Source of the DNA: Merdimmobilis hominis | Lineage (GTDB): Bacteria > Bacillota > Clostridia > Oscillospirales > Ruminococcaceae | Assembly: GCF_900104615.1 (NCBI RefSeq) | Contig: NZ_LT629939.1 | Coordinates: 1,576,298-1,640,297, forward strand | Reading direction: 5' to 3' | Length of the DNA stretch: 64,000 nucleotides | Shown: piece by piece, positions 1 through 64,000 of the stretch | Numbering within the stretch: position 1 is the stretch's first letter | How the letters are laid out: each line of letters starts with the position of its first letter | The notes under the pieces: generated by a model | Told to the model about the DNA's origin: nothing | Seen by the model: the letters and a program-made list of their open reading frames with translations, nothing else | Databases searched by the model: none | Program-made: the position numbers and the translations under genes

Positions 1-929
1 TTTTGTGTATCACCTTTGTCCCCCAATACGGGCTGGAAGGGGTGTGGATCTCGGTGTTCCTCTCCGTCTCGGCCTTCTGCAATGCCGGGTTTGATATCCT
101 GGGCCGGCAGACCCCATACATCTCCTTATGCAACTACAACGGCAACCTGATGGTCACCGGGGTGATCATGGCCCTCATCATCGCCGGCGGCCTGGGCTTC
201 TATGTCTGGCAGGAGCTGTTTGCTTATTTCCGCACCAAAAAACTTTCGCTGCACACCCGTGTGGTTCTTATTGTCACTGGTATACTCATCGGGGCGGGGT
301 TCTTGGTCTTTGCCGTCTTTGAATGGAACAACCCGGCCACCATGGGCGGCCTCTCTTGGTACGAGAAATTCACCGGCGCTCTATTCCAGTCGGTGACCCT
401 GCGCACCGCCGGATTCAACAGTGTGCCCACCGACAGTTTCCGACCGATCACCGAGATTTTATCCGGCCTCATCATGCTGGTAGGCGCCGCTCCCGGCTCC
501 ACCGCCGGAGGTATCAAGGTCACCACCTTGGCCGTACTGATGATGACCATTGTCTCGGTGGCCCGGGGCCGGGATGACACCATCATCCTCAAGCGCCGGA
601 TCAACAAGGAGACGGTGTATAAATCCCTGACCATCATCCTCATCGCCATCATGGCGGTGGCTACGGCCGCCGGGGTCATGGTGGGGACTATGGGGGAGAG
701 CCACTCCATCACCGGCTCCCAAAGCTTTTTTGAGGCCTGCTCCGCTTTCGCCACCGTGGGCATCTCCTGCGGGGTGACCGGCATGGCCAACATCCCCTCC
801 AAAATCGTGCTCATCCTGCTCATGTTCTTAGGGCGTGTGGGCCCGGTCTCTTTTGTCCTCTCCTTTGCCGCGAAGCCCGCTTCCAACAAAAAAGAGGTCA
901 TCCCCGAAGGGCGGATCATGGTGGGATAG
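1..929 (+). CDS. TrkH/KtrB-type potassium uptake channel subunit, C-terminal part
   Basis: The gene enters from the left edge, so its start is not visible. The roughly 308 visible residues are strongly hydrophobic with repeated membrane spans. They show the selectivity-filter style loops of the Trk/Ktr/HKT family: CNAGFD, then TAGFNSVP, then a GSTAGGIK stretch, then ATVGISCG, and a closing GRVGP motif near the C-terminus. In this family the protein is the membrane pore for K+ (or Na+-coupled K+) uptake and works with a cytoplasmic NAD-binding TrkA/KtrA partner, which is not in view. The TrkH versus KtrB choice cannot be made from this part. The gene ends at a TAG, followed by a GC-rich inverted repeat. 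Confidence 0.9.
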   Translation, partial: LCITFVPQYGLEGVWISVFLSVSAFCNAGFDILGRQTPYISLCNYNGNLMVTGVIMALIIAGGLGFYVWQELFAYFRTKKLSLHTRVVLIVTGILIGAGFLVFAVFEWNNPATMGGLSWYEKFTGALFQSVTLRTAGFNSVPTDSFRPITEILSGLIMLVGAAPGSTAGGIKVTTLAVLMMTIVSVARGRDDTIILKRRINKETVYKSLTIILIAIMAVATAAGVMVGTMGESHSITGSQSFFEACSAFATVGISCGVTGMANIPSKIVLILLMFLGRVGPVSFVLSFAAKPASNKKEVIPEGRIMVG

Positions 930-947
930 GGAACCCCCCATGTATGT

Positions 948-970
948 ATCCCCCCAGGGCTTGGGGGGAT
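948..970. terminator. GC-rich inverted repeat between convergent genes
   Basis: ATCCCCCCA and TGGGGGGAT form a 9-bp stem with a short loop, placed between the end of the potassium channel gene and the end of the small opposite-strand gene. There is no clear T-run on either side, so intrinsic termination is only a guess. Confidence 0.4.
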
Positions 971-978
971 GGGCTCTG

Positions 979-1161
979 TTAGCCGATCATCGAAGACATG
1001 TTGTCAATGACATTGCCCACAGTGCGCAGGGCTTTGCCCGCATTCTTTTTCAGGGCGCGGCGCTGGGCTTTGCTGGATTTTGCAGTGGCCATATAGGCGG
1101 CGGTGCCCACGGCGGCACAGGCAGCGATGCCGGCGATGGTGGCGGAAACAGGTTTGTTCAT
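979..1161 (-). CDS. small membrane-associated protein, 60 residues, unknown
   Basis: A 60-residue protein begins MNKPVSATIAG with an Ala/Gly-rich hydrophobic segment at about residues 6-25, then a basic stretch (KSSKAQRRALKKNAGKA) and an amphipathic tail. The ATG at 1161 is preceded by a GAGGGG-type ribosome site. An upstream in-frame start near 1494 would add a low-complexity extension lacking such a site, so the short form is preferred. It resembles small single-span proteins with a YtxH-like layout, but no family is recognised. It ends convergently with the potassium channel gene. Confidence 0.55.
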   Translation of the reverse strand: MNKPVSATIAGIAACAAVGTAAYMATAKSSKAQRRALKKNAGKALRTVGNVIDNMSSMIG

Positions 1162-1488
1162 AAGGTGGTTCCCCTCTCTTCCAAAACAAAAATCGCTTGG
1201 GACGAGGCGGCGCTGGCTGGTGCGATATGCTGGAAATTTGGAAAACCCAACGTTTTTTCTCCATTTCCAGTGCCGGCGCTTCTTTGTCCCATGCTTTTTT
1301 ATCCTTTCCCAGCCGCCGCCGAAAACACCCGAGAAGATTTGACAAGGCTTCCAAGTTTCAAAAACAAATTGGACTATCCCAACGATTCTACGAATGCCAC
1401 AGGATTTGGCGATTTGAAATAGAGAAAAATTAGCTATATTGCAATAATGATTTAGCGCCTTATCCCAAAATTCAAAAAATCTTGTGTT

Positions 1489-1517
1489 TTGCAATAAGAA
1501 TGAGTTTGTGTTATTCT
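1489..1517 (+). promoter_or_regulatory. sigma-A promoter for the pyridoxamine kinase gene
   Basis: TTGCAA and TATTCT are separated by 17 bp, about 110 bp before the kinase start. The region 1162-1628 has no supported gene. It is AT-rich from about 1400 to 1530 and carries two TTGCAATAA direct repeats, at 1450 and 1489, that could be an operator. Confidence 0.55.
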
Positions 1518-1628
1518 AAAAAACAAGGGGTTTTGCACAAAAGGCGGGGGGACAAACCGCCTTTCCTTCCGCGTTGCGGAGCCCCCGGACGGACTGTATA
1601 CTGATAGATGAAAAGCGGAGGATATTAT

Positions 1629-2486
1629 ATGGATAGACCATTGCGCGTTGCGGCCATTCATGATCTTTCCGGCGTGGGCCGGTGTTCGTTGACGGTGATT
1701 CTCCCAGTGCTTTCCGCCATGGGGGTGCAGGTTTGCCCCGTTCCCACCGCCATGCTCTCCTGCCATTTTGGCTTTGGGGATGTGGTGTTCCGGGATCTGA
1801 CGGACTACATTCCCCGCGCCCTGGAAAACTACCAGGAGCTGGGCATTGACTTCGAGTGCATTTACAGCGGCTTTTTGGGGTCGGAGGAACAGGTGGACCA
1901 TTGTCTGGAGTTTTTCCGCAGCTACCCCAAGGCACTGATTGTGGTGGACCCGGTGATGGGGGATCACGGAAAGCCCTATAAAACCTATACCAAGGAACTG
2001 CAGACCCGCATGGGCGAACTGGTGTCGGTGGCGGATTTGATCACCCCCAACTACACCGAAGCCTGCATTTTGCTGGGGGAGGAGTACAGCCACGAGCCTG
2101 TCACCCGGGCCAAAGCCAAGAGTATGCTGGTCCGCCTGTCGGAGCTGGGGCCCAAAAATGTGGTGATCACCGGCCTTTCCCTGGCCACCGGAGAGATCGC
2201 CAACGTGGGCTACGACCGGGACCAAAACGCCTTTTGGCGGGTGACCTGTGACTATGTGCCGGTCTCTTACCCTGGGACAGGGGATTTGTACGCCAGCGCC
2301 CTAATCGGTTCGCTGCTCACGGGGGACAGCCTGCCCATCTCTATGGATCGGGCCACCCGGTTTGCGGAAATCTCCATCAAAACCACCTTCAGCTACGGGA
2401 CCGAGACCCGCCAAGGGGTGATGCTGGAGCGCTCCCTGCCTTGGCTGACCCAGCGGGAAGTGCTGAAGAACTACCAAATCCTGTAA
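1629..2486 (+). CDS. pyridoxamine/pyridoxal kinase (PfkB/ribokinase fold)
   Basis: The product phosphorylates pyridoxal-type B6 vitamers to pyridoxal phosphate in the salvage pathway. The 285-residue protein starts MDRPLRVAAIHDLSGVG. This start has a GGAGG site 7 nt upstream and matches the family N-terminus better than an ATG 21 bases earlier. Visible family features are the DPVMGDHGKPY segment, the ITPNYTEA stretch and the anion-hole/catalytic GTGD at residues 216-219 (Asp219 as the expected base). Length fits PdxY/PdxK-like kinases. A substrate-binding membrane protein of the ECF class follows 52 bp downstream, so uptake and trapping of B6 vitamers is the likely joint role. Some homologues are annotated as ThiD-like, which is less probable here. 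Confidence 0.85.
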   Translation: MDRPLRVAAIHDLSGVGRCSLTVILPVLSAMGVQVCPVPTAMLSCHFGFGDVVFRDLTDYIPRALENYQELGIDFECIYSGFLGSEEQVDHCLEFFRSYPKALIVVDPVMGDHGKPYKTYTKELQTRMGELVSVADLITPNYTEACILLGEEYSHEPVTRAKAKSMLVRLSELGPKNVVITGLSLATGEIANVGYDRDQNAFWRVTCDYVPVSYPGTGDLYASALIGSLLTGDSLPISMDRATRFAEISIKTTFSYGTETRQGVMLERSLPWLTQREVLKNYQIL

Positions 2487-2538
2487 CGGCAGCCTGTCCT
2501 TCCTATCTCTCCGCTACTACGAGATAGAGGGTGTTTTT

Positions 2539-3126
2539 ATGAACAAGACCAAGCAGAAAATCACCGCCTATGACATCGCCGCCATCGGGTTGATGGCCGC
2601 CGTGGTGTTTGTGGCAACCAACTTTAAAATTTACATCCCCACAGCCATCGGCAAAACCATGATTCACTTCGGCAACATCTTCTGTCTGCTGTCTGGCCTC
2701 CTGCTGGGCGGCGTCCGGGGCGGGTTGGCTGCCGGCATCGGTTCCGCTTTCTTTGATGTGATGGACCCGTTGTTCGTCTCCAGCGCTCCCTTTACCCTGG
2801 TGTTTAAATTCGCTATGGGTGCAGTCTGCGGCGTCATTGCCCACTCTGGCGGCAGCCGCGGGGAGAAAAAGGCCAAAAATATCATAGGAGCGCTGTGCGG
2901 CTCGGTTTCCTATGTGATTTTATACCTGGGCAAAAATTTTGTGGAGGGGTATTACCTCCACCACAACCCTATGAACACCGTCCTGGCTTCCCTGGTGCAG
3001 AAGGGCTCGGTGTCCCTGTTCAACGGGGTTGTCGCCGTCATCGTTTCGGTGCTGGTGGCCCCATTGTTCCTGGCCGCTATGAAGCGGGCGGGCATTTACC
3101 GCAAACTCTTCCCCTCTCAATCATAG
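2539..3126 (+). CDS. ECF transporter S component, probably for a B6 vitamer
   Basis: This 195-residue protein has about six hydrophobic spans and the S-component layout. An N-terminal span beginning AAIGLMAAVVFVAT is followed by a conserved GNIFCLLSGLLLGGVRGGLAAGIGSAFFD segment (described in pieces: small-residue helix and an acidic end) and a basic loop. S components bind the vitamin and dock on a shared energising EcfA/A'/T module, which is not in the window. Substrate is inferred only from the preceding pyridoxamine kinase gene on the same strand, with which it probably forms a two-gene operon. Riboflavin or thiamine precursors are alternatives. Confidence 0.8.
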   Translation: MNKTKQKITAYDIAAIGLMAAVVFVATNFKIYIPTAIGKTMIHFGNIFCLLSGLLLGGVRGGLAAGIGSAFFDVMDPLFVSSAPFTLVFKFAMGAVCGVIAHSGGSRGEKKAKNIIGALCGSVSYVILYLGKNFVEGYYLHHNPMNTVLASLVQKGSVSLFNGVVAVIVSVLVAPLFLAAMKRAGIYRKLFPSQS

Positions 3127-3143
3127 AATCGACATTTACCTAG

Positions 3144-3181
3144 AAAGAAGGGCCTCCCCAGCTAGGGGGAGGCCCTTCTTT
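3144..3181. terminator. bidirectional intrinsic terminator
   Basis: AGAAGGGCCTCCCC pairs with GGGGAGGCCCTTCT around a short AGCTA loop, with A-runs on the left and T-runs on the right. It closes the B6 operon on the plus strand and the phage-type cluster on the minus strand. Confidence 0.85.
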
Positions 3182-3189
3182 CGTTGTTG

Positions 3190-3606
3190 TTACCGGAAGG
3201 CGATATAGTAGTAGGTCTGGCCGGAGCTGTTGAGGAAGAAGGCTTCGTAGTCGTACTCCCCAGCGCCGCTGCGCACCGAAATCCCCGTATCGGTGAGGGA
3301 TGCTCCCATGCTGCATCCTGCCTCCGAGAGGATGGCAAAGCCGATCTGCACCTCGGTGTACAAAGTGGGGTTCATCCGCAGCAGGGGGACGAAGTCGGTG
3401 TAGACCAAGCATATTTTGGGGCGGAACCCCAAGTCCACCGCCCGGGTGATCTTCCCATCCCCCACATAGCTGCCGCACACTGGGGTAAGCTGGTGAAACG
3501 CCGCATCCAGCTTGAGGTTGTCAGCGTTGAAGTCGTCCATTTTGGGCTTGTCGGCGCCGGACCAGCTGTTAAGGGAGAGATGGGCGGTTTTTTGGGAACT
3601 AGGCAT
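3190..3606 (-). CDS. last gene of phage-type cluster; tail fibre or tail-tip-like protein
   Basis: This 138-residue product is the most promoter-distal gene of the particle cluster. The ATG at 3606 has a strong AAGGAGGGACAGC ribosome site and lies 8 nt inside the end of the tail protein I gene. The N-terminal part (SLNSWSGADKPKMDDFNADN) resembles the start of PBSX-type tail fibre proteins, where a short N-terminal baseplate-docking region is followed by a receptor-binding part. The remainder is rich in beta-strand-like sequence and aromatic residues near the C-terminus (SGQTYYYIAF). The fibre assignment rests on position and the N-terminal resemblance. No chaperone or second fibre gene follows. 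Confidence 0.6.
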   Translation of the reverse strand: MPSSQKTAHLSLNSWSGADKPKMDDFNADNLKLDAAFHQLTPVCGSYVGDGKITRAVDLGFRPKICLVYTDFVPLLRMNPTLYTEVQIGFAILSEAGCSMGASLTDTGISVRSGAGEYDYEAFFLNSSGQTYYYIAFR

Positions 3607-4201
3607 GCTGTCCCTCCTTTCCAAGTTTGTGGCCGTTGATATCAAACCATTGCCAACTGAAATCGGCCGAATCCCAGTCGATGAAGGAGAGGCTGAACCC
3701 GTCGAACATCTCCCAAGTCAGAATGCCCACATCAAACTCCGCCGGGAGATGGGCAGGTAGCAGGGCCTGGATCTGCTTTTTCAGCTGCTCCCAGTTTTCA
3801 TACTCCAGAAGGGTGTCCACAAAGGAGATCGAAAGAGGTCCCTGTGGCGGGTTCTCGGTGATTCTCACCTTGACCCCGGCCCCGCTGACTGACTGTTCCA
3901 GCCGGGGGAGGGTGAAGTCCCCGGGCCGGATGGCCAAGCGGGCCAGCACCGTCTCCCGGCGGCTTTCCAGGGGGACTTCCAGCTGGGTGGGCAACCCCAG
4001 GAGGGACTCCCACCGGCTCAGCGCTTCCCCGGAACAGCTGATGACAAAGCTGTCCTCCGCCACCCGGCGCAAGACCTCTTCCACCAAGGCGAACCCCACC
4101 CCGTAGGCTTCCAGTTCCCGGCTGACAAAACTGTCGGGGGAGAGGTCATAAAGACCCATGGGGAGGAGCATCTCCCGCAGGGCCATAGCCGCCGCCCTCA
4201 T
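3599..4201 (-). CDS. phage tail protein I / XkdU-like (DUF2313)
   Basis: The 200-residue protein has the DUF2313 (YmfQ/XkdU) pattern: an early LLPMGLYDLSP segment, a central region with ESLLGLP and RRETVLARLA, and a C-terminal half ending in aromatic-rich repeats. In contractile-tail phages this protein caps the baseplate wedge next to the J protein and joins fibres to it. The start overlaps the baseplate J gene by 4 nt, and it sits between J and the fibre-like gene as in PBSX and Mu-type tails. Confidence 0.8.
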   Translation of the reverse strand: MRAAAMALREMLLPMGLYDLSPDSFVSRELEAYGVGFALVEEVLRRVAEDSFVISCSGEALSRWESLLGLPTQLEVPLESRRETVLARLAIRPGDFTLPRLEQSVSGAGVKVRITENPPQGPLSISFVDTLLEYENWEQLKKQIQALLPAHLPAEFDVGILTWEMFDGFSLSFIDWDSADFSWQWFDINGHKLGKEGQHA

Positions 4202-5259
4202 TGGGCGGCCCCCATTTGGGTCACGGTGATGGCCCCGGGCACCGCCACCTGCCGCGGCTCAATGGAGGTGTCCCCCGTAGGGGTGAGGAAGCGGCAGTTA
4301 GTGACAGAGGGCAGGCTATACACCCTGTGGATCATCCCGGCGAGGAGGGCGCTGCTGCCCACCCCCAGCCCCGTCAGGTATTGAGTGAGGGCTTCCTCCA
4401 CCTGGGTTTTAGCCTCTTCCAGTCCGGCAGAGGTTTCAATCTCCACCGAGACAGGGACCGCCACCGCCTGGGCCGGGGTGAGGGTGACGTCCACGCTGAT
4501 CTCTTTTTCAGCGGCGAACCGCTCCTTGAGGCGGTCCATCACCTCCCGGGAGGGAGCGGTCCCCCCAGCGGTGACTACCACCTCCACCGTGCCAGCGCCG
4601 GAAGGCCGGGGCAGAACTAGGGCAGAGGTGATCCCCTCTTCTTCCAAGGCAGCCTGGTGGTAGTAGGCGGCGTTGGCTCCGTTGGACACCTCCCGGTAAC
4701 TCTCCAGCAGCCGCCTGCGCAGGGATTCATCGTCCTCCGCGTCCACCCCGCCGGTGAAGGGGTCGGGGTTGCTCACCGAGGCGATACCGCTGGCCGGGGT
4801 GATCAGCACCGAGGCGGCGCCGGATGCCGCATTTCCCCCGCGTCCGGCAAGTTCTGCCTTTGCGGGGATGAGCACGCTTGTCTTCCCCTGGGGGAGAATC
4901 CCGTCCTCGGTGGTTTGGTACCGATAGGAGGGTTCTCCGTCGGTGGAGACAATCAGCCCCGCCGGAAGGGGGATGTCTTGGGGGGCCGGGGTGGCGCGGA
5001 CGAACTTCAGCACCCCTTGGGCACAGGTGGCCGCCTTGCGCTGCAAGCCCCGCTGGGCGGCATGGCGGTCCAAAAACTCACCGGAACTGGTCTCAGGAAA
5101 GGCCCGGGCCTCCAGTTCTGCGGCGTAGTTGTACAAAAGCTCCAGCTGGGCGGCCAGTACCGTCATCCGGATGCCCAGGTCGGAGGCGTCGTCCGCCTCC
5201 GCGCCGGTCAATTCCCGGAAGCGGTCGGTCATGGCCGTCCGAATTTCCGTTTGGGTCAT
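4198..5259 (-). CDS. baseplate J-like protein (gp47/XkdT family)
   Basis: The 353-residue product matches the baseplate J family. It begins with a helical N-terminus, then has the FLDRHAAQRGLQRKAAT segment, a beta-rich middle (IPLPAGLIVSTDGE) and the typical DDESLRRRLLESYRE motif followed by NGANAAYYHQAALE. It is the main structural wedge component of contractile baseplates and works with the DUF2634/gp25-like and tail I proteins encoded either side. Length is close to XkdT. The reading frame is intact. Confidence 0.9.
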   Translation of the reverse strand: MTQTEIRTAMTDRFRELTGAEADDASDLGIRMTVLAAQLELLYNYAAELEARAFPETSSGEFLDRHAAQRGLQRKAATCAQGVLKFVRATPAPQDIPLPAGLIVSTDGEPSYRYQTTEDGILPQGKTSVLIPAKAELAGRGGNAASGAASVLITPASGIASVSNPDPFTGGVDAEDDESLRRRLLESYREVSNGANAAYYHQAALEEEGITSALVLPRPSGAGTVEVVVTAGGTAPSREVMDRLKERFAAEKEISVDVTLTPAQAVAVPVSVEIETSAGLEEAKTQVEEALTQYLTGLGVGSSALLAGMIHRVYSLPSVTNCRFLTPTGDTSIEPRQVAVPGAITVTQMGAAQ

Positions 5260-5260
5260 G

Positions 5261-5611
5261 TTATAAATTCACCTCCAACAGGGTGGATGCCTCGCCCAAA
5301 GCCAGCTCCAGGGAAAGTTCGATCCGATCTTCTTCCGGGTCATAGCGGCAGGTGATCTCTCCCGCTTTTGCCCCGGCCATAGGGGCGAGGGCATCCATTA
5401 CATACCCCTGGGCTGCTCGGTTCATCTGGGCGGCGGGACCCCTCTTGAGACGGTACAGTTCACTGCCCAGCTTAGGGTTGGGGGCAAAGCCCCCTTTGCG
5501 GCAGATGAGTCGAATCATCGCCCGCTGAGCTAGTTCCGCCTTCCCATCCACCGTCTGGGGCAGCCCCCGGCTGTCCAAGAGAAAATCCCCGTTGTGCAAA
5601 AGTGTGTCCAT
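5261..5611 (-). CDS. baseplate wedge protein, DUF2634/gp25-like (XkdS position)
   Basis: The 116-residue product starts at ATG 5611, whose first base overlaps the previous stop (TAATG). The early NGDFLLDSRGLPQTVDG and the central CRKGGFAPNPKLGSELY fit the DUF2634/lysozyme-like gp25 family, which bridges the tube to the baseplate wedges. Position between a GpV-like spike gene and baseplate J is the conserved place for it. Confidence 0.75.
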   Translation of the reverse strand: MDTLLHNGDFLLDSRGLPQTVDGKAELAQRAMIRLICRKGGFAPNPKLGSELYRLKRGPAAQMNRAAQGYVMDALAPMAGAKAGEITCRYDPEEDRIELSLELALGEASTLLEVNL

Positions 5612-5952
5612 TAGGTATCCTCCTTTTGAGGGGGGACCACTGTCCCGTCGGGTTGGATGGCCAGCCCATTGATTACCACATCCCCGGTGTTTTTCAGGTG
5701 GATATAGGCCCCGCCGCCGCTTTCCAGGATGAGCTCCCCCGGATTCAGCCCTTGGGTGGAAGCTGCGGTGCCCAGCAGGGCGTAGCCGCCCCCAAAGGGG
5801 ATGAGGAAGCCCTGTTCCCCCTCCTTGGGGAAGCAGCGTAGGCCGCTGGGGCAAAAGAGGGGGAGGGTGTCGCAGCAGTCGGCAGCTGCGGTGATCTTAC
5901 CTTCCGCCGAGGCGGAGATCCTCCCGGTGCAGGGGTCCAATTGGTTTGTCAT
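5611..5952 (-). CDS. baseplate assembly/spike-like protein (GpV / DUF2577 position)
   Basis: The product is about 113 residues. It has a short N-terminus, a Gly-rich central region (LIPFGGGYALLG) and a beta-strand-like tail (GGGAYIHLKNTGDVVINGLAIQP) typical of the end of a GpV/gp45-type OB-plus-helix spike. The ATG at 5952 has AAAGGA 9 nt upstream and is preferred. An alternative ATG at 5961 overlaps the hub stop as ATGA. It is much shorter than P2 GpV and closer to XkdR of PBSX, which occupies the same place. Confidence 0.6.
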   Translation of the reverse strand: MTNQLDPCTGRISASAEGKITAAADCCDTLPLFCPSGLRCFPKEGEQGFLIPFGGGYALLGTAASTQGLNPGELILESGGGAYIHLKNTGDVVINGLAIQPDGTVVPPQKEDT

Positions 5953-5957
5953 GGTTG

Positions 5958-6890
5958 TCATTCCTTTCGTAGATACAGCCGGGTAAAGGCCCCGCTGGCG
6001 GAGAATTCCCACCGGATCTCCACCGGGTAATATCCCATCTCCGAGCCAATGGAGTCGATGAGGTCGAACCGGTCGGCCAGGGAGAGGGGAAGAAGGTCGG
6101 GCAGCAGCGCCTCCGCCTGCCGGTAACGGTTCCAGGCGTCCATGAGCAGGCGGTCCGCCCCGGCCTGGGGGTTGTGCTGGTATTCATCGGGGGGGATCCA
6201 GTACCGTTTGCGCCGCACCCCGATCTCCTGGGCTTTTTCGCTGGAGACCGCGGAGGAGTAGTAGCCCTCCTCCCCCCGGATGCAAATTTTGGAGAGGACC
6301 CGGCTGCGCTCCCGCCGGAAGGTCAGCTTTTGGTAGGCTAAGCCCCCCTCCCCAATGGTGTACCGCCGCCCCCCGCTGGGCCGCTGGGGTTCAATGACTC
6401 CCTGGGGGGTCAGGTAGGGCCGCACCCCTAGAGCTCCCTCGCAAAACCCGCAGAAGGCCTCCCACTCGCTGGCCCCCTTGGACACCCGGTAAGAGGGGAG
6501 CCGCAGCTCCCCAAACCCGGCGATCGGGAAGCCGTAAGGGGCAATATACCGCTGGTAGACATCCTGGAGCCGGGGGGAGTCAAACCGCTGGGGAAGGGCT
6601 TGGTTGTCCAGCAGCAGCGCCCCGTCCGACCGGGCAAAGAGGGAGAGCAGTTCCCCCTTTGGGGAAGAGACCCGCTCCTCCTCATCCACCTCCCCGATGA
6701 AGAGGATATCCCCTGGCAGCTGGGCTTTCACTTTACAAAGGGGCGGCAGGTCCTGGGGTAGGGGAAGGGTCAGCTCCAGCCCGTCCGCCGGGGAGTCCAC
6801 CGCCCGGCTCAGTTGGAGGGAGACCGGCTGGGGCAGCGGGCAGGCCGTCCCGGTCTGGCTGTACCCGGTCAGCTGGATCAAATTGCTCAT
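5958..6890 (-). CDS. baseplate hub protein (gp27/XkdQ-like)
   Basis: The 310-residue product has the split-barrel layout of hub proteins. An N-terminal beta domain contains LQLSRAVDSPADGLELTLP, then a cofactor-like stretch with GDILFIGEVDEEE, then a second domain with RERSRVLSKICIRG and YYPVEIRWEF near the end. In contractile tails the hub trimer links tube to spike. The ATG at 6890 has AAAGGA 11 nt upstream; a GTG at 6899 would be too near it. Family membership is judged on layout and synteny. Confidence 0.7.
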   Translation of the reverse strand: MSNLIQLTGYSQTGTACPLPQPVSLQLSRAVDSPADGLELTLPLPQDLPPLCKVKAQLPGDILFIGEVDEEERVSSPKGELLSLFARSDGALLLDNQALPQRFDSPRLQDVYQRYIAPYGFPIAGFGELRLPSYRVSKGASEWEAFCGFCEGALGVRPYLTPQGVIEPQRPSGGRRYTIGEGGLAYQKLTFRRERSRVLSKICIRGEEGYYSSAVSSEKAQEIGVRRKRYWIPPDEYQHNPQAGADRLLMDAWNRYRQAEALLPDLLPLSLADRFDLIDSIGSEMGYYPVEIRWEFSASGAFTRLYLRKE

Positions 6891-6906
6891 TGTGGCCACC
6901 GTCCTT

Positions 6907-7266
6907 TCACTGCCCTGCCTCCTCCAAAAACACCGCCGTGTAGGCGATGACCCGCCCGTCCCCGTCGGCGGTGTAGGTCAGCCGTTCAAAAAGGGCAAAC
7001 AGCGCCTCGCCGGTGGGGAGGAATAAAGTCTTGACCTCCCCGCTTCCCGCCGCTTGTGCCAGGGAAGCAAGGGCTTTCCCTGTTTTCTGTGGGCTGTCGG
7101 AAAACAGTTCCCCTTTGCAGGTGATCCGCCGGCATTGGGGCCCCAGGGGCTGGATGCGTCCCCCCAGCCGGGGAAGGAATAGTTCTGCCGCCTTCTGGGC
7201 AGTCTCCACCTGGATGGTGTGGGGGTTGTGGGGGAAGAGGTAGTCCCCGAATTGCATGCGATCCAT
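6907..7266 (-). CDS. tail/baseplate protein at the XkdP position, reduced
   Basis: The 119-residue product begins MDRMQFGDYLFPHNPHTIQV; the GDYxFPHNP and VETAQK segments resemble tail proteins encoded before the hub. In PBSX the protein in this place carries a LysM domain and is longer (over 200 residues). Here no LysM repeat is visible. GGGAGGG lies upstream of the ATG, which overlaps the preceding stop as TGATG. Confidence 0.5.
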   Translation of the reverse strand: MDRMQFGDYLFPHNPHTIQVETAQKAAELFLPRLGGRIQPLGPQCRRITCKGELFSDSPQKTGKALASLAQAAGSGEVKTLFLPTGEALFALFERLTYTADGDGRVIAYTAVFLEEAGQ

Positions 7267-7547
7267 CAAAAATCCCTCCCAAAGGGGAAGCGCAGGGCTT
7301 CCCGTTCTTGCAGTTTGGCCATCCGGTGAAGGAGGTTGTCCTCATCCTCCCAAAGGGGGGAGGCAGGGAAGGCCTCCATCTCCGCCGGTTTCCAATCGGC
7401 AACGGGTTCCCCCTCTTGGGGGAGGTTGGGCATCTGTGCCACCGCGGGGGGATCTGGCATCACCGCCGCCGGAAGGTTCTCCCGGTGGGGCGGGGTCAGC
7501 CCGGCGGCCTCTTTGTTTCGGGCGAGGGCCCGTTCCAATCCAGTCAT
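7266..7547 (-). CDS. 93-residue protein in the tape-measure position, unknown
   Basis: This small, Pro/Glu-rich, probably partly disordered protein begins MTGLERALARNKEAAG. It ends with a predicted amphipathic helix (EDEDNLLHRMAKLQEREALRF). It sits exactly where contractile phages encode the tape-measure protein, after the tail chaperone and before the pre-hub and hub genes. A strong GGGAGGTGGGAAG site precedes its ATG. It could be a second chaperone product, a remnant, or a miniature tape measure. No family is recognised. Confidence 0.5.
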   Translation of the reverse strand: MTGLERALARNKEAAGLTPPHRENLPAAVMPDPPAVAQMPNLPQEGEPVADWKPAEMEAFPASPLWEDEDNLLHRMAKLQEREALRFPFGRDF

Positions 7548-7843
7548 CTTCCCACCTCCCTGTCAAAGGATTCGTTGACGCCCCACTCCCCGCCCTCCCG
7601 CAGGAGCTGGGCATACTGGGCCAGCTCCTCCAGGGAGAAACGCTCCAGCACCTGGGCGGGGTGGGTCAGCTGAGGCTCTCCCCGCCGCAGGGAGAGGAAG
7701 ACCGCCGCGCAGTTGTAAGCCACAGCCAGGGCGCCTAGGTCGTCGTCCATCTGGGCGAATAGCTGGGGGAGCACCTGGGCGGCCACCCGGCGCAATTTGA
7801 GGGCGTCGCCGGCGGTCAGGGGGGCGAAGCTGGGCCCGCTCAT
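7544..7843 (-). CDS. tail assembly chaperone-like protein (XkdN position)
   Basis: The 99-residue product begins MSGPSFAPLTAGDALKL. It is mainly helical with SLEELAQYAQLL near the C-terminus, and it directly follows the tail tube with an ATGA overlap, the usual position of the tail chaperone. In relatives a programmed frameshift extends this protein. Here the next gene overlaps by 4 nt, so a frameshifted fusion of the two is conceivable, but no slippery heptamer was identified. Confidence 0.5.
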   Translation of the reverse strand: MSGPSFAPLTAGDALKLRRVAAQVLPQLFAQMDDDLGALAVAYNCAAVFLSLRRGEPQLTHPAQVLERFSLEELAQYAQLLREGGEWGVNESFDREVGR

Positions 7844-8223
7844 CGCAGCTCCATCCGCTTGGCAGCGGCGACGGTGACTGATTCCACCATCACATCCCCC
7901 AAGGCGGCCGTCTCGGTGATGCCGGCCCACTCGCAGCCGGAGTAGATGATTTTCCGGTCGGGTTTGACCACTACCACGTTGAAGCCGGAGAGGTCGAAGA
8001 AGCCGATGCCATCGTCCAACCCGCCGGTCAGGCACACCCGGGAGAGCTCCAGAATGTGTTTTACCCGCCCCCCTACCGTGCCCACCGGTTCGCTGGAACC
8101 AAAGGCTTCAATGGTGCGGCTTTCCCGGGTGGACCGGGCCTTATAGCTCTGGACTACGGCCAGCTTTTTGCCGTTGATTTCAATGTAAATATCCTTGCTT
8201 GTCGGCAGAGAACCAATTGCCAT
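7840..8223 (-). CDS. phage tail tube protein (XkdM-like)
   Basis: The 127-residue product shows the tube-protein pattern, with an early DIYIEINGKKLAVVQSYKA strand pair followed by STRESRTIEAFGSSEP and a C-terminal GDVMVESVTVAAAKRM. It would stack as the inner tube inside the sheath. It follows the sheath gene by 13 bp. It is slightly shorter than PBSX XkdM but complete. Confidence 0.85.
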   Translation of the reverse strand: MAIGSLPTSKDIYIEINGKKLAVVQSYKARSTRESRTIEAFGSSEPVGTVGGRVKHILELSRVCLTGGLDDGIGFFDLSGFNVVVVKPDRKIIYSGCEWAGITETAALGDVMVESVTVAAAKRMELR

Positions 8224-8236
8224 ACCTGTGCCTCCT

Positions 8237-9268
8237 TTACACCTGGATGCTGGCGGAGATCAAAATCTGGTTGGCGGCGTGGGCCACGGCAAAGGCCAGC
8301 TCTACCACCAGTACCGCCGGGTCGTCCGGGTGGACATACACCCGGGGCGGCTCATAGCTTTCGATAATCTCCCCATCCAGCAGCTGACCCAGTTCCACTG
8401 TCACCTGGGAGGCGATGCTCTCCCGGGTCTGGGTGGTGTTTTTCATCCCGGTGAGCCGGGATTTGAGGGCGCCCCGCACCGTTTCCATCACGTGGTCAAT
8501 AATCAGTATGGTGTTGACCGGCAGGAAGCTCAAATCCGTCTTGCCGCCGGTCTTGGTGCGGGTGGTCACCGCCCGGATGATCTCCACCCCGCCCGGCTGG
8601 GTCTCCAAGGGGGTGACCCCAGCGCCCAGCAGGGTTTCCACCTCATCCTGTCCCAGTTCCCGGGAGAGGCCCTCCGGCAGCGGGATTTCCCGTCCGGAGA
8701 ACCCGGTGGAGGGGTCGCTTTCACAGAGGATTTCCCCGGCCACTGCCGCCGCGCCCAAAGGAGGGCATGCCGCACCGCCCAGGGAGGGGGCAGGGCAGAC
8801 GAGGACCATCCTCTCGCTGTTCAGGGCGGAGGCCAGGGAAGAGGCGGCGGCGCTGTCGTCCACCCCGCAGAAACCCAACCGCTCCCGGCTTCCTTCGCTG
8901 GCCCGCTGGCAGCTCTCCTGCAAGGCGTCGAGGATGTCCTCCTCGGCCTTATCGCAGAGGATGCAGCCCACCTCGGCCACCGGCTCCAAGGCGGCAAAGG
9001 CGGCGGCGTACCCCTCCGCTGTATCGGTAGCTGCCGGGGAGAGGTAGACCGCGGCCACCCCCCGCCCAAACAGGAGGGAACAGGCGGCTAATGCCCAGCC
9101 TTCCAGCAGGGCGGCGGCCTCGCTGTAGCGGGAAAGGCGGGTCACCCCCTCCACCTCGGGAAAAACGCCTACCAGGGCAGCAGCCCGTTCGCTGACCGGC
9201 CGGGCGTACAGGCTGGTCACCGCATATTGGGAGTACACCCCCGGCCGTTTGGTAGCAATGGGGTTCAT
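8237..9268 (-). CDS. phage tail sheath protein, short form
   Basis: The 343-residue product begins MNPIATKRPGVYSQYAVTS, the sheath-type N-terminus. It contains LVGVFPEVEGVTRLSRYSE and ends with ARG-like sheath core features (KSRLTGMKNTTQTRESIASQ, VHPDDPAVLVVELAFAV). Sheath proteins contract to drive the tube. At 343 residues it is much shorter than XkdK-type sheaths (around 460), consistent with loss of surface domains while keeping the core interlocking strands. It shows that this cluster encodes a contractile rather than flexible tail. Confidence 0.85.
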   Translation of the reverse strand: MNPIATKRPGVYSQYAVTSLYARPVSERAAALVGVFPEVEGVTRLSRYSEAAALLEGWALAACSLLFGRGVAAVYLSPAATDTAEGYAAAFAALEPVAEVGCILCDKAEEDILDALQESCQRASEGSRERLGFCGVDDSAAASSLASALNSERMVLVCPAPSLGGAACPPLGAAAVAGEILCESDPSTGFSGREIPLPEGLSRELGQDEVETLLGAGVTPLETQPGGVEIIRAVTTRTKTGGKTDLSFLPVNTILIIDHVMETVRGALKSRLTGMKNTTQTRESIASQVTVELGQLLDGEIIESYEPPRVYVHPDDPAVLVVELAFAVAHAANQILISASIQV

Positions 9269-9753
9269 TCCATCACCCTCCTCAGTTCAATTTCATCAAT
9301 GGCGAGGGAGGTCTCCCCGGCGCTGATCAAGGCGTTCATCCGCCCCTTGGCGCACAAGAGGAAGCCCCCGATGTTTTTGTCGTAAGCTACAGGGCCACAG
9401 GTCAGCTCCTCCACCCCCAGGCTGTTGCGACGAAGGAGCAGAGCGTCGAGCAGCTCCTCGAACAGCCCTTGGCAGGCCCCACCCCCCAGGCGGACCGGGC
9501 AGGCCAGATCAAACCGCAGGGTGATTTGTACATACCGCCCCCGCAGGGTCTGGCTGCTGTCCTCCCCCAGATAGTCGTCCAGCCCTGCATCTTGAACTGC
9601 CATAGCGTCAAACCCCACGGCAATCCGGCTTTTTAGGAGGGGAGAGGGCTTGGGCGATGGAGGAAATTCCCCCATCACCGCCACCCCTTGGCCGGAAAAA
9701 TGGTCGGAGAGGTAGTCCACCAGCTGTTGTTTCAGCTCCTTCAAATCAGTCAT
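9265..9753 (-). CDS. neck / tail-terminator-like phage protein
   Basis: The 162-residue product lies between the head connector genes and the sheath gene. The helical N-terminus (TDLKELKQQLVDYLSDHF) followed by beta strands including GRYVQITLRFDLACPV is compatible with tail-terminator proteins. Its start overlaps the previous gene by 8 nt and its end overlaps the sheath start as ATGA. Function is inferred from order. Confidence 0.5.
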   Translation of the reverse strand: MTDLKELKQQLVDYLSDHFSGQGVAVMGEFPPSPKPSPLLKSRIAVGFDAMAVQDAGLDDYLGEDSSQTLRGRYVQITLRFDLACPVRLGGGACQGLFEELLDALLLRRNSLGVEELTCGPVAYDKNIGGFLLCAKGRMNALISAGETSLAIDEIELRRVME

Positions 9754-10078
9754 CCTGCTCCTCCTCCCGCGCCCGCTGGAGAACCGCCCACCGGTAGAGG
9801 GCCTTGCCTTTGCCGTAAAAGTTCTCCGCCTGCTTCACAAAATAATGTTCCTCCCCAAAGCGGATAAAGTCCCCCTGCTGGGGGTAGGGGAGGGCTGGCC
9901 CATAGTAGAGGGCATGGCCTTTTTCCAGCTGCCCCAAGGCGGAGTAATCCGCCTCCAAATACAGCTTGCTCCGGTCGTGGATGGGCTGCACCACCGCCTT
10001 TACCCGGTGCACCTCCCCTTGGTGTTCGATGGCCGTCTCCCACCCCAGGCGGGTGAGGATGGCCTCCACACCGGTCAC
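9746..10078 (-). CDS. head-closure/neck protein
   Basis: The 110-residue, beta-rich product begins MTGVEAILTRLGWETAIEHQ. It contains GDFIRFGEEHYFVKQAENFY, which resembles head-closure proteins (about 110 residues, one beta barrel) of siphovirus and myovirus necks. It lies in the connector block downstream of the capsid gene and overlaps both neighbours by a few bases. Confidence 0.55.
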   Translation of the reverse strand: MTGVEAILTRLGWETAIEHQGEVHRVKAVVQPIHDRSKLYLEADYSALGQLEKGHALYYGPALPYPQQGDFIRFGEEHYFVKQAENFYGKGKALYRWAVLQRAREEEQDD

Positions 10079-10443
10079 GGTTTCACCTCAAAAAGGACTT
10101 TGGGGGAGAAGTCCGCCAGGTCGGCAAGGGAGAGGATGGCGTCGTCCCGGATGGCTCCGGCTGCCCGCAGCAGGCCGTCCCCATCGCAGGAGACCGAAAG
10201 CTCCCCCGCCTTGAGGCTGTGGCACCCCACCGCCGCCTCTAAAAGGGCGTATTTGTAATAGGCGATAGCCGCCGCCCCCTGGGTGAGCCGTTCCCCCTGC
10301 TGGGAGGGGGAAATCCCCTCCCGCAGGTGGGCCAGCAGGTCGTTCCAGGCAGAGGCGCACAGCCCCCGCCACCGTTCTTTTTCCCCCTCGTCCAAACCGG
10401 CGAGGGAGAGGAATGCCGTCAATACGGCGTCAACTTCCGACAT
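10075..10443 (-). CDS. head-tail connector/adaptor protein
   Basis: The 122-residue product starts MSEVDAVLTAFLSLAGLDEG at the ATG at 10443, 12 bp after the capsid stop. The mostly helical sequence with AAAIAYYKYALLEAAVG near the middle fits the head-tail adaptor family (gp6/gp15-like), which docks under the portal. Assignment relies on size, helicity and position. Confidence 0.55.
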   Translation of the reverse strand: MSEVDAVLTAFLSLAGLDEGEKERWRGLCASAWNDLLAHLREGISPSQQGERLTQGAAAIAYYKYALLEAAVGCHSLKAGELSVSCDGDGLLRAAGAIRDDAILSLADLADFSPKVLFEVKP

Positions 10444-10454
10444 AGGCGCACCCC

Positions 10455-11453
10455 TTATGCAGTCAGGGTCAAGACCTTCACCGCGTCGGGGAAGATTTTG
10501 GCGAAGCCGCAGGTCTCGGTGATGGCCACCCGCTCCAGCTGGCAGTCGATCACCTTGTCGGAGTCCACGGTTACCCCGCCGCAGGAGACCATCTCCAAAG
10601 CGCAGTTTTTGTCCATGGCGATGACTGTTCCCGCAGGTACCGCGTCGGATTTGATCAGCACCGCGCCAAAAGGGGTGAGGGCCGCGTCCGGGCCGGTGAA
10701 GGCGGCGGCACAGCCGGGCAGGTTGCACTCTGGCAGGGAGAGGATTTTGCCCGCCATGTCGGGGGAAGCCAGCAGCAGGTTCATCTCATAGTCCTCAAAG
10801 CTTTGCCACAGCTTGAGAAGGTCGCTGTAGGCCAAGGTTCCGGAGGTGGCGCAGACGGTTTTCTCCGCCGCATCATCCCCAGTGCCGATGAGGGCGCTCA
10901 CCGCGTCTTTCAGCTTGCGCCGGGCGATGGAGTTGCCGATCTGCCGCAGGGTGACGGCGAACAGCTCCAGCCGCTGGAAGCGGATTGCCTCATAGCTGGC
11001 CGAGAGCATCCGGCCCCGCTTGTTGAGGGTCACCAGTTTATCCTTGAGGCGGATCTGGGTGGCGGGGATGGCGCCGCCCTCAGCGATGGCTTTGTCCTCA
11101 TCCTCGCTGGCGGTGGAGGAGATGGAGCGGTAATCGGGGGTGTTCACCACCGTTTTGGCCGCCAGGATTAGATCCAAGGGGGAGTTTTTCATCCCCTGCT
11201 CCACTGCTCGGGTGAGGTAAGCGGGGAAGAGGAGGGCGGACTGGGGGTCCTGGAAGAATTTTTCCACCCGGTCGCCCAAGGGGCCGCTTACTTTGATGTC
11301 GAACCGTTTCAGCTGGCGCTCCAGGGCGTCCAGGCCGCAGAGGTCGGTGCCCTCGTACCCGCGGGAGGGATCCAAGGCCTCCAGGCGGTTAAAAAAGCCC
11401 TCGCCTGTGTGGTACATGGATTTTTCCAGAACAACCGATTGATAATTGCCCAT
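10455..11453 (-). CDS. major capsid protein
   Basis: The 332-residue product begins MGNYQSVVLEKSMYHTGEGF. It contains LLFPAYLTRAVEQGMK, a GAIPATQIRLKDKLVTLNKRGR strand pair, and a C-terminal TCGFAKIFPDAVKVLTL. This fits an HK97-fold capsid protein of the PBSX/XkdG-like type without an obvious cleaved delta domain. It lies just after the protease gene, the canonical place. Confidence 0.75.
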   Translation of the reverse strand: MGNYQSVVLEKSMYHTGEGFFNRLEALDPSRGYEGTDLCGLDALERQLKRFDIKVSGPLGDRVEKFFQDPQSALLFPAYLTRAVEQGMKNSPLDLILAAKTVVNTPDYRSISSTASEDEDKAIAEGGAIPATQIRLKDKLVTLNKRGRMLSASYEAIRFQRLELFAVTLRQIGNSIARRKLKDAVSALIGTGDDAAEKTVCATSGTLAYSDLLKLWQSFEDYEMNLLLASPDMAGKILSLPECNLPGCAAAFTGPDAALTPFGAVLIKSDAVPAGTVIAMDKNCALEMVSCGGVTVDSDKVIDCQLERVAITETCGFAKIFPDAVKVLTLTA

Positions 11454-11466
11454 AAAAATAGCCTCC

Positions 11467-12405
11467 TTACAGTTTAAAATGGCGGTTGGATGTGGCTATG
11501 GTTCCCTCCGGGCGATAGAGCTGGGGCACCGGCAGGCCGGTGCCTTTTCCCAGCCCGGCCAGGAAGGATTGAAGTTCCCGGCAGGAGAGGGAAGCCGCCG
11601 CTTTTTGGGCCAGGGTCCCAGTCAGGGCCGGGTGCTGAAGCACCAGTGCCTTCTCCACCTCCCGACGCAGGGAGGAGAGGTACTCCTCCCCAGCCTGGGC
11701 AAGTGGCTCCAGCCGCTCCAGCTGGGTGAGAAGGGCTTTGGCCTCCCCGGATTTTAAAGTGACTTCCCCCAGCGCGAGCTTCTTCTTCAGCTCCCCAGGG
11801 GAGAGGGCGGTGCCGTAGGCTTTGGTTACCCCGGCTTCCCGCTGGGCGGGTACCGCCACAAAGGACCACTCATAGGCGTCGGTGGGCTCTTCCAGCAGGG
11901 TGCAGCACAGCTGGCCGCCGTACCGTTCCCCCGTTTTGTGTCCGCAGGAGCCGGCCGCTGCCCCGCAGATGGAACAGCTTTTTTTGGCCACTGTGCAGCC
12001 AATGCTCACCTCTTTTTTGATCCCCGCGTCAATCTCCAAAATCAGGTCGGCGTTTTTCTCGCATCGGGGCAGGTAACACAGGGCCCGCAGCTGGCAGAAG
12101 GGTTCCCCGCAGCTGGTTTCCCGGCTGGCGTCCTCCACTACCTGCGTGTAAAAGATCCGGGCGGTCTGCCCCGCACCCTGGGGATTGTGGTCGAAGATGC
12201 CGGTCTTGCCCAGCATCATGGGGGCAAGGGCCTCCAAGGCGGGGCGGGTAAACCGCTCCCCATCCCGGTCCACCTCGTTGTCGCAGAGGTTGACCGCAAA
12301 GACAAACACCTCATCGGGGGAGAGTTTCCGGCGGGAGAAGCGGTTGATGGCGGCGAGTTGTTTCTCCCCGGCCGCCGCTTCGGGGAATGGGTCGATTCTA
12401 TTCAT
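11467..12405 (-). CDS. prohead protease, possibly fused to scaffold
   Basis: The 312-residue product shows a U35-like protease region with FDHNPQG (candidate catalytic His), then EVSIGC (candidate Ser) and DAYEWSFVAVPAQREAG, a common ending of this domain. A Cys-rich insertion (CSICGAAAGSCGH) may bind metal. The remaining 110 residues are helical and charged, as expected for an attached scaffolding domain. It would process and shape the prohead. It overlaps the portal gene by 8 nt. Confidence 0.75.
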   Translation of the reverse strand: MNRIDPFPEAAAGEKQLAAINRFSRRKLSPDEVFVFAVNLCDNEVDRDGERFTRPALEALAPMMLGKTGIFDHNPQGAGQTARIFYTQVVEDASRETSCGEPFCQLRALCYLPRCEKNADLILEIDAGIKKEVSIGCTVAKKSCSICGAAAGSCGHKTGERYGGQLCCTLLEEPTDAYEWSFVAVPAQREAGVTKAYGTALSPGELKKKLALGEVTLKSGEAKALLTQLERLEPLAQAGEEYLSSLRREVEKALVLQHPALTGTLAQKAAASLSCRELQSFLAGLGKGTGLPVPQLYRPEGTIATSNRHFKL

Positions 12406-13660
12406 CCATAGCCTCCTTGTTTTCCCGCTCCAGCCGGTCGGCTTGAAGCTGGATCAGCCGGGTGTTGGCCAGCTCCACCTCGTCCTGCAGATTGATGCAG
12501 TCCCAGTCGATGGAGAAGGGCCGGTCCATCCCCTTTAGCAACAGATGGCTGCGGCAGACCTTCTCCACCACCGGGGTCAAGAGGGAGCGGTAATACTCCA
12601 GTTCACTGGTGAGGATGTCCGCTTGCTGGGCGCTCATCCGCTCGGTGGTGGACCAGTTGAGGCCCAATAAAAAGGGCGGGATCCCCAGTTTTGCCACCAT
12701 TTGTTCCAACATCTGGCGCACCGGCACCTGGGTGTCAATCATCTGGTTGTCCGCACCGATGACCTTGACATCCACGTCGCCCACTGCCACAAAGTCCCGG
12801 ATGGAGCCGCTTTTGCCCGAATTCATGGCGTTCTGCCACTCCTTGGCGATGGAGGCGGCGATTTCCTGGGAATAGGCCCGGTCCAGGCTCCCGGCGCCGG
12901 GCTTGTAGGTGACGGCGTAACGCAGGTTGGCAATCCGTTCAAAGTTGTTGCCGATGGAGCGGAAGATTTTTAACAGGATATCGCTGACAAAAGGCAGGCC
13001 CTTTAAAAGCGAATTCCCTCGTATTTCCCCGGGGTTGGGCCGCAGGGCGGAAAACAAGATCCACTGGGGTTCCCGCACCGGTACAAGACCCTCCTCCCCG
13101 GGGACGTAAAAGCACAGCTCCATAGGGGATTGGCCCGGTTTGACCGTCACCTGGCGGCAGGGGGCGTTGTACAGCCCCAGGACCCCTTCCTCCCCGGGGA
13201 GGATTTCCCCTACCGCCGAGCCATAGGTCAATAAGCTGTCCAGGTAGGAGGCCAAAAAGGGGGCGATGCCGGTCTGCCCGCCGGAGACTGGCACCTGGGA
13301 GAGAAACCGGCAAAGCTCCTCCCGGACGGCCTCCTCCTCACAGAGTACGGTAAACCCGCCAGTCAGCCGGACAATTTTGTCGATGGCCGCGTCGATGATG
13401 GGGACCGCTTCCCGCAGGCAGGCATACAGTTCCCCATCGCAGCCGCACAGAGGGGTGTAGTCCTCCAAGGGGCTGAATGGATGGGGGGAGCCCCGCCCGG
13501 TCTGCACCGAAAGGGCAGGCCTGCGGAATAAATTCGAAAAGCCCAAACAATCCTCCTCCTTTCTCATAATTGTTTTGCCCCCCAAGGGGGCGCGCTGTTG
13601 GTTGCCGTCCCCATCCGCCCCGCCGGCGGGCGAAAAAGGGATTTTTTGGGAACAGGTCAT
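12398..13660 (-). CDS. portal protein
   Basis: The product is up to 420 residues. The ring-forming portal core is visible in IDAAIDKIVRLTGGF, VTVKPGQSPMEL, PLLGL-like SLLKGLPFVSDI and KLGIPPFLLGLNWSTTERMS, the latter typical of PBSX/XkdE-type portals. The portal forms the DNA-translocation vertex where terminase docks. The ATG at 13660 overlaps the terminase stop as ATGA. A second in-frame ATG at 13567 (MRKEEDCLGF) would remove a low-complexity N-terminus of 31 residues and may be the real start. Confidence 0.85.
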   Translation of the reverse strand: MTCSQKIPFSPAGGADGDGNQQRAPLGGKTIMRKEEDCLGFSNLFRRPALSVQTGRGSPHPFSPLEDYTPLCGCDGELYACLREAVPIIDAAIDKIVRLTGGFTVLCEEEAVREELCRFLSQVPVSGGQTGIAPFLASYLDSLLTYGSAVGEILPGEEGVLGLYNAPCRQVTVKPGQSPMELCFYVPGEEGLVPVREPQWILFSALRPNPGEIRGNSLLKGLPFVSDILLKIFRSIGNNFERIANLRYAVTYKPGAGSLDRAYSQEIAASIAKEWQNAMNSGKSGSIRDFVAVGDVDVKVIGADNQMIDTQVPVRQMLEQMVAKLGIPPFLLGLNWSTTERMSAQQADILTSELEYYRSLLTPVVEKVCRSHLLLKGMDRPFSIDWDCINLQDEVELANTRLIQLQADRLERENKEAMDE

Positions 13661-14898
13661 CCCCGCTCCACACTCACGGCGAAGAACCCGGATTCCCCCT
13701 CCTGCATCGCCGCCATGGCGAAGTAGCGGATGTCATCCATGGCGTGGTCAAACTCCTTCACCGGCTTGTCCTGCCTCGCCCCTTCGTCCCACCGGTAGAG
13801 GGAAAACTCCCGGATGGTGTCGGCGCATTGGGGGGAGAAAAGTATTCTCCCTGCGAGAAGGGCTTCGCTCACCAGCTGGATCCCCTCCTTCACCCGGTTG
13901 TCAGCGGGTAAAACCCGGAACCGGCCGTGACGGCGGATGCAGGCTAGAAAACTGGCTGCCGAGGGGTCCACTACTACCTGCTCGATGGCCCGGTCCCCAG
14001 CCAGTTCTTCCAGGGCAGCATAAAGCTCCTCGTCGGTGCGGGTCAGGCCGTCCCGGCGGCTGTCCAGATACTGTTCCGCCAGCCGGTGCCACACCCCATC
14101 CCGCTCTCCCCACAGCCCCATGGAGCAGGGGTTTACGGTGCCGTAGTCGCAGGAGATCAGGTACCTCCGGTACTCCCCGTCCGGCTCCCGCAGGTGGCGG
14201 ACAGGGTCGAACATGGGGTAGACAAGTCCTTGGGGGGCGCACCATTCCCCCAGCACATACCGCCGGTAAAACCCTCCGGAGTAAAGGCCCTCATATCGCC
14301 GGCGCACCTGGTCGGAGAGCCCCGGATTGTCCTCCATGGTGAAGTGGAGGTAGAGGATGCCCTTCTCCTCGGCTTTCTGCACCCATTCCCGGTAGAACCA
14401 GTGGCCCGGGTGGTCGGGGTTGCAGCTAAACCAGAATTTGGCCCCCTCCACCGAGCAGCGGGCCAGGGCCTGCTCCACAAAGGAGCGGGGCATCAGCACC
14501 ACCTCATCCAGCAGCACCCCCGCCAGGGTGGCGCCTTGGATCAGGGCGGCGGAGCCCTCGTCCTTGCCTCCGAAGAGAAGAAACCGGTTCTGCTGGTTCC
14601 CCTGGCGGATGGTCACCAGGTTTTGGGAGGGCTGTTCCCGCACCTCCATCCCCAGCTCCCGCAGATAGGGCAGCAGGGGGAAGAGGAGATTTCGCCGCAG
14701 CCCCCGGATCGTCCGGGCACAGATGGCGAAGTCCTCCCCTGCAAAAGAGGCCATGGCCCACAGCACAAAGGAGAGGGTGAGGCAGAAGGTCTTGCCGGAG
14801 CGGATGGCCCCGTCGCAGAGGATGCCGCTGTATCCCTCCTCCAGCCACCAGGTCAGCACCCGCAGCTGTTTGGGGGAAAAGCGGTCAATCCTTCCCAT
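13657..14898 (-). CDS. terminase large subunit
   Basis: The 413-residue ATPase-nuclease packages DNA into proheads. Walker A GAIRSGKT lies near the N-terminus, with Walker B-like VLLDE followed by the coupling region. The RNaseH-like nuclease acidic residues appear in ISCDYG, VVVDPS and FDHAMDD. All three catalytic acidic positions are kept, so packaging could be functional. It overlaps the small subunit gene by 14 nt. Confidence 0.93.
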   Translation of the reverse strand: MGRIDRFSPKQLRVLTWWLEEGYSGILCDGAIRSGKTFCLTLSFVLWAMASFAGEDFAICARTIRGLRRNLLFPLLPYLRELGMEVREQPSQNLVTIRQGNQQNRFLLFGGKDEGSAALIQGATLAGVLLDEVVLMPRSFVEQALARCSVEGAKFWFSCNPDHPGHWFYREWVQKAEEKGILYLHFTMEDNPGLSDQVRRRYEGLYSGGFYRRYVLGEWCAPQGLVYPMFDPVRHLREPDGEYRRYLISCDYGTVNPCSMGLWGERDGVWHRLAEQYLDSRRDGLTRTDEELYAALEELAGDRAIEQVVVDPSAASFLACIRRHGRFRVLPADNRVKEGIQLVSEALLAGRILFSPQCADTIREFSLYRWDEGARQDKPVKEFDHAMDDIRYFAMAAMQEGESGFFAVSVERG

Positions 14899-15358
14899 GG
14901 GCCTCCAGGGCCTTGGCGCTCATGAGGAGAGCCTGGTAGATGGGACTCTCCCCGGCGGGGGTTTCCTCTTTGGCGATCTCCCACAGCAGTTCTAGGGCCC
15001 GCAGCCGGTCGGCAAACTTGACCTCCACCCCGTTTTTGCCGGATTTGATCTCCGACACGCCGAACAGGTCGGGGAGATCCGCCCCTTCTGCTGTCACACC
15101 GCCTTGGGCCGAGGAGAAGATAAGCCGTAGGAGGCCGTTTTTGACAATCTCTGGAAGCAGGTCTTTGTGGGGCGCCCGCCGGATCTCCTCCCCCACCGCT
15201 TGGCGGATCTCCTCCCGGCAGAGAAGCTCGCCGGCGATGGCTGCTGCCTTTTTGCCTGGATATCCCGCCTCCAGGGCAGCTTCCCGGGGCAGCAGCAGGC
15301 GGGCGTAAGCCCCGCAGAACAACCGCTCCTTAGCGGTCAAAGGTGTTTCCAAACGCAT
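14885..15358 (-). CDS. terminase small subunit
   Basis: The 157-residue product begins MRLETPLTAKERLFCGAYAR, has a helix-turn-helix-like segment (NREAALEAGYPGKKAAAIAG region) and a charged C-terminus, as in the Terminase_2 family. It selects DNA for packaging and activates the large subunit. It is the first gene of the particle cluster. An intrinsic terminator-like hairpin lies about 60 bp upstream on the same strand. Confidence 0.8.
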   Translation of the reverse strand: MRLETPLTAKERLFCGAYARLLLPREAALEAGYPGKKAAAIAGELLCREEIRQAVGEEIRRAPHKDLLPEIVKNGLLRLIFSSAQGGVTAEGADLPDLFGVSEIKSGKNGVEVKFADRLRALELLWEIAKEETPAGESPIYQALLMSAKALEAHGKD

Positions 15359-15410
15359 CCCTCACAATCCATTGGTCTTTCGAGAAGGGGGAAGGGCCCT
15401 TCATCTTTCC

Positions 15411-15450
15411 CGCCAAAAGAAAAAAGAAGTTGCAAAAAAACTGCAACTTC
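15411..15450 (-). terminator. intrinsic terminator/attenuator just upstream of the particle cluster
   Basis: On the minus strand GAAGTTGCA and TGCAACTTC form a 9-bp perfect stem around a T-rich loop, immediately followed by TTTTTTCTTTT. It lies 53 bp before the small terminase start, so transcripts arriving from upstream would stop before the cluster. Confidence 0.7.
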
Positions 15451-15534
15451 TCAAAAACATTTGAAAAACTGGCGGATTGGGGGATAGGACGCTTGCGTTG
15501 TCCGCCGGAGGGGGAAATCCCCTGGTGTCGCCCC

Positions 15535-15563
15535 TTGACGAACACGGAAAATTATAGTTAAAT
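15535..15563 (+). promoter_or_regulatory. sigma-A promoter for trmL-degV
   Basis: TTGACG and TTAAAT are separated by 17 bp, reading toward trmL. On the opposite strand the same AT-rich stretch holds TTGTTA and TATAAT 15 bp apart, a possible weak promoter toward the particle cluster. Confidence 0.5.
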
Positions 15564-15717
15564 AGAATATGTAACAATTGTTGCATGCCGGATGTGGGGG
15601 AGTTCCCCGCCGGTATCAGTCTCCCTGCAAAGAGGGAAGCGGGATGCAAAGTTTTTGCCGCGGCAGTTGTTCTTATTTTTGACGGGCGACCCCGCCGTAA
15701 GGATGATGATACCCCCT

Positions 15718-16218
15718 ATGCCAACTTTGAACATTGTTTTGGTTGAGCCCCAAATTCCCCAGAATACCGGCAACATCGCCCGCACCTGTGCGGCCACCGG
15801 GGCCCGCCTCCACCTGGTGGGGCCGCTGGGCTTTTCCATTGACGACAAAAAACTCAAGCGGGCGGGCCTGGATTACTGGCACCTGCTAGACATCACCTAT
15901 TACGACGGCCTCTCTGACTTTTTCAGCAGGAACCAAGGGGAATTTTTTTATTTTACCACCAAAGGCCGCCATGTCTATAGCGAAGTCTCCTACCCGGACA
16001 ACGCTTATATCGTCTTTGGGCGGGAGGACGCCGGCCTCCCGGAGGAGCTGCTGGTCCAAAACGAACCCACCTGTGTCCGTCTGCCTATGATCGGGGCGGC
16101 CCGCAGTTTGAACCTGTCCAATACCGTGGCAGTGGCCACCTATGAAGCGCTGCGCCAATGGGGATACCCTGCCCTGGAATCCAAGGGGAAACTGACCAAA
16201 TACCAGTGGAAGGAATAA
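15718..16218 (+). CDS. trmL: tRNA (cytidine/uridine(34)-2'-O)-methyltransferase
   Basis: The 166-residue SPOUT methyltransferase uses SAM to 2'-O-methylate the wobble base of tRNA-Leu. It begins MPTLNIVLVEPQIPQNTGNI, the family N-terminus. The knotted SAM site is visible as VFGREDAGLP and LPMIGAARSLNLSNTVAVATYE. Possible starts at 15703/15706 add MMIPP; the AAGGA site lies rather far (about 14 nt) from 15718, so the start is uncertain by five residues. degV follows 7 bp downstream. Confidence 0.9.
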   Translation: MPTLNIVLVEPQIPQNTGNIARTCAATGARLHLVGPLGFSIDDKKLKRAGLDYWHLLDITYYDGLSDFFSRNQGEFFYFTTKGRHVYSEVSYPDNAYIVFGREDAGLPEELLVQNEPTCVRLPMIGAARSLNLSNTVAVATYEALRQWGYPALESKGKLTKYQWKE

Positions 16219-16225
16219 TGAAACC

Positions 16226-17098
16226 ATGGAAAAGATACTTTTGATGAGCGATTCCGCATGCGACATCCCCCGGGATTTGGAAGAGGAACTGGGCATCCGC
16301 ATCATCAACCTGCCCATCACTTATGAAGGGAAAACCCTGGAAGACCGGGTGGATTTTACCTCGGAGGAGTTTTACCAGATGCTGAATACCTGCCAGGAGC
16401 TCCCCACCACCGCGGGGGTTACCCCTATCCGCTTTCTGGAGGAATTCTGGAAGGCCAGCCAAGAGGGGTACACCCATATTCTGTATGTTTCCATCAACGG
16501 CAAGGGATCCAATACCTTAAGCAACTGCCATCTGGCCATCGAGGGACTGTTTCAAAGCCGTCCAGAACTGGCGGACAAGCTGACCATTGAGGCCATTGAC
16601 GGCAAAGCCTACTCGTTGGGGTATGGCTACCCGCTGATCAACGCCGCCAAGATGCTCAAGGAGGGGGCAACCTTCCAGCAGCTGAAAGACTATTTGGTCA
16701 AAGCCATCGACGAAAACCAGATTTTCACGACTTTCTTCACCTTGAAATTTGCCAAGCGTTCTGGCCGCCTTGGTTCCACTGCCGCCTTTGTAGGGGACCT
16801 TTTGGGGCTGCGGCCCATCGTTTCCTTCCCTGATGGGGAGAATGTGGTGCTGGAGAAGGTTCGCGGTGACAAAGGGGTGATCCACCGCATCGCTGAAATT
16901 TACCGGGATAAAGGCGAAGGCCGGGATTTTGTCATGCTCTACGGGGAGGATAAAAAGCCCGCTGACGAGCTTTGCGCCCTTATCGAGGAGATGACTGGCA
17001 AAAAGCCGGCCTATATCCTGCGCACCGGTGCCTGCATCGCCATCAACTCCGGGCCCAACATGGTGGGCATTGCTTTCCCCATCCCCGGCACCAAATAA
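16226..17098 (+). CDS. DegV-family fatty-acid-binding protein
   Basis: The 290-residue protein begins MEKILLMSDSACDIPRDL. It contains the DegV pattern: TTAGVTP, then LYVSINGKGSNTLSN, TIEAIDGKAYSLGYG, and the C-terminal TGACIAINSGPNMVGIAF. In Firmicutes these FakB-type proteins hold a fatty acid for phosphorylation by FakA, feeding phospholipid synthesis. It is cotranscribed with trmL (7-bp gap) and ends at a good terminator. Binding specificity cannot be read from the sequence. Confidence 0.9.
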   Translation: MEKILLMSDSACDIPRDLEEELGIRIINLPITYEGKTLEDRVDFTSEEFYQMLNTCQELPTTAGVTPIRFLEEFWKASQEGYTHILYVSINGKGSNTLSNCHLAIEGLFQSRPELADKLTIEAIDGKAYSLGYGYPLINAAKMLKEGATFQQLKDYLVKAIDENQIFTTFFTLKFAKRSGRLGSTAAFVGDLLGLRPIVSFPDGENVVLEKVRGDKGVIHRIAEIYRDKGEGRDFVMLYGEDKKPADELCALIEEMTGKKPAYILRTGACIAINSGPNMVGIAFPIPGTK

Positions 17099-17110
17099 AT
17101 AAGAGATGAC

Positions 17111-17145
17111 AAAAGGGAGGGTTTACCCCTCCCTTTTCCTTTTGC
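17111..17145 (+). terminator. intrinsic terminator after degV
   Basis: AAAAGGGAGG pairs with CCTCCCTTTT, followed by a T-rich tract. Confidence 0.85.
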
Positions 17146-17217
17146 TGTATATCCTATTTGGGAATTTCCCCCAATTGTTGCTGACAGCGCAGATGGGCCC
17201 CTATTCCAACGCCGCAC

Positions 17218-17246
17218 TTGAAAATGCCGGTGGAATAGGGTACAAT
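17218..17246 (+). promoter_or_regulatory. sigma-A promoter of the glycolytic operon
   Basis: TTGAAA and TACAAT are 17 bp apart, about 100 bp upstream of pgk, leaving a 5' leader in which no riboswitch was recognised. Confidence 0.65.
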
Positions 17247-17349
17247 GAATCGCAGAAGTGATCGCACTCAGCAACGTCCATCAAAGCCGGAAATAGTGCC
17301 AGCTCCCATCCGGCATCCCATAAGAATACACTGTGAAAGGTTGTGCAGC

Positions 17350-18543
17350 ATGAACGCACGGAACAAAAAAAATGTGGAGGACCTTTCCCTGAACGGCAAA
17401 CGGGTTTTGGTCCGCTGCGATTTTAACGTCCCCGTCAAAGATGGGGCCATCACCAACGACAAACGCATCCAGGAATCCCTCAAAACCATCCGGTACTTGG
17501 TTGATCAAGGGGCGCGGGTCATCCTCTGCTCCCACCTGGGCCGGCCGAAAAACGGCTATGCCGAGGAATTCTCCATGAAGCCGGTGGCCGCCCGCCTGTC
17601 GGAACTGTTGGGCCAGCCGGTGAAGATGGCAAAGGATGTTGTGGGGGAGGACGCCAAAGCCCTGGCCGCTTCCCTTCAGGACGGGGAGGTCATGCTCCTG
17701 GAAAACGTCCGTTTCCATAAGGAGGAGACCAAAAACGACCCAGAATTCTCCAAGCAGCTGGCCTCTCTGGCAGAGCTGTATGTCAACGACGCTTTCGGCA
17801 CTGCACACCGGGCCCACTCCTCCACCGCCGGGGTGGCGGACTACCTGCCCTCCGCCTGCGGCTACCTGATCCAGAAGGAGCTGGAGGTCATGGGCAAGGC
17901 GCTGGATGACCCCAAACGGCCTTTTGTAGCCATCTTGGGCGGCGCCAAAGTCTCGGATAAAATCGGTGTGATCAACAACCTATTGGATAAAGTGGACACC
18001 CTCATCATAGGGGGCGGCATGGCCTACACCTTCCTCAAAGCCAAGGGCTGTGAGATCGGTGACTCCATCTGCGAAGAAGATAAACTGGACCTGGCCAAAG
18101 AACTGATGGCCAAAGCCGAAAAGAACGGCGTGGCCCTTCTCCTGCCGGTGGACAATGTGGTGGCTGACGCTTTCTCGGCGGACGCGGCTACCAAAGTGGT
18201 CGGCTCAGAAGCAATCCCCACCGGCTGGCAGGGGCTGGATATCGGCCCCAAGACCCGGGAACTGTTTGCCAAGGCCATTGCCGGAGCGGGCACTGTGGTT
18301 TGGAACGGCCCCATGGGCGTGTTTGAGCTGAAGCCCTTTGCCGAGGGCACTTGTGCCGTGGCCAAAGCGGTGGCGGACAGCGGCTCGGTCTCCATTATCG
18401 GCGGCGGCGATTCGGCAGCGGCGGTGGAACAGCTGGGCTTTGCCGATAAAATGACCCACATTTCCACTGGCGGCGGCGCCTCCCTGGAATTCCTGGAAGG
18501 GCTGGAACTGCCCGGCATCGCCTGCCTTTCCGACCGGGACTAA
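17350..18543 (+). CDS. pgk: phosphoglycerate kinase
   Basis: The 397-residue enzyme converts 1,3-bisphosphoglycerate and ADP to 3-phosphoglycerate and ATP in glycolysis. RCDFNVP, the SHLGRP substrate loop, AKVSDK and the nucleotide-binding GGGDSAAAV are all visible. The ATG at 17350 gives the standard length and has AAAGG 9 nt upstream; the earlier in-frame ATG at 17245 lies inside the promoter -10 box. It is first in a pgk-tpiA-gpmI operon. No gapA gene precedes it. Confidence 0.97.
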
Positions 18544-18575
18544 ACCGCATAATTCCATGTATGGGAGGAAAACCT

Positions 18576-19343
18576 ATGAACCCGAACAAGCGCAGCGCGG
18601 TCATCGCGGGCAACTGGAAGATGAACCTGACCCGCCCCCAGGCCAAAGCGCTGATTGAGGAGATAAAACCCCTGGTGGCAGGAGCCGCCTGCGGGGTGGT
18701 CCTCTGCGTTCCTTATACCGACCTGGAGACCGCCCTCTCGGCGGCTGCCGGCAGCAACATCAAAATCGGCGCCCAGAACTGCCATTGGGAGGAGTCCGGC
18801 GCCTTCACCGGGGAGATTTCCCCCGCCATGCTCACCGAGCTGGGGGCGGAATATGTCATCCTCGGCCACTCGGAGCGCCGCCAATACTTTGGCGACACCG
18901 ACGAAACAGTCAACAAGCGGCTGCTGGCCGCCTTGGAAGCCGGCCTCAAGGTCATCCTCTGCGTGGGGGAGACCCTCTCCCAACGGGAGGAGGGCAAAAC
19001 CCGGGAGGTTCTCTCCCGCCAGGCCACAGCGGCCTTAGCGGGGGTAACAGCCTCACAGCTCTCCAACATCATTGTCGCCTATGAGCCCATCTGGGCCATC
19101 GGCACCGGAAAAACCGCCACCGCTGCCCAAGCGGGTGAGGGGAACGCTGTGGTCCGCGCCACCGTCGCCGCCCTCTATGGCGGGGAGGCCGCCGAAGCTC
19201 TCACCATCCAGTACGGCGGCTCGATGAAAGCCTCCAACGCGGCCGAGCTTCTTGCCCAGCCGGATGTGGACGGCGGCCTCATCGGCGGCGCATCGCTGAA
19301 AGCGGCAGATTTCGCCGCCATTGTCCAAGCGGCATCCAGATAA
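18576..19343 (+). CDS. tpiA: triosephosphate isomerase
   Basis: The 255-residue TIM barrel interconverts dihydroxyacetone phosphate and glyceraldehyde 3-phosphate. It has NWKMN (catalytic Lys15), GHSERR (catalytic His), [14 protein letters not shown] (catalytic Glu and mobile loop 6) and the phosphate-binding YGGS and GG near the end. A GGGAGG site precedes the ATG at 18576. It lies 32 bp after pgk and 16 bp before gpmI. Confidence 0.97.
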
Positions 19344-19359
19344 GATGGGGGAGAATTCA

Positions 19360-20874
19360 ATGAAAAAACCACTGGCCCTTGTCATACTGGATGGGTATGG
19401 CCTGGCCGATCAAACCGAAGGAAATGCGATCCGGGCGGCAAAGACCCCCAATCTGGACCGCATTTTTGCTGAAAACCCCCACACCCAGTTGCAGGCTTCC
19501 GGCCTGGCTGTGGGCCTGCCGGAGGGGCAGATGGGCAACTCCGAGGTGGGGCACACCAACATGGGCGCGGGCCGGGTCGTCTACCAAGAGCTGACCCGTA
19601 TCACAAAATCCATAAAGGACGGGGATTTTTACCAGAATCCCGTCCTCCTCGCGGGAGTCCGGGCCTGTAAGGAGGGGGATAAAGCCCTCCACCTGCTGGG
19701 CCTCCTCTCGGACGGCGGGGTTCACAGCCACCTTTCCCACCTGTTGGGCCTCATCGAGCTGGCCAAGCGGGAGGGGCTTGAGAAGGTCTATGTCCACGCC
19801 TTTTTGGACGGGCGGGATGTGCCGCCTCACACTGCCGGCATCTACCTGAAAAAGCTGGTGGAGGGGATGGAAGCCATCGGGGTAGGGAAGCTGGCCACCT
19901 TCATGGGCCGCTATTACGCCATGGACCGGGACAACCGCTGGGAGCGGGTGGAGCGGGCCTATGCCGCCATGGTCTATGGGGAAGGCAGCTACAACCCCGA
20001 TTATGAGGATGCTCTGGAAAAATCCTATAAAAAAGAGATTACCGATGAATTTGTGGAGCCCACCGTCTGCGACCAGCAGGGGATGATCCGGGAAGGGGAC
20101 ACGGTGGTATTTTTCAACTTCCGCCCCGACCGCGCCCGGGAGATCACCCGCGCTTTGGTGGACCCGGAATTTACTGGTTTTAACCGGAGATTGGGGTATT
20201 TCCCTCTCCATTACATCTGCATGACCCAGTACGACGCCACCATGCCGGGGGTTCAAATTGCCTTTCCGCCGCAAAAGCTGGAAAACACCTTGGGGGAATA
20301 CCTCTCCGCCCACGGCAAACGGCAGCTGCGCATCGCCGAGACCGAGAAGTATGCCCACGTCACCTTTTTCTTCAACGGTGGGGTGGAGGCGGTCTATCCT
20401 GGTGAGGACCGGGTACTGATCCCCTCTCCCAAGGTAGCCACCTACGATTTGCAGCCGGAGATGAGCGCCTTTGCCGTCACGGAAGAGGCCCTGCGCCGCA
20501 TCGACAGCGGGGAGTATGACGTCATCATCCTCAACTATGCCAACTGCGATATGGTGGGTCACACCGGTGTGTATGAAGCCGCAGTCAAAGCGGTGGAAGC
20601 GGTGGATGCCTGTGTCGGCCAGCTGGTGGACCACCTTTTGAAGGCTGGAGGAGCTGCCCTTATCACAGCGGACCACGGAAACGCAGACCAGATGATGGCT
20701 GAAGATGGCAGCCCGTTTACCGCTCACACCACCAACCCGGTGCCCTTTGTCGCGGCGGGGATTTCCCGCGGCCTGCGGGAGGGTGGAATCCTGGCGGACA
20801 TCGCCCCCACCATGTTGGAGCTGCTGGAACTCCCCCAGCCCACCGAGATGACCGGTCGGTCTCTGCTGCAATAA
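19360..20874 (+). CDS. gpmI: 2,3-bisphosphoglycerate-independent phosphoglycerate mutase
   Basis: The 504-residue metalloenzyme interconverts 3- and 2-phosphoglycerate. The metal-binding Asp lies in LDGYG, the catalytic Ser61 in GNSEVGHTN, with [16 protein letters not shown] and the C-terminal [10 protein letters not shown] metal residues all present. The ATG at 19360 has GGGGGAG upstream. It is last gene of the glycolytic operon; no clear terminator follows. Confidence 0.97.
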
Positions 20875-20928
20875 GGAAAATCTCTCCATTTGTTCACAAA
20901 TTAGCGGTCAATCTTTCACAAAGGTGTA

Positions 20929-20957
20929 TTGTACTTTCAAAAAAAGGGTATTATACT
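20929..20957 (+). promoter_or_regulatory. sigma-A promoter for the small membrane protein gene
   Basis: TTGTAC and TATACT with a 17-bp spacer, about 60 bp before the start at 21017. Confidence 0.6.
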
Positions 20958-21016
20958 AAAAACAGTATTCATCATCTGCCGTGGCCGTCCGCCCGGCATA
21001 GACGGGAGGAAATACC

Positions 21017-21283
21017 ATGAAAAAAGGTTATCTCATATCCATTATTGCGCTTTTGGTCGCCCTGGTGGGCGTTGTAGTGGCCCTTGCCGCCTACTTTAAA
21101 CGGAAAAACGATGCCCTTTGTGACGAGTACGGCGACGACCTGCTGGGCGCAGAGCCTGATGACCTGGACTACTATTCCACCCAGGTGGAGCCCAGCTGTG
21201 AAGAAGAGGAAGCCCAAGCGGAAGTGCCCGCTGAGGAGCCTGCTTCTGGGGATGAGGAGCCGGTAGCCAACATAGAAGAATAG
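21017..21283 (+). CDS. small single-span membrane protein with acidic tail
   Basis: The 88-residue protein has MKKGYLISIIALLVALVGVV as one N-terminal membrane helix, a short basic anchor (FKRKND) and a strongly acidic tail rich in Glu, Asp and Pro. A GGGAGG site precedes the ATG. The layout suggests a membrane-anchored protein with the tail in the cytoplasm. No family is recognised. Confidence 0.65.
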   Translation: MKKGYLISIIALLVALVGVVVALAAYFKRKNDALCDEYGDDLLGAEPDDLDYYSTQVEPSCEEEEAQAEVPAEEPASGDEEPVANIEE

Positions 21284-21320
21284 TCTCAAGAAAAAGTTCG
21301 ATAGCATCTGAAAAAACTTC

Positions 21321-21349
21321 TTGACAATCTCTGCTCGCTGTGGTATTCT
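21321..21349 (+). promoter_or_regulatory. promoter of the tRNA-fMet locus
   Basis: TTGACA and TATTCT, 17-bp spacer, ends 35 bp before the truncated tRNA copy and 129 bp before the intact tRNA. Confidence 0.7.
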
Positions 21350-21384
21350 ATATAGGCACCCAAAGAGAGTGCTTAATACAATAT

Positions 21385-21443
21385 CGCGGAGTGGAGCAGT
21401 TCGGTAGCTCGTCGGGCTCATAACGAACCCACTTTCGCAACAA
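21385..21443 (+). pseudogene. truncated initiator tRNA copy
   Basis: Bases 21385-21424 match the first 40 bases of the intact tRNA-fMet downstream at 39 of 40 positions, through the anticodon loop (CTCATAA). The sequence then diverges to GAACCCACTTTCGCAACAA. The T arm is lost, though a CGCAACAA end resembles the CGCAACCA acceptor end. It lies nearest the promoter and is probably a relic of an integration event at this tRNA. Confidence 0.75.
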
Positions 21444-21478
21444 AATTCGAGAGCGCACAACTAAATAATTCGGTATTC

Positions 21479-21555
<77 letters not shown>

Positions 21556-21599
21556 ATACCGCTCTACAAGCGGCTTTGTGCCACTTATAGAGCACCAGG

Positions 21600-21658
21600 A
21601 TCTGGGGAGTGAATTTTTCGTTTCGAGACGAATGGGTTCACTCCTCAGATTTTGTTTG
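21600..21658. terminator. long hairpin after the tRNA, at the edge of the mobile element
   Basis: ATCTGGGGAGTGAA and TTCACTCCTCAGAT form a 14-bp stem with one mismatch, enclosing a second small stem (TTCGT/ACGAA), followed by TTTTGTTTG. It may terminate the tRNA transcript and could also be part of the integrase arm-site region. Confidence 0.55.
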
Positions 21659-21741
21659 TCCATAAAAAAATGATCTCGTTGCGCTGCCGGCCCCAGATTA
21701 CCACGGGATATTACCTTTGACCGTTCGCGCAACATCTTCAC

Positions 21742-23454
21742 TTAAAAGCTGTCCATCAAACACTTCTTTCGCTGTTCCGCACCATGGGAATAGCGCAAAG
21801 TTGTTGATTTATCGGCATGGCCTACGATTTCAGAAATGGATGGCAGATCTTCCGGATGCCTCTGAACCATTTCTGTGATAAAACTATGCCGTGTAGAATG
21901 AACAGTGACATTCTTTACGCCGCAGCTTTCCAAAAAACGCTTGAAGTGCGTATCAAATGTCTTGGGGTCATAGGGCCTAAGCAAAGGAGTTACCAATAGA
22001 AAGTTCTCCGTACCATGATTTGGGCAGTGGTCAACGCTGTAACCTAAAAGCCGCTCCTGGTAGGCGATCAATCTTCTGACGCACTCCTTCACCTGGGACC
22101 CGACCGGGAATTCCCGGATTGACGAGTCTGTTTTTGGCGGGCCTAAATAAAGGCCCGTTTTGTTTTTCTTCTTTGCCCAAGTGTCTACTCGCTGATAGTC
22201 CGGCGCCTGCTGTGCGTTGGGATGTTCCATTCGAGTAAGGGATTTTTCAATCCGGAAAAAACCAATGTTAGATCCGATTTGCCCAAGCTGCAAACCCAGC
22301 AGCTCCCCTTTCCGCATCCCTGTGCGCAGAAGGATCACAACGGCCCAGCCGATGGGGGAGTCAGATTCCATCCCTCTCTCCACCAGTAAGTTTTCCTGCT
22401 CTTCGGTGATAAGAGGGATTGCTTTCGCCCGGTGAAACTTCAGTTCCACTTCTCTGGCCGGATTGTGATCTATGAGTTTTTTGGGATTTACCGCATAGTT
22501 CAGTGCCTTTTTGAGCATATTCCGCATGTCGGTAAGAGTTTTATGGGATAAACCGCCCTCTTTTCCATCGGCCCGGCCGGAACAGGCTTTCAAATCAAAG
22601 AAACCCTGCAGCATTTCGGTTGTCACTTCCTGAAGCCGGCGTTCACCGAAATGGGGAAGGAAATGGGCCTGGATATACATGCGGTACTTCTTTTTTGTGC
22701 TGGGCCGGAGGCTGGTTTTCCCGGCATGGTCCAGCCAGGACATCAAATAACCGCAAAAAGTATCCTTGTTCTTTCCCACAAACGTACCATTGTCGATGGC
22801 GACTTGGATAGCCCGGAGTTTCTTCCGGGCCTCTTTTTCTGTGTGCGCATAAACGCTTTCTGTGCGGCCTTTCAAACAATAACGGCCTTCATAAAAGCCT
22901 TCCTTCCTCAACCGCACCCCATCGCGGAAGGGCCCATGCTTTTCGCCTTTTGGCAGCGTGTGCGAACCGTGGAACCTTCCAGCTGGGAATCCGGCTGCTT
23001 TCAGGATCTCATCCAGGCTTTCTTCCGAATTGGTAAATGCGCCCTGCTGCACGGCTTGTTCAAAAGCGCGGTATTTTGCCTTCGCCTCCTCTTCAGAGAC
23101 GGCGCCGATCCGATACTTCTTTCCCTGGACGCGCATCGCAACGCGCCAGGAATTAGGGGAATTGCGGTTGATGTTATAAGAACTGATCGCCGCCGGCAGC
23201 TCTCTCAGAACCCCGGCCGGGTAGCCGTTTTCCTTCAAGTAAAGATCCAAAAGGTCTTTGGAGCCGTCGAACGACTCTTTTTGGGCAAATTGAAGCGCAA
23301 GATTCAACTTCTTCGTTGCCTCATCACGGGATATTGCTTGCATAAACAGGCGCTTTCCGTGATGAGAAAAGCTGGCTTGCCAAACGCCATTGGCGTATCG
23401 GCGAATATTCCCTGTCCCCTTTTTACGGGGTAATTCTCCCGTAGATCCTTGCAT
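21742..23454 (-). CDS. tyrosine integrase of the mobile element
   Basis: The 570-residue tyrosine recombinase catalyses insertion and excision at the adjacent tRNA. The catalytic set is RTGMRKGE (Arg I), HSTRHSF (HxxRH), GHADK and the nucleophile in LRYSHG. The core-binding domain (KYRMYIQAHFLPHFGERRL) lies before it. The N-terminal third holds three related arm-type units, each a NGVWQAS- or GFYEGRY-like strand set followed by a helix (DEATKKLNLA, EEEAKAKYRA, EKEARKKLRA). The ATG at 23454 has GGGAGGAACAGTT upstream; a start at 23508 lacks this. The 3' end faces the tRNA. Confidence 0.93.
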   Translation of the reverse strand: MQGSTGELPRKKGTGNIRRYANGVWQASFSHHGKRLFMQAISRDEATKKLNLALQFAQKESFDGSKDLLDLYLKENGYPAGVLRELPAAISSYNINRNSPNSWRVAMRVQGKKYRIGAVSEEEAKAKYRAFEQAVQQGAFTNSEESLDEILKAAGFPAGRFHGSHTLPKGEKHGPFRDGVRLRKEGFYEGRYCLKGRTESVYAHTEKEARKKLRAIQVAIDNGTFVGKNKDTFCGYLMSWLDHAGKTSLRPSTKKKYRMYIQAHFLPHFGERRLQEVTTEMLQGFFDLKACSGRADGKEGGLSHKTLTDMRNMLKKALNYAVNPKKLIDHNPAREVELKFHRAKAIPLITEEQENLLVERGMESDSPIGWAVVILLRTGMRKGELLGLQLGQIGSNIGFFRIEKSLTRMEHPNAQQAPDYQRVDTWAKKKNKTGLYLGPPKTDSSIREFPVGSQVKECVRRLIAYQERLLGYSVDHCPNHGTENFLLVTPLLRPYDPKTFDTHFKRFLESCGVKNVTVHSTRHSFITEMVQRHPEDLPSISEIVGHADKSTTLRYSHGAEQRKKCLMDSF

Positions 23455-23532
23455 AACTGTTCCTCCCTTCTGATCTCGGGACAAACAAAAACTCGCCTGG
23501 CAAATCATTCAGCTGTAAAACGGGTGTGAATA

Positions 23533-23811
23533 TTATACGCCTTCACATTCCATTTCGTCCAGCTGCTTTTTGCACAAGCGAGCCGCGTACCATTTGGTAA
23601 ATACGCTTTTGGGAACCAGGATAAACTTGCTGTCTGGAACCGTTATAGCAGGAAAATCCTCTGATTTCAGAAGTTTGTAGGCTGTCCCCAAGCTGACCCC
23701 CATGTACTGAGAAATATGCTTGGCCTGAAGGGTGGGGGGATAGCTTTCTAAATCCGCTTCGATCAAGTTGACCATTTCTTCGTATAATGGCTTTTCATTC
23801 TCAGTGTTCAT
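23533..23811 (-). CDS. excisionase-like helix-turn-helix protein
   Basis: The 92-residue protein has a winged-helix excisionase pattern (LQAKHISQYMGVSLGTAYKLL followed by FPAITVPDSKFILVPKSVFTKW; pieces of one domain). It is encoded directly upstream of the integrase, as usual for the factor that bends attachment sites and drives excision. A regulatory role for int is an alternative. Confidence 0.75.
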   Translation of the reverse strand: MNTENEKPLYEEMVNLIEADLESYPPTLQAKHISQYMGVSLGTAYKLLKSEDFPAITVPDSKFILVPKSVFTKWYAARLCKKQLDEMECEGV

Positions 23812-23826
23812 CTTTTCTCACCTCTT

Positions 23827-24840
23827 TTACCTTGAAAGTCTGGAAAGGCCCTGCAAAAGCGTCTCGACAGACTGAATGGCTTGCTGCAATCCTTGCCGCC
23901 ACCGCTTTCGCTCTATGCCTTTCAGCGCCAATTCGTTGACGCAAAGGTCCTGAATTTTGATAAGGCTGCCGTGGATGTCTGTAAGCAGCTCCTGTGCCTG
24001 CAAGGATCCGCTCCGGCTGGGGGGAAGTGAGAAATACTTTTTTGCGGCCTCCCTTACAGATGCGGTTTCTTTGCACACAGCCTTTTTCTTCTTCGTTGCT
24101 GAGCTACACAGCCGTTCGCTCTGGAGCAGAACCTGTTCCAGTTCTTTCTGCCGGAAAACAGGTGCCTGGTTATTGTAAGATAACCGCCCATTTACCGGTT
24201 CATAGATTACCAATCTGGATTTTGGAAGCTGGTTGTTACGGAGTGCGTTCAGATATTGCTGCTCGGAATAGACCTGGTATGGGATTTCGCCTTCTATCAT
24301 TTTTTGCCGAAGGTTTTGATACCGGCACTGATCCCTGTATCTGCAGCTATTTGAACAGGACTGCACATGGATCAAATTTTTGGTAGAACGGTCCAAACCC
24401 TGAGTGGTAAGGCGCCGTTCCAATTTGTCGGAAAGATCATGCCCATTTGCTTTTGCATTTTTGAGGCGTTTAATGCACACATAGCAGTCTGCAGATTCTT
24501 TTACCGCAAGCCGTGTGGAAGCGAGATAGCCGAGATCCCGCAGGCAGTCCAAAAGGCGCTGCAATTTTTCCGCATTCGCTTTTTGAGTTTTCTGGCTGCA
24601 TACCAGGATCACCGTTGCAGGAGCTTTTTGACAACATTTTACGCCGATGATTGTAGCAATCGTTCCTGCCAGTAAATCCCTGGCAGGGCGCTCAAACCGG
24701 CTCTCTGACATTGCAGGAAGCATCGGCCGAGCCGATTCCAAAACCGGAAGAAGATCGGAATACCCCTGCTTTTGCACTTCCTGAACCAGATTTTCCAAAA
24801 TAAGTTCAGGTGTAAGGCCTTTCTTCCTGGTTTTGGGCAT
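23827..24840 (-). CDS. unknown 337-residue element protein with Cys cluster
   Basis: No family is recognised. A helical, basic protein begins MPKTRKKGLTPELILENLV. The central CSNSCRYRDQCRY motif, followed by RLVIYEP, recalls the spacing of four-cysteine iron-sulfur or zinc sites in nucleic-acid enzymes, but helicase motifs are absent. The C-terminal 60 residues look coiled. It lies 15 bp upstream of the excisionase-like gene and is probably cotranscribed with the recombination module. An accessory factor for excision or replication is a guess. Confidence 0.6.
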   Translation of the reverse strand: MPKTRKKGLTPELILENLVQEVQKQGYSDLLPVLESARPMLPAMSESRFERPARDLLAGTIATIIGVKCCQKAPATVILVCSQKTQKANAEKLQRLLDCLRDLGYLASTRLAVKESADCYVCIKRLKNAKANGHDLSDKLERRLTTQGLDRSTKNLIHVQSCSNSCRYRDQCRYQNLRQKMIEGEIPYQVYSEQQYLNALRNNQLPKSRLVIYEPVNGRLSYNNQAPVFRQKELEQVLLQSERLCSSATKKKKAVCKETASVREAAKKYFSLPPSRSGSLQAQELLTDIHGSLIKIQDLCVNELALKGIERKRWRQGLQQAIQSVETLLQGLSRLSR

Positions 24841-25353
24841 ATAGCTTTCTCCTTCCGCTGTGTAATTACGCTTTATAGCACAGAACTGCAGCCAAACGTA
24901 TTTGGCTGCAGATACTCTGCCATAAAGCAGATGTTAAACCTATGAATGTCCCCTCTGAGACTTTACCGAACTCCAGGGCGGGGACCCTGGAAAACCACCC
25001 TTCTCTTGGTCGCTGGCCAATGCTCAGACTCATAACACCGGGCACCGGATCCGCACTCTGCCATTATCCAATGGCTGTGGTCCGAACCGCTGATGTTCTC
25101 GAATTTCCAACATCGAGCTGCCTCTCGCTGTGACGCCGCCGGGCAGAAGTAACTTTAAAAACCTCCCCCATTGTCATCGCGCACGGCCAGCGACGGCCGT
25201 TCCAAGGACGATCAACAGGCTCAATGAGCGCCTAGACTGTCCTCATCGCTTACCCACTCCCGGGCTGGGGGAATCTTCAAGGTGGCGAGGTCGTATGCGG
25301 TTTTCAAAGTGCAGCTATATTACCAACCTCCTAAAAGAGGCTGATAGCGATAT
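24841..25353. other. 513-bp GC-rich gap with many inverted repeats, no gene seen
   Basis: No coding frame with a ribosome site is supported. Several strong hairpins are visible, including CCAGGG/CCCTGG near 24974-24993 and a perfect palindrome at 24888-24913 (CTGCAGCCAAA/TTTGGCTGCAG). The composition is clearly more GC-rich than the AT-rich intergenic DNA just to the right. A structured RNA, an origin of transfer or a replication origin would each fit; no known RNA family was recognised. Confidence 0.45.
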
Positions 25354-25632
25354 TTATAGGGATGTATCTTGCAATGCCATTTCCCGTGCAGCTTCCATAG
25401 ATGCTTCGGGGAAAAGCTCATCCAGCGTCAAATGAGGCGCCAGAGTATCCCTGAGAATCAGGCAGTCTTGCATTGTTAAGTTGCTGCCATCACTTTTCTG
25501 CAAACGGCGTGAGAGAGTGTCGGCTTTTACATCACAGATCAGCGCCAGTTCTTTGAGCGTGTATCCCTGGATGACTGCGACCTTTATGATCGTCTTATAA
25601 AAATACTTGTCAAAATCAACTTTTCTTGTCAT
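25354..25632 (-). CDS. HTH regulator, Cro/C1-like
   Basis: The 92-residue protein has YTLKELALICDVKADTLSRRLQ as a clear helix-turn-helix and LTMQDCLILRDTLAPHLTLDELF after it. The ATG at 25632 has GGGAGGCTTAT upstream; an extension to 25737 runs into AT-rich promoter DNA and is not favoured. It is divergent from a second HTH gene across a 340-bp AT-rich gap, a layout typical of a control switch. Confidence 0.7.
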   Translation of the reverse strand: MTRKVDFDKYFYKTIIKVAVIQGYTLKELALICDVKADTLSRRLQKSDGSNLTMQDCLILRDTLAPHLTLDELFPEASMEAAREMALQDTSL

Positions 25633-25974
25633 ATAAGCCTCCCGTTTCAAGCCTTTGGACGCCTTTGGAATCGCAACAATGTTTTGCAAATTTACAAAAT
25701 CTAATTTTCTAAAAAAATTAAATTTTTTGGCATCCAAAACCCGTAATAAAAAGGAGAACTCCTTGTAAATACGATTTTATAGCGTATTAGCAGAAATGTC
25801 AACTATTGCAAATCTCGCAATCTGTTAAATTAAAACCCTATATTCGCAAAATTATAAATATAAAATTCAACTAAAATTTTGTTATTTAATTAAAAAACAG
25901 CCGTGTTTTCGCTTGAAGTAACTATATAATTCTGTTATAATGAAATCGGATAGATTTTCAAAGAAGGGGTTTTT
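25633..25974. promoter_or_regulatory. divergent AT-rich control region
   Basis: No gene is present. A sigma-A promoter reads right (TTGAAG at 25913-25918, 17 bp, TATAAT at 25936-25941). The rest is over 70 percent A/T by eye with repeated AAATTT/AATTTT tracts that could bind the HTH proteins on either side. Confidence 0.6.
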
Positions 25975-26006
25975 ATGTCGCTTTCAGAGAAAGAAGTATT
26001 TTTTCT

Positions 26007-26381
26007 TTGCTCAGGAATAATCACACGACTCTGCTTTCTTTGTGCAAACAGGTTGGTGTGCCATATTACCGAATTATGAACCGCCTGAATAAAGGAGCCT
26101 TGGAAGAACTTTATCTGACAGATCTCGGCCCCATCTGCCAGGGGCTTGGCGTTTCCCTGGAAGACCTGACCAGCCTTTTGAAGCGCGCACAAAATGAGGA
26201 ATTTCCCGATGATTACCCACGCGAGCAAATCATTCTCCCTCCAGTCAATAACGAGTCGCTGAAAGACAGGACCATTGTTATGCTCGTGACCGCAGAAGAG
26301 AAAAAGATGATAGAGGAAAGGCGTGAAGCTGTGCAAGCGGCTGTTGAGCGGGCGCTCCAGAATCAAAAAGATAAAGGTTAA
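26007..26381 (+). CDS. Cro/C1-type HTH regulator, apparent frameshift at its start
   Basis: The intact frame reads TLLSLCKQVGVPYYRIMNRL then LYLTDLGPICQGLGVSLEDL, an XRE-type helix-turn-helix. It then has an acidic linker and a helical Glu/Lys-rich tail, 124 residues from a TTG at 26007. The only good ATG with a ribosome site (AAGAAGG, ATG at 25975) is in another frame and reads MSLSEKEVFF before leaving the HTH frame at a run of six T. One extra T would join the two. It may be a frameshifted gene, a slippage-controlled gene or a sequence error. Confidence 0.55.
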   Translation: MLRNNHTTLLSLCKQVGVPYYRIMNRLNKGALEELYLTDLGPICQGLGVSLEDLTSLLKRAQNEEFPDDYPREQIILPPVNNESLKDRTIVMLVTAEEKKMIEERREAVQAAVERALQNQKDKG

Positions 26382-26382
26382 A

Positions 26383-26426
26383 AAAACAGGTAAGCATTCT
26401 ATCAAAAGATGCTTACCTGTTTTTCG
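26383..26426. terminator. bidirectional terminator
   Basis: AACAGGTAAGCAT pairs with ATGCTTACCTGTT, with A-run before and T-run after. It separates the HTH gene from the convergent partition operon. Confidence 0.85.
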
Positions 26427-26442
26427 TTATGAAACAACTTGG

Positions 26443-26901
26443 CTACTCGTTTGTGAAGAACCCGAAAACCAAACTGTTTAATGTGTCCTCATCCAGCTCT
26501 GTGAAGTTTTCCGGCTCGGGGTGGTTGTCTTCAGCTGGCTCAGAAGGAGGTGCCGAAACATCCTCCTGTGCTGCAGATTCCGAAGTTTCTGACGGCTCCG
26601 GTTTGGGCTGTACCACAATAGGCGGTTCTGAATCCTCATTTTTCGGTTTTCCCGGTTTTTCAGTGGTAGGGATATTGTAACTCGAATAGTCGCCGACAAA
26701 GATGTAGCTTCGTTTTCCAGACACCGAAATCGTTTCTCCCGCATGATTTTGGAGGAATTCTATAACGGCCTGTACGATCAAATCTCTGGCTCCGCCACGC
26801 GGCAGGGATTTTAAGACACTGTAAACTATGTCATGAGCCGGATCGACACCAAGCGGCTTGAAGCCGATATTTATTTTTTGCGCCTGACGTGTCTCGCTCA
26901 A
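26443..26901 (-). CDS. ParR-like partition adaptor, candidate
   Basis: The 152-residue protein has an N-terminal half that looks like a ribbon-helix-helix DNA-binding domain (KINIGFKPLG then RDLIVQAVIEFLQ). Its C-terminal half is disordered, acidic and Pro/Glu-rich. It ends with a short hydrophobic helix (LDEDTLNSLVFGFF) suited to filament-end binding. It follows the actin-like gene by 14 bp, the standard parM-parR order. The role is inferred from this pairing. Confidence 0.65.
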   Translation of the reverse strand: MSETRQAQKINIGFKPLGVDPAHDIVYSVLKSLPRGGARDLIVQAVIEFLQNHAGETISVSGKRSYIFVGDYSSYNIPTTEKPGKPKNEDSEPPIVVQPKPEPSETSESAAQEDVSAPPSEPAEDNHPEPENFTELDEDTLNSLVFGFFTNE

Positions 26902-26915
26902 AGTGTCTCACTCCT

Positions 26916-27890
26916 TTACTTCTGACCTTTCAGCAGAGTGCGTGCAAACGTCTCAAAGCCTTTTGCGTTCGCTTTCAGGTCATTGACAACCACATAGCTG
27001 CCAGTGCTTTCTGCGGCATATTTCTCAATAAAGGGCTTGAGCAGGATCGAACCGCCTCCGCAGAAGACCACATAGCTGGACATCCAGTCTTCCCCGGCTT
27101 CTCGGTATTCGTCAAAGATAGCCTTCACATGGGCTTCAGCCACTTCCATTACAACCCGCACATGCTCCGGTTTGAAGAAACCAGGCTTGCCCTTGATAAT
27201 GTCGTCGATCTGATCCTCTGTGATCCGCCGGCCGAATTCGTTCTGAAGCCGCAGCTGGATGCTGTTATACATCGGGATAACGCCCATATCCAAAGAAGAC
27301 ATATTGGGATCGGGGCGGCCGTTCACCAGATGGACGGTATCCACGGTGCCACCACCAATATCGACTACATGGATACTGGGCTGCCGGATAATCTCAGGGG
27401 AAAGGGTCAACAGAATGGAATACGCCTGGGGGCAGACGATCACATCGCTGATAGTGATCTGATGGCTGACACCGCCGCACTGGAAGCGGTAAACGCCGCC
27501 ATCTTTGAGAAAGTAATCCCGATAAGTCTGGGCCAGCTTAGCGCTGGCCATGTGTCCGGGAGGCAGGCCTACGGCCAGGACAATTTTGCTGGTGGGGTTC
27601 ATGTGGCGGGCCTGCATTTCCTTGGCTACAGCGATCAAGGTGAGATAGAGATGGTTCTCGTTGATGCTCTTGTCCCGTTCGTAGGCCAGCCGCTTGTTGC
27701 TTACGACATAATACTGCCCATTGATCAGCAGCAGATCCATGGGGTCAGGCGGCGCGACGGCCGGACGGTTCGGCAACTTCTGGATTCCCGCCAAAGTAAT
27801 AGAGCCGGCAGTTTTTACGAGCTTATTACCGCTGTCACAGCCAATGACGGTTGTGATGGGTTCAGGCTGGTTGGTGATAATCGACATCAT
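26916..27890 (-). CDS. ParM/Alp-type actin-like DNA segregation ATPase
   Basis: The 324-residue protein has the actin-fold nucleotide signatures: IGCDSGNKLVKT (phosphate 1), HVVDIGGGTVDTVHL (phosphate 2) and VVFCGGGSILL (adenosine). It polymerises to push DNA copies apart, working with the small DNA-binding partner encoded next. The GGAGGACATT site precedes ATG 27890. Presence in an integrative element implies a stage as an extrachromosomal circle. Confidence 0.88.
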   Translation of the reverse strand: MMSIITNQPEPITTVIGCDSGNKLVKTAGSITLAGIQKLPNRPAVAPPDPMDLLLINGQYYVVSNKRLAYERDKSINENHLYLTLIAVAKEMQARHMNPTSKIVLAVGLPPGHMASAKLAQTYRDYFLKDGGVYRFQCGGVSHQITISDVIVCPQAYSILLTLSPEIIRQPSIHVVDIGGGTVDTVHLVNGRPDPNMSSLDMGVIPMYNSIQLRLQNEFGRRITEDQIDDIIKGKPGFFKPEHVRVVMEVAEAHVKAIFDEYREAGEDWMSSYVVFCGGGSILLKPFIEKYAAESTGSYVVVNDLKANAKGFETFARTLLKGQK

Positions 27891-27905
27891 AATGTCCTCC
27901 TAAAT

Positions 27906-28673
27906 TTACCAAAAAAGTGTTGGATTGATTTCCTGTGTGAAGTGATTTCCCGCCAGAGCATGGAGAGGCTTTTTCATGTAGAGCGGTATTCTGTGCCGCC
28001 GGCATGTCTCGGCAATTTCAGAAAGCCATTCCGGCTGGATCAGCTTTCTGTACCTTAATCTGCCTGTCCCCAACAGCATCCATTCCGGTTTGTACGGAGA
28101 AGCCTTCAGATACTGTTCCAGGTCAATGCGGCTTCGCATCGGCTCCATGACCAGGTAACGCACATCGGGGACCTCTGTTTGCAAAAGCCGTTGAAGCTGG
28201 CCCTGACGGTCAATCCATACGCCATAGATGGAATTGGGGCTTTTCATCGGGAATTCCAGATACCTCTCGGGGAACCGCGTCAGAAAGAAATACTGATGAA
28301 GCGGCGCCGAAGCGGCAGCGTTCAAAACCTCATAGATCACAGAACTCGGCACCCAGGGGGCAAATAGATCTCCCTTGTGGCAGACGGCGATATTCTCAGG
28401 TGTGTTCATATCCTGAAGTTCGCTCAGCCGATAGGGGCAGTAGGTGGGGTCAAACTTATAGGGGAATGCTACTTCAGTTCCGAACACTTCGTCATGCAAA
28501 GGCTCCGTGAGCGTATGAAATTCCCCGGTTTCGCATTCCCCGTCTAAAGACATCCAGTATAGCAGATCCCTTTTTCCGCCAACTTCCCGGATCAGACGCG
28601 CCGCCCGAAACAAGTAGGCGCTGTTCACGCCACCGGTCAACGGATCCCAGGATTTAAAGCGTAATTCGCTCAA
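27906..28673 (-). CDS. DUF5131 (Gp37/Gp68)-like protein lacking the usual cysteines
   Basis: The 255-residue protein follows the layout of the phage Gp37/Gp68 family: WDPLTGG (normally WNPVTGC) near the N-terminus, VWIDRQGQLQRLL, then LVMEPMRSRIDLEQYL, and RRHRIPLYMKKPL near the end. In that family a CxxxCxxC set near the start is thought to hold an iron-sulfur cluster. Here the positions read as non-cysteine (NSAYLF). It is either a divergent non-redox relative or a degenerated copy. It heads the partition operon behind a repeated promoter. Confidence 0.6.
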   Translation of the reverse strand: MSELRFKSWDPLTGGVNSAYLFRAARLIREVGGKRDLLYWMSLDGECETGEFHTLTEPLHDEVFGTEVAFPYKFDPTYCPYRLSELQDMNTPENIAVCHKGDLFAPWVPSSVIYEVLNAAASAPLHQYFFLTRFPERYLEFPMKSPNSIYGVWIDRQGQLQRLLQTEVPDVRYLVMEPMRSRIDLEQYLKASPYKPEWMLLGTGRLRYRKLIQPEWLSEIAETCRRHRIPLYMKKPLHALAGNHFTQEINPTLFW

Positions 28674-28718
28674 TTTTGTTTCACCTCTTCTCCAGCATAA
28701 AATCCTTTCATAATGTAT

Positions 28719-28747
28719 ATAGTAAAAAAAATGAAATTTACGACCGA
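28719..28747 (-). promoter_or_regulatory. class-B repeated promoter, copy 1
   Basis: On the minus strand TCGGTC, 17 bp, TACTAT, with the shared GTAAATTTCA and T-rich spacer. It lies 46 bp before the DUF5131-like gene. Three more copies occur at 36205, 60497 and 63534. Confidence 0.65.
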
Positions 28748-28805
28748 AATTTGCGGAAATGAGGGCCCTAATTTTAATTTTTTGAAAAGCGCATATTTGC
28801 GCAAC

Positions 28806-28834
28806 AAAAAAAGCCGCACAGAGGCGGCTTTTTC
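28806..28834. terminator. intrinsic terminator after the sliding clamp gene
   Basis: AAAGCCGC and GCGGCTTT with A-run and T-run on the two sides, 8 bp past the clamp gene end on the minus strand. Confidence 0.85.
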
Positions 28835-28841
28835 GATTGGC

Positions 28842-30017
28842 TTATTCGTCCCAATCGTTGACGTTAAATGGTAGATCATCCTCAGAAGCGCCCTGCTTTA
28901 CCACTATGGGGAGGGCGATATGGGTAATCTTGCTTTTCCCTGCAAGCTCCGTTACGACCAAAGGGGAACTCGGGCCGTAAATCTTCATCTGCATAACAGG
29001 AAGCTGAAGATGGGAGCAAACTTCGGAAAGGTTTCGGGGGCTTATGGCAACTACCGCTTTCGGAAGGCTGCCGCCGGTTTGGGCGGGAAGCACATCCTCA
29101 ATGTTTCCAAGACCGGTTTCATAGTGCGCTTCCACACAGCCTTTGCTGCTATCAGCGGACAGGAATACCGGTTGTTTTCTGGCGCTGCTGTCCAGAAGTT
29201 TTGCGCGCTCCAGGAACAGCGTCAAGCTGGATGCGTCGATAACGGCATCCAGGCATGGCGTTGGGGAAAGAGCCTTTATAACGGCATCTATGCTGGAACG
29301 CCTGGAAGCACAACTGGGAATGCTGACGGTAATCTCATACTCTCCAAATCGCAGCAGATACCGGCGGCCGTCGCTGCCGATCAGGATTTCCGGCGCGTCT
29401 TCTTTGATTGAAAGCGGCGCCAGTGCCGTTATCACGCGAGGGTGGAGGAGATATTCTTCAGTTCCATCGCCGGTATAATCTGCCGGCGATTCCACACAAG
29501 CAGCGATCTGGCCGTTTGTCGCAGTGATGGAAACACGGTCGTGCGTCAGCAAAATGCTTACTCTTTCCGTAGAGTCTTCGTGTGCCGATTGGGCGGCAGC
29601 GTAGGCGGCAAGAGCGGCATTTTCAAAGACGTTTTGCGGGAGCCCGGAAAGCCCTTCTGCCGGAAATTCCGGGAATACCGGTTCGGGGATGCTGGGCGGA
29701 AGGGCCCGATTCATCCGCGTTTTCCCGGCACTGAGCGTCAGCATACTATCGCGGACTGACAGCTTCCCTTCCGGGAAAGATTTCAGCAGATCCAGGATGT
29801 CTTTGGCATTGGCAAAAACGGTAAATTCATTTTGAACCGGATACTCAAAGCAGCTCCGGCTCTGCACCTCCTTGCCGTAGAAGCAGACAATCAGGCGGTC
29901 AGGCGCTTCCCCGCGAAGCATCGCATAGGAACCCTGGGTAGCCAGATTTCCCAAGCGTTTGACCTCAGCGGAGAACGCTTTATCAAAATCCATCTCGAAT
30001 AATTTAGGTGTACTCAC
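28842..30017 (-). CDS. DNA polymerase sliding clamp (DnaN-like) of the element
   Basis: The 391-residue protein has three-domain clamp features: FTVFANAKDILDLLKSFPEGKLSVRD, then DRVSITATNGQIAACVE, LLHPRVITAL, and YLLRFGEYEITVSI. A clamp encircles DNA and tethers polymerases. The usual C-terminal P-M-R-L/V end is missing. It is replaced by an acidic extension ending DDLPFNVNDWDE, whose DDLPF resembles an SSB tip. It probably serves element replication beside the primase and annealing protein genes. It overlaps the primase gene by 4 nt. Confidence 0.82.
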   Translation of the reverse strand: MSTPKLFEMDFDKAFSAEVKRLGNLATQGSYAMLRGEAPDRLIVCFYGKEVQSRSCFEYPVQNEFTVFANAKDILDLLKSFPEGKLSVRDSMLTLSAGKTRMNRALPPSIPEPVFPEFPAEGLSGLPQNVFENAALAAYAAAQSAHEDSTERVSILLTHDRVSITATNGQIAACVESPADYTGDGTEEYLLHPRVITALAPLSIKEDAPEILIGSDGRRYLLRFGEYEITVSIPSCASRRSSIDAVIKALSPTPCLDAVIDASSLTLFLERAKLLDSSARKQPVFLSADSSKGCVEAHYETGLGNIEDVLPAQTGGSLPKAVVAISPRNLSEVCSHLQLPVMQMKIYGPSSPLVVTELAGKSKITHIALPIVVKQGASEDDLPFNVNDWDE

Positions 30018-31312
30018 AGTGATTCCTCCTCATTTGGAAGTCGGCCAGAGTGATGCTGCTTATATATCACAAGCAGGTGGTCATCGACGCCTTTGCCCAG
30101 GTATTTCCCTTTGCTATGGGAGAAAAACTTCGGCAGAGGCTTTCCAGTGGCATATTCTTTTTTCAATTTTTGGCGCATTTCCAGAATGCTTTCCTTGATC
30201 TCCCGTTCCAGGTTATCCCTGTCCCTTCCCACATAGGGATTGGTGAACTTATCAAGATCATAGAATTCCACAATCTGCTCCACAGGGTTGGTTTCCATCA
30301 GCCATTGCAGCAGCGGCCGGACTCCTCCAAAATTGGAGGTTCCGACTACGCAGAGAACGCATAGGTCATCCTTCCCATAGAGTTTCTGGTACAGCGCCCT
30401 GGCCACATACCCTTTGATCGGGCCTTCGGTGACATAAACATACTTCAGCGGTTCCTTACCCATCTCCACATGGATCTCACTTACGGCGCTGATGCCGCTC
30501 TTCAGGCTTTCACGTCCACTCGTGAAGAAGCGGTATTTATCTTTTGCCGTAGTCGGCTTATTGAGCCTGATCTGCATGGAGACGATCAATCCGTCTTTAT
30601 TGCGGATAGGTACAAAATACCCGGGATCCGGGCAGTAAATACTCCAGTTCTCTTTTACTTCTCCAGTGGATTCGTCCACCTGTGAGAGTTTGAAGAAACC
30701 CGGTACATTTTCCAAATCCAGTCCCTGCGCAACCAGTTTCTGTGCCAGTTGCGTCCGGCCGAACAAGGGGGTAGACCGGAACATGATCCGGTCTATATCC
30801 CTGTCGGTCAGCCCTCGCTCATGAAGCGAAGCGCGGTGTGGCGCCGAGAGCTTCAAAAGCCGCAGAAATGCAGTATAGACAGCGTTCCTTTGCTCTGGGG
30901 AACTGATTTTGGAAGCCGCGTTAGCGGCTGATACAGCTGTTTGCCGCACCTGGCGCACCTTGTTCATATAGGCCGGGTCTTTCCGGCTGAGATTCAAGAT
31001 GCGTTCCAGTTCCTTCATACCCCATTTCCGATCTTCTTCAGACGGTCGGAAGTAGAAGGCGCCGTTTTGAGAGCTGCTCCTTGTCGGCACCAGCTTGGGA
31101 TTGTGGAACAGGAGGAAAAGATCCAGCTTATCACCGCCGGCAGCGCACTTTGCGCATCGGCAGACGCCGCCATGTCCTTTGCTGACATTGACATTGAGCT
31201 TTTTCTTCCCCCCGCAGATTGGGCAATCATAATAACCACTATTGGAGCGAATCCGAGCGGCGTCGAGCCCCACGATGCTTATCACATCGAAAATTGAAAA
31301 TTGGTCGAACAT
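30014..31312 (-). CDS. zinc-finger/TOPRIM DNA primase-like protein
   Basis: The 432-residue protein opens with a CHC2-type zinc finger (CPICGG near residue 30, then CRCAKC), then a helical middle, and a TOPRIM-like part with VYVTEGPIKGYVA (Glu) and VEFYDLDKF (DxD). It would make RNA primers for element replication. The operon is annealing protein, primase, clamp behind a class-A leader. Its end overlaps the clamp start as ATGA. Confidence 0.78.
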   Translation of the reverse strand: MFDQFSIFDVISIVGLDAARIRSNSGYYDCPICGGKKKLNVNVSKGHGGVCRCAKCAAGGDKLDLFLLFHNPKLVPTRSSSQNGAFYFRPSEEDRKWGMKELERILNLSRKDPAYMNKVRQVRQTAVSAANAASKISSPEQRNAVYTAFLRLLKLSAPHRASLHERGLTDRDIDRIMFRSTPLFGRTQLAQKLVAQGLDLENVPGFFKLSQVDESTGEVKENWSIYCPDPGYFVPIRNKDGLIVSMQIRLNKPTTAKDKYRFFTSGRESLKSGISAVSEIHVEMGKEPLKYVYVTEGPIKGYVARALYQKLYGKDDLCVLCVVGTSNFGGVRPLLQWLMETNPVEQIVEFYDLDKFTNPYVGRDRDNLEREIKESILEMRQKLKKEYATGKPLPKFFSHSKGKYLGKGVDDHLLVIYKQHHSGRLPNEEESL

Positions 31313-31338
31313 CCCGGCTTTCCCTCCTCAGTGTTCGA

Positions 31339-32583
31339 TTATCGTTTGTTCATCATCTCCACCAAAAGCAGCGTCGCCGCGTAGGCGGGAACATTTTTCC
31401 CATGGTAGAGATTTTTGCAGTTTTCTACGGCCTGGTTGGCAATATTGGTTCCCAGCGTACCGTAGATCTCACCAAATGTGCGGCCGGCAAACTGGCCCCT
31501 TGTGGAGGGATACCGGATTTGCATTACCAAGTCCTGATCGTTTTCCAGGAAGTTAATCGCCAGCTGGAGATCACGATTACGCATTTTCGTAGCAAATTCA
31601 CCGTTGTTGCCGTTGATAAAGAACGCATCCACATCCTGATTTTGCTCATTGAAGAATCGCGGATCCAACTGCGGGTCTGGATAATTACCGGACATAGCCA
31701 GCATAATATAATCCCAAACCTTTTCTTCCGCTGTGCGCGGGTCTTCAGGCTCCGGCTCAACAGGAGACGCTTCAGTATCGGGTTGGAGGGAGGCGCCTTT
31801 TTCTGGTCCCTCCGGCGCCACTGGATCGCTCAACTCTTGTCGGCCAGCATCCTCTGTCACAACCGGCTGGGCAGGGGCTTCATCAGCCCGGCCCACATCA
31901 GCGGGAGGATCTGAGACAGGAACCGTGGCCTCTTTATCGGCTTTCGAACGTCTCTTTTTCACCGGCTTTTCTTCCGGCTGCTCTTCCGGTGCGGCAGCCT
32001 CCAGATCATGAATATCAATGATCTCGGAGGGCGCATTGGCATCTACTTTTGATTTCCCAGTCATGACCCCTGGCTGAGCCGGGGCAGCGGGAACCTCTGT
32101 AGGCGCCGCCTCATCCGGCGATCCAGCTGGTGCTGTTTCTGCAGCCTGCGGTTCCTCTGTCCCGAAAGTGTTCAGATCCAGCTGGCATCCATAGCCGGCA
32201 AAGTCCAATGCACGAGCGATCGCACGCGATTCCGCCGCTTCAATGAGTTTAATTCCGTCACCGTTCTGGCCGTCGGTCTGAGTATCTGCTGAGCCAAACG
32301 CATTGGCAATCGCTACGCCGTCAATGGTCACAGTCGCCTTCATGACAACCATGAACTCATCGCGGGAAACGATGTCTGTTTGGATTGTGCCGGCATTCCC
32401 ATTTTTCAGCCGGAACCAAGTTACCTGAGAGCGGACCGGGAAAAATTTCCGAACCGGCTCGCCTTCAAAGGCAGGGGTAGATTCCTGTGCCAGAAGGGAA
32501 ATGTCGATAGGAACTTCATTGATGGCTTTCAGCGCTTCGCAGTTGCCGCGATAGGGGGACGCCATTTTCTTCTCTGTTGTCAT
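31339..32583 (-). CDS. candidate Rad52/ERF-type single-strand annealing protein
   Basis: The 414-residue protein has an N-terminal domain containing QVTWFRLKNGNAGTIQTDI and then GIKLIEAAESRAIARALDFAGYG, a pattern seen in Rad52-like annealing proteins. A 120-residue Pro/Ala/Glu-rich linker with a basic patch (KKRRSKADKE) follows. The C-terminal domain (TAEEKVWDYIMLAMSG onward) is unrecognised. It is first gene of a replication operon. It might instead be a recombination mediator of another fold, so the name is provisional. Confidence 0.5.
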   Translation of the reverse strand: MTTEKKMASPYRGNCEALKAINEVPIDISLLAQESTPAFEGEPVRKFFPVRSQVTWFRLKNGNAGTIQTDIVSRDEFMVVMKATVTIDGVAIANAFGSADTQTDGQNGDGIKLIEAAESRAIARALDFAGYGCQLDLNTFGTEEPQAAETAPAGSPDEAAPTEVPAAPAQPGVMTGKSKVDANAPSEIIDIHDLEAAAPEEQPEEKPVKKRRSKADKEATVPVSDPPADVGRADEAPAQPVVTEDAGRQELSDPVAPEGPEKGASLQPDTEASPVEPEPEDPRTAEEKVWDYIMLAMSGNYPDPQLDPRFFNEQNQDVDAFFINGNNGEFATKMRNRDLQLAINFLENDQDLVMQIRYPSTRGQFAGRTFGEIYGTLGTNIANQAVENCKNLYHGKNVPAYAATLLLVEMMNKR

Positions 32584-32679
32584 TGTGAGTCCTCACTTTC
32601 TTACTTTTGTGGTTTTGGTTTCTATTTCTCTATGTGAAAAGGACTTCCCCCGACCAGGGAAAGCCCTTGAATTGGCAAT

Positions 32680-32839
32680 AAAAAAGGCACGGTCGTGCCC
32701 AAAAGGGCGCAATCGTGCCGTTAGGTTTCACACCGGCCAGCTGTCAGCATGGACAGAAGGCCTTACTTTACTGCCTCGGTGGGCAGCGAATACTTTCATG
32801 GAATACCTAGAGTGTACCCCCGTTTTTGTATCGTGTCAA
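32680..32839 (-). promoter_or_regulatory. class-A promoter, leader peptide and attenuator, copy 1
   Basis: Read on the minus strand: TTGACA (32839-32834), 17 bp, TACACT (32816-32811), leader ORF 32799-32728 (23 codons, MKVFAAHRGSKVRP...DSWPV), then hairpin GGCACG/CGTGCC at 32719-32686 with a run of T. A second hairpin (AAGGGCTTTCCC/GGGGAAGTCCTT) follows at about 32636-32668. It controls the annealing-primase-clamp operon. Hairpin 1 in the leader is TGCC-CACCGA-GGCA here and TGCT-CACCGA-AGCA in the other copies, a compensatory change. Confidence 0.85.
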
Positions 32840-32871
32840 CACATCTTTGTTTTTTAATTCTTTTTAACACG

Positions 32872-34212
32872 TTATTTTCCCAATCTCTCCTCCAGAAGCA
32901 TCCGGTCCTCCGCTGTTATGGAGTCTCCACCCATGGCAAATTCAATCAGGTCAGAGACGGAATTATTTAACCCAACCCCGTTATAGCTGCTCAGGTTGTC
33001 CACATCGGAAAACCGGCGGAACAGCGTTTTGTAGACCCTGACCCCCGTGAATGGATCGACAACGGAAGCCGTCATTTCAATAGCCGCGCTCTGGCTGCCT
33101 GTTTCTGTGCTGGTTAAGATGAAATAGCGAAGGCTGCACTCCAAAGAAGCCATACGTTCTTTCATCGCCTCCTCCATACCGGAATAATCATCAAATTTTC
33201 GCTGATAGGAGGGATAGGTGGAGCTGATGGCGAAATGGCTGTCCAGATCGTCCCCGCCAAAGGAAAGTGTGGCCAGTGCGTCCATATCGCTCTTTTGAAT
33301 GCCATCCACTGCCGTGTTCAGATATTCAACCAAGTCTTCATTGCCGAAAGCAGCTTCGGAAATCTCCCGTGCGTTGCCATAATCGTTTTTGAGCAGAAGG
33401 TCACCGCCGCGGGTGCCCTGGAACTCCACAGCGCCCCAGAAGAACGCATACTGGGGGATTTCATCGCCATAGGTATAGGATGTGGGATAATACAGCATGG
33501 GCACATCATCTTCTATCAGGAACTCCAGCTTTACAAGATCTGTGCTTGCCGGAACACTGCCCATATCCATAGCAGAAATCGCCGCTGCCGCCCCTGTGGC
33601 TTTGAAAGAGGTCATCTCCTGATCGTATGCGGAATCTTCCCCTGCCGCAAGCTCAGGTGCTCTGGAGGCCATGTAGGGCGTTGTGACAGCGAGTGTAACG
33701 GTAACAAAATTGGACTGGCTGGGATCACCTCTGATTTCCAGTATCTCATAGGTCGTGGCACTCCCCATATTTCGGAACGCATCGCCGATCGCCTCGTCCG
33801 CCAGACAGGTGTCCAGCATCAGCCGAAAGGGGTTATATTCCCCGCCGAAGGTGCGCGGTGAAACCTGCTGTTCGATGGTCTGCTCGTCAAGGGCCAACAA
33901 CTTCGGAAGCATCTCCTCAATATTCCGGTCAACCTCTTCTTTTGTCAGCGTTGTGGGGGAGAGGTTGGAAAAATCCACTTCCGGGTAGGGCTGCTCATAA
34001 TCCTGGTTGGTAGAATCAATATCCGGGATCTCCGATACCTGGGAAGACGATCCTTCCTGCTCACTGGAGAGGGAAGAAGAAGGCTCGCTTTCCGAACTGC
34101 CTGGCTCCTCCGTTGGCTCAGAGGACGGCTTTAAAAGCAGGAAGGCGCCGATTGCGACGACAGCTGCCGCTGCAATCAGCAGTGCCAGCGTTTTGGGTGA
34201 TAGCTTTTTCAT
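32872..34212 (-). CDS. membrane-anchored extracytoplasmic protein, unknown
   Basis: The 446-residue protein has an N-terminal anchor (LALLIAAAAVVAIGAFLLL), then a Ser/Glu/Pro-rich low-complexity linker to about residue 70, then a globular part of unknown fold. No lipobox. A similar anchor-plus-Ser-rich-linker design appears in the lipoprotein at 54703. It is last in an operon with a signal peptidase and two small proteins. A cell-surface role in conjugation is possible but not shown. Confidence 0.6.
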   Translation of the reverse strand: MKKLSPKTLALLIAAAAVVAIGAFLLLKPSSEPTEEPGSSESEPSSSLSSEQEGSSSQVSEIPDIDSTNQDYEQPYPEVDFSNLSPTTLTKEEVDRNIEEMLPKLLALDEQTIEQQVSPRTFGGEYNPFRLMLDTCLADEAIGDAFRNMGSATTYEILEIRGDPSQSNFVTVTLAVTTPYMASRAPELAAGEDSAYDQEMTSFKATGAAAAISAMDMGSVPASTDLVKLEFLIEDDVPMLYYPTSYTYGDEIPQYAFFWGAVEFQGTRGGDLLLKNDYGNAREISEAAFGNEDLVEYLNTAVDGIQKSDMDALATLSFGGDDLDSHFAISSTYPSYQRKFDDYSGMEEAMKERMASLECSLRYFILTSTETGSQSAAIEMTASVVDPFTGVRVYKTLFRRFSDVDNLSSYNGVGLNNSVSDLIEFAMGGDSITAEDRMLLEERLGK

Positions 34213-34227
34213 TTGACAATCTCCTTT

Positions 34228-34731
34228 TTAGAAATGTGGAAGGGAAAATAGTTTTCTTTTTGCGACTGACCGGATTGCGGACGCTGGTATGTAGGGGTTC
34301 TCCCAGTACCGGGCGTCATACGAGTGCTGACGGTTATCCCCCAGAAGCAGGTAGCAGCCTTCTGGAACTTGAAATATCTGCTCCTGGCCCTCCCTCTGGA
34401 ATGACACATATTCCTCCCGAAGGGTTTTACCGTCAACAAAAATTGTCCCATCATCGGCAATTCGGACCTCTTCGCCGGGAAGGCCAATAATCCTCTTGAT
34501 CAGCATGGAGCCATCCTTTTCAAAGACGACAATATCTCCCCGTTCCAGTTCTGAAAAAACTCGGCTGCCCAAAAGGACATCGCCGCTGTTTAATGTGGGC
34601 GACATGCTTTCGCTGGGGACATACATCAGCATAAATACGCCTTGGAACAGAATGGTGGGAATCAACATAGCCAACGCCAGCAATACGATAGCTTTGCCGA
34701 AAGAAACCGTGTGAACTGGATGCTGCGTCAT
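34228..34731 (-). CDS. lepB: type I signal peptidase
   Basis: The 167-residue S26 peptidase has one N-terminal membrane span, then PSESMSPTL (catalytic Ser), IKRIIGLPGE (catalytic Lys) and LGDNRQHSYDARYW (box E). It cleaves signal peptides on the outer membrane face. It is carried by the element and is probably dedicated to a cotranscribed or later-encoded secreted set. It starts 3 bp after the upstream gene ends. Confidence 0.92.
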   Translation of the reverse strand: MTQHPVHTVSFGKAIVLLALAMLIPTILFQGVFMLMYVPSESMSPTLNSGDVLLGSRVFSELERGDIVVFEKDGSMLIKRIIGLPGEEVRIADDGTIFVDGKTLREEYVSFQREGQEQIFQVPEGCYLLLGDNRQHSYDARYWENPYIPASAIRSVAKRKLFSLPHF

Positions 34732-34734
34732 ACC

Positions 34735-35235
34735 TTACTCCAGACCGGATTTAGGCGGCCGGTCCTCCACAAATTCGGTGGCGTCCCCTGCAGATTCCTC
34801 CCATTCTTCATCGCTGGGCAATTCGAAGTCCTCCGCGTGAAAGAAATCCGGCTGAGTCGTCATTTTCAAAGACTCATCCAGCTTGGGATGCGCCGGATCG
34901 GAAGTACCGTTTGAGACATAATTGGAAGAATCTAAATAGCCCTCCAGCATCATGGGCATTTGGAGATGGAACCTGTACTCGGATTCCTCCGGCGCGTCTT
35001 CATTCCGGATATAGTCGTACTTGCCATCGTAAATCTCTTCATTGAAAACATCTTCCGCCATCCACTTGGCCACGTCCGCTTTGGCGACAACGGCATTCAG
35101 CCCCACCGCCGATACCGTTACAGCAGCAGACGCCAACGCAATAGCGGAAAGGTTCCGGGGCGTGAAAAACTGGCCGTAATACCGCCTGGTGTGCTGAAGG
35201 CAGGCTCGAAGATTTGTGTGGATCCGCTTCATCAA
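34735..35235 (-). CDS. secreted or membrane protein with signal-like N-terminus
   Basis: The 166-residue protein has a long basic N-region, then a hydrophobic stretch (AIALASAAVTVSAVGLNAVV) ending in AKA, a plausible signal peptidase site. An acidic, mostly polar domain rich in Asp, Glu and Pro follows. It sits immediately upstream of the signal peptidase gene and may be its substrate. No family recognised. Confidence 0.5.
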   Translation of the reverse strand: MMKRIHTNLRACLQHTRRYYGQFFTPRNLSAIALASAAVTVSAVGLNAVVAKADVAKWMAEDVFNEEIYDGKYDYIRNEDAPEESEYRFHLQMPMMLEGYLDSSNYVSNGTSDPAHPKLDESLKMTTQPDFFHAEDFELPSDEEWEESAGDATEFVEDRPPKSGLE

Positions 35236-35237
35236 AA

Positions 35238-35678
35238 TTACTCCTCCTTCCGGGATTTTTGACTTCTGAGGGTCAAGGTGTAGGGGCTCTCAATCCGGTC
35301 GATTGTCATAATACCGGACGCCTTATCGAATACGGCAGCTTGGATGCCGACGGCCGTTTGCTCACTGGCTGATGGGATTGCTCCCGCGGTGTTGCCTGGA
35401 TAGCTCACCTTCACCGCGGCGTCCTTGGGGACTACCACAAGACGGTAGCCCAGCAAGTCCAAAAAGCCGGGAATACGCTGGAATTTCAACCCATAGTTTG
35501 TGAGCCAGCCCATAAAGCCGCTATAACTTGGCCTGTTCCCGGAGGAGGTATCGACCTCGGAAGCCTCCCTGCAATATAGCTCGTAAAAATCCTTATAGGT
35601 CATCTTATTGGCAGAAAGCAGGAAGCGGAACAGCTTGTCTTCCACTATCCGGCGGCTGTATGGCCGTTCTTTCGGCAT
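35238..35678 (-). CDS. unknown 146-residue protein
   Basis: The product begins MPKERPYSRRIVEDKLFRFL at ATG 35678, with an AGGAGATGATACT site upstream that is better than the start at 35720. The N-terminal half (KMTYKDFYELYCREAS, YSGFMGWLTNYGL) is helical, and the C-terminal part is beta-like. Shape suggests a DNA-binding or regulatory protein. It leads a four-gene operon with the signal peptidase. Confidence 0.5.
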   Translation of the reverse strand: MPKERPYSRRIVEDKLFRFLLSANKMTYKDFYELYCREASEVDTSSGNRPSYSGFMGWLTNYGLKFQRIPGFLDLLGYRLVVVPKDAAVKVSYPGNTAGAIPSASEQTAVGIQAAVFDKASGIMTIDRIESPYTLTLRSQKSRKEE

Positions 35679-35828
35679 AGTATCATCTCCTGTCAAGATC
35701 CCAGCCTCAGAGACGGGCAATCAGTCGGGGCAATAGAATGAGCAAGGAAGGTTTGTGGAAGAAGGACCATTTGCATTTCTATTGTGACTACCCGTCTCTC
35801 AAGCTGGGAATGCGATTTGTTTTGAAAA

Positions 35829-36200
35829 ACCGGGGCCGCAGGGAATCGAACCCTGATAAACCTTTCAACCCCATAGAGCGCCTGGTTTTCCAGGCGCCTT
35901 ATGCCGGCCTTAACCCATACCGGCTTGCCCTGTCCCTCCGGCTCAGGCCGAACAACGCACTGAACTCCGAGCCAGCCTTCTTCCCTTTAGGGCTTCCGAC
36001 ACGTTCACAGGTGTCCACTCCATCTCTTTTCCCAGGGAGAGAACTGGTTAAGACAGGAGCGTTTTGCCGGGACAGATAATCATTTTTTCAGCCTGGTTCC
36101 CGGCCCAGGCCATTATTGCGTGCGATGGGGGGCGACCCCATACCTCCGGTTGGGCCCTCCGGCGTGCTCATTACACCACGCCCACATATCCGTCTACTAT
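35829..36200 (-). ncRNA. candidate structured RNA with a tRNA-like 3' end
   Basis: From the class-B promoter at 36205-36233 a 370-nt GC-rich segment has no convincing ORF. It contains strong hairpins: GGGG/CCCC near 36130, GCGCCTGG/CCAGGCGC near 35878-35897, and CAGGG-TTCGATT-CCCTG near 35838-35854, a T-arm look-alike. It ends CGGCCCCGG then TTTTTC. GGGGTCG near 36130 could pair with the terminal CGGCCCC. The function is unknown. It could also be an origin of transfer. Confidence 0.45.
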
Positions 36201-36204
36201 CATT

Positions 36205-36233
36205 ATAGTAAAAAAAACAGAAAAAACGACCAA
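36205..36233 (-). promoter_or_regulatory. class-B repeated promoter, copy 2
   Basis: TTGGTC, 17 bp of T-rich spacer, TACTAT on the minus strand, directly before the candidate structured RNA. Confidence 0.65.
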
Positions 36234-36267
36234 AATAAAAAAAGCCTCCACGAGGGAGGCTTTTTCT
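36234..36267. terminator. intrinsic terminator after the DarB-like gene
   Basis: AAAAGCCTCC and GGGAGGCTTTTT flanked by A- and T-runs, 14 bp beyond the large gene on the minus strand. Confidence 0.85.
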
Positions 36268-36280
36268 GCTTTTGAACGGC

Positions 36281-39200
36281 TTATGCCGTCAGCAATTCGG
36301 TCAGTTCAGCATATTCCTCCTTGAGTTGATCCAGCCGCTCCTGCTGTTCAAACGGCTCACTGAGCAATGCTTCAGCGGATTTGAGAGCGAGTTCGTTGGA
36401 TCTGAGTTTATCCTGTTTTTCTTTCAGGGAATCCGGGATGCCGTTTACGATCTCGTCACAGAGCTTCAGGACAGAGATGCCCTTGAAAATAATGCGATCC
36501 TGATCCAGCCTGTGTGTTGCCTTCCCCTGAAGGGCGATCGTGTAATCCTTGGCAGCAAAGAACGAAGATACGGCGTCTTGTCTGACTGCCACGATCTCCA
36601 TTCCATTGTACTTCCCCAGTATATCTCCCTGCTCTAGTTTCACAACTTTTGGGCCGAGCACCTTAATAGCCTCGCTCCATTCCTCCTTGTTGTTGAGATG
36701 ATAGCTTTTCCCGTCACATTCCAGAACAGGATCCCCATAATATGACTTGAGATGGGAAGCATCCTGCTCCAGCCTGGGGATCAGCTCCTTCAGATACTGG
36801 ATGGTATGTGGGATGTTGATATGCACATCCTGTTTCAGACGGCTGCGCTGTGAGTCAAATCCACGCTTGAGGGTTTCCAGCCTGGCGATCTCGCCTTCCA
36901 GCTTGGCGCGCTGGAGAAAACGGGTATCGCCGGTTGCGATCGCTTTGATCTCCGAATAGGTCAGCACCTTGGTATCGCTGTCCTCGATCGTGCGATGCGA
37001 GTAATCACCGCGCAGCACCTGGGAAATCAGTTTCGCCTTGAGCTCAATCAGCTGCCACATGTAGCTGTCAAACGACCCTTCTGTGACGTAGTTGAACACA
37101 AAGACGGTCGTGTGCATATTGCCGGGCCGTTCGATCCGCCCCTGCCGCTGGTCAATATCCTTCGGCGTCCACGGCACGTCCAAGTTATGGAGGGCAATGA
37201 GCCGGTTCTGGATATTGACCCCTTGGCCGATGGTGGCCGTCGATCCGATCAGCACACGCAGCCTGCCAGACTGCATTTTAATTCGCATAGAGGTCTGCTG
37301 CTTGGCAGTCTTAAAATCGTGGGCGAAGGCAATTTCGTCCTCGGGGATCCCCAGCTTCACCAGCTTCTGTTTCAAAGCGTCATAGACATTGAAACCAGCC
37401 TGATTCGGGGTGGAGATGTCGCTGAAGGCCACCTGTGTAGCACGCAGGGACTGGTACTTCTGATAGAATTCCCAAATCCTATCGGCACACTGGTTCACCT
37501 TATTGGTCTTGCTTTCAGGCGCCCTGGGACGGACCGTGCGGATGTCCAAAGCAGCTTTCCGTCCATCCACCGTAACAGCCAGCATATTGTCCTTATTTTT
37601 CTTGGTGCGGCCCTGACGGATCAGGTTGGCGCGCTCTACCAGCTCCTGCATATAGGCTTTCTGCTCAATGCTGGCAGGGCAGCTGACTGTTTGTATAACC
37701 ACATCCGGCGTGTTCATCTGGATCTGGTCTTTGGTGACGGTATCCAGGAATTGCAAGACCATCTTCATGAGTTCAGGCACGTTTTTGAAGGAGGAAACCC
37801 GCCTTACCTGACGGAACCCTTCTCCATTTTCGTTCAGCCCTTCCGGCGGCAGCTCCCAATCGGTCGTAATATTGCCGTAGAGGGCAAGCCAGTCGTCCAG
37901 ACCGAAAATGTTCTTTTCGATCAAGAGGTCTTCCTGGAAATACCGCTGGAGGGAATAGAGCTCGGTAATGCTGTTGACGATCGCCGTGCCGGTGGCAAAA
38001 GTGAAGCCGCCCTTCCCGCCATACAGACTTGCCAGGTATTTGGTTTTATAGTAGAGGTCGGTACACTTGGCCGAAGCGGTATTGGAAACGCCGCGGAGTC
38101 CGTTCCCGCCGGTGGGGCAGTAGAGGTTTTTAAACTCGTGCGACTCGTCCACAAAGAGATAGTCGATTCCCAGTTCCTCCAGGTTATAATCCGCGGATTG
38201 GTTCGCCAGGAAGTTCTGGGCCTGGTCCTCCCGCATCCGGGGTGTAACCAGATCCGCTGTGGTAACGCGGCTGTTTTCAGAGAACCGCACACGGCGCATC
38301 AGTTCGGCGTTGTGCCAGATGGTCTTCTGCACAGAATCTGTCGGGGTCGGAATCAGGCTGAACGAGGAAGAACCGAGAATGATGGCGTCATAATCCCCCA
38401 ATGCCATGCGGGTGAGGAACCGTTTCCGGCGTGCTTTGCGCATGTCGGCCGGATCCGCCAGCAAAATGTTGGCGGAGGGGTAAAGGCGCATCATCTCGCC
38501 TCCCCACTGCGGCAAGAGATTGTTCGGGACCAAGTAGAGGGGTTTGTTAATCCTTCCAAGACGCTTGAGTTCCATTCCGGCAGCCAACAGGGTGATGGTT
38601 TTTCCGCTGCCCACTGTATGGCCGATCAAGGCGCCGTTTTCCCGGATGATCCGGTATACTGCGTTTTTTTGATGCGGCTTGAGCTCAATGGCAGCGGTCA
38701 TTCCTGGAAAGGTCAGATGGCTTCCGTCATATTTAGGAACCACCTCATTGTTGTACTGCTGGTTATAGGCCGAAACGATTTCTGTTTCCCGTGTGGGGTC
38801 CTGGAAGATCCACTCACGGAATGCGTCCTCGATGAGGCGGCATTTTTCCAAAAGGATGACCGTTTTCTCATGATCCCGGACCTTGTGGATTTTTCCGCTG
38901 GCGTCCGTTTCCTCTTTGGTCGCTACTACTTCATACTTGTTCATCAACCGTTGGGTCAGCCAAATCGCGTTATATTCCACCGTGCCGTAAACACTGCAGA
39001 ATTCCGGGTTGGTAGCGGCAATGTAACAGTAGGTTTTGATCTTGTATCCTCCGTTCGCCTTCTTTTGAATGAGGAAGCTGTTGGGCCCGCGTCCAGTCTT
39101 TTTCTTCCCAATCTTTTCAAACAGGAATTGGGAAACGTAATCGGGGGACAGGAAGGGGGAACCCAGGGTGACATCAATATCCTCCGCCGGGATCAGCGGC

Positions 39201-41233
39201 GGCTGGGCCGCTTCCAGTGCTTTTACATTGGGCTCATAAGCCGGATCAGCGGCAGCAGTGGCTTTTGCTTCCTCCAGCTTTTGAAGGACATTGCCGCTCA
39301 GGTACTGGTCGCTGGTGAGCCATTCGTCCTCTTCGCTTTTGGCAGCGGGGTTCTTAAAGATCTGGCTGCCAGCCAGCTCCTGCAGCACGTCAGCTTCATC
39401 CATTTTGCACAGGCCGGCAATGTAGCGGATGTCTACCCATCCTTTGTGGTCCAGGCAGACAAAGAGAGATTCCTGCGGAGTATCACAGGAAGTGATGGCT
39501 TTCCGCATCTTGATGGTGCGTTTGGTGAAGATGTCGGCCTTGTGGACCACATCTTCCTCATCCGTGTATTCCAGAGAGGTGAGAAGAGAGGCTTCGGCAT
39601 CCTCACGGAAGAGTCGGAGGTTTACCGGTTTGGTGAGAGGCCCGAATTCTTCTACAAACTGATCGTAGAAAAGATTGAGCTTTTCCTGCTCGGGCTCCAA
39701 CTCTTCATCGGTACACTCCGCAATCTGCATCTGAATTACTTTCCGGGCCTGGTTGCGAATGGCGATCATACCCTTCACACGCTCCAGAGAACGGCCGGTG
39801 AATTTCTGCTTAATCATACGGCTGTCCACACGCTGGTACACCTCGCCGCCGATGAGAACCATCCCGAAGTTTTTGACGCCGGGAACAGCCGGAAGGCTTT
39901 GCCCATCTTCCGTTTCCTCATCCGTTTCTACCTCCTGATAGATCCCATCACATCCCCAGCCTTTTACGGCGGCATGGAACATCTTGACCTGGTTGCTTTC
40001 ATCAACCGGTTCGACCGATTGAGGCGTTTTCATTTCAGGGACAAATTCGCCGATCATGCACTCGGGGTGTTCTTCATAATATGCAATGTGGCCGCGGGAA
40101 GGCTGAAACTGAGCGGTGTCCAGGGCGGATTTTTTTCGGGCTTTGGTAAACACCAGGATGTCGTAACAACACCCGTTGCCAAAAGCGTCATAATCCATCC
40201 GCAGGCCGCCCACCAGCCGGACAGGGATTGCTGAAAGGATAAAGGGAACCTCCCTCCACAGCTGATCCACTGTTTTGCTGTCCATCATTACCAGGAGAAG
40301 GCCGCCAGACCGTACTGCATTGACGGATCGCAGCATGGAAGCCGCGTAGTTGGGCAGTTCCAGGCCGCCGCCCTTCCTGCCGCGAAGGATCTTAGTCCCT
40401 TTTGGATAGGAAGGGGCCATTGTGATCGCCAGGTCGTAATAACTGTCCTGGAGAAAGTCGTCCTCTGCCGTGATCTCGCTGGTGGGGAATAACAGCGACT
40501 GAATGTCACCGCTCAGCCTGTCTGTGGCGTCAATCGTCACGCGGCTGGTCTTCACCAGCTTCTTGGGCAGCGAGCGGAGAATGGCGCCGTTTCCGGCGCC
40601 GTGGATCAGGATGTTCCCAGACTGGAAGCCTGCAGCCTTCAGGATACCGGAAACGGCGCGACGCACGATATGGCTGGGCGCATAAGGGTACTGGGGGAGC
40701 GATTCAAACTCGTTAATTTCTTCGTCCGTGAAATGGGTTTCCAAGGTGTGCCGATGCTCCTGAACAGGGATCCCTTCCCAGCCGGAATAAGCGGCAAGGA
40801 TCTCCTGGCTGGCAGTATCGGCATACTCATTTGCCAGGATAAGGCGTTTTGCCTCAAGGATCGCGTCAATATTCGCTTTGACCCGATCCGCTCCGTCCAC
40901 AATCGGTTCCGGTTCGGCAGAAGGCGAAAACACCTTTGCTTTCCCTTTGCGGATGATAAGGTTTTGCACTGTCGGCAGATCCTGTTCCGCCTCCTTGTCC
41001 CACTCGATAAGCGGGGCTTTTTTCGGAGTGCTCTGAACGGTTTCCTCCGCTTCAGAATCATTTGCGAAGGAAGTGGGATCATCGTCTTCTTCTGCGAACA
41101 TGGCTTCCCAATCCATTTGGTTCAGGTCATCCAGGGTGAGGATACCGGACTGACTACATTCATTGCCTGAAAGCAGACCGAATAAATCCTCGAAAGATAC
41201 CTGCTTCATAGCAGGCGCTTGGTTTTTTGTCAT
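36281..41233 (-). CDS. DarB-like protein: methyltransferase-like domain plus SNF2 helicase
   Basis: The 1650-residue protein starts at ATG 41233 (AAGAAGG upstream); a longer start would run into the leader. Residues of roughly 180-370 form a Rossmann-type methyltransferase-like domain (GNILIHGAGNGAIL, YDLAITMAP), but the NPPY-type catalytic motif is not seen, so it may be inactive. The second half is an SF2/SNF2 helicase with IGHTVGSGKT (Walker A), DYLFVDESHEFKN (DESH box), GTAIVNS and the motif VI-like GQGVNIQNRL, QRQGRIERPG. Such giant proteins occur in conjugative elements and phage P1 (DarB, protection from restriction). Anti-restriction during transfer is a reasonable inference. Confidence 0.85.
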   Translation of the reverse strand: MTKNQAPAMKQVSFEDLFGLLSGNECSQSGILTLDDLNQMDWEAMFAEEDDDPTSFANDSEAEETVQSTPKKAPLIEWDKEAEQDLPTVQNLIIRKGKAKVFSPSAEPEPIVDGADRVKANIDAILEAKRLILANEYADTASQEILAAYSGWEGIPVQEHRHTLETHFTDEEINEFESLPQYPYAPSHIVRRAVSGILKAAGFQSGNILIHGAGNGAILRSLPKKLVKTSRVTIDATDRLSGDIQSLLFPTSEITAEDDFLQDSYYDLAITMAPSYPKGTKILRGRKGGGLELPNYAASMLRSVNAVRSGGLLLVMMDSKTVDQLWREVPFILSAIPVRLVGGLRMDYDAFGNGCCYDILVFTKARKKSALDTAQFQPSRGHIAYYEEHPECMIGEFVPEMKTPQSVEPVDESNQVKMFHAAVKGWGCDGIYQEVETDEETEDGQSLPAVPGVKNFGMVLIGGEVYQRVDSRMIKQKFTGRSLERVKGMIAIRNQARKVIQMQIAECTDEELEPEQEKLNLFYDQFVEEFGPLTKPVNLRLFREDAEASLLTSLEYTDEEDVVHKADIFTKRTIKMRKAITSCDTPQESLFVCLDHKGWVDIRYIAGLCKMDEADVLQELAGSQIFKNPAAKSEEDEWLTSDQYLSGNVLQKLEEAKATAAADPAYEPNVKALEAAQPPLIPAEDIDVTLGSPFLSPDYVSQFLFEKIGKKKTGRGPNSFLIQKKANGGYKIKTYCYIAATNPEFCSVYGTVEYNAIWLTQRLMNKYEVVATKEETDASGKIHKVRDHEKTVILLEKCRLIEDAFREWIFQDPTRETEIVSAYNQQYNNEVVPKYDGSHLTFPGMTAAIELKPHQKNAVYRIIRENGALIGHTVGSGKTITLLAAGMELKRLGRINKPLYLVPNNLLPQWGGEMMRLYPSANILLADPADMRKARRKRFLTRMALGDYDAIILGSSSFSLIPTPTDSVQKTIWHNAELMRRVRFSENSRVTTADLVTPRMREDQAQNFLANQSADYNLEELGIDYLFVDESHEFKNLYCPTGGNGLRGVSNTASAKCTDLYYKTKYLASLYGGKGGFTFATGTAIVNSITELYSLQRYFQEDLLIEKNIFGLDDWLALYGNITTDWELPPEGLNENGEGFRQVRRVSSFKNVPELMKMVLQFLDTVTKDQIQMNTPDVVIQTVSCPASIEQKAYMQELVERANLIRQGRTKKNKDNMLAVTVDGRKAALDIRTVRPRAPESKTNKVNQCADRIWEFYQKYQSLRATQVAFSDISTPNQAGFNVYDALKQKLVKLGIPEDEIAFAHDFKTAKQQTSMRIKMQSGRLRVLIGSTATIGQGVNIQNRLIALHNLDVPWTPKDIDQRQGRIERPGNMHTTVFVFNYVTEGSFDSYMWQLIELKAKLISQVLRGDYSHRTIEDSDTKVLTYSEIKAIATGDTRFLQRAKLEGEIARLETLKRGFDSQRSRLKQDVHINIPHTIQYLKELIPRLEQDASHLKSYYGDPVLECDGKSYHLNNKEEWSEAIKVLGPKVVKLEQGDILGKYNGMEIVAVRQDAVSSFFAAKDYTIALQGKATHRLDQDRIIFKGISVLKLCDEIVNGIPDSLKEKQDKLRSNELALKSAEALLSEPFEQQERLDQLKEEYAELTELLTA

Positions 41234-41323
41234 GACAATTCCTTCTTTCATTGGTTTTTGGCTTTTCTCTATGTAAAAAGGCCATCCCTTCTGACCAGGA
41301 AGGGACAGGCCTTGAATTGGCAA

Positions 41324-41481
41324 TAAAAAAGGCACGGTCGTGCCCAAAAGGGCGCAATCGTGCCGTTAGGTTTCACACCGGCCAAGCGTCAATGACGAAA
41401 GGCCTTACTTTACTGCTTCGGTGAGCAGCGGATACTTTCATGGAATACCTGAAGTATATGCCGCTTTTTGTATCGTGTCAA
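41324..41481 (-). promoter_or_regulatory. class-A promoter, leader peptide and attenuator, copy 2
   Basis: TTGACA (41481-41476), 17 bp, TATACT (41458-41453), leader ORF 41441-41373 with 22 codons (one codon fewer than the others), terminator hairpin 41364-41331 plus T-run. A second hairpin lies at about 41276-41312. The leader hairpin stem reads CGTC-ATT-GACG, replacing CTGTC...GACAG elsewhere, so pairing is kept despite the deletion. Controls the DarB-like gene. Confidence 0.85.
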
Positions 41482-41520
41482 GGGTATTGCTAGCGCTGGA
41501 TCCCTAAATCTGAGCATAGA

Positions 41521-41550
41521 AAAAAGCCCCGCCGAAGCGGGGCTTTTTAT
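41521..41550. terminator. intrinsic terminator after hicB-like gene
   Basis: AAAAAAGCCCCGC and GCGGGGCTTTTT, about 20 bp beyond the gene end on the minus strand. Confidence 0.85.
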
Positions 41551-41568
41551 TAGGGGATAGAACGAGAT

Positions 41569-41787
41569 TCAGATGCTATCCGGTTCTTTGATTGGAATTC
41601 CGCTTACGAAAGCGGCTTCAATCCACTCGTTCTTTGCGTCTTTCCCATTGGCAACTGCCTCTTCCAACGTTTCGCCAAAGGTGAAACACCCCGGCAAATC
41701 TGGATAGGAGATTACAAACCCGCCCTCGGGGTCTGGAATAATTTCCATCCGGTAGGGCAATGAAAGGTATTTACTCAATGATTTCAT
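41569..41787 (-). CDS. HicB-family antitoxin-like protein, orphan
   Basis: The 72-residue protein follows the HicB N-terminal pattern: YRMEIIPDPEGGFVISYPDLPGCFTFGETLEEAV, read in pieces as the partial RNaseH-like fold that blocks the HicA toxin. The C-terminal DNA-binding segment is missing (72 residues against about 110 or more). No HicA-like gene of about 60-80 residues is adjacent. It could counter a toxin encoded elsewhere. Confidence 0.75.
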   Translation of the reverse strand: MKSLSKYLSLPYRMEIIPDPEGGFVISYPDLPGCFTFGETLEEAVANGKDAKNEWIEAAFVSGIPIKEPDSI

Positions 41788-41817
41788 GGCTGCTACCTCG
41801 CGTATGAAGCCTTCATG

Positions 41818-42645
41818 TCAGGACAGGTGAAGCGCTTTCTCCACAGCAGGTCGCTCATCCTTGGTGACACCTGCCTCCTCACAGGCCTGGGCAAAGGAGA
41901 AGTCATGCTTCTCCATAAGACGCTTGACGGCTCTTGCGATGCCACTGATTTCACCTTCAGCTTTACCTTCGGCTCTACCTTCGGCTTTACCGTCGTTCCA
42001 AATCTCTTCAGAAATTCTGCACATATAGTCCACTCCTTCCTGATCGTCTTTGTAGTACCGGACATTCTCGGCCAGTACAGCATTGTTCATTTCCTCTGGT
42101 CTTTTGCAAAAGAAATCGTGCATCAACGAGCCTACCGGGTCGTTTCCCCGATACTGCCCGTTTACATACAGGATGTGCTCCCCGTCGTCAAATGATGCGC
42201 CGGTTTCCTGCACCACCCTCTCGATATGATACAGGGGCAGGCCCTGCTCAAAATAATCGTTCTCAGTGATGAAGATGACATAGGTTTCCACCAGTTCCTC
42301 GTACTTCCTACCCGGTTCGGTGATACTGGAATCGAGAAGGCTGCTGTTATACCGCGCCCTTTTCTGGGAAGCGCCGCTGTCAGCCCGTTGCACCTCAATA
42401 TCATAGATGGCGCCGGTTTTGTCAGTGGCCAGGATGTCCAGCCTGACAGAGCGGCCCCACAAATTCTTCAGGTCGCGCTGTGTGAAGACTTCCACAACCT
42501 GCAGGTCGTCCCGCTGCAACAAACAGCGGATTAACAGCTGCGTACACTCTTTGTCTTTGAATACCACCGTCATGAAAGTATCGTCAATGAGGCGGAATTC
42601 TTGGACAAGATTTAAGAGTTTTCTCCGTTTCTCTTCGCAATCCAT
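41818..42645 (-). CDS. Rpn-family PD-(D/E)XK nuclease
   Basis: The 275-residue protein has the nuclease core VRLDILATDKTGAIYDIEVQ (D...ExQ), the helical middle typical of the Rpn/transposase-like PDDEXK_2 group, and a repeat-rich hinge (AEGRAEGKAEGE) before a helical tail. These proteins cut DNA and promote RecA-independent recombination; many form autonomous families in gut Firmicutes. Start at ATG 42645 is supported by AGAGGTGATCCC. Repeat number in the AEGK hinge can vary between strains. Confidence 0.85.
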   Translation of the reverse strand: MDCEEKRRKLLNLVQEFRLIDDTFMTVVFKDKECTQLLIRCLLQRDDLQVVEVFTQRDLKNLWGRSVRLDILATDKTGAIYDIEVQRADSGASQKRARYNSSLLDSSITEPGRKYEELVETYVIFITENDYFEQGLPLYHIERVVQETGASFDDGEHILYVNGQYRGNDPVGSLMHDFFCKRPEEMNNAVLAENVRYYKDDQEGVDYMCRISEEIWNDGKAEGRAEGKAEGEISGIARAVKRLMEKHDFSFAQACEEAGVTKDERPAVEKALHLS

Positions 42646-42704
42646 GGGATCACCTCTTACTTGTATTGTATATGATTTTTTGGTGTTCGTCAATCTAACC
42701 GGAA

Positions 42705-43391
42705 TCAGAGCGGTTCGTCCTCAAACTCCTCAAAGTCAGGCGCCTCTGGCGGATACGAATTGCCGCCGGACTGCCGCTTTGCTTTCGCTCTGGCCTTCTG
42801 TTCTTTCCGCCGCCGGGCCTTGTAAGGCTCGATGGTGTTGCGGATGAAGGGTGCCCCGAGGGTGATTTCCCATACGGAGATGTAGGCCAGAATGTCACCA
42901 AAGAACTTTTGAATTTCGTCATCCGAGAGGAACTTTTTTACGGATTTCTCCGGCTGGAATTTTCCCCCGGCTGACGTACCGGCTGTGATGGCGATGGTCC
43001 AGGGATAATTGACCTTCTGGTCATTCCGTTTGGGCTGCCGCGTGACCTTGATCATCTCCATCCGGTTGGAACCGAAAGAGGAGAAGTCTTTCGTGGTTCC
43101 CCACTCAAAGTCCCGGTCGGTCATATTGAGCATACAGATCTTCTGGTAAAGCAGCCGGATCTCCGACGGCTCCAGATTGTAGCTCAGAAAGACCGACGGT
43201 TCCTTATCAAAATCGGTCACATTGATCTTGATCCGGCTGTACCGGGCGTGCAAAGACGCCGGGCACTTATCCGGGTCCCCGTCAAGGTCAGGGGCCTGAA
43301 GATAATCACAGGCCGCCACCAGCGTTTTCCGGTTGGTGATAAAGGCGATCTGGGTCACATCGGTGTCGTAACGCTTTTCGTTTTTGCTCAT
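42705..43391 (-). CDS. unknown 228-residue element protein
   Basis: No family recognised. The alpha/beta N-terminal two-thirds contain NYPWTIAITAGTSAGGKFQPEK, then FFGDILAYISVWEITLG, and a highly basic tail (ARRRKEQKARAKAKR). It lies 18 bp after the VWA protein gene in the same operon, so it may be a third member of that system. The basic tail suggests nucleic acid contact. Confidence 0.55.
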   Translation of the reverse strand: MSKNEKRYDTDVTQIAFITNRKTLVAACDYLQAPDLDGDPDKCPASLHARYSRIKINVTDFDKEPSVFLSYNLEPSEIRLLYQKICMLNMTDRDFEWGTTKDFSSFGSNRMEMIKVTRQPKRNDQKVNYPWTIAITAGTSAGGKFQPEKSVKKFLSDDEIQKFFGDILAYISVWEITLGAPFIRNTIEPYKARRRKEQKARAKAKRQSGGNSYPPEAPDFEEFEDEPL

Positions 43392-43409
43392 GATGTTTTC
43401 TCCTTCTTG

Positions 43410-45641
43410 CTACTTGATAAATCGTTTCATGGTGTTCAGCAAAGTCTTGGGCATCCGGGCCAGGTCGGAAACCTCAAAGAGGTTTTCCCCGTAGATCTCC
43501 TGAAGCTGGGGGATGTCCTCATCCAGGGCGGCCGCAAAGACCAGCACGCCGGATTTTTTGGCGTCCTCCATCACTGCTTTCAGGTGTGCCACTCCTTCTT
43601 CCATGCTGCGGTAATCCGCCGGCAGGCCATCGGAGATGATAAAGAGCAGCTTCAAATCCTCCGGGCGCTTCTTCAGTTCCGAGAGCATGTAGTTGAGGGC
43701 AGTACCGTCCCGGTTGCCGTCCAATGCCTGGGCAGCACAGATCCGGTATTTATCCTCCTTGTCTACTTTCTGGAACGGCGCCATGACCTCCATCACAACC
43801 GCCTTTTGGATCCAATCGACTGTGTGGCCGGCTACCATAACCGGAAAGTCCAAATCCACACAGAAATCATAGAGGACCAGAGCTGCATTGCTGGCGGCCT
43901 GGATCTTCGTTTGGAACAGGTTCTGCCCGCTGCTGTCCACCGCACTACTGCACATGGAACCGGATTGGTCGATGAGCAGGGCAGTGGCTACCTGGGGCCG
44001 ATCGTTTGGGAGCCGGTTCTTGGTGAAATACTTCTCGTCCGTCCGGTACAGGCTTCGGGTATCCAGCCGCCGGCCATAAGCAAGGCCGGTGAGCTTAGTT
44101 CCCCGTCTACGATCACGGAGGATTTTGAGCAGTTCCTTCTTGAGTGACTTGGAAACAGGGGAGATCTTGGGCCAGATGTAGTCATACCGCTGGATGCCTG
44201 CCTCCGGTACGGATGGAGAGCGATCTACCACGATACGGTAATCATCACCCTCAGCCGATTCATTGGCGTTTTTTTGCAGGGTGTCTTTCAGTTGGTTCTC
44301 AACCTTCTCATGGGCGGTATCTTTCGCCAGATCGGTTTCCACATTGTTCAGGATTTTCCCGAATGAGCCATCGCTGCTGCCCGCATCGCTTGCGGATTCA
44401 ATGCGGATGGTTGCATCGGCCGTCTGATTGTTATCTTCATTACCGCTCTCCTGAGTGGCCTGCTTCGCATCACCGGAGTTCCCTTCCGCTTCAGATTCTC
44501 CATCCTGCCCGTTGCCGCCGGAAGGGCCGCTGCCCTCGCCTTCTTGTTCCTCCGATTGGGAGGGGGAAGGGAGTTCAATGAAAACCCGCAGCGGCCGCCC
44601 GGAATTGCTGTCCGGGTGGTCTTGATGGTCGGAACCGGGGCCTTCGAGGATCGTCTGAAGGATTTCTTCCAGCAGGCCGGCCAGTTCTTCGTCGGATAGC
44701 TCCTGAAGTTCCTGATCGGGCTGCGTTTCTTGACCCAACTGTTCCTCAATAAGGTCCCAGTTTTCCGCCATGATGTTCAGTGCCAGCTCTTTGCGGGCCA
44801 GAGCATTGGAATTTTCCACCTCACGATTGACCTGGAGAGACAACCGAGCGATTCGGTTATGGATGTCTGCAATCCCTTCGCTAAATGCAGGGTCAATCTC
44901 AACACTGCCTATTTTGAGCAGCGTGAGCAGGGCGTTTTGGAATACGCTCCACCGCCTCTGGGCATAGTCGGGATTTTCTCGCAAAGATTCCATAAAATCG
45001 CCGCTGAAAAAAGTTTGGTTCAGGATCCGCAGGGACTTTTTGGTGTCCCCAGGGTGCAGCAGCACAATACTCCGTTCGATGTAGGCGTCTTCCAGCACAT
45101 TGTCCAGATCCTGATACAGCGTTGCAATCGCTTTACAGGTGCGGGGGCCTTTCTCCAGCGCAGCCTGGATTCCTTCCAGGCCATGCTCGTTTTGAGAAGT
45201 TACCCGATGCCGAGGTGGATAGATATTGCCAGAAGTCCAGGTTTCCCACTGTGTTTTTAACAGCGAGAAGTCCGTAAACAGGCAATGGGCAAACTCATGG
45301 CAGGCTAATCCCATGACACAATAGTTCCGATCGCTCCGGCGCGAGAGTTTCTGAATCGCAGGATAAGCCGCATTGATGACCACAGTGATATTATTTGTGT
45401 AGGCAGTCACGGCGTTTGGCTTTTCATCCCAGATAACCCTAGGCAGGGCGTGGATGTCCTTGCGGCCGGTACGGCCAACCAAATAGGCTCCCAGGCTGCT
45501 GAGCTGGCGCTGATACGCCGCGCTGCAGAAGATGTCCCGATCGCTGAGGCCGGCGCGGGCATCCATCAGGGCTTTCTGGATGGTGGCCGGGGTAATGATT
45601 GTTTTTCGGTATTCGGCTTCCAGCCGTTTCTTTTCTGACAT
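43410..45641 (-). CDS. VWA-domain protein (CobT-like) with metallopeptidase-like N-terminus
   Basis: The 743-residue protein has CHEFAHCLF (HExxH-type) near residue 130, then a helical region, an acidic low-complexity middle, and a C-terminal von Willebrand A domain. The metal-ion site is visible (LIDQSGSMCSS for DxSxS, and LFIISDGLP). CobT-like VWA proteins work with MoxR-type AAA ATPases; one is encoded immediately upstream. The ATG at 45641 has AGGAGGAAAGTCT upstream. Role in the element unknown: remodelling of a complex or defence are both possible. Confidence 0.8.
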   Translation of the reverse strand: MSEKKRLEAEYRKTIITPATIQKALMDARAGLSDRDIFCSAAYQRQLSSLGAYLVGRTGRKDIHALPRVIWDEKPNAVTAYTNNITVVINAAYPAIQKLSRRSDRNYCVMGLACHEFAHCLFTDFSLLKTQWETWTSGNIYPPRHRVTSQNEHGLEGIQAALEKGPRTCKAIATLYQDLDNVLEDAYIERSIVLLHPGDTKKSLRILNQTFFSGDFMESLRENPDYAQRRWSVFQNALLTLLKIGSVEIDPAFSEGIADIHNRIARLSLQVNREVENSNALARKELALNIMAENWDLIEEQLGQETQPDQELQELSDEELAGLLEEILQTILEGPGSDHQDHPDSNSGRPLRVFIELPSPSQSEEQEGEGSGPSGGNGQDGESEAEGNSGDAKQATQESGNEDNNQTADATIRIESASDAGSSDGSFGKILNNVETDLAKDTAHEKVENQLKDTLQKNANESAEGDDYRIVVDRSPSVPEAGIQRYDYIWPKISPVSKSLKKELLKILRDRRRGTKLTGLAYGRRLDTRSLYRTDEKYFTKNRLPNDRPQVATALLIDQSGSMCSSAVDSSGQNLFQTKIQAASNAALVLYDFCVDLDFPVMVAGHTVDWIQKAVVMEVMAPFQKVDKEDKYRICAAQALDGNRDGTALNYMLSELKKRPEDLKLLFIISDGLPADYRSMEEGVAHLKAVMEDAKKSGVLVFAAALDEDIPQLQEIYGENLFEVSDLARMPKTLLNTMKRFIK

Positions 45642-45660
45642 AGACTTTCCTCCTAATGAA

Positions 45661-45713
45661 AAATCCCCTGATATGTGCGCACAACTGGTCGATTGTACGC
45701 ACGCAAAGGGGAT
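45661..45713. other. intercistronic hairpin between ATPase and VWA genes
   Basis: AATCCCCT pairs with AGGGGATT, with an inner TGCG/CGCA stem. It has no T-run, so mRNA stability or processing is more likely than termination. Confidence 0.45.
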
Positions 45714-45723
45714 TACATGTTGG

Positions 45724-47661
45724 TTATTCAAGTTCTTCAATGCTTTGGTGGATGCAGGTACGCACCAGGGCAATATCATCGGGGTCTTCGCCCACAGAGG
45801 GAAGAACGGTGAGTTCCGCTGCAGCGCGCATATCGCCGCCGAGAAGGACCGTCATCTTGGCCCAGTTGATTGCCTCACGGGTGCCGACACTCCCACCTTC
45901 GATCTCCGCAGAGAAGTTGTCCTGGATACGGAGCACCGTCTGGACGATAGTGCGGCAAGCCTGTTCAGTGATCTCGGGGACGTGCATTCGGATGCGCTCC
46001 ACCATTTCATCTTCGCTGGGGTGATTCAGATCGCATTTGACCTCGATACGGCTGTATACCGATTGGTTGCCATCCGTTGTACCGGCGTAGCCGACATTCT
46101 GGGTAAACACAATGACGGTATCGGGATGCCGCTGGATCACCTCGCCGGTGGGGAGACGGAGCTGCCCATTCTCTAAGATGTTGTTAAGGCCTACCAGAAC
46201 GCCAGGCTTGAGGATGGTGTTCATCTCCTGGAGCTCCACCAGCCAGCCGCGTTGGAATCCCATGGCCAGGTCAGAGTAGACCACCTTGAACTTGGAATTC
46301 TCACCGCTGAACAGCCCGACATCCTTCTTGCAAACGCTGATCAGCTTGGCCGTCAGCGCCGCGAAACATTCTGCTTCGCCAGCTTCTTCGTTTTCTATGC
46401 CGGTGATCTGTTCATAGACCACATCCGGCATAGAGGCAATTTCGAGAAAGCTGGGCAGAGCAAGGCCGCTGTCCCGCAACGCATAGAGGAGGTAATCGTA
46501 CAACTCAGCGTCGGTAGTGATTTTGGATTCAGTGTTTGGGATCAGGTTGGAGGTGAGATCAAAAAATTCAAGCTCTGCGTGCCCGGTAATGACCCCATAG
46601 GGGTTGCCGAACATGGATGCCAGGGCTTTGGCGCCTTCCGTTTTACCGGAACCGGCCGGTCCCCGCATCATGATGTTGCGGAAGGGCTTCCTAAAGATGG
46701 ACGAACCAGCCACCGCTTTGGCGATGTTCATCACCGCCGGAACCGGTACATACCAGTCCGGAATGGTGAGCAGCCGGCTGCGATCCTCATCATCGTAAAC
46801 CCGATCCGGATCGATGGGGTACATGTTGGGTTCAACCGTGACTGGGCAATCGGATCGTACCGTTTTTAAGATGCCTTCCAGTACGAACAGATGCTGCTGC
46901 TCCAAAGCAGCGTTATTTTCCGACAATGGCATCAGCAGCATATCCGGGGCAAACATAACAGTCGGTTCCTCAGTTTTGACATAGCCGATTTTTTCATTCC
47001 GCAGCAGCACTTTCAGGCATCCATCCCGGGCGTTCAGGTAAGAACTGTCTACCTGAAACGGTGCATTATACGCCGCTCTCGTTGCAGGATTTATCTGATC
47101 CTTCAACTGGAGAAACAGTTCCCCTAAAATATCTTCTGCACGGGCGGGGCCGCTGGGAAATTTCAGACGATATTCCCTGGCAAAGCCAGCCGTTATCATG
47201 GCGAAGCCGCTGGAATTGCTCTCATACTGCATGATGGCAAAGAGCATAGCGCAGATCGCTTCCTTTGCTCCGGCATCTTCCAGACGCATACTATCCCATT
47301 TTTCCTCAAGATGGTTCCACACGATTCCCCGCAGCTCGAACTTTTCAAATCTGGAGTATTCCAGAATGTAAGCCCTGCCGTCAAGATGGGCGGGACTGCC
47401 GTACTCGAAGAAATACCGGCCGACTTCATCGGCAGCATAACCAGCGCTGGATGTGGCGAGAGAGGCGGGATTCTTTTTGGACTCCCAAAGCCGGAACCAG
47501 GCGGTTTCATTCTGGCCGAATACATTCGCGATTGCGTTTGCTGCAAAAGCCGGAACGCCTAACCTGTCCAAAGAAGCGGCGAAAAACGGCTTCATATTGT
47601 CGATCAGTTCGGCGGGCGTCGTAAGGTCTGTCAGCAACGAATAAAGTGTTTTCTTTGGCAT
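45724..47661 (-). CDS. MoxR-type AAA+ ATPase
   Basis: The 645-residue protein has the AAA core in its C-terminal half: MRGPAGSGKTEGAKAL (Walker A), then a Walker B region and VIVFTQN, SVYSRIEVKCDL (sensor/arginine-finger type). The N-terminal 280 residues are unrecognised. It pairs with the VWA protein, following the MoxR-VWA chaperone logic. ATG 47661 has AAGGAGATTTT upstream. First gene of an operon behind class-A leader copy 3. Confidence 0.82.
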   Translation of the reverse strand: MPKKTLYSLLTDLTTPAELIDNMKPFFAASLDRLGVPAFAANAIANVFGQNETAWFRLWESKKNPASLATSSAGYAADEVGRYFFEYGSPAHLDGRAYILEYSRFEKFELRGIVWNHLEEKWDSMRLEDAGAKEAICAMLFAIMQYESNSSGFAMITAGFAREYRLKFPSGPARAEDILGELFLQLKDQINPATRAAYNAPFQVDSSYLNARDGCLKVLLRNEKIGYVKTEEPTVMFAPDMLLMPLSENNAALEQQHLFVLEGILKTVRSDCPVTVEPNMYPIDPDRVYDDEDRSRLLTIPDWYVPVPAVMNIAKAVAGSSIFRKPFRNIMMRGPAGSGKTEGAKALASMFGNPYGVITGHAELEFFDLTSNLIPNTESKITTDAELYDYLLYALRDSGLALPSFLEIASMPDVVYEQITGIENEEAGEAECFAALTAKLISVCKKDVGLFSGENSKFKVVYSDLAMGFQRGWLVELQEMNTILKPGVLVGLNNILENGQLRLPTGEVIQRHPDTVIVFTQNVGYAGTTDGNQSVYSRIEVKCDLNHPSEDEMVERIRMHVPEITEQACRTIVQTVLRIQDNFSAEIEGGSVGTREAINWAKMTVLLGGDMRAAAELTVLPSVGEDPDDIALVRTCIHQSIEELE

Positions 47662-47749
47662 AAAATCTCCTTCTTTTCTTGGTTTTTGGTATGATCTATA
47701 TGGAAAGGCCCCTTCCCTTGACCAAAGGGAAGATTCCTTGAATTGGCAA

Positions 47750-47910
47750 TAAAAAAGGCACGGTCGCGCCCAAAAGGGCGCAATCGTGCCGTTAGGTTTC
47801 ACACCGGCCAGCTGTCAGTATGGACAGGAGGCCTTACTTTACTGCTTCGGTGAGCAGCGGATACTTTCATGGAATATCTGAAGTGTACCCCCGTTTTTGT
47901 ATCGTGTCAA
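47750..47910 (-). promoter_or_regulatory. class-A promoter, leader peptide and attenuator, copy 3
   Basis: TTGACA (47910-47905), 17 bp, TACACT (47887-47882), leader ORF 47870-47799 (23 codons), terminator stem 47790-47757 plus T-run, then a second hairpin (CTTCCCTT/AAGGGAAG) at about 47700-47740. Controls the ATPase-VWA operon. Confidence 0.85.
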
Positions 47911-47945
47911 GGGCTTGTGAATGAGAAAAGCCGGGATAGTATGGT

Positions 47946-48062
47946 CTATCCCAGCTCGTGCTCTGAAATCCAACCGACAAGCGCTTCAACAGGCTTTTCT
48001 CCAGCAGCAATTTGCAGAATAATATTGGATAATCCTATTTTGTGAAAGCTGCGTCTTGCATT
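47946..48062 (-). pseudogene. in-frame coding remnant beyond the stop of the next gene
   Basis: Directly after the TAA ending the 48063-48770 gene, the same frame stays open for 38 codons (ARRSFHKIGLSNIILQIAAG then EKPVEALVGWISEHELG) and then stops. It has no start codon. It looks protein-like, so it may be the cut-off tail of a fused gene, or reached by read-through. Confidence 0.4.
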
Positions 48063-48770
48063 TTAAGCCATCCCGACTTCCACGCCATTGGAATCCTGCC
48101 CCCAGCTGACGATCACCTGCTCGTCGGCGGTAAAATCCGCCGCGATCCCGTTCTCCCGGAAAATTTCAATCAGTTTTGAGAGAACAAGAGCTTCGGTTGG
48201 CAACCGAAGCTCTTCGTGATCATTCAGGAGACAGGTGTGGATGCTTGGGTCTTCGTTGGCAATGCAGGAGAGCAGCTCCATCAGCCTTGATTCGCCGGTG
48301 CTGCCGTCTTCCTCATCCTTGGAATTCCACCAGGCTTCCGCCTGGCTCTGGGCTTCTTCCGGCGATAGTTCCCGTTTGCACAGCTGTTCTGGTATGAACT
48401 GCATGGCCGGCGCTTCGTTATGGGGAGCGTCCGGCGATGGTTCATCGGAACTGCCAGAGAATTTTTCCTCAAATTCCCGGCTGTCCATATTCCAGATCTG
48501 AGCGCCAATTTTAAAGAACCTGCCGATCCGGTCGGACACCCGATCCCAAAGGGCCATAAGTCCCAGTATAGGGGCTTGCAGCATAGCCTTGGCGAAAGAA
48601 ACGGCATTCTTAAAATAGACCCGGCAGGGTCCCACCGCTGCGAAGATCAGCAAAAACACTAACACAACAGTTGGCAGCGCGACGGCAATCCGACAGGCCA
48701 CCATTGCCAAAAGGAGCCTTACCAAAAGGCCCGAGCCGAACGGCTTACTTTTTTGATTCATTTTGGTCAT
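48063..48770 (-). CDS. membrane-anchored unknown protein
   Basis: The 235-residue protein has two hydrophobic stretches in the first 70 residues (LLVRLLLAMVACRIAVALP and VVLVFLLIFAAVGPC). An amphipathic region, an acidic linker and a C-terminal domain (LVLSKLIEIFRENGIAADF) with no recognised family follow. AAGGAAATAGAAA precedes its ATG, which lies 26 nt inside the upstream gene. It is coupled to an SSB-like gene. Confidence 0.55.
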   Translation of the reverse strand: MTKMNQKSKPFGSGLLVRLLLAMVACRIAVALPTVVLVFLLIFAAVGPCRVYFKNAVSFAKAMLQAPILGLMALWDRVSDRIGRFFKIGAQIWNMDSREFEEKFSGSSDEPSPDAPHNEAPAMQFIPEQLCKRELSPEEAQSQAEAWWNSKDEEDGSTGESRLMELLSCIANEDPSIHTCLLNDHEELRLPTEALVLSKLIEIFRENGIAADFTADEQVIVSWGQDSNGVEVGMA

Positions 48771-49416
48771 TTTCTATTTCCTTCTTTCCGATTTTTGCAT
48801 AATTTACATCGAATAACTTGAGTCCCAGAACGCCGAATGCGGTAGCTTCCAGTTTTCCCTGCGCAATGATGTGCGCTTTGTCCTTTAATTTCAACCGTTC
48901 CACCTTGTCAGCCACTTCACCGTATCCGGTGCAGTAAACCGTCAGATAGGTTTCCCGGTCAAAGTCTGAGGAGGGATTGGAGAAAAGGCTGAACGCGACT
49001 TTCCGATAGTCCCCATGATCCTTGAAGATCTCGGTATCGGAAAGTTTGCGCACACCGCCTTCCATCTGGGCAACAGAAAAGATGGGCTCTTTTTCCGCGC
49101 TGAAGGTCACATCCAGGGCGTAGACACGAAGCTGGTCGATTTCCTGGCCGCTGTCGCGGTCCTGATAAGCGATCCTTTGCATAACTCCAATTACACGCAG
49201 GAGGCTGCCTTCCGCAATCCCTTTTTCCAGCTCTTCAGCCTGCTCTTTGACAGCTGCGAAGCCGGAACGGCCGGTAATGACAAGTTCGATGTCGATCGTG
49301 TTCTCTGATTTGTATTTCCCTGAAAAAACACAGGGCAGCGTTGCAGATTTTCCGCTTTTTGAGAAGACAAATCTTTCTGCTGCCGGACGAAGATCCAGGA
49401 TCACATTACATGGCAT
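48745..49416 (-). CDS. SSB-like/OB-fold candidate, 223 residues
   Basis: A beta-rich protein begins MPCNVILDLRPAAERFVFSK. It contains GSLLRVIGVMQRIAYQDRDSG and YALDVTFSAEKEPIF, strand patterns that recall single-strand-binding OB folds. A second beta unit follows (YRKVAFSLFSNPS, YLTVYCTGYGEVADKVERL, AHIIAQGKLEA). It could be a two-OB-fold binding protein. The short start at 49416 is supported by AAAGGGG and avoids the leader. Not confirmed. Confidence 0.5.
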   Translation of the reverse strand: MPCNVILDLRPAAERFVFSKSGKSATLPCVFSGKYKSENTIDIELVITGRSGFAAVKEQAEELEKGIAEGSLLRVIGVMQRIAYQDRDSGQEIDQLRVYALDVTFSAEKEPIFSVAQMEGGVRKLSDTEIFKDHGDYRKVAFSLFSNPSSDFDRETYLTVYCTGYGEVADKVERLKLKDKAHIIAQGKLEATAFGVLGLKLFDVNYAKIGKKEIENDQNESKK

Positions 49417-49465
49417 TGTTGGTTCCCCTTTCTTTAGGTGCCTAAACGGCTGATGGTTTATAGAC

Positions 49466-49626
49466 GAAAAAAGGCACGGTCGCGCCCAGAAGGGCGCAAT
49501 CGTGCCGTTAGGTTTCACACCGGCCAGCTGTCAACAGGGACGGGAGGCCTTACTTTACTGCTTCGGTGAGCAGCGGATACTTTCATGGAATACCTGAAGT
49601 GTACTCCCGTTTTTGTATCGTGTCAA
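49466..49626 (-). promoter_or_regulatory. class-A promoter, leader peptide and attenuator, copy 4
   Basis: TTGACA (49626-49621), 17 bp, TACACT (49603-49598), leader ORF 49586-49515 (23 codons), terminator stem 49506-49473 plus T-run. Unlike the other copies, no clear second hairpin follows. Controls the SSB-like gene and its partner. Confidence 0.83.
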
Positions 49627-49636
49627 GGGCCGGCAC

Positions 49637-49664
49637 TTGATTTCTACTGCCAATATGGTATGAT
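49637..49664 (+). promoter_or_regulatory. sigma-A promoter upstream of the ECF sigma gene
   Basis: TTGATT, 16 bp, TATGAT on the plus strand, about 11 bp from the divergent class-A promoter. The 200 bp after it hold no gene and end near a T-run at 49835-49845, so a short leader transcript is possible. Confidence 0.5.
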
Positions 49665-49866
49665 GATAGAGAAGGAAAGCATTGTCTTTTCCTTATTCTC
49701 CCGCCGGTCGGACTGCCGTTGTTACCATCCATCTTTCCCGTACATTCCTGTATTGACCAGCATCAAAAAAGTCCGGCCATGTCTATCCGGTGCCGCCTGT
49801 TCCGCCTCGAAAAGTTAGGAAGGAATGGGTGGCTTTTTATTTTTTCTGAGGATCAGTAAATTTGTG

Positions 49867-49892
49867 TTGCAAATGCGGTGATTCCTCGTCTT
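49867..49892 (+). promoter_or_regulatory. ECF-type promoter, copy 1 (autoregulatory)
   Basis: TTGCA, 15 bp, CGTCTT, followed by TTATTATGAGAGG. The same arrangement occurs at 51323-51348. It lies 22 bp before the sigma gene start. Confidence 0.65.
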
Positions 49893-49913
49893 TTATTATG
49901 AGAGGTGATACAT

Positions 49914-50504
49914 TTGATTTTCCTTATGCTGCAGGCAATCGAAGACGAATCTGACCGCAACCGGCTGTCCGCCTTCTATTTGCAGTATTATGGCCTGCTG
50001 AAAGCCAAAGCAGAATTTGTTTTGAAGCAATTCCATATTGGGGGTTCTTCCAATTTGGCTGAAGATATGGTTCAGGATGCGATGGCCAAAATGATCCAGA
50101 ATATTGATACGATTTCAAAATTAAGCGATCCTCAGCTGGTAGCTTACGGTGTCAAAACGGTACAATCCTGCGCCACTGACTACTGCCGGAAAATGATTTC
50201 ACAGCAAAAAGCCATTGAAGATAAAGGGATTTTAGAAGGAGCTGATGAGGATAAAGTATGGGAAGACTATACCGGTCTTTTTACCGAAGAAGATCCCATG
50301 CTTTTTCTTGGAGGGGTTCTGGCGGCCCTTCCCCAAAAAAGTCGTGATGTCCTCCTCTACAAACATTATTTTGACTATAGCGACAAAAAAATCGCGGAGC
50401 TTTTAGGGATACAAGAAAATTCAGTACGGATGGCACTGTCAAGAGCAAGAAAAAAGGTACGAAAAACTTGGGCTGCAATCAAAAAGGAAAAAGGAGAAGG
50501 ATGA
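49914..50504 (+). CDS. ECF-type RNA polymerase sigma factor
   Basis: The 196-residue protein has sigma region 2 (LAEDMVQDAMAKMIQNIDTI) and region 4 with a helix-turn-helix (LPQKSRDVLLYKHYFDYSDKKIAELLGIQENSVRMALSRARK; pieces of one domain). A TTG start at 49914 is placed 7 nt after AGAGG and fits a transcription start near 49899. The GTG at 49905 overlaps the ribosome site. Its anti-sigma gene follows after 3 bp. It likely reads its own promoter and that of the secreted protein. Confidence 0.82.
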   Translation: MIFLMLQAIEDESDRNRLSAFYLQYYGLLKAKAEFVLKQFHIGGSSNLAEDMVQDAMAKMIQNIDTISKLSDPQLVAYGVKTVQSCATDYCRKMISQQKAIEDKGILEGADEDKVWEDYTGLFTEEDPMLFLGGVLAALPQKSRDVLLYKHYFDYSDKKIAELLGIQENSVRMALSRARKKVRKTWAAIKKEKGEG

Positions 50505-50507
50505 CAG

Positions 50508-51260
50508 ATGATTTATAATAATGAGCAGCAGCTTTTAAAGGTAGAAGACGAACTATTTAATTTGGCACTATTGGGACTTTTGGAGATTGAAGGGCGTAAA
50601 CTGATCGAGGAAAAAGAGCAGATGGTCCAAAGGGGAGAATACGCTTCCCCGCCTGCGGATCAGCTGCGCCGCATTGAAAAAATGATCCGGCAGGGCGAAA
50701 GAAAAAAAGTGTTCCAATCATCTATTCGAAAAATTTCCCCTGTTATTTCAAAGGTCGCTGTGTGGTTTATGGTGTTTATCATGGGAACCGGCACCGTGGT
50801 CTTTGCCTCAGCTGATATACGCGAAGCGCTCTATCGGCTGATTGTTGAACAACACGAAAGATATTCGCAAATTGAACTGCAGCAGGGAGAAGAAAATAAT
50901 GCTGAATATATCTCCAATGCCGCTTCTTATGTTCCGTCCTATGTGCCGGACCAAATGGAATTAGATCAGATTGAAAAATTGCGGTACAGTGTCAACGCAT
51001 CCTATATTGGAAAGGACAATGAGGAACTGTACCTGACCTTCCGGCAGATCGATCCTACCGGCAGCGCGGAAATCCGCGTGGACACCGAGGATGCGAATCG
51101 GATTGAAAGCGTTGCGATAGGAAGCAGCGAAGGGCTCCTGGTTGAAAAAGACGGATCTATTCAGATCGTCTGGAACGCAGATGGGACTGTTTTGACGGTG
51201 ATCTCCAATCTCAACGAGGAAGAGGTGCTCCGTTTTGCACAGGGGATTCAAACTCCATAG
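50508..51260 (+). CDS. membrane anti-sigma factor with DUF4367-like domain
   Basis: The 250-residue protein has a cytoplasmic helical N-terminus of about 80 residues, one membrane span (ISKVAVWFMVFIMGTGTVVFAS) and an extracytoplasmic part of DUF4367 type (ELYLTFRQIDPTG, EGLLVEKDGSIQIVWNADG). The arrangement suits a sensor that holds the ECF sigma factor at the membrane and frees it on an external signal. It is translationally adjacent to the sigma gene. Confidence 0.78.
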   Translation: MIYNNEQQLLKVEDELFNLALLGLLEIEGRKLIEEKEQMVQRGEYASPPADQLRRIEKMIRQGERKKVFQSSIRKISPVISKVAVWFMVFIMGTGTVVFASADIREALYRLIVEQHERYSQIELQQGEENNAEYISNAASYVPSYVPDQMELDQIEKLRYSVNASYIGKDNEELYLTFRQIDPTGSAEIRVDTEDANRIESVAIGSSEGLLVEKDGSIQIVWNADGTVLTVISNLNEEEVLRFAQGIQTP

Positions 51261-51273
51261 GGCCAGAATTACG

Positions 51274-51316
51274 AAAATGAGGGGATGGTGAAAACTTTTC
51301 CCTCATTTTTTATTTT
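51274..51316 (+). terminator. intrinsic terminator after the sigma/anti-sigma pair
   Basis: AAAATGAGGG and CCCTCATTTT, loop of 16, followed by a T-rich tract. Confidence 0.75.
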
Positions 51317-51322
51317 ATCGGT

Positions 51323-51348
51323 TGCATTTTGCCTTGTCTCCCGTCTTA
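51323..51348 (+). promoter_or_regulatory. ECF-type promoter, copy 2
   Basis: TTGCA, 15 bp, CGTCTT, then ATTCTATGAGAGG, matching the site before the sigma gene in both boxes, spacing and early transcribed bases. Confidence 0.65.
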
Positions 51349-51378
51349 TTCTATGAGAGGACTAAAGGAGGCAATCAC

Positions 51379-51771
51379 ATGAAATCAATGAAGCGCGCTC
51401 TCAGCCTGGGCCTTGCCCTGATGGTTATGACGGCAGCTACCAGCGTAGCCTACGCCAGATATGCCTACATCCGCCAATTTACCTTTGACGGGGATATTGG
51501 TGCGACATCGGTGTACGGGGAGGCCTATGTGTCGCTGGATGGACAGGACTCATCCATGACCACCATCACCTTACAACGCTCCAGCGATGGAGGCCGTACC
51601 TATAAGACCGACCGGGTGCTGACTGCCAGGCATACGACCAGCAGCTCCTACTCTGCGGTGGGCGAGGCCGATAACCTCAACCCCGCCTATGAGTACCGGC
51701 TGAAAGCTGAGGTCTTCGTCTATGACGAAGATAACAACGAAATCGACTACGACGTAGCATATATCGACTAA
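51379..51771 (+). CDS. small secreted protein, probable ECF sigma target
   Basis: The 130-residue protein has a signal peptide (KRALSLGLALMVMTAATSVAYA) cut after AYA. The mature part is rich in Tyr, Ser, Thr and Asp with an Ig- or fibronectin-like strand pattern (TSVYGEAYVSLDGQ, TTITLQRSSDGG, YEYRLKAEVFVYD). A strong AAAGGAGGCAATCAC precedes ATG 51379. It follows the sigma/anti-sigma pair and has the same promoter type. Function unknown. Confidence 0.65.
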   Translation: MKSMKRALSLGLALMVMTAATSVAYARYAYIRQFTFDGDIGATSVYGEAYVSLDGQDSSMTTITLQRSSDGGRTYKTDRVLTARHTTSSSYSAVGEADNLNPAYEYRLKAEVFVYDEDNNEIDYDVAYID

Positions 51772-51799
51772 ACCCAAGTGTTCCTCTCACAATTTCATA

Positions 51800-51851
51800 A
51801 AAACTCAGGGTGTGCAGCGCAAAACGACGCTTGCCATACCCTGAGTTTTTT
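51800..51851. terminator. intrinsic terminator after the secreted protein gene
   Basis: AAACTCAGGGT and ACCCTGAGTTT around a 20-nt loop, with T-run after. Confidence 0.8.
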
Positions 51852-51936
51852 ATCCACTGAAAGGGGGCGATCCCGATGATGTAACCTATCTTCGCCGGAA
51901 AATCCACACGAAAAGCAACAATGGGAGGTTGAGAGA

Positions 51937-52638
51937 TTGATTGCTTTTTCCAGAACCGATATGGAACTGCTCGCTGACAGCATTATCACTGATTATCGTG
52001 GGAGTGTGTTGACTCCATTCAGCCCGGTTGACGTTGACCGCTTGGCTTCTGAATATCTGGGCTTGGATGTTTCCTACATGGATTTTCCCCAGGATTCCGA
52101 AATCCTGGGCGTGACCGCCTATTCACAGTGCTGCCTGCACTTAAAAGGCCAGGATATTCAACTTAATTCCAATACTGTCCTCCTGGCCAAATCCCTGAAG
52201 CCCGGGGAACGGGGCGCCAATGAAGGCCGCCGGCGCTTTACTCTGGCTCACGAGTGCGCTCATCAGATCCTCTACCGGTATGAATCGGCTGTGGCACGGG
52301 AAGAAATCTGCCGGCCTTATTCCTGCCGGCGGGCGTTCTCTTTGCGGGAGCTGAAAACCCATGAAGATTGGAATGAGTGGCAGGCAGATGCCCTTGGTGC
52401 CGCGCTGCTGATGCCGGAAGAGCTTGTGAGGCGCGTGGTATACCTTTTTACCCCTGATAATAAGCTGACGCGCTATGGGGACTGGTTCCCGCCGGAGGAG
52501 TACCGGCGTCTGGACAATATGAGCCGCTTCCTTGGCGTGTCGCACGCTGCTTTGCTGATCCGCCTCAAACAGCTGGGACTTCTGGAGCAGAAGAGATCCG
52601 GTGATTATCGAAATCCTTTGGATGTGGTGGCTGCATGA
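51937..52638 (+). CDS. ImmA/IrrE-family metallopeptidase
   Basis: The 233-residue protein begins at a TTG with GGGAGGTTGAGAGA upstream. The zinc site is HECAH at residues 105-109, with a likely third ligand in EWQADALGAALLMP. In ICEBs1-like elements ImmA cleaves the ImmR repressor and turns on excision genes. Here no repressor is adjacent; the HTH proteins at 25-26 kb are candidates. The next gene overlaps by 4 nt. Confidence 0.85.
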   Translation: MIAFSRTDMELLADSIITDYRGSVLTPFSPVDVDRLASEYLGLDVSYMDFPQDSEILGVTAYSQCCLHLKGQDIQLNSNTVLLAKSLKPGERGANEGRRRFTLAHECAHQILYRYESAVAREEICRPYSCRRAFSLRELKTHEDWNEWQADALGAALLMPEELVRRVVYLFTPDNKLTRYGDWFPPEEYRRLDNMSRFLGVSHAALLIRLKQLGLLEQKRSGDYRNPLDVVAA

Positions 52639-52865
52639 AGAAAAGACAATTTGTACCGCCAACGCCTCAGATGTTGGCGAAGATCAGAAAAGCCGAGCTG
52701 GATGTGGTCGGGCATAATCAGAGAAACATTATGTGCCCGTACTGCCGGCGCCGCGCTATCATCGTATTTGACGATGCCAGCGGTCACATCCAGACCCGCT
52801 GTAAGCACTGCGGGAAAGAGGTCATCATTGACCTGGTGAATATGAGAAGAACCCGACGGTTCTGA
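52635..52865 (+). CDS. small zinc-ribbon protein
   Basis: The 76-residue protein has two CxxC knuckles (MCPYCRRRAI and CKHCGKEV), as in transcription-related zinc ribbons. Its ATG overlaps the metallopeptidase stop (ATGA), so the pair is probably coexpressed. It could bind nucleic acid or help the peptidase. Confidence 0.7.
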   Translation: MKKRQFVPPTPQMLAKIRKAELDVVGHNQRNIMCPYCRRRAIIVFDDASGHIQTRCKHCGKEVIIDLVNMRRTRRF

Positions 52866-53080
52866 TCATATACCTGCCGGTTAGGCAGGCTGAGTACGAA
52901 TATCCACACAAACGAAAATGACGCCGTGCACGGAGCCGCCGATGGCTGGACTTCCAAAGCCGCAACGAAAACCCTTTGCAAAAAGGGCTTTTCAACTGTG
53001 GCTTTGGATACGTCTGGGCCACCTGGCGGCTTTATTAGTTTTCCCTTCCCGGCTCCTCGCGGCCGGAAGGAGAAAACATC

Positions 53081-53515
53081 ATGGCACGACACAAGAAAAT
53101 CCGCGACAAGTATTTCATCAATCTGAACGGCCAGAAAATTGAGGTCACGAGGGAGGTCTATGAAGCCTGGTACGGCGGGGAGCGGAAGGAACGCTACCTG
53201 GAGGAGCGCGAGCGTGATTTCGGGGTTTATCCTGCCAGCAGTCTCACCGATGCCGACGGAGAACTCGATCCCCTGGACGCTGCCCAGTCCTCAGCAAATA
53301 CGGAAGAAGAAGTGGAGCAGAAGGAAGAGTATGCGGAACTCTACAAAGCCCTTCATACTTTGCCGGAAAAGGAGCGCACAGTGCTCCATCAGCTCTTTTT
53401 CCAGGGACTTACCATTGCGCGGATAGCCGAGCTGGAAGGCCTCGATGAGAGCAGCATCCGCTGGAGAAGGGACAGCGCCATCAAGAAGCTGAAAAAATAT
53501 TTTGAGAAAATCTGA
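53081..53515 (+). CDS. sigma-70 region 4-like regulator
   Basis: The 144-residue protein has an N-terminal basic part (KIRDKYFINLNGQKIEVTREVY), an acidic middle and a C-terminal helix-turn-helix (TLPEKERTVLHQLFFQGLTI then LDESSIRWRRDSAIKKL). The layout is that of small sigma-like activators carried by Tn916-like elements. AAGGAGAAAACATC precedes the ATG. It might read the class-B promoters of this element; that is a guess. Confidence 0.75.
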   Translation: MARHKKIRDKYFINLNGQKIEVTREVYEAWYGGERKERYLEERERDFGVYPASSLTDADGELDPLDAAQSSANTEEEVEQKEEYAELYKALHTLPEKERTVLHQLFFQGLTIARIAELEGLDESSIRWRRDSAIKKLKKYFEKI

Positions 53516-53674
53516 AAAACTCTCCCGGATTGGGCTGATTTTTAGGATATAAGATAGAGGGGTTTTTAACAGCTCCTCAAAGGAAGCGAAAGCCCCGGCT
53601 AGGACGGCTCGCCGCAGAGTGCCGGAAAGCAAAGGACTTTCAAAACTGAATGATTTTAAAAAGGAGAGATTACT

Positions 53675-54661
53675 ATGGCACTTGTAAATGGTGCGACTTA
53701 TCGGTTTGAGAACCGTGCTGATCCTAACCGTTCTCTGAATGTGTACGGCAACAGCCCTGCTTCTCTTGCCAATGTTTGCCTGTGGACCTCGGATGACGAT
53801 GACATTTGCCAGCAGTGGGTTTACATGAAGTCTGGCAGCCATGCGTATCTCGTGTGCAAGGGCAATCAGAATCTGGCCCTGGATCTCTACACCGGTTCCG
53901 GTTCTTCGACTGTGAAGAACTACAACGCGCATGTCTATGCGCCTTCCGAGACCTCTTACATTGAGATCGAGGAGTCGGACGGCGATTACATCCAGATTAA
54001 GCTGGAGGAGTATTCCAACAAGTATCTGACTGCCAACCAGGGCAGCAACGGTACTTCCGGCGGTAAGGATGTCAATGCGGCTGGTAACGTTTACTTCTAC
54101 AACGGAGGTCTGACCGACGACAGCCAGGATTGGCTGCCGGTTCGGCTGGATGGAGGTTCTGCCCCTGAACCAGGTGATGAAGGCGAAGGTAATGGCACAA
54201 TCACTGTTGGCCAAAGACCTTCTACCCTTAATTACAATCGTGCTTGCTATGGGCCTAGCTTCAACCGTTTCCATGAAGATTATGCTCCGGGTAATGGGAC
54301 AGCACAGTGCACCTGGCATTGTTATGGCCGAGCTTTCGAGGTGCTCGGTAAAACGATTCAGTTCTCTGGTTCCGGTGGTCTTCACGGGAAGTATTGGTAT
54401 GATCGAATCACCAATGGAGAGCAGTCGAGCGTTCCCAAAGCAAATTCCATCGCAGTATGGGATGATGGAGGCAGTTATGGTCATGTTGGTTATGTAGAGA
54501 AGGTAGACAGTAATTATGTTTATGTTTCTGAGGCTAACTGGGGCCCTGATTACACCATGAATGTTCTGGATGCGACTGACGGCCAGGTAAAGCGATTCCC
54601 GAGAGATGATATGGATCGTGGTAGTTACGCTTTCGTAGGCTATGTCCACCTTGACATTTAA
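53675..54661 (+). CDS. ricin-type lectin plus CHAP amidase, endolysin-like
   Basis: The 328-residue protein has a ricin-B-like beta-trefoil in residues 1-150 (ATYRFENRADPNRSLNVYG, then QQWVY and NLALDLYTG), a short Pro/Gly-acidic linker and a CHAP domain in the C-terminal 150. Cys212 (QCTWHCYGRA) is the expected nucleophile, then GHVGYVE (His) and VSEANW. CHAP enzymes cut peptidoglycan amide or cross-bridge bonds. No signal peptide is present, so release needs a holin or lysis. A holin is encoded 900 bp downstream. Confidence 0.82.
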   Translation: MALVNGATYRFENRADPNRSLNVYGNSPASLANVCLWTSDDDDICQQWVYMKSGSHAYLVCKGNQNLALDLYTGSGSSTVKNYNAHVYAPSETSYIEIEESDGDYIQIKLEEYSNKYLTANQGSNGTSGGKDVNAAGNVYFYNGGLTDDSQDWLPVRLDGGSAPEPGDEGEGNGTITVGQRPSTLNYNRACYGPSFNRFHEDYAPGNGTAQCTWHCYGRAFEVLGKTIQFSGSGGLHGKYWYDRITNGEQSSVPKANSIAVWDDGGSYGHVGYVEKVDSNYVYVSEANWGPDYTMNVLDATDGQVKRFPRDDMDRGSYAFVGYVHLDI

Positions 54662-54664
54662 AGC

Positions 54665-54707
54665 AGAAAAAATCCTGGGAGGCTTTCCCTCCCAGGATTT
54701 TTTTATA
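54665..54707. terminator. bidirectional terminator between lysin and lipoprotein genes
   Basis: AAAAATCCTGGGAGG and CCTCCCAGGATTTTT around a short CTTTC loop. It overlaps the last bases of the lipoprotein gene. Confidence 0.85.
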
Positions 54708-55515
54708 AAACAGAGCAAGAAAGAAAACGCCAGCCATATTCTTCAGAGTATTCTAAAGTCACTGTTGAAGATGTTGCAGGATCATTTTCCGAAGAAGCAG
54801 CAGTACGAGTTTCACATGACAATATTGCAATGCCATTTTTAATATTACAGTCTATAATGGTTGTCGTTGAGCTGATGCCACCTCCACCCATAGGTGCCCA
54901 ATATCCGTCAATTTCCGGATCATAATTTTCAATCATATCGTGAAGATTATCTGATGGAATTTTAAAATACTCCTGTAAGGCTTGATCCATTATCCGTGCC
55001 GGTGTAAAAGGATAATCATAAAAATTTTGATTTTGAAGGGTTCTTACAGCATATTGATATGTGCTTTCCAAATTATCTCCTAGTATATAGCATCCAGCCG
55101 TATAAAGATAGTATCCATCTTCATCCGAATTAGAATCATCGAAATTAGAGGCAAAAATGTTAGAAGGTGCTATTTTGTTTATTTTTTCGGTGAATAATGC
55201 CATCAATTCTGGGGTGATATCCTGATTTAAAACTGCATCAGTCGAGTCCGACTCGGTGGAATCTGAAGAACTATAAGTATTGGGATCTTCTTGATTATTT
55301 ATCACAACAGAACTGCTATTACTTTCAGATGAATTTGATGCCTCGACTTCCGATGATGGTGAACTACTCTCCGGCTCATCTTCTGGAGCAGAAGATGAGG
55401 GCATCTCAATTACAGATGATGGCCGATTCTCTTCCGCAGGAGATTCCATGCGGATTGTACAGCCTGTTGTGAGCATGATTACAGTGAACACTGCCGCCCA
55501 GATCCTTTTTTTCAT
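54703..55515 (-). CDS. lipoprotein facing the lysin and holin genes
   Basis: The 270-residue protein has a lipobox (VIMLTTGC, lipidated Cys19), a long Ser/Glu/Asp-rich linker to about residue 95 and a globular domain (DITPELMALFTEKINKIAP onward; TTTIIDCNIKNGIAILSC near the end). It is encoded on the strand opposite to the lysin and holin and between them. An immunity or protection role against the lysin is possible by position only. Confidence 0.7.
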   Translation of the reverse strand: MKKRIWAAVFTVIMLTTGCTIRMESPAEENRPSSVIEMPSSSAPEDEPESSSPSSEVEASNSSESNSSSVVINNQEDPNTYSSSDSTESDSTDAVLNQDITPELMALFTEKINKIAPSNIFASNFDDSNSDEDGYYLYTAGCYILGDNLESTYQYAVRTLQNQNFYDYPFTPARIMDQALQEYFKIPSDNLHDMIENYDPEIDGYWAPMGGGGISSTTTIIDCNIKNGIAILSCETRTAASSENDPATSSTVTLEYSEEYGWRFLSCSVL

Positions 55516-55563
55516 TAAAATCTCTCCTTTTTAATTTTTCCAGATTGTGAGGTGATATGAATA

Positions 55564-56001
55564 ATGGACGAAAAAGTGAAGATTGCCCTTTCTGGCTTCT
55601 GTGGCGCACTGGCTGCGTTGGCAGAGAATTATGGCTTGATCCTGACGCTCTGCTGTACCTTCATTCTTATTGACCTGGCTACCGGCCTTGCCAAAGCGAA
55701 GATCCAGGGCAAAATCAATAGCGACACCGGCTACAAGGGCTTCTGGCGCAAGGCAGCCATGCTGGCGGCCTTGGTATTCGGCATCTGTCTGGATGTGCTC
55801 TTTGACTATGTAGCCGGACTCGGTGTTGTTTCAATTACCGTATCTTCGCCGGTGGGGCGCATTCTGGCACTCTACATAGCGATCAACGAGTGCATTTCGA
55901 TCTGTGAGAACCTGATCGCCTGCGGCGTGAAGATGCCGAAGTTTCTTTCGGCCGCTCTGGCCGCCGCGAAGGACGGCCTGGATCAAGATCAGAAAGAATA
56001 A
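55564..56001 (+). CDS. phage-type holin (toxin secretion/lysis holin family)
   Basis: The 145-residue protein has about four hydrophobic helices (ALSGFCGALAALAENYGLIL, LILTLCCTFILIDLATGLA, MLAALVFGICLDVLFDYV, IGRILALYIAINECISICENL-like). TGLAKAKIQGKINS and YKGFWRKAAM are typical of the TIGR01593-like holins that include TcdE. It would let the signal-less CHAP protein reach the wall. AGGTGATATGAATA precedes the ATG. Confidence 0.85.
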   Translation: MDEKVKIALSGFCGALAALAENYGLILTLCCTFILIDLATGLAKAKIQGKINSDTGYKGFWRKAAMLAALVFGICLDVLFDYVAGLGVVSITVSSPVGRILALYIAINECISICENLIACGVKMPKFLSAALAAAKDGLDQDQKE

Positions 56002-56038
56002 CAAAAACGACCTGTATGAAATGGGCCGTTTTTGTTTT
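56001..56038 (+). terminator. intrinsic terminator after the holin gene
   Basis: ACAAAAACGACC and GGCCGTTTTTGT with one mismatch, followed by TTTT. Confidence 0.75.
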
Positions 56039-56421
56039 AAGGGATCGACATGCTGACCACCACCTTCGTACAGCAGAATTTCGCCATAATCTCTTTCACA
56101 TATAAAGACGGGAAATGGGGCAAAGTGCAACATGGTACAGGAGATAATTTTAATGTTTTTACTTTTAAGTTAAAAATAAATGGACGAATATGTTAAATAT
56201 GTACAGTGAAGTTTGGCTCTTTTTTTGTGTACCGCTGTAAGCGGTTTTTTGTTACAATGAATATAGAAGGATAATCTTCTCTGCAAGCCCCGTTTTGAAA
56301 AGGCTATCCTTCAAAATGCTTTAATGGAAAGCGGCATATAGAGTTTGCTGGAAGAATGCTCTTCCGGCAAGATAGAAAGTCTTTCCAGATTCACTTGAAT
56401 GATCCATAAGGAGGAAGATTC
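56039..56421. other. 383-bp gap before the large secreted protein
   Basis: A 48-codon frame at 56050-56196 has no ribosome site and is probably a fragment. A short intrinsic terminator sits at 56231-56250 (ACCGC-TGTAA-GCGGT plus T-run). A TACAAT box at 56253-56258 may belong to the promoter of the following gene. No ECF-type site was seen. Confidence 0.4.
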
Positions 56422-58431
56422 ATGAAAGTGAAAAGAATAACAGCCATGGTATTGGCTGCTTTAATGACCAGCGCTACTACAAGCGTGGCGTTTGCCGTAC
56501 AGCCAGGCGAGGTCGATGACGACCAGGTTTTGAACTTCTATGCTGGTCCCATCGGAGATGACCTCTACATGATGGACGAGGATGGATTTATCCGTGCGGC
56601 GGCCCCCGGTGATTTTGCTCCCGGCGATGACATCTATCTTTCACTGATGGAGTACCAGGGCAACTTCAGCACCAGGGATGTCAATGGCCTGTATGTTTAT
56701 GATTACTGGGATATTGGCAAGAACTGGGTTGAGGATGTAGAGATTGTTCACAAGAAAGGGCAATGGAAAGAGGCTGAGGCGCCGGCTAAGATCTATGAGA
56801 TCTTTGGCACCGGGATTGGAGCCTTCGATAATGTGACCTTCTCCACCTCCAAGACCTACGATCATACGCTGCTGGCTTTGGCCAAAGAAGCACTTGAGGC
56901 AGAACGGGCTGCGGCTGAACAGGAAATTTTCAACGGCTATTCTGTAGAGGAATCGGGAAAAAAGTATCGCTATGATGGCAATACTTATACTTCCACGGAT
57001 GAAGTGGCCAATGCCGCAATTACCGATGGAATTTATCAGTGGCGGGAGTATCACACCATTGACGGAGAGATTGGCTTTGGCGCCTTGCCCGACTCGACCA
57101 CAGAGGGGTATCTGAACGGTAAGACTTTGTTCTTAACTGAAGAAGAAGCCTTGGAAAGTGCAAATTGGCATCAGTATACAGCAGCCGATGGGGAGCTGTA
57201 CGCCGTTGAACAGTACATCGGAGGGTTCGGCTCGCTGGCAGAAAGCCAGGGAGATGATCCCAATGTTAAAACACTGCTTGAGTATCTGAGCATGAATGGC
57301 GTGGATACCAGCTCGGTATATGTCAACTCCGAAAATTCAAAATTCCTTATCCTGAATGCAGGAATGACTTCCGATGTATTTGCAGAGCAGGTTGGTTATA
57401 CAGCGGTAAATGAGACTGTTTACTATAAGACAGAAAACGGCTCTAATACAACAGTTGATGTAGAAACCGGGCTGAATGGATACTTCAAGCAGGCTTCCGA
57501 TGCCGGTTATACATCGCTTGTTGGTGCTGACAAGGATAGCGTCTATGACGATTTGGACCGCTCTGGCCTGGTAGAGCCTGTTTTTGAAGAAACCGTCTAT
57601 ATTGTAGATGGAAAGAGGCTGACCGAAACAGAAGCCAAGGCCGCAGCTGCTGCAACTGTTCAGGGGGTACTGGACAGTATGACCAGAAAAGACAATATCA
57701 GCGATGGTACGGCTGTTGCCGCTTATTCCCGCAACCCCACCGGCGATTATGACGGTTATGTTACAGACTCTGGATACCATTACTGGCTGAAGATTTCTAC
57801 CAGGCGGTCCACCACTACAAGGGATGTGGATATTGTAGGTGATCTCGGAATCGGAACCAACCGCAGGGAAGCTGAGGAAAACACGATTGATATAGATATT
57901 ACCCTGAGCAATGCGGACTCTGATATGGATGACGAATACTATGATTATGTCTATATCGAACCCGGCAAGCGCGCTGTTGTGGACTTTGGAGACGATGCCA
58001 GCGATGAGTTTGAGGTAGAGTTTGGCGATGACGCCTACTTTATCTTTAACGCCCGCAGCCAGAGCAAGTTGAACCTGGCTTATAACACCAAATTCAACCG
58101 GGAGTTTGCTTCTGACTACGATCACGCCAATATCGACTTCATCAACTTTGAGGCAGAGCCTACCACCAATCGGACCGGTACGCTGTATATCTATGCCGAT
58201 GAGGATAGCTACATCTACGAAGTGACCTCCAAGGGCGCCAAGAAAATCTCTGGTGCTTACTACGATGATGACGAGGAAGCCTGGGTGATCCGTACCAGAC
58301 ACCTGACATCCTATGCTATCTCGGATAAGAAACTCAAGACTGTGGACCAGATGGATGACAGTTCTTCCATCAACAAGCCCAATAAGCCTAATAGTGAAGA
58401 CGACAAGTACAATCCCGACACAGGCCGGTAA
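56422..58431 (+). CDS. large secreted surface protein with truncated sorting signal
   Basis: The 669-residue protein has a signal peptide (KRITAMVLAALMTSATTSVAFA) and then an acidic, Tyr/Asp-rich mature chain with no family recognised. A helical stretch lies around residues 150-175 (LALAKEALEAERAAAEQE), with beta-rich parts after. The protein ends KYNPDTGR, an NPxTG-like sortase motif directly before the stop, with no hydrophobic span or basic tail after it. It may be released rather than anchored. The signal peptide resembles that of the 51379 protein (TAATSVAYA versus SATTSVAFA). Confidence 0.7.
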   Translation: MKVKRITAMVLAALMTSATTSVAFAVQPGEVDDDQVLNFYAGPIGDDLYMMDEDGFIRAAAPGDFAPGDDIYLSLMEYQGNFSTRDVNGLYVYDYWDIGKNWVEDVEIVHKKGQWKEAEAPAKIYEIFGTGIGAFDNVTFSTSKTYDHTLLALAKEALEAERAAAEQEIFNGYSVEESGKKYRYDGNTYTSTDEVANAAITDGIYQWREYHTIDGEIGFGALPDSTTEGYLNGKTLFLTEEEALESANWHQYTAADGELYAVEQYIGGFGSLAESQGDDPNVKTLLEYLSMNGVDTSSVYVNSENSKFLILNAGMTSDVFAEQVGYTAVNETVYYKTENGSNTTVDVETGLNGYFKQASDAGYTSLVGADKDSVYDDLDRSGLVEPVFEETVYIVDGKRLTETEAKAAAAATVQGVLDSMTRKDNISDGTAVAAYSRNPTGDYDGYVTDSGYHYWLKISTRRSTTTRDVDIVGDLGIGTNRREAEENTIDIDITLSNADSDMDDEYYDYVYIEPGKRAVVDFGDDASDEFEVEFGDDAYFIFNARSQSKLNLAYNTKFNREFASDYDHANIDFINFEAEPTTNRTGTLYIYADEDSYIYEVTSKGAKKISGAYYDDDEEAWVIRTRHLTSYAISDKKLKTVDQMDDSSSINKPNKPNSEDDKYNPDTGR

Positions 58432-58452
58432 TTTGCTTGGCGTTCTGGAAAC

Positions 58453-58490
58453 AAAAAAGAGAGTGAATTTTCGTTCACTCTCTTTTTTAT
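58453..58490. terminator. bidirectional intrinsic terminator
   Basis: AAAAAGAGAGTGAA and TTCACTCTCTTTTT with A- and T-runs. Confidence 0.85.
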
Positions 58491-58577
58491 TGTTGATTTT
58501 AACATATTAAGTCATTTTTCTTAACTGTGATGTACTCGAAATCATAGTTGGCATACTGTTGCCTTTCTTTCCTCCTC

Positions 58578-59150
58578 TCAAAGCAGATTCAGATGGGTTT
58601 CCAGCGCCTTTTCGATACGCTCCGGTTCAATGCCAATGTACCGCTGGGTTGTCGCCGGCGACGAGTGCTGCAGAAGCCGCTGAACCAGAGCAATGTCTTT
58701 GCCGTTCTCATTATAGATACTGGTGGCAAAGAATTTGCGAAAGGAGTGGGTGCTGATGTTTTCATACCCAGGCCCCAGATAGTCGCACACCATGGCCAGG
58801 TGGTTCTGGATCGTCCGCTCGGAGATCGGGAAGATCACATCATCGGCCCCAATCTTGTTTTCGATGCAGTAGCTCTGCAGATAGGTGTAGAGTTCCACCG
58901 GGACGGTAAAGGTCCGTTTCTTTTTGGTCTTTTGCTCAATGAGGTCCAGCCGATACCGTCTGCCATCCCGGATGATGTTGCTGAGGGTCAGCTTACGGGA
59001 GATGTCGGAGATCCGCACACCCAGGTTTGCCTCCACTACCAGCGCGGCCGCGACTCGTGGATTGGGCCGGTGATCCAGAAATCCTTCCTGGATCGTCTTG
59101 ATGATCTCGACATACTGCTCGGCGGTGAGCGCCACCGTCCGTTTGTTCAT
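58578..59150 (-). CDS. minimal tyrosine recombinase, catalytic domain only
   Basis: The 190-residue protein keeps the whole catalytic set in a XerC/D-like domain: GVRISDIS (Arg), HSFRKFF (HxxR), LQHSS (His) and QRYIG (Tyr). A core-binding domain of the usual 90-100 residues is missing; only about 25 residues precede the catalytic fold. Repeated ATTGCGT-type motifs lie just upstream of its start and may be its sites. Possible roles are resolution of element dimers or DNA inversion. Distinct from the integrase at 21.7 kb. Confidence 0.82.
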   Translation of the reverse strand: MNKRTVALTAEQYVEIIKTIQEGFLDHRPNPRVAAALVVEANLGVRISDISRKLTLSNIIRDGRRYRLDLIEQKTKKKRTFTVPVELYTYLQSYCIENKIGADDVIFPISERTIQNHLAMVCDYLGPGYENISTHSFRKFFATSIYNENGKDIALVQRLLQHSSPATTQRYIGIEPERIEKALETHLNLL

Positions 59151-59170
59151 AAAGTCACCTCCTGATAAAA

Positions 59171-59283
59171 TTGCGTTTTTTCGCGGCCTAAATTGCGTAT
59201 TTTTCGCCGTTTTTTCGGCCGTTTTTGAAGAATGGCTTCATTGCTTGATTTTGCGTTGCGTATTTTCATCAAAAAACGCAATC
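59171..59283. repeat. cluster of ATTGCGT motifs upstream of the minimal recombinase
   Basis: ATTGCGTTTTTTCG at 59171, AATTGCGTATTTTTCG at 59192, TTGCGTATTTTC near 59257 and the inverted AAAAAACGCAAT at 59272. The three direct copies and one inverted copy are spaced across 110 bp next to the recombinase start. Confidence 0.6.
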
Positions 59284-59301
59284 CTGAATTGGGATGGAAT
59301 T

Positions 59302-59616
59302 TCAGCCCTGAATCGCCGAAATTGCTTCGCTCTTAGTTTTGAAAACAGATTTGTTCAAGGCTTCGCCCTCAAAATGATAAAAGCCGTTATTATCAAATAT
59401 TACCAAGGATAAAATCAACTGTTCGTCCTCGTATATGGTGGCAAAAATAATACCGGGTTCGATCTGTTTTGAATCAAAATCAGCGTACCAGATGGCATCA
59501 CCAGTATGGAGTGGCACCGGTTTACCGCCCAATCGATCGACTAATCGTAATCCGAAAATTTCTTGCACCTGTCTAATTTTTTCTCGCAGTTCCTCATTTG
59601 ACATTGGTTCTATCAT
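59302..59616 (-). CDS. unknown 104-residue protein
   Basis: No family recognised. A helical N-terminus (NEELREKIRQVQEIFGLRLV) is followed by a beta-rich part (GIIFATIYEDEQLILSLVIF). It overlaps the DUF5348 gene by 4 nt and belongs to the same operon as the recombinase. Confidence 0.55.
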   Translation of the reverse strand: MIEPMSNEELREKIRQVQEIFGLRLVDRLGGKPVPLHTGDAIWYADFDSKQIEPGIIFATIYEDEQLILSLVIFDNNGFYHFEGEALNKSVFKTKSEAISAIQG

Positions 59617-59825
59617 ATTCTCACCCTCAATTCCTGCAGATCGTCCGTTCGGATTCCGACCAGATACCAGTCATCAGCCATCTCGATCCGAGTGGGCTTC
59701 CACTCGCCATCAATCAGGACATCAAAGCATTCCCCGCAGTGCAGGCCGCCGTAGTAGCAGCCAAGATCAAAGCGAATGTCGTACCGATCCGTTGCGAGGT
59801 CATAGATCAAAGTTCCCTGTTTCAT
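59613..59825 (-). CDS. DUF5348 protein
   Basis: The 70-residue protein shows the family core DIRFDLGCYYGGLHCGECFD and WYLVGI. DUF5348 proteins are small beta-rich proteins common on Firmicutes mobile elements with no known role. It overlaps the genes on both sides by 4 nt. Confidence 0.8.
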   Translation of the reverse strand: MKQGTLIYDLATDRYDIRFDLGCYYGGLHCGECFDVLIDGEWKPTRIEMADDWYLVGIRTDDLQELRVRI

Positions 59826-60412
59826 AATGAGCTCCTCCCGATTTGGTTGAACGGAATTATTTTTGCTACATGCTGTTCATTGGCCGGACGGCTCGACTGA
59901 TGAGGACTCACATCCTGAAATCCAGCCGGGGACACATGCACATTGGTCAGGATGAACTGGACGGGAATGATCTGGCCGTTCTGCAACATCCGCACTTCAT
60001 AAAACTTAAAACGCCCCGGCGCTTCTAATTTCACATCCGAATTGGTGATCACGCTCTGTACCAGATCCGGCGCCATACTGGCTTTCACGCCAAGGCTCTG
60101 CACTTCATCGGGACCGGCGACAAACGGATTGGCTGCCAGCGCCTCCACCCGTTTTTTCAATTCTTTCTTCGCGGCGCCGAGCGATGCAAAATATTGGATG
60201 TCAAATTCGCGAAGCCCGGTAGTATTGATGTGGCTGAGATCCGCTGTGCTCACTTTATAAATACGGTCATGAGACAGCTCCCAGATAACCTTTCTGTGGA
60301 GCTTCACAAAATCCCGTTCTTCTTCTGAAAGGTCATCATGGTTCTCCATACCTTCTACAAAATCCTGAAGGTACTGGATCAGTTCATCTCTGCTCAGGTC
60401 ACTGATTTCCAA
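59822..60412 (-). CDS. unknown 196-residue element protein
   Basis: Starts at a TTG at 60412 with AGGAGGATCGAAA upstream; a GTG at 60445 would place the ribosome site inside the gene. The N-terminal 60 residues are acidic helical (LSRDELIQYLQDFVEGMENH). A middle part (GLREFDIQYFASLGAAKKEL) leads to a beta-rich C-terminus (VRMLQNGQIIPVQFILTNVHV). First gene of the operon ending in the minimal recombinase. No family recognised. Confidence 0.55.
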   Translation of the reverse strand: MEISDLSRDELIQYLQDFVEGMENHDDLSEEERDFVKLHRKVIWELSHDRIYKVSTADLSHINTTGLREFDIQYFASLGAAKKELKKRVEALAANPFVAGPDEVQSLGVKASMAPDLVQSVITNSDVKLEAPGRFKFYEVRMLQNGQIIPVQFILTNVHVSPAGFQDVSPHQSSRPANEQHVAKIIPFNQIGRSSL

Positions 60413-60430
60413 ATTTCGATCCTCCTTTGC

Positions 60431-60496
60431 ATTTAATCTCTTCACTTAATACATTTAATCTCTTCACTTAATATATTTAATCTCTTCACTTAATAT
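60431..60496. repeat. three tandem 22-bp repeats next to a class-B promoter
   Basis: Three copies begin ATTTAATCTCTTCACTTAAT at 60431, 60453 and 60475, nearly identical. They lie immediately downstream of the -10 box at 60497-60502 in the transcribed direction (minus), so all three are in the 5' untranslated region. Confidence 0.85.
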
Positions 60497-60525
60497 ATAG
60501 TAAAAAAAATAAAAAAAACGACCAA
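60497..60525 (-). promoter_or_regulatory. class-B repeated promoter, copy 3
   Basis: TTGGTC, 17 bp, TACTAT on the minus strand. Its -35 box lies in the 3' arm of the terminator of the upstream non-coding RNA. Confidence 0.65.
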
Positions 60526-61004
60526 TTCGGCGCGCTCCCGAATTGGTCGTTTGGAGTGTCCACACCTGCTGTGCAGTCAGGTGCTTTCACTGCCGTGATT
60601 TGGTTGCACACTCCAAATCACACATTGCATAAAAGGAATCCAACAATCCCGCTTTCAGGCTATAGAGCCCTGATCCCAGAGCGGGCAGGGATTTCGCATC
60701 AAACCCAGGCCGGTGCCTCTTCTCCCATGCGAACAGGAGGGGCCATGCGAACTTTATACGGTGTTACCCGTTCAGCCCCGGCATGGTGGGGGGTGTTGCT
60801 GCGTCTCCTGAACACAGCGCAAAGGATGTTCACGCTCTGTTCAGGAGACGAAAGGGAAAATACATTAACGAGACGGAGTTATGCGCTTTTTGGAAGCGAC
60901 CCACATTCTCGCCGGTCCATTTGCGGTTTCCTGGAGTGTTCTCAACAGGAAGGGCCGCCATGCTCACCCATTTTACCGGGCAAGGAAAGTATTACATGGA
61001 ATAC
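60510..61004 (-). ncRNA. candidate 500-nt non-coding RNA with class-A promoter and own terminator
   Basis: A promoter at 61011-61039 (TTGACA, 17 bp, TACAAT) matches the class-A type. Transcription ends at a 13-bp stem (ACGACCAATTCGG with its complement, 60518-60550) and eight T. Between them there is an arm of TTTGGAGTGT/ACACTCCAAA enclosing a GCACCTG/CAGGTGT hairpin, and further GC-rich stems. Here the leader ATG is directly followed by TAA, so the leader peptide is lost. One 43-codon frame (60961-60830) is possible. Confidence 0.55.
60830..60961 (-). CDS. possible 43-residue small protein inside the candidate RNA
   Basis: The frame begins MAALPVENTPGNRKW with GGTGAG upstream and ends FRLLNRA. 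Evidence is only length and a weak ribosome site; it may be chance. Confidence 0.25.
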   Translation of the reverse strand: MAALPVENTPGNRKWTGENVGRFQKAHNSVSLMYFPFRLLNRA

Positions 61005-61010
61005 ACTTAA

Positions 61011-61039
61011 ATTGTAGACGCATTTTTGTATCGTGTCAA
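61011..61039 (-). promoter_or_regulatory. class-A promoter, variant copy 6
   Basis: TTGACA (61039-61034), 17 bp beginning CGATACAAAAA, TACAAT (61016-61011). The following GTATTCCATG is also shared with the other copies, but the rest differs. Confidence 0.75.
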
Positions 61040-61077
61040 CAACTTGCTAAGGTATTTCCCTCCTCATTTTCGCAAAA

Positions 61078-61166
61078 AGAAAAAAGCCACCCGCAGGTGG
61101 CTTTTAAAGAGTGGTATACTAAATTTCCGAACCCAGAAAAGTGCTTTCTCCTCTCGGCGAAAGCAC
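61078..61166. terminator. two adjacent intrinsic terminators
   Basis: AAAAAGCCACC/GGTGGCTTTT at 61078-61105. GTGCTTTC/GAAAGCAC at 61141-61166, followed on the minus strand by TTTTC. They end the SSB operon and shield the candidate RNA. Confidence 0.75.
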
Positions 61167-61179
61167 CTTTCCTGTTTAA

Positions 61180-61671
61180 TTACATGAACTCGATTTGTCC
61201 GCCATCAAAGCGATAAAGCGGGATTTCATTTTCTTTTGCGAATTCGATCTCCTGCTGCATCCCTGCCGAGATCACCGGCCCACAGATTACCAGGCCGGAG
61301 CAATGGCGTAGCACTTCAAAGTCAAACGCCATCGCAGCTTCCCGAGAGGCTGGATCGGAATCATCCAGCTCGTTGGGCAGCGAGGTGTGTGGAGCATAGG
61401 CATAGACCTGTTCTCCGGGGAAATCAGCAGCCATCAGCTTGCCGACCTCGGCTTCGTAGCGTTCTGCAGCAGCCATATTAGCCTGTACAGCTTCCGGTGT
61501 TGCCGCAGACAATGGAGAGGCAACATAAAACACCAGGCTTTGTGTTGGGTACTCTCTGATTTCAAGATACCGGTTGCACGCATGGCACCACAAACCGACA
61601 AACGGCGTTGCGGCTGCTTCGGACCAAATCACCTCTAATGGATGCCCTTGATGAAAATGATGTTTTTTCAT
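61180..61671 (-). CDS. nucleoside deoxyribosyltransferase-like (DUF4406-type) protein
   Basis: The 163-residue protein has an N-terminal 45 residues with a CxxC (WCHACNR) near residue 29, then a Rossmann-like domain. The domain has VFYVASPLSA, NMAAAERYEAEVGKLMAADF, AYAPHTSLPNELDD and LRHCSGLVICGPVISAGM, typical of DUF4406/N-deoxyribosyltransferase-like folds. Such domains occur on phages and elements, with nucleotide-related roles inferred. It follows ssb by 9 bp. Confidence 0.65.
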   Translation of the reverse strand: MKKHHFHQGHPLEVIWSEAAATPFVGLWCHACNRYLEIREYPTQSLVFYVASPLSAATPEAVQANMAAAERYEAEVGKLMAADFPGEQVYAYAPHTSLPNELDDSDPASREAAMAFDFEVLRHCSGLVICGPVISAGMQQEIEFAKENEIPLYRFDGGQIEFM

Positions 61672-61680
61672 AGCAATACC

Positions 61681-62142
61681 TCAGAAGGGCAGGTCATCTT
61701 CGTCCCCGTCGATTTCCTGGAAATCATCCAGGGACGGAGCTACATAGCGGGTCTGATCGTTCGAAGAAGTGCGGGGCGCAGCTGTAGCCGCCGGAGCAGA
61801 TTCGCTTCCGGTTGTCCTGTCCCTCTTGCTGCCACAGAACTCGAACTTCTGGACCTCAAATTCCACCATGGTGATGGGATACTGCTGGCCTTCGATCTCT
61901 TTTTTATAGGAAGTGTACTGCGCTTCGATCAGCAGCTCGCTTCCTTTCTGCGTGTTATTGGCCAGACGTTCAGCGACACTCTGCCAGGCAACAAAAGAAG
62001 GGTATTCGGTGATCGTCCCCTTTTTTGAGCCGGCATAGCGATCGCAGGCAAGCTGGAACCGGCAGACGGAAATGCCGCTGTTGGTTTTCTTCAGTTCAAT
62101 ATCCTTTGTGAGACGGCCGTGAAAAATGTTCTTCATAAACAT
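61681..62142 (-). CDS. ssb: single-stranded DNA-binding protein
   Basis: The 153-residue protein has an OB-fold N-terminus (NIFHGRLTKDIELKKTNSGISV, YPSFVAWQSVAERLANN, GSELLIEAQYTSY), a disordered Ser/Thr/Ala linker and the classic acidic tip DEDDLPF. It coats single-stranded DNA in transfer or replication. ATG 62142 has AGGAGGAAAAAACT upstream. Confidence 0.93.
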   Translation of the reverse strand: MFMKNIFHGRLTKDIELKKTNSGISVCRFQLACDRYAGSKKGTITEYPSFVAWQSVAERLANNTQKGSELLIEAQYTSYKKEIEGQQYPITMVEFEVQKFEFCGSKRDRTTGSESAPAATAAPRTSSNDQTRYVAPSLDDFQEIDGDEDDLPF

Positions 62143-62161
62143 AGTTTTTTCCTCCTGTACT

Positions 62162-62437
62162 TTAATAAATCTCGCCGCAATCCAAGGCTCCATCCGGGTC
62201 ATCCGGAGGAAGGCGGTAGACGCTTTTTCCCTCGGAAATGGTGCGGATCATTTCTTCCATGACAACCTGAGCCTGCTTTTCAGAACGGTATGTAGCAATC
62301 GTGCGATTATGGCTGCCGACACCATAATAGAAGATTTTGATCTCGGTTTCCCCCATGACCGTGCCAGGTGCAGCGTCCACCTTAAAGATGGAATCAAAAT
62401 TGACGATGGTTTTTTTGTTTTGTGATACAATAATCAT
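62162..62437 (-). CDS. unknown 91-residue protein, leads the SSB operon
   Basis: The product begins MIIVSQNKKTIVNFDSIFKV, a beta-hairpin start like many small element proteins. It then has EIKIFYYGVGSHNRTIATYR and a helix (AQVVMEEMIRTISEG). GGAGGATACAAA precedes the ATG. It is cotranscribed with ssb from class-A leader copy 5. Confidence 0.6.
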   Translation of the reverse strand: MIIVSQNKKTIVNFDSIFKVDAAPGTVMGETEIKIFYYGVGSHNRTIATYRSEKQAQVVMEEMIRTISEGKSVYRLPPDDPDGALDCGEIY

Positions 62438-62525
62438 TTTGTATCCTCCTTTTGTTTTTGGTTAAGGTTTCATCGACATCTATAGGAAAAGAACCTACTT
62501 GGTATAGAAGGTCCTTGAATTTTCA

Positions 62526-62687
62526 CAAAAAAAGGCACGGTCACGCCCAAAAGGGCGCAATCGTGCCGTTAGGTTTCACACCGGCCAGCTGTCAGCATGG
62601 ACAGGAGGCCTTACTTTACTGCTTCGGTGAGCAGCAGATACTTTCATGGAATATCTGAAGTGTACCCCCGTTTTTGTATCGTGTCAA
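62526..62687 (-). promoter_or_regulatory. class-A promoter, leader peptide and attenuator, copy 5
   Basis: TTGACA (62687-62682), 17 bp, TACACT (62664-62659), leader ORF 62647-62576 (23 codons), terminator stem 62567-62534 plus T-run. A second hairpin (AAGGACCT/AGGTTCTT) lies at about 62484-62515. Controls the ssb operon. Confidence 0.85.
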
Positions 62688-62710
62688 GGGCTTTTCCCCA
62701 AGCATCATTA

Positions 62711-63508
62711 TCAATTTTCACTTCCGCCTTTCGCCTCTTCGGTATACATGAGGTTCTGACGGCTGATGTAACCACTCTTTTGCAACAGCTCGGTGAGATC
62801 CTTGACAGCATTCTGCAGATACGGGTTGTCCTCAAAGCTCTTTTTGGCCGCCGCACAGGCAGAGTATTCCTGCTGGGCCTCGGCCAGGATCGACTGCCGC
62901 TTGTCGATTTCCTCCTGGATATTTCGAAGGAAGCCTTCCGTATTGTCACAGGCACGGGTGGCGTCCTCCCGTGTATACCAGCCCAAGCCAGTGAGATAGC
63001 GTTTAAGGGCCCCGCGCTTATTAAAGGAAGTCTTTTTCAGAGGGATCTCGCCGGCACAGATAGTGCGCACACGGCTTTCCAGTTCCCGCATCTCCTTTAC
63101 GTTGTCCTCAGCTGTCTTCTGCTGCTTTTCGGCATCCCGCAGCCGATACCGCAATCCGTTGGCCACCGACTCATAGGTGGATTCATAACGGTGTGCCTTG
63201 ATGTCAATGACCATCAACTCAAATTGTGGATCGCGGTAACAGATCCGCAGAGGTGACAGCGGCTTATCACTGGCCCGTGTGATCTTGCAGTTGGCCAATG
63301 CCGGCAGTTTCCCAATCTGCTGGATCAGGACTTCATAAAGTTCATCTTCCGCATAACCCAAAAACTCCAAGGTCTTTTGCAGAAGATTCGGCTTATATGC
63401 GTCGTAAAATTCGCTGAGGATCCGCGCAGGGTCTTCAACGATACTGCTAAGCCGGTCAACTTCTTCATGGATTTCCTTTACTTTCAAATCAAATTCACGC
63501 TTGTCCAT
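62711..63508 (-). CDS. coiled-coil unknown protein, 265 residues
   Basis: A helical protein begins MDKREFDLKVKEIHEEVDRL. It has long heptad-rich regions (NGLRYRLRDAEKQQKTAEDNVKEMRELESRV; read as one coil near residues 115-150) and a second coil near residue 200. The AGAGGAGGCGAAAATC site precedes the ATG. It is driven by class-B promoter copy 4. No family recognised. Confidence 0.6.
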   Translation of the reverse strand: MDKREFDLKVKEIHEEVDRLSSIVEDPARILSEFYDAYKPNLLQKTLEFLGYAEDELYEVLIQQIGKLPALANCKITRASDKPLSPLRICYRDPQFELMVIDIKAHRYESTYESVANGLRYRLRDAEKQQKTAEDNVKEMRELESRVRTICAGEIPLKKTSFNKRGALKRYLTGLGWYTREDATRACDNTEGFLRNIQEEIDKRQSILAEAQQEYSACAAAKKSFEDNPYLQNAVKDLTELLQKSGYISRQNLMYTEEAKGGSEN

Positions 63509-63533
63509 GATTTTCGCCTCCTCTACTTAATAT

Positions 63534-63562
63534 ATAGTAAATTTTTTGAAATTTACGACCAA
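63534..63562 (-). promoter_or_regulatory. class-B repeated promoter, copy 4
   Basis: TTGGTC, 17 bp (GTAAATTTCAAAAAATT), TACTAT on the minus strand, 26 bp before the coiled-coil gene. Confidence 0.7.
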
Positions 63563-63749
63563 AAAAGTACGCTGCAATTTGACAAACATAGAAAGAGAAG
63601 CTATAATAATAATTGAAAGAAAGGGGCGCTAAAAACGGTCCGACCAACCGAGTCCCGGCCTTTCGCTTTATCACAAATAGAGATACACTTACCATTTGTC
63701 TGTTCCTCTTTTGTGGTTTTTGGTTAAAAGATTTCTATGTAAGCACTTA

Positions 63750-63836
63750 CAAGAAAGCCGCTCGAAAGGGCGGCTTTCTTGTTTGGACAAAAAGAAAAGA
63801 GCCCTTATGCAAGTTGGTGCATAAGGGCTCTTTTGC
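63750..63836. terminator. two adjacent intrinsic terminators
   Basis: AAGAAAGCCGC/GCGGCTTTCTT at 63750-63780. AAGAGCCCTTATGCA/TGCATAAGGGCTCTT at 63797-63832, T-runs on both sides. The rest of 63563-63859 holds no gene. Confidence 0.85.
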
Positions 63837-63859
63837 TGTTCTGATGAAAAGGAATTGTT

Positions 63860-64000
63860 TTATGTTATCCAGATCTCTTTCCCTTTCCACTGTTCCCAGA
63901 TTTCAGGGAGACTTGCCTGGATGATCCGTTCTGCTTCTGCCCTGGAACCACAGGAGTGGGTCCCCCAGCGGCTGCAAAGCGCTTTAGCCTGTTCCCAGCG
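63860..64000 (-). CDS. unknown protein, C-terminal fragment at the window edge
   Basis: The last 46 codons of a minus-strand gene are visible (ending QWKGKEIWIT). Trp-rich, charged; no family can be named from this part. Confidence 0.5.
   Translation of the reverse strand, partial: RWEQAKALCSRWGTHSCGSRAEAERIIQASLPEIWEQWKGKEIWIT

Follow-up and report, generated by a model that had tools for sequence, protein, structure and literature searches.

In the window, that is, the whole stretch of 64,000 nucleotides of Merdimmobilis hominis DNA analyzed here, a cluster of 12.2 kb at positions 3190-15358 is encoded on the minus strand with open frames. We counted 19 ORFs, and not 16 as in the preliminary description, in an order which appears to match that of PBSX (terS, terL, portal, protease, capsid, neck, sheath, tube, baseplate). 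The cluster begins with g19 (14885..15358, minus strand, as for all genes below), a full-length TerS (PF03592), followed by g18 (13657..14898), a TerL of the PBSX family (PF03237; TIGR01547, 155 bits for a cut-off of 105) in which Walker and nuclease positions are kept. Then come the portal g17 (12398..13660, a later start at 13582 being possible), below the cut-off of PF04860 but matching the PHROG portal with 440 bits, the prohead-protease-like protein g16 (11467..12405), inferred, with conserved H73, S134 and CxxC...CxH, and the major capsid protein g15 (10455..11453; PF25209). Based on position, g14 (10075..10491, open frame extending to 10728) and g13 (9746..10078) are inferred to be head-tail connectors. 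The tail terminator g12 (9265..9753) was assigned from the fold of the homologous domain of a fused relative, and the sheath g11 (8237..9268) from a PHROG match (2e-22), both Pfam sheath models remaining below cut-off.

The tail tube g10 (7840..8223) is inferred, as it matched a PHROG of unknown function and lies after the sheath. There is no normal tape measure: the slot holds g9 (7544..7915, open frame extending to 8035; 123-163 aa), an XkdN-position protein, and g8 (7266..7547), a 93-aa protein for which our profile found no relative. The largest ORF in this slot was 229 aa in 32 sheath loci. Downstream are g7 (6907..7269), a weakly supported GpU/XkdP-position protein, the baseplate hub g6 (5958..6899), g5 (5611..6012), a small baseplate/spike-like protein inferred from position, a weakly supported gp46-like baseplate protein g4 (5261..5617), Baseplate_J g3 (4198..5259; PF04865), and the gp48-like baseplate protein g2 (3599..4201; PF10076). 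The last gene, g1 (3190..3645, alternative start 3606), encodes a fibre-like protein whose C-terminal part is fused to g12 in the smallest relatives. Its structural model (pLDDT 91.6) had no PDB match at E<=0.001, and the term fibre rests on position, weak PHROG hits and this fusion.

No integrase, repressor, replication or lysis family was matched inside the cluster, apart from an insignificant endolysin hit of g7 (E 0.18), although several small ORFs match nothing. TrkH, a PdxK-like kinase and an ECF-S transporter lie on one side, and a SpoU methylase, DegV, PGK, TIM and iPGM on the other. GC is 0.61-0.65 in the cluster and 0.57-0.59 beside it. A tyrosine integrase is nevertheless present 6.4 kb away, at 21742-23508, next to a tRNA-Met, beyond the housekeeping genes and at the edge of a region of lower GC; it belongs to a separate element. 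A 17-bp perfect hairpin at 3143..3182 is likely a terminator between the converging cluster and ECF-S gene. At the other end, a leader at 15390..15455 (minus strand), made of a hairpin, a T tract and a purine-rich end, lies just before terS and is shared with relatives: a hairpin leader abuts terS in 47 of 128 loci, after removal of 18 opposite-strand hits. The first leader model (R1) was built from 21 leaders picked for a stem of 9 bp or more, which favours its pairing counts. However, a sequence-only model (R2) found leaders in three loci (L047, L079 and L026; L numbers designate loci) with changed but still complementary stems. Rfam gave only sub-threshold matches at the leader, and a leader pattern scan of viral contigs gave six stretches, one of them at a terS of this family.

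In the order of the source genome (Oscillospirales-like), 101 of 395 genomes carry the portal, once each, apart from one marginal second fragment in one genome (G343), and presence is patchy. All 9 genomes of one genus (g88) carry it once, and a survey of the class gave 9 hits in 393 genomes, all inside the order. In-frame stops were reported in 12 of the 101 portals, but the seven of these loci that we examined (L243, L263-L268) all show portal frames of 354-400 aa, and we thus take the stops as alignments running past the gene end. Across 30 genera, a head-gene tree shares 16 of 27 splits with rpoB (shuffled mean 0.29, maximum 3 in 300 shuffles). The Mantel r was 0.60 overall and 0.66, 0.92 and 0.96 within families, 0 of 2000 permutations reaching each value. 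Nevertheless, 11 of 27 splits differ between the two trees, some with high support on both sides, so some exchange occurred, and r is only 0.66 in the window's own family. Flanking genes are partly conserved: 59 of 139 loci share at least two same-side flanking genes with another locus, the site of the window being shared with L048, L057, L063, L067 and, on both sides, with L245. The other 80 share no two flanking genes with another, and clades use different chromosomal sites. These counts exclude three duplicate loci (L050, L051, L247), and only the best 80 of at least 573 genome loci and the best 80 of 365 viral loci were retrieved. Taken together, inheritance is mostly vertical.

Selection on the particle genes is purifying, with a median dN/dS of 0.12 in 115 gene comparisons from 10 close pairs (only values with dS 0.1-1.2 were kept), although the window itself has no relative close enough for this measure. 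One value reached 0.75 (g13, L271/L273), and in more distant pairs single genes reach 0.64 with near-saturated dS. The catalytic residues of TerL are nearly invariant: G30, R33, S34, G35 and K36 in 133 of 133, T37 in 130 of 133, D131 and E132 in 134 of 134, and D251, D311, D384 and D388 in 136 of 136. TerL is split in 3 of 137 (L027, L091, L265) and the portal in 0 of 142, while the capsid is broken in L027. TerS lacks the N-terminal profile region in 37 of 135 loci, but the TerS of the window keeps it.

Interestingly, contractility, which the preliminary description emphasized, is not what is kept. Of the 139 loci, 95 were counted as complete clusters (two of the loci, L106 and L108, share an identical portal core but are classed as two species). 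TerS, TerL, portal, protease, capsid and g14 are present in 95 of 95 (TerL and portal by selection), but a sheath was detected in 16 and no sheath in 79. As these classes rest on our profiles at E<=1e-4, diverged genes may have been missed. The sheath was lost at least four times, five tree tips having been set by eye or left open. In other lineages the tail has shrunk to tube plus baseplate, baseplate without detectable tube, a hub alone, a tail terminator carrying a fibre-like domain, or none of these. The terminator-fibre fusion was found in 14 loci, of which 11 are complete and among the smallest clusters. Its N-domain matches tail terminators, including that of RcGTA (6tba; Z 11.4, rmsd 3.1, 122 residues).

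Our scan of 139 loci with 1.17 Mb of flank found no tyrosine integrase except that of the separate element in the window, serine recombinases not having been searched by profile. A Pfam scan of 101 flanking ORFs, part of 185 picked by script, gave 149 families, of which the 25 listed hold no recombinase or lysis family. One of 85 loci from a viral collection (L161) has another integrase downstream. Five faecal virome records (L042-L046) could not be tied to a DNase-treated study, as PMC8361208 fits but does not name the accessions.

These data support the interpretation of the preliminary description, in which intact frames without phage autonomy suggested selection for particle making as in gene transfer agents (GTAs). 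We consider it probable that the locus is a domesticated, mostly vertically inherited GTA-like element derived from a PBSX-type contractile phage, although expression, particle and transfer data do not exist for this family. TerS, TerL, portal, protease and capsid have been kept under purifying selection, one copy per genome, across at least three bacterial families, while tail genes are dispensable. We hypothesize that in some cells transcription passes the terminator-like leader before terS, that a small capsid forms, that TerL fills it with host DNA with little sequence choice, and that neck proteins close it; in the version of the window, a very short contractile tail with baseplate and fibre would be added. 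Release would need lysis genes elsewhere in the genome; none was found in the cluster.

Other explanations appear less likely. A PBSX-like killing particle of the tailocin type, with incidentally packaged DNA, would agree with the apparently PBSX-like gene order, the PBSX-family TerL, and the intact sheath and baseplate of the window, and PBSX itself packages 13.4-kb host fragments but is described as not injecting them (PMC12946183). However, the tail is here the part lost repeatedly while TerL active sites and head genes are kept, whereas tailocins generally keep the tail and lose the head, and none of 14 genomes with hub-only or head-only clusters has Baseplate_J anywhere. This reading is thus unlikely. 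A phage satellite, or a defective prophage still moving with helper functions, is also unlikely. The small clusters hold packaging, head and neck but no tail, as seems to be the case in capsid-forming PICIs, different clades use different sites, and L161 has an integrase downstream. Nevertheless, the absence of linked tyrosine integrases in the loci scanned, the single copy and the congruence with rpoB argue against it, and a fibre-like domain on the tail terminator would presumably hinder docking of a helper tail; with one genome per species, an empty-site comparison within one species was not possible. Copy number, tree and flanks likewise led us to reject an ordinary prophage. A decaying remnant without function could explain the graded loss of tail genes and the broken genes in three loci, but it is very unlikely given purifying selection also in small clusters (L092/L094, L061/L068, L059/L084: dN/dS 0.03-0.21 where defined) and single-copy persistence across families.

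Compared with PBSX of Bacillus subtilis, the cluster shares the Terminase_2 TerS as well as the TerL family and apparent gene order, but it has no normal tape measure, no control or lysis family was matched in it, sheath and baseplate are often missing in relatives, and one copy is inherited across at least three families. FpGTA of Faecalibacterium (PMC12946183) is also a small GTA-like locus of the same bacterial family, with terS, terL, portal and capsid and without phage replication genes, and its particles were reported as ~40 nm without visible tails, with ~9 kb DNA. Assuming that genus g65 is Faecalibacterium, it is a separate lineage: in seven presumptive FpGTA loci our profiles hit only TerL, weakly, with no portal, capsid or protease hit at E<=1, and the presumptive FpGTA I locus (L309) carries a P22-like portal. 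The capsids share only the broad Pfam PF25209. A TerL alignment found nothing in seven g65 genomes even at E<=10, without positive control, and the FpGTA coordinates printed for CP030777 did not fit the genome examined (G630). With RcGTA / Rhodogtaviriformidae and CcGTA, the locus shares vertical inheritance, which is a trait of GTAs (PMC9662315), a short structural cluster and, for RcGTA, the tail-terminator fold, and CcGTA expression involves terminators and anti-termination (PMC11150451). It differs by its PBSX-type contractile ancestry and its phylum.

The literature searched, which included no preprints, listed no description of this family. A bolder and more tentative reading, which we consider possible, is that of an old second GTA lineage of gut Firmicutes, in which a contractile phage was domesticated before three families parted and then repeatedly lost its sheath, ending in tailless DNA capsids, some with a fibre-like domain mounted on the tail-terminator ring, under the control of a conserved RNA terminator leader. 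Such elements could be the unnamed agents behind the GTA-like packaging reported in Onthomonas, CAG-115 or Ruminococcus callidus. GTA lineages with known genes are few: two alphaproteobacterial types and one of spirochetes are formally classified (PMC9662315), and FpGTA was added in one gut genus (PMC12946183). The present locus would add a lineage found in about a quarter of the sampled genomes of a major gut order, offer candidate genes for packaging events without a named operon, and give a natural series from contractile to tailless particles that shows which parts DNA carriage needs.

The region 3190-15358 of the window holds 19 overlapping minus-strand ORFs. Family searches named TerS, TerL, portal, capsid, sheath, hub, Baseplate_J and gp48, and TerL is a member of the PBSX family above the NCBIfam cut-off. 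The gene order appears to fit that of PBSX. However, the tape-measure slot holds only ORFs of 163 (g9) and 93 aa, and in 32 sheath-bearing loci, the window included, the largest ORF found in this slot is 229 aa. The neighbors of the cluster are housekeeping genes. Also, the protease-like protein (g16, 11467-12405, minus strand) and its relatives present a conserved CxxC...CxH, a possible zinc knuckle, each position being found in 141 of 141 sequences. In five of the related loci (L026, L029, L033, L075, L121) the capsid gene precedes the protease gene, unlike the usual order.

The portal was found in 19 of 61 genomes, own included, and in 101 of 395 genomes of the order (Oscillospirales-like) at 90% completeness or more, with one copy each apart from a marginal fragment in one genome (G343). 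All but two of these 101 genomes belong to three families (here f1, f14, and f24), whereas families f7 and f15 have one each. In one genus (g88), 9 of 9 genomes have it, but in other genera its presence is patchy. In a survey of the class, all 9 hits of 393 genomes fall within the order. A scan of named genomes gave at least 573 loci, and the best 80 include Anaerotruncus, Faecalispora jeddahensis, Clostridium sporosphaeroides, and Anaeromassilibacillus.

For 30 genera, trees based on rpoB and on portal, TerL, capsid, and protease (TerL missing for one) share 16 of 27 splits, against a mean of 0.29 and a maximum of 3 in 300 label shuffles. The Mantel r is 0.60 overall and 0.66, 0.92, and 0.96 within families. 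Nevertheless, conflicts between the two trees exist and some are well supported. Of 139 loci, 59 share two or more same-side flanking genes with another locus, and 40 pairs share genes on both sides. The PGK-TIM-iPGM-DegV-methylase side of the window is shared in part with Anaerotruncus loci L048, L057, L063, and L067 and with locus L245, while other clades use other sites.

A tyrosine-integrase profile, built from integrases of these genomes, found a single hit in the 139 loci with 1.17 Mb of flank, which is the window's own integrase at 21742-23508 (serine recombinases were not covered by this profile). This gene adjoins a tRNA-Met (21479-21555) and starts a region of lower GC, a separate integrated element which is separated from the cluster by the housekeeping genes that are syntenic elsewhere. 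No second copy of the tRNA 3′ end was found in the window. In 85 loci from viral collections there were two hits, the same window element in L127 and an integrase-like ORF at 7398-8483 of contig L161, downstream of a related portal. A Pfam analysis of 101 flanking ORFs revealed housekeeping, transport, secreted, and HTH families. Just upstream of terS, loci L022 (17361-18221) and L028 (17302-18111) present on the minus strand a membrane-anchored ORF of about 266 aa, which in L022 is a LytR_cpsA_psr protein. Elsewhere in the genome (G000, C3:2052876 and C3:2333143), we detected a second Baseplate_J and a TerL of another family, other phage elements that might supply lysis.

In 115 gene comparisons from ten close pairs, the median dN/dS is 0.12 and the 90th percentile 0.23, and only one value exceeds 0.5. 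More distant pairs give higher values, but with near-saturated dS, and the nearest relatives of the window itself are too far for dS. The TerL positions presumed to be catalytic are invariant or nearly so in up to 136 sequences.

Of 95 complete clusters, 16 have a sheath, 19 have tube and Baseplate_J without sheath, 17 have Baseplate_J without detectable tube or sheath, 15 have a hub without Baseplate_J (one, L107, keeps a tube), 11 have a fused terminator-fibre without hub, and 17 have none of these (two, L260 and L267, keep a tube). In contrast, TerS, protease, capsid, and g14 (an inferred head-tail connector) are found in 95 of 95, as are TerL and portal, which were required for a cluster to be counted. 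On the rpoB tree, the sheath occurs in families f14 (6 of 7) and f1, and is missing in all 11 f24 genomes, in a clade of f1, and in genomes G012 and G228, which indicates at least four losses if it was never regained. None of 14 genomes with hub-only or head-only clusters has Baseplate_J anywhere, whereas four of four controls do.

In 14 loci, the tail terminator g12 is fused to the C-terminal part of the fibre-like protein g1. The structural model of this fusion (mean pLDDT 76.9) has an N-domain that matches the tail terminators T5 p142 (Z 11.9, rmsd 2.6, 133 residues), RcGTA 6tba (Z 11.4, rmsd 3.1, 122 residues), and lambda gpU (Z 11.1, rmsd 3.1, 123 residues). The fibre-like domain has no known fold match, and g1 is recognized in only 6 of the 16 sheath clusters.

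Regarding packaging specificity, in 37 of 135 loci the TerS ORF is under 135 aa and starts at profile position 53 or later, although frameshifts or wrong starts were not excluded one by one. A TerS without an obvious DNA-binding domain has been reported for FpGTA (PMC12946183). The TerS of the window is full length, so that low specificity there is only inferred.

The sequence at 15390-15455 of the window folds into a hairpin followed by a T tract just before terS. Terminator-like hairpins occur within 300 nt upstream of terS in 55 of 130 loci, against 65 of 540 random windows. On 21 leaders, 42 cells change on both sides of a pair (shuffled mean 12.5, 0 of 500) and 9 of 13 pairs do (8 of 500), but these leaders were chosen for their stem, which favors pairing. 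A covariance model searched over 2.69 Mb at E<=1 gave 52 sense-strand hits. Of these, 43 lie 250-1000 nt before terL, 23 of them not in the training set, and four more abut terS at another spacing, three of them new. The other five are two extra copies in locus L238 and hits in L120, L091 (493 nt upstream of terS), and L251 (terS not found). So 47 of 128 loci with terS have the leader. Interestingly, L238 presents three copies within 11 kb (1459, 3750, 12216) in a repeat-rich region, which may mark co-regulated or dispersed sites. A sequence-only model also found leaders outside the training set at the same place, some with changed but complementary stems. No f14 contractile locus gave a hit. 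A palindromic operator is possible. However, the changing stem and the one-sided T tract favor an RNA terminator, and CcGTA is controlled through anti-termination (PMC11150451).

FpGTA was published in 2026 in Faecalibacterium, and the same study saw GTA-like packaging in other Ruminococcaceae and in Oscillospiraceae and Christensenellaceae, and found a strong operon candidate in one of the four MAGs it searched (PMC12946183). We found a PF03237 TerL in 7 of 7 genomes of a genus (g65) that is probably Faecalibacterium, judging from a probe and 16S. Two of these genomes have a second one, and the best was taken as presumptive FpGTA I (loci L309-L315). L309, the only one read gene by gene, has a P22-like portal and looks like FpGTA I. 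Our profiles hit only the TerL of these loci, and weakly. Thus, assuming that g65 is Faecalibacterium, the family of the window is a separate lineage.

A GTA-like, domesticated PBSX-type element is the best reading of this locus, and we consider it probable, packaging and transfer being inferred. The strongest argument is which part of the element evolution kept.
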